Shown here: in pieces, positions 1-11,250 of the stretch | Numbering within the stretch: position 1 is the first letter of the stretch | Layout of the letters: the number at the start of each line of letters is the position of its first letter | Source: an uncultured Clostridium sp. | Lineage (GTDB): Bacteria; Bacillota; Clostridia; Lachnospirales; Lachnospiraceae | Reading direction: 5' to 3' | NCBI GenBank assembly: GCA_947643685.1 | Contig: CANRXD010000019.1 | Span: forward strand, 1 to 11,250 | DNA length: 11,250 nucleotides | Position numbers and translations under genes: made by a program | The notes under the pieces: generated by a model | Seen by the model: the letters and a program-made list of their open reading frames with translations, nothing else | The model's database searches: none | What the model was told of the DNA's origin: nothing

Positions 1-245
1 CCTGGTGGTCCAGCCGGATGCTGGGCGGCCATTACCAGAAAGCATCTTCCGGTCAGACCATGAAAATTCTGGAGCAGATACGTCTTGGAGCGGATCAGAG
101 GCTCCTTCTCATGAAAATGAAGGAGAAGGTGTTCCTGATTGGCGTCAGTCAGGCGGGAATTCAGCTTTTGGCGGAACTGGATGAAGATTTTAAAAAAGAA
201 TACGAGGCCTGTTTAAGAAAAGAAGAGGGGGACAAAAATGAATGA
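1..245 (+). CDS. fliO: Flagellar biosynthesis protein FliO (FliZ in Bacillus), C-terminal part
   Basis: Partial at the 5' side: the frame is open to the window edge (first whole codon at base 3) and ends with TGA at 243-245, so about 80 residues are visible. They form the cytoplasmic FliO domain: the stretch ILEQIRLGADQRLLLMKMK followed by FLIGVSQAGIQLLAEL matches the family pattern of a 'lg..q.l.lv...dk.lligvt..gi.ll.el' fold, then a charged tail. FliO is a small single-pass membrane protein that helps assemble the FliP ring of the flagellar export gate; the membrane segment would lie upstream of the window. The gene overlaps fliP by 8 bases (ATGAATGA), which suggests translational coupling. 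The identification rests on this domain plus position directly before fliP. An internal ATG at 18 is not the true start, because conserved-type sequence continues upstream of it. Confidence 0.85.
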   Translation, partial: WWSSRMLGGHYQKASSGQTMKILEQIRLGADQRLLLMKMKEKVFLIGVSQAGIQLLAELDEDFKKEYEACLRKEEGDKNE

Positions 246-894
246 TCTTCTGGCGGGTTTAAATGGAGGCAATGTACCGGCGCTGGAATTGATTTTCATG
301 ATCACCCTGGTGGCGTTGCTTCCGTCCATTGTAATCATGATGACTTCTTTTACAAGAACCATCATTATAATTTCTTTCACAAGAAATGCAATGGGAGTCC
401 AGCAGACACCCCCGAATATGGTGTTAGTGGGGATTGCATTATTTTTAACACTATATATTATGGGGCCTGTGATAGGAGAAATCAATGAGACCGCATACCA
501 GCCATATCTGCGTGGAGAACTTACGCAGGAAGAAGCAGTGGCTCAAATGTCTGTTCCCATGAAAGAATTTATGCTGCGAAACACGGAAAAAGCGACATTG
601 GACCACTTTGTGGAGATGTCCGGGACGGAGATACGAGAGGATGTTATGGATTATCCAATGACTATCGTGACTCCGGCGTTTATGACCAGTGAACTAAAGC
701 GGGGATTTACGGCAGGATTTCTTATTTATCTTCCGTTCTTACTGATTGATATTGTGGTAGCTACTACGCTTATGTCCATGGGAATGATGATGCTGCCGCC
801 TGCAATGGTTTCGATGCCCTTTAAACTTTTGCTGTTTGTAACTGTGAATGGATGGGAACTTCTATTTTCCAGTATTGTGAGAAGCTTCCGCTAG
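238..894 (+). CDS. fliP: Flagellar export gate protein FliP
   Basis: FliP (218 residues) forms, with FliQ and FliR, the membrane core channel of the flagellar type III export apparatus. Family blocks are all present: FTRTIIIISFTRNAMGVQQT from residue 38, then PPNMVLVGIALFLT (58-71), the FMLRNT element (111-116), PAFMTSELKRGF (146-157), and the strongly conserved LMSMGMMMLPPAM with MPFKLLLF and GW near the C-terminus (178-206). Hydrophobic segments lie at about 18-36, 61-79, 158-178 and 184-203. The length fits the short Firmicutes form (Bacillus subtilis about 221 residues) rather than the longer enterobacterial form with a cleaved signal peptide. The start ATG lies inside the end of fliO and is preceded by the purine-rich AGAAGAGGGGG. 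No defect is seen. Confidence 0.97.
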   Translation: MNDLLAGLNGGNVPALELIFMITLVALLPSIVIMMTSFTRTIIIISFTRNAMGVQQTPPNMVLVGIALFLTLYIMGPVIGEINETAYQPYLRGELTQEEAVAQMSVPMKEFMLRNTEKATLDHFVEMSGTEIREDVMDYPMTIVTPAFMTSELKRGFTAGFLIYLPFLLIDIVVATTLMSMGMMMLPPAMVSMPFKLLLFVTVNGWELLFSSIVRSFR

Positions 895-915
895 GCGGCC
901 GGATGGGAGGTAATT

Positions 916-1179
916 ATGAACAACGTTGAGGTGCTGGATGTTATGTACCAGGCATTGCAGTTGATGCTGAGGCTGTCGCTGCCCTTCCTGCTTATCAGCA
1001 TGATAGTCGGCGTTGTGATTGCCGTTTTTCAGGCGGCAACGCAGATCCATGAACAAACCATTACGTTTGTTCCGAAACTGCTGACTATTTTAGCGGTTCT
1101 GGGAATTCTTGGAAGTTCTATGCTGGTAATGCTTCAGGATTTTGTCCGGATGGTTTTTGAAATGATCGCCGGGGGATGA
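916..1179 (+). CDS. fliQ: Flagellar export gate protein FliQ
   Basis: FliQ is a small two-helix membrane protein of the export gate, present in several copies around the FliP/FliR core. The 87 residues match the usual length of about 89. Two hydrophobic helices at about 18-38 and 53-74 flank the signature FQAATQIHEQTITFVPK (residues 38-54), which is diagnostic of the family. A good ribosome site GGGAGG (905-910) sits 5 bases before the ATG. It follows fliP by 21 bases and precedes fliR by 6. Confidence 0.97.
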   Translation: MNNVEVLDVMYQALQLMLRLSLPFLLISMIVGVVIAVFQAATQIHEQTITFVPKLLTILAVLGILGSSMLVMLQDFVRMVFEMIAGG

Positions 1180-1185
1180 TAAGGG

Positions 1186-1938
1186 ATGTTTATATTATTT
1201 TCCTTGATCGTCATGCGGATGACCGGAGCAGTGGCCTTAAACCCCATATTGGGAAGAAGCAATTATCCGGCCCGTGCCAAAGCTGCGTTTGTGTTTGTAT
1301 GTTCGCTAATGCTTTATTCCGGCATGTCTGAGGAGGTGTTTCAGGAACCGGCCAGTCTGCTGGAATACGGTGTGATGCTGGTTTCAGAACTGTTATTCGG
1401 ATTTGTTTTGAATTATGGAATCGAGTTATCCATTACGGTGATCCGTTTTGCTTCGGCGGTTATGGATCATGCGATGGGACTCAGTATGGCACAGATTTAC
1501 GATCCCCAGTATCGTACCCAGATGACAGTCACTTCAGGAATGTATTACGCATTTTTAATGTTGCTTTTTTTTGCTGTTGACGGTCATTTAAGACTGTTTG
1601 AGATTTTCTTTTCCACAGCCCGTCTGATCCCTTTTGGTTCTGTGTCGATCAGGCCGGAGCTTATAGAAGCGATACTGAAAATGTTCCAGGACAGTATTCT
1701 GATGGGACTTCAGTATGCGATGCCCTTGATTGCCATGGAGCTTGTGGTGGAAGTGGCAGTGGGGGTTATTATGCGAATGATTCCCCAGATTAATGTGTTT
1801 GTAGTTAATATCCAGTTGAAAATTATTGTGGGAATGTTGATGCTTCTGTTTTTGTTCAGCCCCATGTCGGATAAGCTGAACACGATTATAGATAACATGT
1901 TCCAGTCCCTTTGGAGTCTGGTGATGATGATGAGCTGA
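1186..1938 (+). CDS. fliR: Flagellar export gate protein FliR
   Basis: FliR (250 residues) is the single-copy membrane subunit that completes the FliP-FliQ-FliR export channel. Family landmarks are the N-terminal block RMTGAVALNPILGRSNYPAR (residues 11-30, compare 'R..g.....p.fg..n.P...k'), the SELLFGFVLNYG helix (about 67-78), the D-A-M-G-L-S-M-A-Q element and the C-terminal PQINVFVVNIQLKIIVG segment, plus six or so hydrophobic stretches. It starts 6 bases after the fliQ stop. An in-frame TAA at 1180-1182 rules out any start further upstream, so the first helix is about 8-10 residues shorter than in Bacillus FliR. The nearest Shine-Dalgarno-like run is GGGGG (1171-1175), so translation is probably coupled to fliQ. 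Confidence 0.95.
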   Translation: MFILFSLIVMRMTGAVALNPILGRSNYPARAKAAFVFVCSLMLYSGMSEEVFQEPASLLEYGVMLVSELLFGFVLNYGIELSITVIRFASAVMDHAMGLSMAQIYDPQYRTQMTVTSGMYYAFLMLLFFAVDGHLRLFEIFFSTARLIPFGSVSIRPELIEAILKMFQDSILMGLQYAMPLIAMELVVEVAVGVIMRMIPQINVFVVNIQLKIIVGMLMLLFLFSPMSDKLNTIIDNMFQSLWSLVMMMS

Positions 1939-1964
1939 CTGCACAAAGAAGGGAGTGGTGACGG

Positions 1965-3038
1965 ATGGCAGAGCAGGACGGGCAGGAGAAAACCGAACAA
2001 CCGACCGGTAAACGTCGAAGAGAAGCCAGAGAAAAGGGCAATGTATTCCAGAGCAAAGAGATTGTTACCATAGTTATGCTTCTGGGCGTTTTTTACGCGA
2101 TACGATTGCTGCTTCCCTTTATCTACCGCAATCTGCGGGCTTACCTGAGGTTTGTGCTGGATGGCATCGGAGGAGAGCCCGGTTCCATGTTGTCATACAG
2201 CCTCTTTGCATCTACGGCCTTCACCTTTTTAAAATGCAGCCTCCCCTTGCTCCTTTCCTCTGTGGCCCTGGGGATTTTAGCTCATGGAGTCCAGACTCGT
2301 TTTAATGTGTCATTTAAGGCATTAAAGCCTAAATTCAGTAAACTTAATCCCCTCAACGGAATAAAAAAAATGTTTTCCCTCAGGAGTTTGCTGGAACTTG
2401 TTAAAAACCTGATTAAAATTACAATACTGGGAATCCTGCTTTATAATTTGATTAAAGATGATATTGTACTGGTGGCCCGGATGATTGATATGCCGCCTTT
2501 AAATGCATGTATTCAGCTGCTTCAAATGGCGTTTCAGCTGATTCTCAAGACCTGTATGGTATTTACGGTAATCGCCTTTTTTGATTTCCTGTATCAGAGA
2601 TGGGAGTATGAGAAGGATCTGAAGATGACCAAACAGGAGGTTAAGGATGAATATAAGCAGACAGAAGGAAATCCGGAAATAAAAGGGCGTATACGAAGAA
2701 TTCAGAGACAGATGGCCCTCAGCAGAATGATGCAGAAGGTTCCGGAAGCAGATGTGATCGTAAGGAACCCGACACATTTTGCGGTGGCTTTAAAATATGA
2801 TCCCGACCGCCACGGGGCGCCGGTGGTGCTGGCAAAAGGCCAGGATGAGCTGGCTCTTCGTATTGTAAAGGTGGGAGAGGAAAACGGTGTTTTTATTATA
2901 GAAAATAAACCTCTTGCAAGAGCTTTATATGCTTCCTGCGGGCTGGATCAGGAGATTCCGGCAGAGTTCTATGGCGCAGTGGCGGAGATACTGATTTATA
3001 TTTACAGAGCAAACCACAGAGAGGATATGTTCCAATAA
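1965..3038 (+). CDS. flhB: Flagellar export switch protein FlhB
   Basis: FlhB (357 residues, normal length) sits at the export gate and switches substrate specificity from rod/hook to filament proteins. The N-terminus EKTEQPTGKRRREAREKGNV (about 8-27) is the classic FlhB start. Four hydrophobic helices follow in residues 30-210, then a charged linker (WEYEKDLKMTKQEVKDEYKQ) and the cytoplasmic domain. The self-cleavage site NPTH is intact at N268-P269-T270-H271 (bases 2766-2777), so the protein should cut itself between N and P and be competent for switching. The ribosome site GGGAG (1951-1955) lies 9 bases before the ATG. Spacing to fliR is 26 bases and to flhA 21. Confidence 0.97.
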   Translation: MAEQDGQEKTEQPTGKRRREAREKGNVFQSKEIVTIVMLLGVFYAIRLLLPFIYRNLRAYLRFVLDGIGGEPGSMLSYSLFASTAFTFLKCSLPLLLSSVALGILAHGVQTRFNVSFKALKPKFSKLNPLNGIKKMFSLRSLLELVKNLIKITILGILLYNLIKDDIVLVARMIDMPPLNACIQLLQMAFQLILKTCMVFTVIAFFDFLYQRWEYEKDLKMTKQEVKDEYKQTEGNPEIKGRIRRIQRQMALSRMMQKVPEADVIVRNPTHFAVALKYDPDRHGAPVVLAKGQDELALRIVKVGEENGVFIIENKPLARALYASCGLDQEIPAEFYGAVAEILIYIYRANHREDMFQ

Positions 3039-3059
3039 AACCAGGATGGAGTTCGTTTC

Positions 3060-5021
3060 ATGAAAAAGATGCTAAATTACTCGGTAGTGCTGTTTGTACT
3101 AACCATTATACTTTTATTAATCATACCGCTGCCGGCCGGATTTGTGGATGTTGCAATCATATTGAATATTGCTCTTTCCATGATGATTCTGGTGACCACC
3201 ATGACAATCCGGGAACCACTGGAGTTATCGATTTTTCCGTCCCTTCTGCTGATAACCACTCTTTTCCGTCTTGGTATTAACGTTGCTGAGGTAGCGGCCA
3301 GGTTTAATCTGGATGCCATGCCAGGTAAACAGATGGCCATCGACGCAGATTTAAGCTCCGGGCTTATTAATGAACAGGAGGCGAAGGAGCGCAGACTAAA
3401 GATTCAGAGGGAGGCGGACTTTTACGGCGCAATGGACGGTGCCACAAAGCTTGTAAAGGGCGATGCTGTCATGTCGTTAATTACAACCGGAATTAATCTG
3501 ATCGGCGGAACTATCATAGGTGTCGTTCAGTCCGGGGAGACCATAGGAACCGTTTTAAATACATATTCGATCGCAACCGTGGGTGACGGACTTGTGTCTC
3601 AGGTCCCGTCCCTGCTCATATCGGTTTCTACCGGTATGATTGTAACAAGGGCAGTTTCAGAAGGCAGCCTGAACGAGGACATCTCGAAGCAGTTCATGGC
3701 ACAGCCTCATGCCATTATGGTGAGCGGTATCGCCATGGCAGTCCTTGCCTTTATTCCGGGGATGCCGGTCGTGCAGCTGCTGGTCATTTCCGTGTCTTTA
3801 ATATCAGGGGGATATTATATATCCAAAAAAATGGAGGAAGCCCCTTATGCTCCGGGAATGGCGGCCTTTCCGGATGCCGGGATGGCTTTGGAACCTCAGG
3901 CGGAGGCGGCGGCATCCCAGACAGTTTCCGAAGATGAGTATTTCAAAGATGTCAATAATGTTTACACGCTCCTGTCTGTGGAGCCCATAGAGATGGAGTT
4001 TGGATATAGCCTGATTCCGCTGGCGGATGAGTCTGTCGGAGGAAGGCTTATCAGCAGAATCGTCATATTCCGCAGACAATATGCCCAGGATATGGGCTTT
4101 GTGATCCCGTCCATCCGGCTCAGGGACAGTTCAGGGCTCAGCACAAACCAGTACTGTATTAAAATTAAGGGAGAAGAAGTGGCAAAGGGCGAGCTTCTGG
4201 TGGATTATTATCTGGCTCTGGAGCCGGAGAATCTGGAGAAAGAGGTGGATGGAATCGAAGCCATTGAGCCTGCTTACGGAATTCCAAGCCGGTGGATCCG
4301 GCCGGAGGACAGGGAGCGGGCAGAGCTGTACGGATATACAGTTATCGATCCTCTTTCTGTAATGGTAACGCATCTTTCAGAAATCATACGGCAGCATGCT
4401 TTTGAGCTTGTGACAAGACAGGAGGTTATCCGCCTCATTGAAAATGTGAGGAAGACTTCACCTGAGCTGGTTGAGGAGGCGTTTCCGAATCTTATTTCCT
4501 ATAATTTGTTTCAGCGGGTATTGACAGCCCTTTTGAAGGAAGGCGTGCCGGTTAAAGACCTGGAGACCATAATAGAAACCATGATAGAAACCATTTCCGA
4601 GACAGGGCTTCCTGTCCGGGATTTTGACGGAATTATTGAGCAGATACGTGTGGCGCTGAAACGGACCATTACCAGGCTTTACTGCGAGGACGGAAGCATG
4701 AAGGTCATCACCCTGGATACAGAGCTGGAACGTACCATGGCAGGCTCCATACAAAAGGGAGAGAGTGGACTGTATCTTGCTTTGCAGCCTGATATAATCC
4801 AGAGCATTATAAGCCAGATGGCCGAACAGATGAAAAAATTTAACGGCCTTACCCAGAGTCCGGTAATTTTGACCTCACAGGTTATGCGGATCCATTTTTA
4901 CCATTTAATTGAGCAGTTCTATCCGAAAGCGCGTGTTCTGTCATTCAATGAGATTGCAAATAATGTACAGATACAATCAATCGGCAGTCTCCGGCTGGAG
5001 GAGGCCAGAAACCGTATGTGA
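3060..5021 (+). CDS. flhA: Flagellar export protein FlhA with an internal ~55-residue deletion
   Basis: FlhA is the large export-gate subunit: eight membrane helices, a cytoplasmic FHIPEP loop, then a C-terminal domain that docks chaperone-substrate pairs. Here (653 residues) helices 1 and 2 are clear (about 8-26 and 28-48), followed by FPSLLLITTLFRLGINV (59-75). The sequence then passes at once to AEVAARFNLDAMPGKQMAID, the FHIPEP loop. In Bacillus and Salmonella FlhA, as I recall them, 53-58 residues lie between these blocks: the end of helix 3, a loop, helix 4 and the VITKGA element. They are absent. The rest looks normal: loop residues K130 and D135 (Salmonella K203 and D208), helices at about 136-156, 178-196, 218-236 and 237-254, an Ala/Pro-rich linker (260-290), and a full C-terminal domain from about 295. 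GGATGGAG (3044-3051) is 8 bases before the ATG. The identity is certain; function is doubtful. Confidence 0.97.
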   Translation: MKKMLNYSVVLFVLTIILLLIIPLPAGFVDVAIILNIALSMMILVTTMTIREPLELSIFPSLLLITTLFRLGINVAEVAARFNLDAMPGKQMAIDADLSSGLINEQEAKERRLKIQREADFYGAMDGATKLVKGDAVMSLITTGINLIGGTIIGVVQSGETIGTVLNTYSIATVGDGLVSQVPSLLISVSTGMIVTRAVSEGSLNEDISKQFMAQPHAIMVSGIAMAVLAFIPGMPVVQLLVISVSLISGGYYISKKMEEAPYAPGMAAFPDAGMALEPQAEAAASQTVSEDEYFKDVNNVYTLLSVEPIEMEFGYSLIPLADESVGGRLISRIVIFRRQYAQDMGFVIPSIRLRDSSGLSTNQYCIKIKGEEVAKGELLVDYYLALEPENLEKEVDGIEAIEPAYGIPSRWIRPEDRERAELYGYTVIDPLSVMVTHLSEIIRQHAFELVTRQEVIRLIENVRKTSPELVEEAFPNLISYNLFQRVLTALLKEGVPVKDLETIIETMIETISETGLPVRDFDGIIEQIRVALKRTITRLYCEDGSMKVITLDTELERTMAGSIQKGESGLYLALQPDIIQSIISQMAEQMKKFNGLTQSPVILTSQVMRIHFYHLIEQFYPKARVLSFNEIANNVQIQSIGSLRLEEARNRM

Positions 5022-5045
5022 TTATAGCGAAGGTGGGTTAAGATA

Positions 5046-5816
5046 ATGCAAAAGGGAATGAAAGAAATGACAAATGAAGAGCTGTTTGTCCTTTACCAGA
5101 AAAACAAAGACCCGGAAATCAAACAGGAACTGACGCTCCGGTATCTCTATCTGGCTAAGTCTGTGGCGATTCAGATGAACAATCTGTATTCTGACTTTAT
5201 GCAGATGGAAGATATCATTCATGAAGGCATTATCGCGATCATGAAAGGTATTGACCGGTATGATCCTGAGCGTGACAGCAAATTTGAAACATTTATTTCT
5301 CGCCGCATAAGAGGAACCGTGATAGATATTATCCGCCAAAGCAACTGGGTGCCAAGAAATTACCACAAGGATCGTCAGTCTATTGAAAATGCAAGACAGT
5401 ATCTGTACGAAAAACAGGGGCGTAACCCTACCGATGAGGAGGTTGCGGGATATTTAAAGATGAATCTGAAGAAATTCCAGCGGATTCAGCGGATGAGCAC
5501 CATGGTGAATGTACTTTCTCTGGATATGATAACCAGGGGAGACGAGACCGGACCTGCACTTCAGGTTCCAAGCGACGATATTGCGGGGCAGCCGGAGGCT
5601 GTTTTTGTTAAGGGTGAAACGGTAAAAACTCTGATTGAGGCGGTTGACAAACTGAAAGAAAAAGAAAAGCTGGTAATTTCTCTTTATTATGTAGAGGAAT
5701 TAAGCATGACTCAGGTGGCTCAGATCTTAAATGTAAGTGAGCCAAGGATTTCCCAGATCCACAGTGAGGCGATCCGAAAACTGAAAGCATATATGAAATC
5801 ACATCTTGGAGAATAA
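5046..5816 (+). CDS. fliA: RNA polymerase sigma factor for motility, FliA/SigD family
   Basis: A 256-residue sigma-28 type factor that directs transcription of late flagellar and chemotaxis genes. Region 2 spans about 31-105, with DFMQMEDIIHEGIIAIMKGI and YDPERDSKFETFISRRIRG, then the WVPRN element typical of FliA/SigD. Region 3 is around 112-150 (ARQYLYEKQGRNPTDEEV). Region 4 is about 193-250, with the helix-turn-helix LSMTQVAQILNVSEPRISQI (219-238) that reads the -35 element. Of the clustered ATGs (5046, 5058, 5067), the first is chosen because AAGGTGG (5030-5036) lies 9 bases upstream. It follows flhA by 24 bases, where Bacillus has flhF, flhG and several che genes. No anti-sigma factor FlgM gene is in view. 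Confidence 0.93.
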   Translation: MQKGMKEMTNEELFVLYQKNKDPEIKQELTLRYLYLAKSVAIQMNNLYSDFMQMEDIIHEGIIAIMKGIDRYDPERDSKFETFISRRIRGTVIDIIRQSNWVPRNYHKDRQSIENARQYLYEKQGRNPTDEEVAGYLKMNLKKFQRIQRMSTMVNVLSLDMITRGDETGPALQVPSDDIAGQPEAVFVKGETVKTLIEAVDKLKEKEKLVISLYYVEELSMTQVAQILNVSEPRISQIHSEAIRKLKAYMKSHLGE

Positions 5817-5834
5817 AAAGGAGGAGGAGAAAAC

Positions 5835-6674
5835 ATGTATCAGGGATTTTATAATCTTGCTTCTGGTATGCTTACCCAGAGCCGGAATTTGAATGTGGTC
5901 AGCAATAATATGGTAAATCTTCAGACCGCCGGTTATAAGCGGGATCAGATGGTTTCCAGCACCTTCCAGGAGGAGATGCTTTACCGTACCGGAAGACGGG
6001 CGAAGGGAACACAGGAACCTCTGGCCACAACATCGAAGATCCGCACCGCTTCCAGAACCTATGTAAATTATGACCAGGGAAGTTACGAGACCACCGAGGG
6101 CATTTATGATTTTGCAATTGGCGGAAAGGGCTTTTTCTGTATTCAGACGCAGAATGGGGTTCAGTACACCAGAAACGGCTCCTTTGCCGTAGACGAGGAG
6201 GGATATCTCGTTCAGGGAGAAAACGGCAGGGTACTTTCGACAGAAGGCCAGCCTATCCGGATTGAGAATGAGAATTTCACTGTGGACGCTTACGGCCATA
6301 TTACGGCTCCCGCGCAGATAAATGCCGATGAGACGGATCCTGAAGGAACAGATCCTGAAGATACAGGTGCCGGGGGAGCGGATGGAAACGGGGGAATCCT
6401 TGATTTTGGAACGATCCGGCTTGTGGACTTCGCCGATTATGAGCAGCTTCATAAAGAAGACAACGGACTTTTTTCCACAAATCAGGCGGCGACTCCTGTC
6501 ACCGGAGGGGAAACACAGATTCTCTGGAAAACACTGGAGAAATCCAATGTTGACATGGTAAGTGAAATGACCGCGATGATGTCTTCCCAGAGGGCCCTTC
6601 AGAGTGCGGCCCAGGTATTGAAAATGTATGATACGATTATGGGGAAATCCGCGTCAGATGTAGGAAGAGTATAA
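5835..6674 (+). CDS. Flagellar rod/hook basal body protein, FlgF/FlhO type
   Basis: A 279-residue member of the flagellar hook/basal-body family, exported without a cleaved signal peptide and built into the rod. The N-terminal rod domain reads YNLASGMLTQSRNLNVVSNN followed by MVNLQTAGYK, the standard 'sgm.a....l.visNNlaN..T.GyK' motif. The middle has IGGKGFFCIQ and VQYTRNGSFAVDEEGYLV (about 95-127), typical of FlgF/FlgG. The C-terminal helix VDMVSEMTAMMSSQRALQSA (239-258) is the conserved coiled-coil rod segment. An Asp/Glu/Gly-rich stretch at about 164-187 includes a tandem repeat and is probably a surface loop. The ribosome site AAGGAGGAGGAG (about 5818-5829) is strong. With the next gene it resembles the flhO-flhP pair of Bacillus; which of the two corresponds to FlgF or FlgG cannot be settled from one sequence. 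Confidence 0.88.
   Translation: MYQGFYNLASGMLTQSRNLNVVSNNMVNLQTAGYKRDQMVSSTFQEEMLYRTGRRAKGTQEPLATTSKIRTASRTYVNYDQGSYETTEGIYDFAIGGKGFFCIQTQNGVQYTRNGSFAVDEEGYLVQGENGRVLSTEGQPIRIENENFTVDAYGHITAPAQINADETDPEGTDPEDTGAGGADGNGGILDFGTIRLVDFADYEQLHKEDNGLFSTNQAATPVTGGETQILWKTLEKSNVDMVSEMTAMMSSQRALQSAAQVLKMYDTIMGKSASDVGRV
6333..6362 (+). repeat. Tandem duplication of a 15-base unit inside the rod protein gene
   Basis: Two adjacent imperfect copies, 6333-6347 and 6348-6362, share ACnGATCCTGAAGnn and encode TDPEG-TDPED. They lie in the acidic loop of the rod protein. The near-identity at the DNA level suggests a recent duplication that keeps the frame. Confidence 0.8.
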
Positions 6675-6685
6675 GGAGGATATGT

Positions 6686-7471
6686 ATGAACCAGTCATTT
6701 TATGTGGGAGCGGTCGGAGCCGGAAGCTGTACGGAAAAGCTCAGTGTTATTGCAAATAATCTGGCAAACGTGAATAACAATGGATTCAAGCCCAAAACGA
6801 CAGTTTTTTCTGATTTGATCAATTATAACCTCAACGATTCCCCGGATGCGGTAACGGAATTGCAGGCAGGAGACAGCATGCGTGTGGACAGAACCTATAC
6901 TACCTTTGACGTTGCGGCAATGACCCGGACCGACCAGGAATGCGATTACATGATTACGGAACCCAATCTGTTCTTTAAGGTTCAGGATCCGGCAACAGGA
7001 GCGGTCAGCTATACCAGAAACGGACATTTTCACCGGGCCGAAGGAGCGGATGGCTTTTACCTGATGACGGATGGCGGAAAGCTGGTTCTGGATCAAAACA
7101 GCGAGCTCTTCAGGCCGGAAGTGACAGATGTGAAAGCGCTGCGTAATGAGACAGAAGAAGACTATGGACAGGATGGGGAAGAAGCAGATGAGGCGGAGGA
7201 ACAAAAAATCGGCCTTTATACGTTCCGCAATCCCAGCAGGCTTATGAGCACAGGAAATGGCGAGTACATTCCAAGGGATGCAGGTGCCGAAGAAATCCCC
7301 GTAAGAACGGGAAAGTCAGCTCTTGTTCAGGGGGCCCTGGAGGCATCGGGAACGGATGTGGCCAGGGAGATGACCAGGCTTATCGAGTGCCAGCGGGCTT
7401 TTTCCTATGCGCTGCGTATGGTTACCACATCGGATGAAATTGAAGGAACCATAAATTCCCTGCGCGGATAA
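6686..7471 (+). CDS. Flagellar rod/hook basal body protein, FlgG/FlhP type
   Basis: A 261-residue second member of the same family. The N-terminus has EKLSVIANNLANVNNNGFK (17-35), the canonical rod-domain motif. VSYTRNGHFHRAEG (107-120) is the central beta-rich motif. The C-terminus EASGTDVAREMTRLIECQRA (219-238) with FSYALRMV matches the conserved 'e.SNvd...emt.mi..qRaye.n.k.i' helix. A highly acidic insert occupies about 155-172. The position where relatives carry a Gly-rich GxGFF turn reads TEPNLFFKV here. The ribosome site AAGGAGG (6673-6679) overlaps the TAA of the preceding gene, 6 bases before the chosen ATG; an out-of-frame ATG at 6682 is ignored. Together with its neighbour it should form part of the distal or proximal rod. 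Confidence 0.87.
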   Translation: MNQSFYVGAVGAGSCTEKLSVIANNLANVNNNGFKPKTTVFSDLINYNLNDSPDAVTELQAGDSMRVDRTYTTFDVAAMTRTDQECDYMITEPNLFFKVQDPATGAVSYTRNGHFHRAEGADGFYLMTDGGKLVLDQNSELFRPEVTDVKALRNETEEDYGQDGEEADEAEEQKIGLYTFRNPSRLMSTGNGEYIPRDAGAEEIPVRTGKSALVQGALEASGTDVAREMTRLIECQRAFSYALRMVTTSDEIEGTINSLRG

Positions 7472-7502
7472 AGAAATATATTGAAGAAACAGTAAAGGTG
7501 AG

Positions 7503-8129
7503 ATGGACATGAAAATAAATGATTACGGGGAACTGAAGCTTCAGGAACTGGATGTGATGCGGGAAATCAGCAGCATCGGCTCCAGCCATGCGGCCACAGC
7601 TCTTTCTAAACTCCTTCAAAGGGAAATACGCATCACTCTTCCCCAGGTCCATGTCCTGGGATATGAGGATGCTGTGAACCGGATTGGCAATATCGAAGAG
7701 ATTGTGGCGGCAACGCTGGTGAAAATGAGCGGGGACGTGGACGGGCTGATGCTGTTTCTGTTTAATATGGAATTCGCCAATACGGTGCTGGAAAAGCTTT
7801 TGGGAAGAAGTTTTTCCAGTTTTGAGGAGCTGGACGATCTGGATTATTCGGCTTTGGAAGAGGCGGGAAATATTATGATTTGTTCCTATATCAATGCCTT
7901 TGCACAGCTGGTGAATATGAACATACAGCTTTCTGTGCCAAGCTCCACCGTGAATATGCTGGGAGGTATTCTGACGGTTCCTATGGCGGAATATGGATAC
8001 GAGACAGATAAACTGATGTATTTTAATGCAGATTTTATTATGGACGATAAGCGGCTTTCAGACTGGCTTTTAATGCTTCCTGATATGAAATCTTTAAATG
8101 ATATTTTAGAGAAGTTAGGAGTCTTATAA
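7503..8129 (+). CDS. cheC: Chemotaxis protein CheC, CheY-P phosphatase
   Basis: CheC (208 residues) removes phosphate from CheY-P and binds CheD in the Bacillus/Thermotoga type of adaptation. The family carries two pseudo-symmetric active sites of pattern [DS]-x3-E-x2-N-x22-P. The second is complete: S116, E120, N123, P146. The first keeps spacing and most residues (D17, E21, P47) but has Ser at 24 in place of the catalytic Asn, and the usual Gly-rich NIGAGNA reads SIGSSHA. Catalysis therefore probably relies on site two. Length is normal. Two starts are possible: ATG 7503 and ATG 7509. AAAGGTGAG (7494-7502) abuts the first and is better spaced for the second, so the true protein may begin at Met3. 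The stop overlaps the start of cheD by one base (TAATG). Confidence 0.94.
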   Translation: MDMKINDYGELKLQELDVMREISSIGSSHAATALSKLLQREIRITLPQVHVLGYEDAVNRIGNIEEIVAATLVKMSGDVDGLMLFLFNMEFANTVLEKLLGRSFSSFEELDDLDYSALEEAGNIMICSYINAFAQLVNMNIQLSVPSSTVNMLGGILTVPMAEYGYETDKLMYFNADFIMDDKRLSDWLLMLPDMKSLNDILEKLGVL

Positions 8130-8614
8130 TGCAGGAGAAGGAACTGAGGGTAGGAATTGGAGATATGAAATTTACCAGAGGTACGGGGAAGATTATTACA
8201 TATGCTCTGGGCTCCTGCATTGGAATCACGTTCTGGGACCCTTCTCTGCATCTGGGAGCGCTTCTTCATATTATGCTTCCCGAACGCTATGAGACGGATA
8301 AGGGGAATGTTTATAAATACGCCGATTCCGGCATCCGTGAAACGATCCGGAAGCTAAGCGCCTTTGGTATGATAAGATCCAGAACTGTGGTCAAAATTGC
8401 CGGAGGGGCAAAAATGTTTGAAATCCGCGGAAATGCGGAGTTTGGAAATATTGGAGCCAGAAATACGGATATCGTGAAAAAAATACTGAGAGAAGAGAGA
8501 ATGAAAATTTCGGCGGAGGATACCGGCGGAAGCTATGCGAGGACTATGTTACTGGATGTAGAAACCGGTGATGTTGCAATCCGCACAATGGGAAAACCTG
8601 AGCGGCATTTATAG
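8129..8614 (+). CDS. cheD: Chemotaxis receptor glutamine deamidase CheD
   Basis: CheD (161 residues) deamidates glutamines in chemoreceptors and is both inhibited by and an activator of CheC. The catalytic set is visible: T24, C30 in ALGSCIGI and H47 in LLHIMLPE, spaced as T21, C27 and H44 of Thermotoga CheD. Other family blocks are KFTRGTGKIITYALGSC (14-30), the KIAGGAKMF element, and the conserved IGARNTDIVKKIL, which is followed by a Gly-Gly turn. AGGAG (8117-8121) lies 7 bases before the ATG, inside cheC. The one-base overlap with cheC suggests coupled translation, fitting a protein pair that forms a complex. Confidence 0.96.
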   Translation: MQEKELRVGIGDMKFTRGTGKIITYALGSCIGITFWDPSLHLGALLHIMLPERYETDKGNVYKYADSGIRETIRKLSAFGMIRSRTVVKIAGGAKMFEIRGNAEFGNIGARNTDIVKKILREERMKISAEDTGGSYARTMLLDVETGDVAIRTMGKPERHL

Positions 8615-8624
8615 GAGGTAGCAG

Positions 8625-9560
8625 ATGAAAAAAGAAAAGGAAGGCATTTTGCTTGAGTCTGGAACGAATGAAATTGAAATCATGAAGTTCACGATCCAGA
8701 ATGAATTTTACGGCATTAATGTGGCAAAGGTCAAGGAAATTATGATGAGTCAGAAGGTAAAATCCATGCCTCATGCCAACCCGTCCGTAGAGGGAATTTT
8801 CAAACCAAGGGATACTCTGATCACAGTCATTAATCTGGCATGCTATCTTTCGGGAGAGCCGGTAGAAAAAGGAGCCAGGGATTTATTTATCGTGACCAAC
8901 TTTAATAAAATGACAGTGGCATTCCGCGTTCAGGGAATTGAAGGGATCAGCCGTATCTCCTGGGGAGATATCCAGAAGCCGGATAAAACCATAGCCAATG
9001 GAGATGAAAGCATAGCCACAGGAATTGCCCAGTGTGATGGTCAGCTGGTTACCATCCTGGATTTCGAGAAGATTGTGGCGGAGCTTGCTCCGGAAACCAG
9101 CATTCAGGTTTCAGAGGTAGATGCCATGGGAGACCGGCCTTTAAATGAGGCGCCCATTGTGATTGCGGAGGATTCTGTTCTGCTCAGAAAAATGATTGAT
9201 GATTCTCTGGAGAGGGCAGGATTTACCAACATACAAAATTTTGGAAACGGAAAAGAGGCCTGGGATTATCTCGCTTCTATTAAAGATGATTCTGATTTAT
9301 ATGAAAAAGTCAAACTTGTCATAACAGATATTGAAATGCCTCAGATGGATGGCCACCGTCTCACAAAGCTGATTAAGGACGACTCCAGACTCAGAAAGAT
9401 TCCTGTCATTATCTTTTCATCTCTGATCGACGAGCAGATGCGAAGAAAAGGAAAGGAACTGGGAGCAGATGATCAGCTGGCAAAACCGGAAATTGGACGT
9501 CTGGTGATGATGATGGATAAACTCCTCAAGGAATATGAGGAGGAAAGAGCAAGGGGGTAA
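8625..9560 (+). CDS. cheV: Chemotaxis coupling protein CheV (CheW domain plus receiver)
   Basis: At 311 residues this has the length and order of CheV. A CheW-like domain covers about 13-155: EIEIMKFTIQNEFYGINVAK, then VEGIFKPRDTLITVINLACYL and DGQLVTILDFEKI. A CheY-type receiver covers about 176-305. Receiver residues are all present: acidic pair E182-D183, phospho-acceptor D235 in VITDIEMPQMDG, S265 at the Thr/Ser switch position, and K287. It would couple chemoreceptors to the kinase CheA and adjust that coupling when phosphorylated. AGGAGG (8613-8618) overlaps the cheD stop and lies 6 bases before the ATG. The C-terminus ends in a charged KEYEEERARG tail. No separate cheY, cheW or cheA is seen in the window. 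Confidence 0.93.
   Translation: MKKEKEGILLESGTNEIEIMKFTIQNEFYGINVAKVKEIMMSQKVKSMPHANPSVEGIFKPRDTLITVINLACYLSGEPVEKGARDLFIVTNFNKMTVAFRVQGIEGISRISWGDIQKPDKTIANGDESIATGIAQCDGQLVTILDFEKIVAELAPETSIQVSEVDAMGDRPLNEAPIVIAEDSVLLRKMIDDSLERAGFTNIQNFGNGKEAWDYLASIKDDSDLYEKVKLVITDIEMPQMDGHRLTKLIKDDSRLRKIPVIIFSSLIDEQMRRKGKELGADDQLAKPEIGRLVMMMDKLLKEYEEERARG
9551..9557 (+). promoter_or_regulatory. Ribosome site deciding the start of the wall-binding protein
   Basis: AAGGGGG, just before the cheV stop, is 10 bases upstream of ATG 9568. That start gives a clean signal peptide, whereas the in-frame ATG at 9535 inside cheV would add 11 charged residues ahead of it. Confidence 0.55.
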
Positions 9561-9567
9561 TGCATAT

Positions 9568-10482
9568 ATGGAGAAGGGGAGCCGTATCCTGTTTGGAATG
9601 TTGTCTGCCGTGGCTTTTGTTTCCCTGGCATTCCCCATCCGTTCTCTGGCCGCAAATGGCACCTGGGAACTCCAGAAGGACGGAAAACGCTGGAAATATA
9701 TGTATTCTCCCGAAGAATATGCCGCGGATGAATGGATTGAGGACCAGGGAAAAGAATATTATGTGGATTCCAGCGGATACATGCGTACAGGATGGGTAAC
9801 GGATAAGGATGATAATGCGCGTTACTACATGGGGAAAGATGGTGCGAAATGTTTTAATACCTTTACTCCAGATAACCATTATGTGGGGCCTGACGGACTG
9901 GTCCTGGAGATGTTTGATATATATCGCAAGCAGGTATCAAAACAGTTGAAGACATTTGCCAATAAAAAGGCCAGGGATACGGAACAGCATGGCTTTCTGC
10001 TGACAGATTTAAATAATGATGGATACAGGGATATTGCGGTATTCGATAATTCCATATTGCCAGAGCATGTTTTGCAGGTAGCAGTGTGGATGCCTGAGGA
10101 GGAGGAACTGGTTGTTCTGTCAAATTCTGATTCCGATGCGGCAGAGCATTCCTTCCTTACCTATAATAAGGAAGAGCAGGTAACCTATCTTACAATTCTG
10201 GAGGAGAGTGGGGGAAGAAATTACTTTTCTCTGGAGAAAGGGGAATATAATTTCGGAAATGCACTGAGCCTGGAACTTAGTCAGAACGACTGGGGAGATC
10301 CGATATATTATGTGAATGGGGATAAGATAAAAGCAGAGGAACTGGAAAAAATACTTGAAACAATGCAGGCCCAGACGGGCGGGCCGTTTTCTGAGCAGAT
10401 ACTTCCGGTAAATGAAGAGAATATAAAACTGAAAGTGGATTGCAGCCCCTCTGAGGATGAACTTTCCCTGTGGCAGCCTTGA
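9568..10482 (+). CDS. Secreted protein with cell-wall-binding repeats and a DxNxDG loop
   Basis: Starting at ATG 9568 the protein has 304 residues. Residues 1-28 form a signal peptide: charged MEKGSR, a hydrophobic core, then a type I cleavage site SLA/AN. Residues 30-97 hold aromatic/Gly repeats of the choline/glucan-type cell-wall-binding family (WELQKDGKRWKY, then W56 to G75 with YYVDSSGYMRTGW, then YYMGKDGAKCF). Next comes DLNNDGYRD (147-155), a D-x-N-x-D-G calcium-type loop as in FG-GAP/VCBS or EF-hand-like repeats. The remaining mixed alpha/beta region (160-304) I do not recognise. It begins 7 bases after cheV, so it is probably in the same transcript. A surface or wall-bound protein is well supported; any link to motility is inference from position only. 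I see no catalytic motif and no transmembrane anchor at the C-terminus. Confidence 0.8.
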   Translation: MEKGSRILFGMLSAVAFVSLAFPIRSLAANGTWELQKDGKRWKYMYSPEEYAADEWIEDQGKEYYVDSSGYMRTGWVTDKDDNARYYMGKDGAKCFNTFTPDNHYVGPDGLVLEMFDIYRKQVSKQLKTFANKKARDTEQHGFLLTDLNNDGYRDIAVFDNSILPEHVLQVAVWMPEEEELVVLSNSDSDAAEHSFLTYNKEEQVTYLTILEESGGRNYFSLEKGEYNFGNALSLELSQNDWGDPIYYVNGDKIKAEELEKILETMQAQTGGPFSEQILPVNEENIKLKVDCSPSEDELSLWQP

Positions 10483-10508
10483 AACGTATCTGAAAATAAG
10501 TGGCCGTA

Positions 10509-10547
10509 TGCAGTAACGGTTCAGGACTGTCGGAACTGTTATGAGCA
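10509..10547 (+). other. Hairpin between the wall-binding protein gene and parA
   Basis: GTAACGGTTC (10513-10522) pairs along its whole length with GAACTGTTAT (10533-10542), with two G-U pairs, around a 10-base loop; an outer TGC/GCA (10509-10511 and 10545-10547) can extend it. It is followed by CACACATGAAAAAAT rather than a T run, so it is not a standard intrinsic terminator on this strand. It could be an attenuator, an RNA processing or stability element, or chance. It fills much of the longest gap in the window (10483-10574, 92 bases). Confidence 0.4.
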
Positions 10548-10561
10548 CACATGAAAAAATA

Positions 10562-10567
10562 GGGAGG
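10562..10567 (+). promoter_or_regulatory. Ribosome site supporting the TTG start of parA
   Basis: GGGAGG lies 7 bases before TTG 10575. No ATG or GTG in that frame lies closer to the conserved N-terminus, so this site fixes the TTG as the start. Confidence 0.75.
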
Positions 10568-10574
10568 AAATATT

Positions 10575-11250
10575 TTGGCTATTATCATAACTGTTTCTAA
10601 TCAGAAAGGCGGTGTTGGAAAAACCACCACCTCAGCTGCATTGGCCACTGGAATATCTTCCAGGGGTATGCGGGTTTTGGGGATTGATCTGGATCCTCAG
10701 GGCAATCTGGGTTTCTGCCTCGGTCTTGGTTCCTCCGATATGCCCACAGTGCTGGATGCCTTAAAAGGAAAGATTCCGATCGGGGAAGCCATTGTACAGA
10801 CAGAATACTGCGATATCCTGTCCTCAGACATTACTCTCAGCAGCAGCGGTCTGGAAAAGGGGAATTCCGGAAGAAAGGAATACCTGATACACGACATGCT
10901 GGAGCCTGTAATGGATAAGTATGATTATATTGTTATTGATACACCGCCGGCGCTTAACCTCCTTACAGTGAACGCTTATGTGGTATCTGATTTTTTAATC
11001 ATTCCCATGGCGTCTGATATTCTCAGTCTGGTGGGACTGTCGCAGCTAAAGGAAACCATAGAATCCGTACAGGAAAACCTCAACCCGGAATTAAATGTGC
11101 TGGGGATTTTATTAACTCGCTTTAATAAGCGGACTCTTCTTTCAAGAGATGTGCTGGAAATGGCACAGCAGCTGGCTAAGCAGATGAAAACAACTGTATT
11201 TAATACGAAAATAAGGAACGGAGTAGCAATTGCAGAGGCACCGGCCCACG
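10575..11250 (+). CDS. ParA/Soj family partition ATPase, 5' part
   Basis: The frame is open from TTG 10575 to the window edge (225 whole codons), so the C-terminus is missing. The protein begins (M)AIIITVSNQKGGVGKTTTSA, with the deviant Walker A of ParA (K11 to T17, signature lysine K11), then IDLDPQGN (37-44, Walker A'), YIVIDTPP (118-125, Walker B with D122) and IRNGVAIAEAPAH near the edge, matching the Soj-like 'r.s.ape'-type tail. ParA proteins are dimeric ATPases that bind DNA nonspecifically and position plasmids, chromosome origins or protein clusters. NQKGGVGKTT and DLDPQGN distinguish it from the MinD-type FlhG ATPase that often sits in flagellar operons. A ParB-like partner, if any, would lie beyond the window. 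Whether it belongs to the flagellar transcript is unclear: a 92-base spacer with a hairpin separates them. Confidence 0.9.
   Translation, partial: MAIIITVSNQKGGVGKTTTSAALATGISSRGMRVLGIDLDPQGNLGFCLGLGSSDMPTVLDALKGKIPIGEAIVQTEYCDILSSDITLSSSGLEKGNSGRKEYLIHDMLEPVMDKYDYIVIDTPPALNLLTVNAYVVSDFLIIPMASDILSLVGLSQLKETIESVQENLNPELNVLGILLTRFNKRTLLSRDVLEMAQQLAKQMKTTVFNTKIRNGVAIAEAPAH

What the first reader, a model, noticed from the sequence alone, without database searches (positions are those of the whole stretch)
3279..3290. FlhA lacks about 53-58 residues including one transmembrane helix, in frame
Seen: after TTLFRLGINV (ending at V75) the protein continues directly with AEVAARFNLDAMPGKQ. Known, from memory of Bacillus subtilis and Salmonella FlhA: 53 and 58 residues respectively separate these two blocks, comprising the end of helix 3, a loop, helix 4 (GNFxVGG...VVFIILI...) and VITKGA(E/G)R. 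A numbering check agrees: R70 here matches Salmonella R85 (offset 15), whereas K130 and D135 match K203 and D208 (offset 73), a 58-residue loss. Inference: an in-frame deletion of roughly 160-174 bases, perhaps between short direct repeats like GTTGC(T) encoding NV-A and RV-A. Losing one helix should flip or unseat the FHIPEP loop, which must be cytoplasmic, so either export is impaired, the topology is rearranged, or a lineage-specific compact FlhA exists. All neighbouring gate genes look intact.
Basis: partly seen in the sequence, partly recalled or inferred. Interest (0 to 1): 0.75.

Follow-up and report, generated by a model that had tools for sequence, protein, structure and literature searches.

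The report
Flagellar export gene missing 54 codons
In one bacterial contig the gene for the flagellar export-gate protein FlhA has lost exactly 54 codons, including a whole membrane helix; near-identical genes elsewhere are complete, so this is most likely a private, non-working mutant copy (or a sequencing artefact) and not a new kind of FlhA.

Summary
The flhA ORF (3060-5021, 653 aa) lacks exactly 54 codons (162 bases) against a 99%-identical 707-aa protein (P0002). Lost are the end of transmembrane helix 3, the periplasmic stretch and helix 4, with the equivalents of Salmonella R94, N137 and R147, which published work reports as critical or essential. No other listed protein or genome match spans the junction. 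The deleted FlhA is listed on one contig; an identical FlhB on five. Neighbouring genes align end to end with an intact relative, except where the contig edges cut them, and the rest of flhA shows no decay. AlphaFold is less confident in the membrane domain of the deleted form (mean 68.6 against 84.3). Most likely this is a recent private deletion that abolishes export, in a group where flagellar genes are often missing: the sister species gave no match for FlhA, FliP or flagellin. A chimeric read or assembly error cannot be excluded without reads. A working compact FlhA is possible but unlikely (about 4%).

The parts
3060..5021 (+). flhA ORF, 653 aa, carrying the 162-base in-frame deletion
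3281..3284 (+). deletion junction (CGTT; breakpoint ambiguous over GTT 3282-3284, perhaps CGTT)
3234..3278 (+). stump of transmembrane helix 3 (residues 59-73 helical in the model; the helix runs 59-83 in the intact model)
3285..3350 (+). FHIPEP signature stretch AEVAARFNLDAMPGKQMAIDAD, retained but without the preceding Arg (Salmonella R147)
3975..4994 (+). cytoplasmic domain FlhAC (residues 306-645), modelled as in solved FlhAC
18..245 (+). fliO, 75 aa as read; its start probably lies beyond the contig edge
238..894 (+). fliP, aligns end to end with G792
916..1179 (+). fliQ, aligns end to end with G792
1186..1938 (+). fliR, aligns over 249 of 250 residues with G792
1965..3038 (+). flhB, aligns end to end with G792; identical protein listed on five contigs

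Best explanation
A recent, private 162-base in-frame deletion in flhA of one strain of a Lachnospiraceae bacterium (placement inferred from the named relatives). It arose between two short matching stretches (GTT, at most CGTT). The product keeps its cytoplasmic domain but has lost the end of helix 3, the periplasmic stretch and helix 4, with the R94, N137 and R147 equivalents of the proton path and inner charge ring, so it should not support flagellar export. Shown: the deletion, its size, its absence from the relatives examined, intact neighbours. Inferred: that it lies in the genome, that it is recent, and that export is lost.
For: 54-codon gap against 12 of 13 chosen relatives, 48 against the thirteenth. 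Motif distance 66 in 211 of 213 listed homologues and 12 only in the window. In the region search the window protein scores 94 bits and the next 85, 120 of 7,999 listed. With the junction peptide, 144 of 391 class genomes and 323 of 398 phylum genomes match (samples overlap, both include G000); only G000 matches over the whole peptide among the rows listed. The deleted FlhA is listed on one contig of 11,250 bases, an identical FlhB on five, longest 66,822. R79, Q118 and R128 of the intact protein are Salmonella R94, N137 and R147. R94A does not complement or export (PMC3139655 section 5); N137 is reported essential and R147 is listed among charged residues essential to function (PMC13308203 section 9). 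In 45 aligned FlhAs, 20 of the 54 lost positions are at least 90% conserved, 5 of them invariant. The score against the FlhA equivalog model is 658.8, below the 772.1 cut-off that two intact relatives pass. No other decay: at columns where P0002-P0005 agree the window has one private residue; pairwise dN/dS with G792 is 0.071. The same-genus genome (96% complete) gave no match for FlhA, FliP or flagellin; 7 of 17 genomes of a genus in the same family gave no FlhA match, and of well-completed family genomes 166 of 320 matched. AlphaFold mean pLDDT over the membrane domain is 68.6 against 84.3.
Against: It is in frame (1 in 3 by chance), and the rest of the gene and operon looks constrained, as a working gene would. 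A flagellin gene is still in the genome. No reads were seen, so presence in the genome is not proven. The deleted protein's cluster has two member sequences; the second was not seen. pTM of the two models goes the other way, 0.52 for the deleted and 0.48 for the intact form. B. pertussis is described as able to be motile although flhA has a stop codon (PMC6520453, passages), so a damaged flhA does not prove non-motility.
Confidence: 0.6

Rival explanations
1. The deletion is not in any genome: a chimeric read or library molecule, or a gap-filling step at low coverage, joined two places 162 bases apart.
For: The deleted form is listed on a single contig in a fragmented, about 60% complete assembly. 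A 99%-identical intact protein exists, and an identical FlhB is listed on five contigs, so probably four besides this one. Other FlhA proteins listed on single contigs also show in-frame gaps of 6, 7, 13 and 22 residues.
Against: A k-mer assembler cannot join across 3-4 matching bases without a molecule that spans the junction (established knowledge; the assembler used is not known here). The other window genes show no comparable defect against G792. The missing block was not found on another contig of the assembly.
Confidence: 0.35
2. A compact FlhA that still works: with helix 4 and the end of helix 3 gone, the stump of helix 3 no longer spans, the protein has six passes, its FHIPEP loop and cytoplasmic domain stay in the cytoplasm, and the export gate runs without the R94 side of the proton path.
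Against: Loses residues whose single mutation stops function in Salmonella and 5 positions invariant in 45 FlhAs. Helices 2-6 form the compact core of the nonamer (PMC13308203 section 6). Replacing TMD5 or TMD6 of the homologue EscV abolishes function (PMC8369761, abstract and section 18). No other listed protein or genome match has the deletion.
Confidence: 0.04

Closest known systems
FlhA, flagellar export-gate protein (TIGR01398, PF00771)
   Same: Collinear over the remaining 653 residues, 99% identical to an intact 707-residue homologue; FHIPEP signature and cytoplasmic domain present; sits in a fliOPQR-flhBA operon
   Different: Lacks 54 residues: end of helix 3, periplasmic stretch, helix 4, with the R94, N137 and R147 equivalents; scores below the TIGR01398 cut-off that two intact relatives pass
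Disrupted flhA in nature (B. pertussis flhA stop codon, PMC6520453, passages seen)
   Same: flhA lesion in a genome that keeps other flagellar genes
   Different: Here in frame and in the membrane domain; there a stop codon 1,313 bases in, said to be in all annotated genomes of the species
SctV/EscV of injectisomes
   Same: Same family; altering membrane helices abolishes function (PMC8369761)
   Different: The window protein scores higher as FlhA than as SctV and lies in a flagellar operon; the published changes are laboratory swaps of TMD5 and TMD6

Membership tests
FlhA (TIGR01398 / PF00771) | Family profile over the curated cut-off | tested here: inconclusive
   PF00771: 681 bits against 29.1, met. 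TIGR01398: 658.8 against 772.1, not met; intact P0002 and L150 score 782.3 and 788.2
FlhA (TIGR01398 / PF00771) | Eight-helix membrane domain including helices 3 and 4 | tested here: not met
   Helix 4 absent, helix 3 cut to a stump
FlhA (TIGR01398 / PF00771) | Conserved charges R94, K203, D208, D249 (Salmonella numbers; PMC8179193, passages) | tested here: not met
   R94 equivalent deleted; K130, D135 and D176 keep the other three
FlhA (TIGR01398 / PF00771) | FHIPEP signature | tested here: met
   AEVAARFNLDAMPGKQMAIDAD retained, without the preceding Arg
FlhA (TIGR01398 / PF00771) | Cytoplasmic domain fold | tested here: met
FlhA (TIGR01398 / PF00771) | Operon context fliPQR-flhB-flhA | tested here: met
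FlhA (TIGR01398 / PF00771) | Supports flagellar protein export | not testable with these tools
   needs an export or motility assay

The most novel reading that the evidence does not exclude
A working compact FlhA with six membrane passes that exports flagellar proteins without the helix 3/4 hairpin and without R94, which would show that this part of the proposed proton path is dispensable in some gates.
Probability: 0.04. Interest if true: 0.8.

Novelty: new member of a known kind. Interest (0 to 1): 0.2.

Why it matters
As a private loss-of-function allele or an artefact it matters little, beyond showing one way in which motility genes may decay in this family and warning that a clean ORF and an over-threshold Pfam hit can hide a broken protein. 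If the form worked, it would cut directly into the current model of FlhA as a proton-driven motor, because it lacks residues reported as essential.

Tried and rejected
Block displaced elsewhere in the genome: not found (two other genomes hit), but the assembly is incomplete. Longer direct repeat at the junction: rejected on the DNA of five intact relatives. Lineage-specific deletion: no second case. Limits: row lists are capped, the samples overlap, a distant homologue with the same gap could rank low, and some genome matches reach residues 6-53 or 7-53 of the 53-residue peptide; these lie in open frames of full FlhA length (for example 684 and 687 aa) and I read them as helix 4 aligned to helix 3, but did not check them one by one. 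Accelerated decay of the rest of the gene: not seen, though a recent deletion would leave none. Fold library test of the membrane domain: uninformative, the strong rows are cytoplasmic-domain structures; solved chains 36hw and 12dv were found by sequence only. Viral contigs scanned for the intact gene: no relative. Literature: searches for membrane deletions and for natural or helix-lacking FlhA variants listed, by title or start of abstract, no FlhA lacking a helix in nature; most subscription papers are not held.

Full report
What is there. The window is bases 1-11,250 of contig C19 of an assembly with 368 contigs and about 60% completeness. It holds a flagellar operon: fliO, fliP, fliQ, fliR, flhB, flhA, a FliA-type sigma factor, two FlgF/FlgG-like rod genes, cheC, cheD, a CheW plus receiver-domain protein, a choline-binding-repeat protein and the start of a ParA-like gene. 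flhA runs 3060-5021 and encodes 653 residues.

The gap. The Pfam FHIPEP profile matches in two pieces, positions 1-61 and 115-656. Against 13 chosen relatives the protein lacks 54 residues after N74 in 12, and 48 in P0032, which has a gap of its own. P0002 differs from it at 9 aligned positions and is 707 residues long. Of 213 listed homologues, 211 have 66 residues between the two flanking motifs, P0032 has 60 and the window has 12. Of 156 loci with a usable ORF, 141 have 65-71, the three copies of the window have 12, and 12 could not be measured because the left motif did not match; some loci repeat one gene.

How rare. A search with residues 52-103 scored the window protein at 94 bits and the next protein at 85, with 120 of 7,999 candidates listed. 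A survey with the 53-residue junction peptide matched 144 of 391 genomes of the class and 323 of 398 of the phylum; these samples overlap and both contain the window's own genome. The best match outside G000 was E = 5.4e-13 and 7.1e-13, against 2.1e-29 for the window, and no listed row outside G000 covers the whole peptide; a few reach 6-53 or 7-53 and were not checked singly. The deleted protein is listed on one contig, of 11,250 bases, in a cluster of two member sequences of which the second was not seen. A FlhB identical to the window's is listed on five contigs, the longest 66,822 bases. I read the contig column as counting that exact sequence, which is an inference; whether those contigs reach flhA was not seen.

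The junction. In the nearest intact DNA in hand (G792) the left side reads AATGTT then TCT, and the right side GAGCGCGTT then GCG; the window reads AACGTT then GCT. The shared stretch is therefore GTT, or CGTT if the lost right flank had CGC. For random breakpoints and equal bases, three or more shared bases have a probability of about 0.05 and four or more about 0.016.

What is lost. Aligned with PDB chain 36hw, the intact residues R79, Q118 and R128 fall on R94, N137 and R147. I take this chain as Salmonella FlhA because it bears the published letters at these places; the search names no organism. In 45 aligned FlhAs these columns are R in 42, Q in 41 (N in 4) and R in 45. R94A fails to complement motility, gives no FlgD in the supernatant and is dominant negative (PMC3139655, section 5 read). 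A 2026 preprint describes FlhA helices 2-6 as the core of the nonamer, reports N137 as essential and lists R147 among charged residues essential to function (PMC13308203; abstract, sections 6, 7 and 9 and passages seen). [quoted passage not shown] R85 is kept here as R70. The strongest hydropathy peak of P0002 (3.25, residues 104-122) is gone from the window protein.

Surroundings. All 14 window genes find their collinear partner in G792. Those between fliO and the ParA-like gene align end to end or nearly so, with gaps only in flhA (54), the rod genes (20 and 2) and the choline-binding protein (2); fliO and the ParA-like gene are cut by the contig edges. Pairwise dN/dS with G792 is 0.071 for flhA, within the range of its neighbours, 0.048 to 0.297; synonymous divergence is high (0.47 to 1.31), so a recent change of constraint could not be seen. 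Against P0002-P0005 the window has one private residue where the other four agree, and three more in a variable linker (alignment columns 321, 323 and 325) where they do not. The deletion is therefore probably recent. The other genome of the same genus, 96% complete, gave no match for FlhA, FliP or flagellin, while the window's genome has a flagellin gene on contig 75. In the genus of G135, 10 of 17 genomes have a FlhA match. In the family 211 of 397 sampled genomes do, 166 of 320 among the well-completed ones. Flagellar genes are thus often absent here, and a broken flhA may well be tolerated (inference).

Weighing. In-frame length favours function by a factor of about three over chance, but the loss of conserved and experimentally essential residues, the uniqueness of the form and frequent absence of flagellar genes around it outweigh that. 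Whether the deletion is in the genome or was made by a chimeric molecule cannot be settled without reads. Other FlhA proteins listed on single contigs have in-frame gaps of 6, 7, 13 and 22 residues relative to P0005 (P0032, P0015, P0175, P0158), so such forms turn up in these data. I put a real private loss-of-function allele at 0.6, an artefact at 0.35 and a working compact FlhA at 0.04.

Noticed in passing
P0032, P0015, P0175, P0158 (database proteins): Other FlhA proteins listed on single contigs carry in-frame gaps of 6 (inside helix 4), 7, 13 and 22 residues relative to P0005.
   Followed up: partly
G797:C52:19530-21644: FlhA of this genome matches in several separate open frames on one contig, as if frameshifted; sequencing error not excluded.
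   Followed up: no
G800 contigs C209, C231, C236: One genome holds two FlhA types, one 53% and one 78-79% identical to the window's, the latter split over contigs; 9% contamination is listed.
   Followed up: no
window 9535-10482: A choline-binding-repeat protein sits after the chemotaxis genes and is collinear in G792; role unknown.
   Followed up: no
window 5021-5046: flhA is followed directly by the FliA-type sigma gene, with no flhF or flhG between, here and in G792.
   Followed up: no
window 5835-6674: The first rod-type gene differs from its G792 partner by 20 gap positions in the alignment.
   Followed up: no
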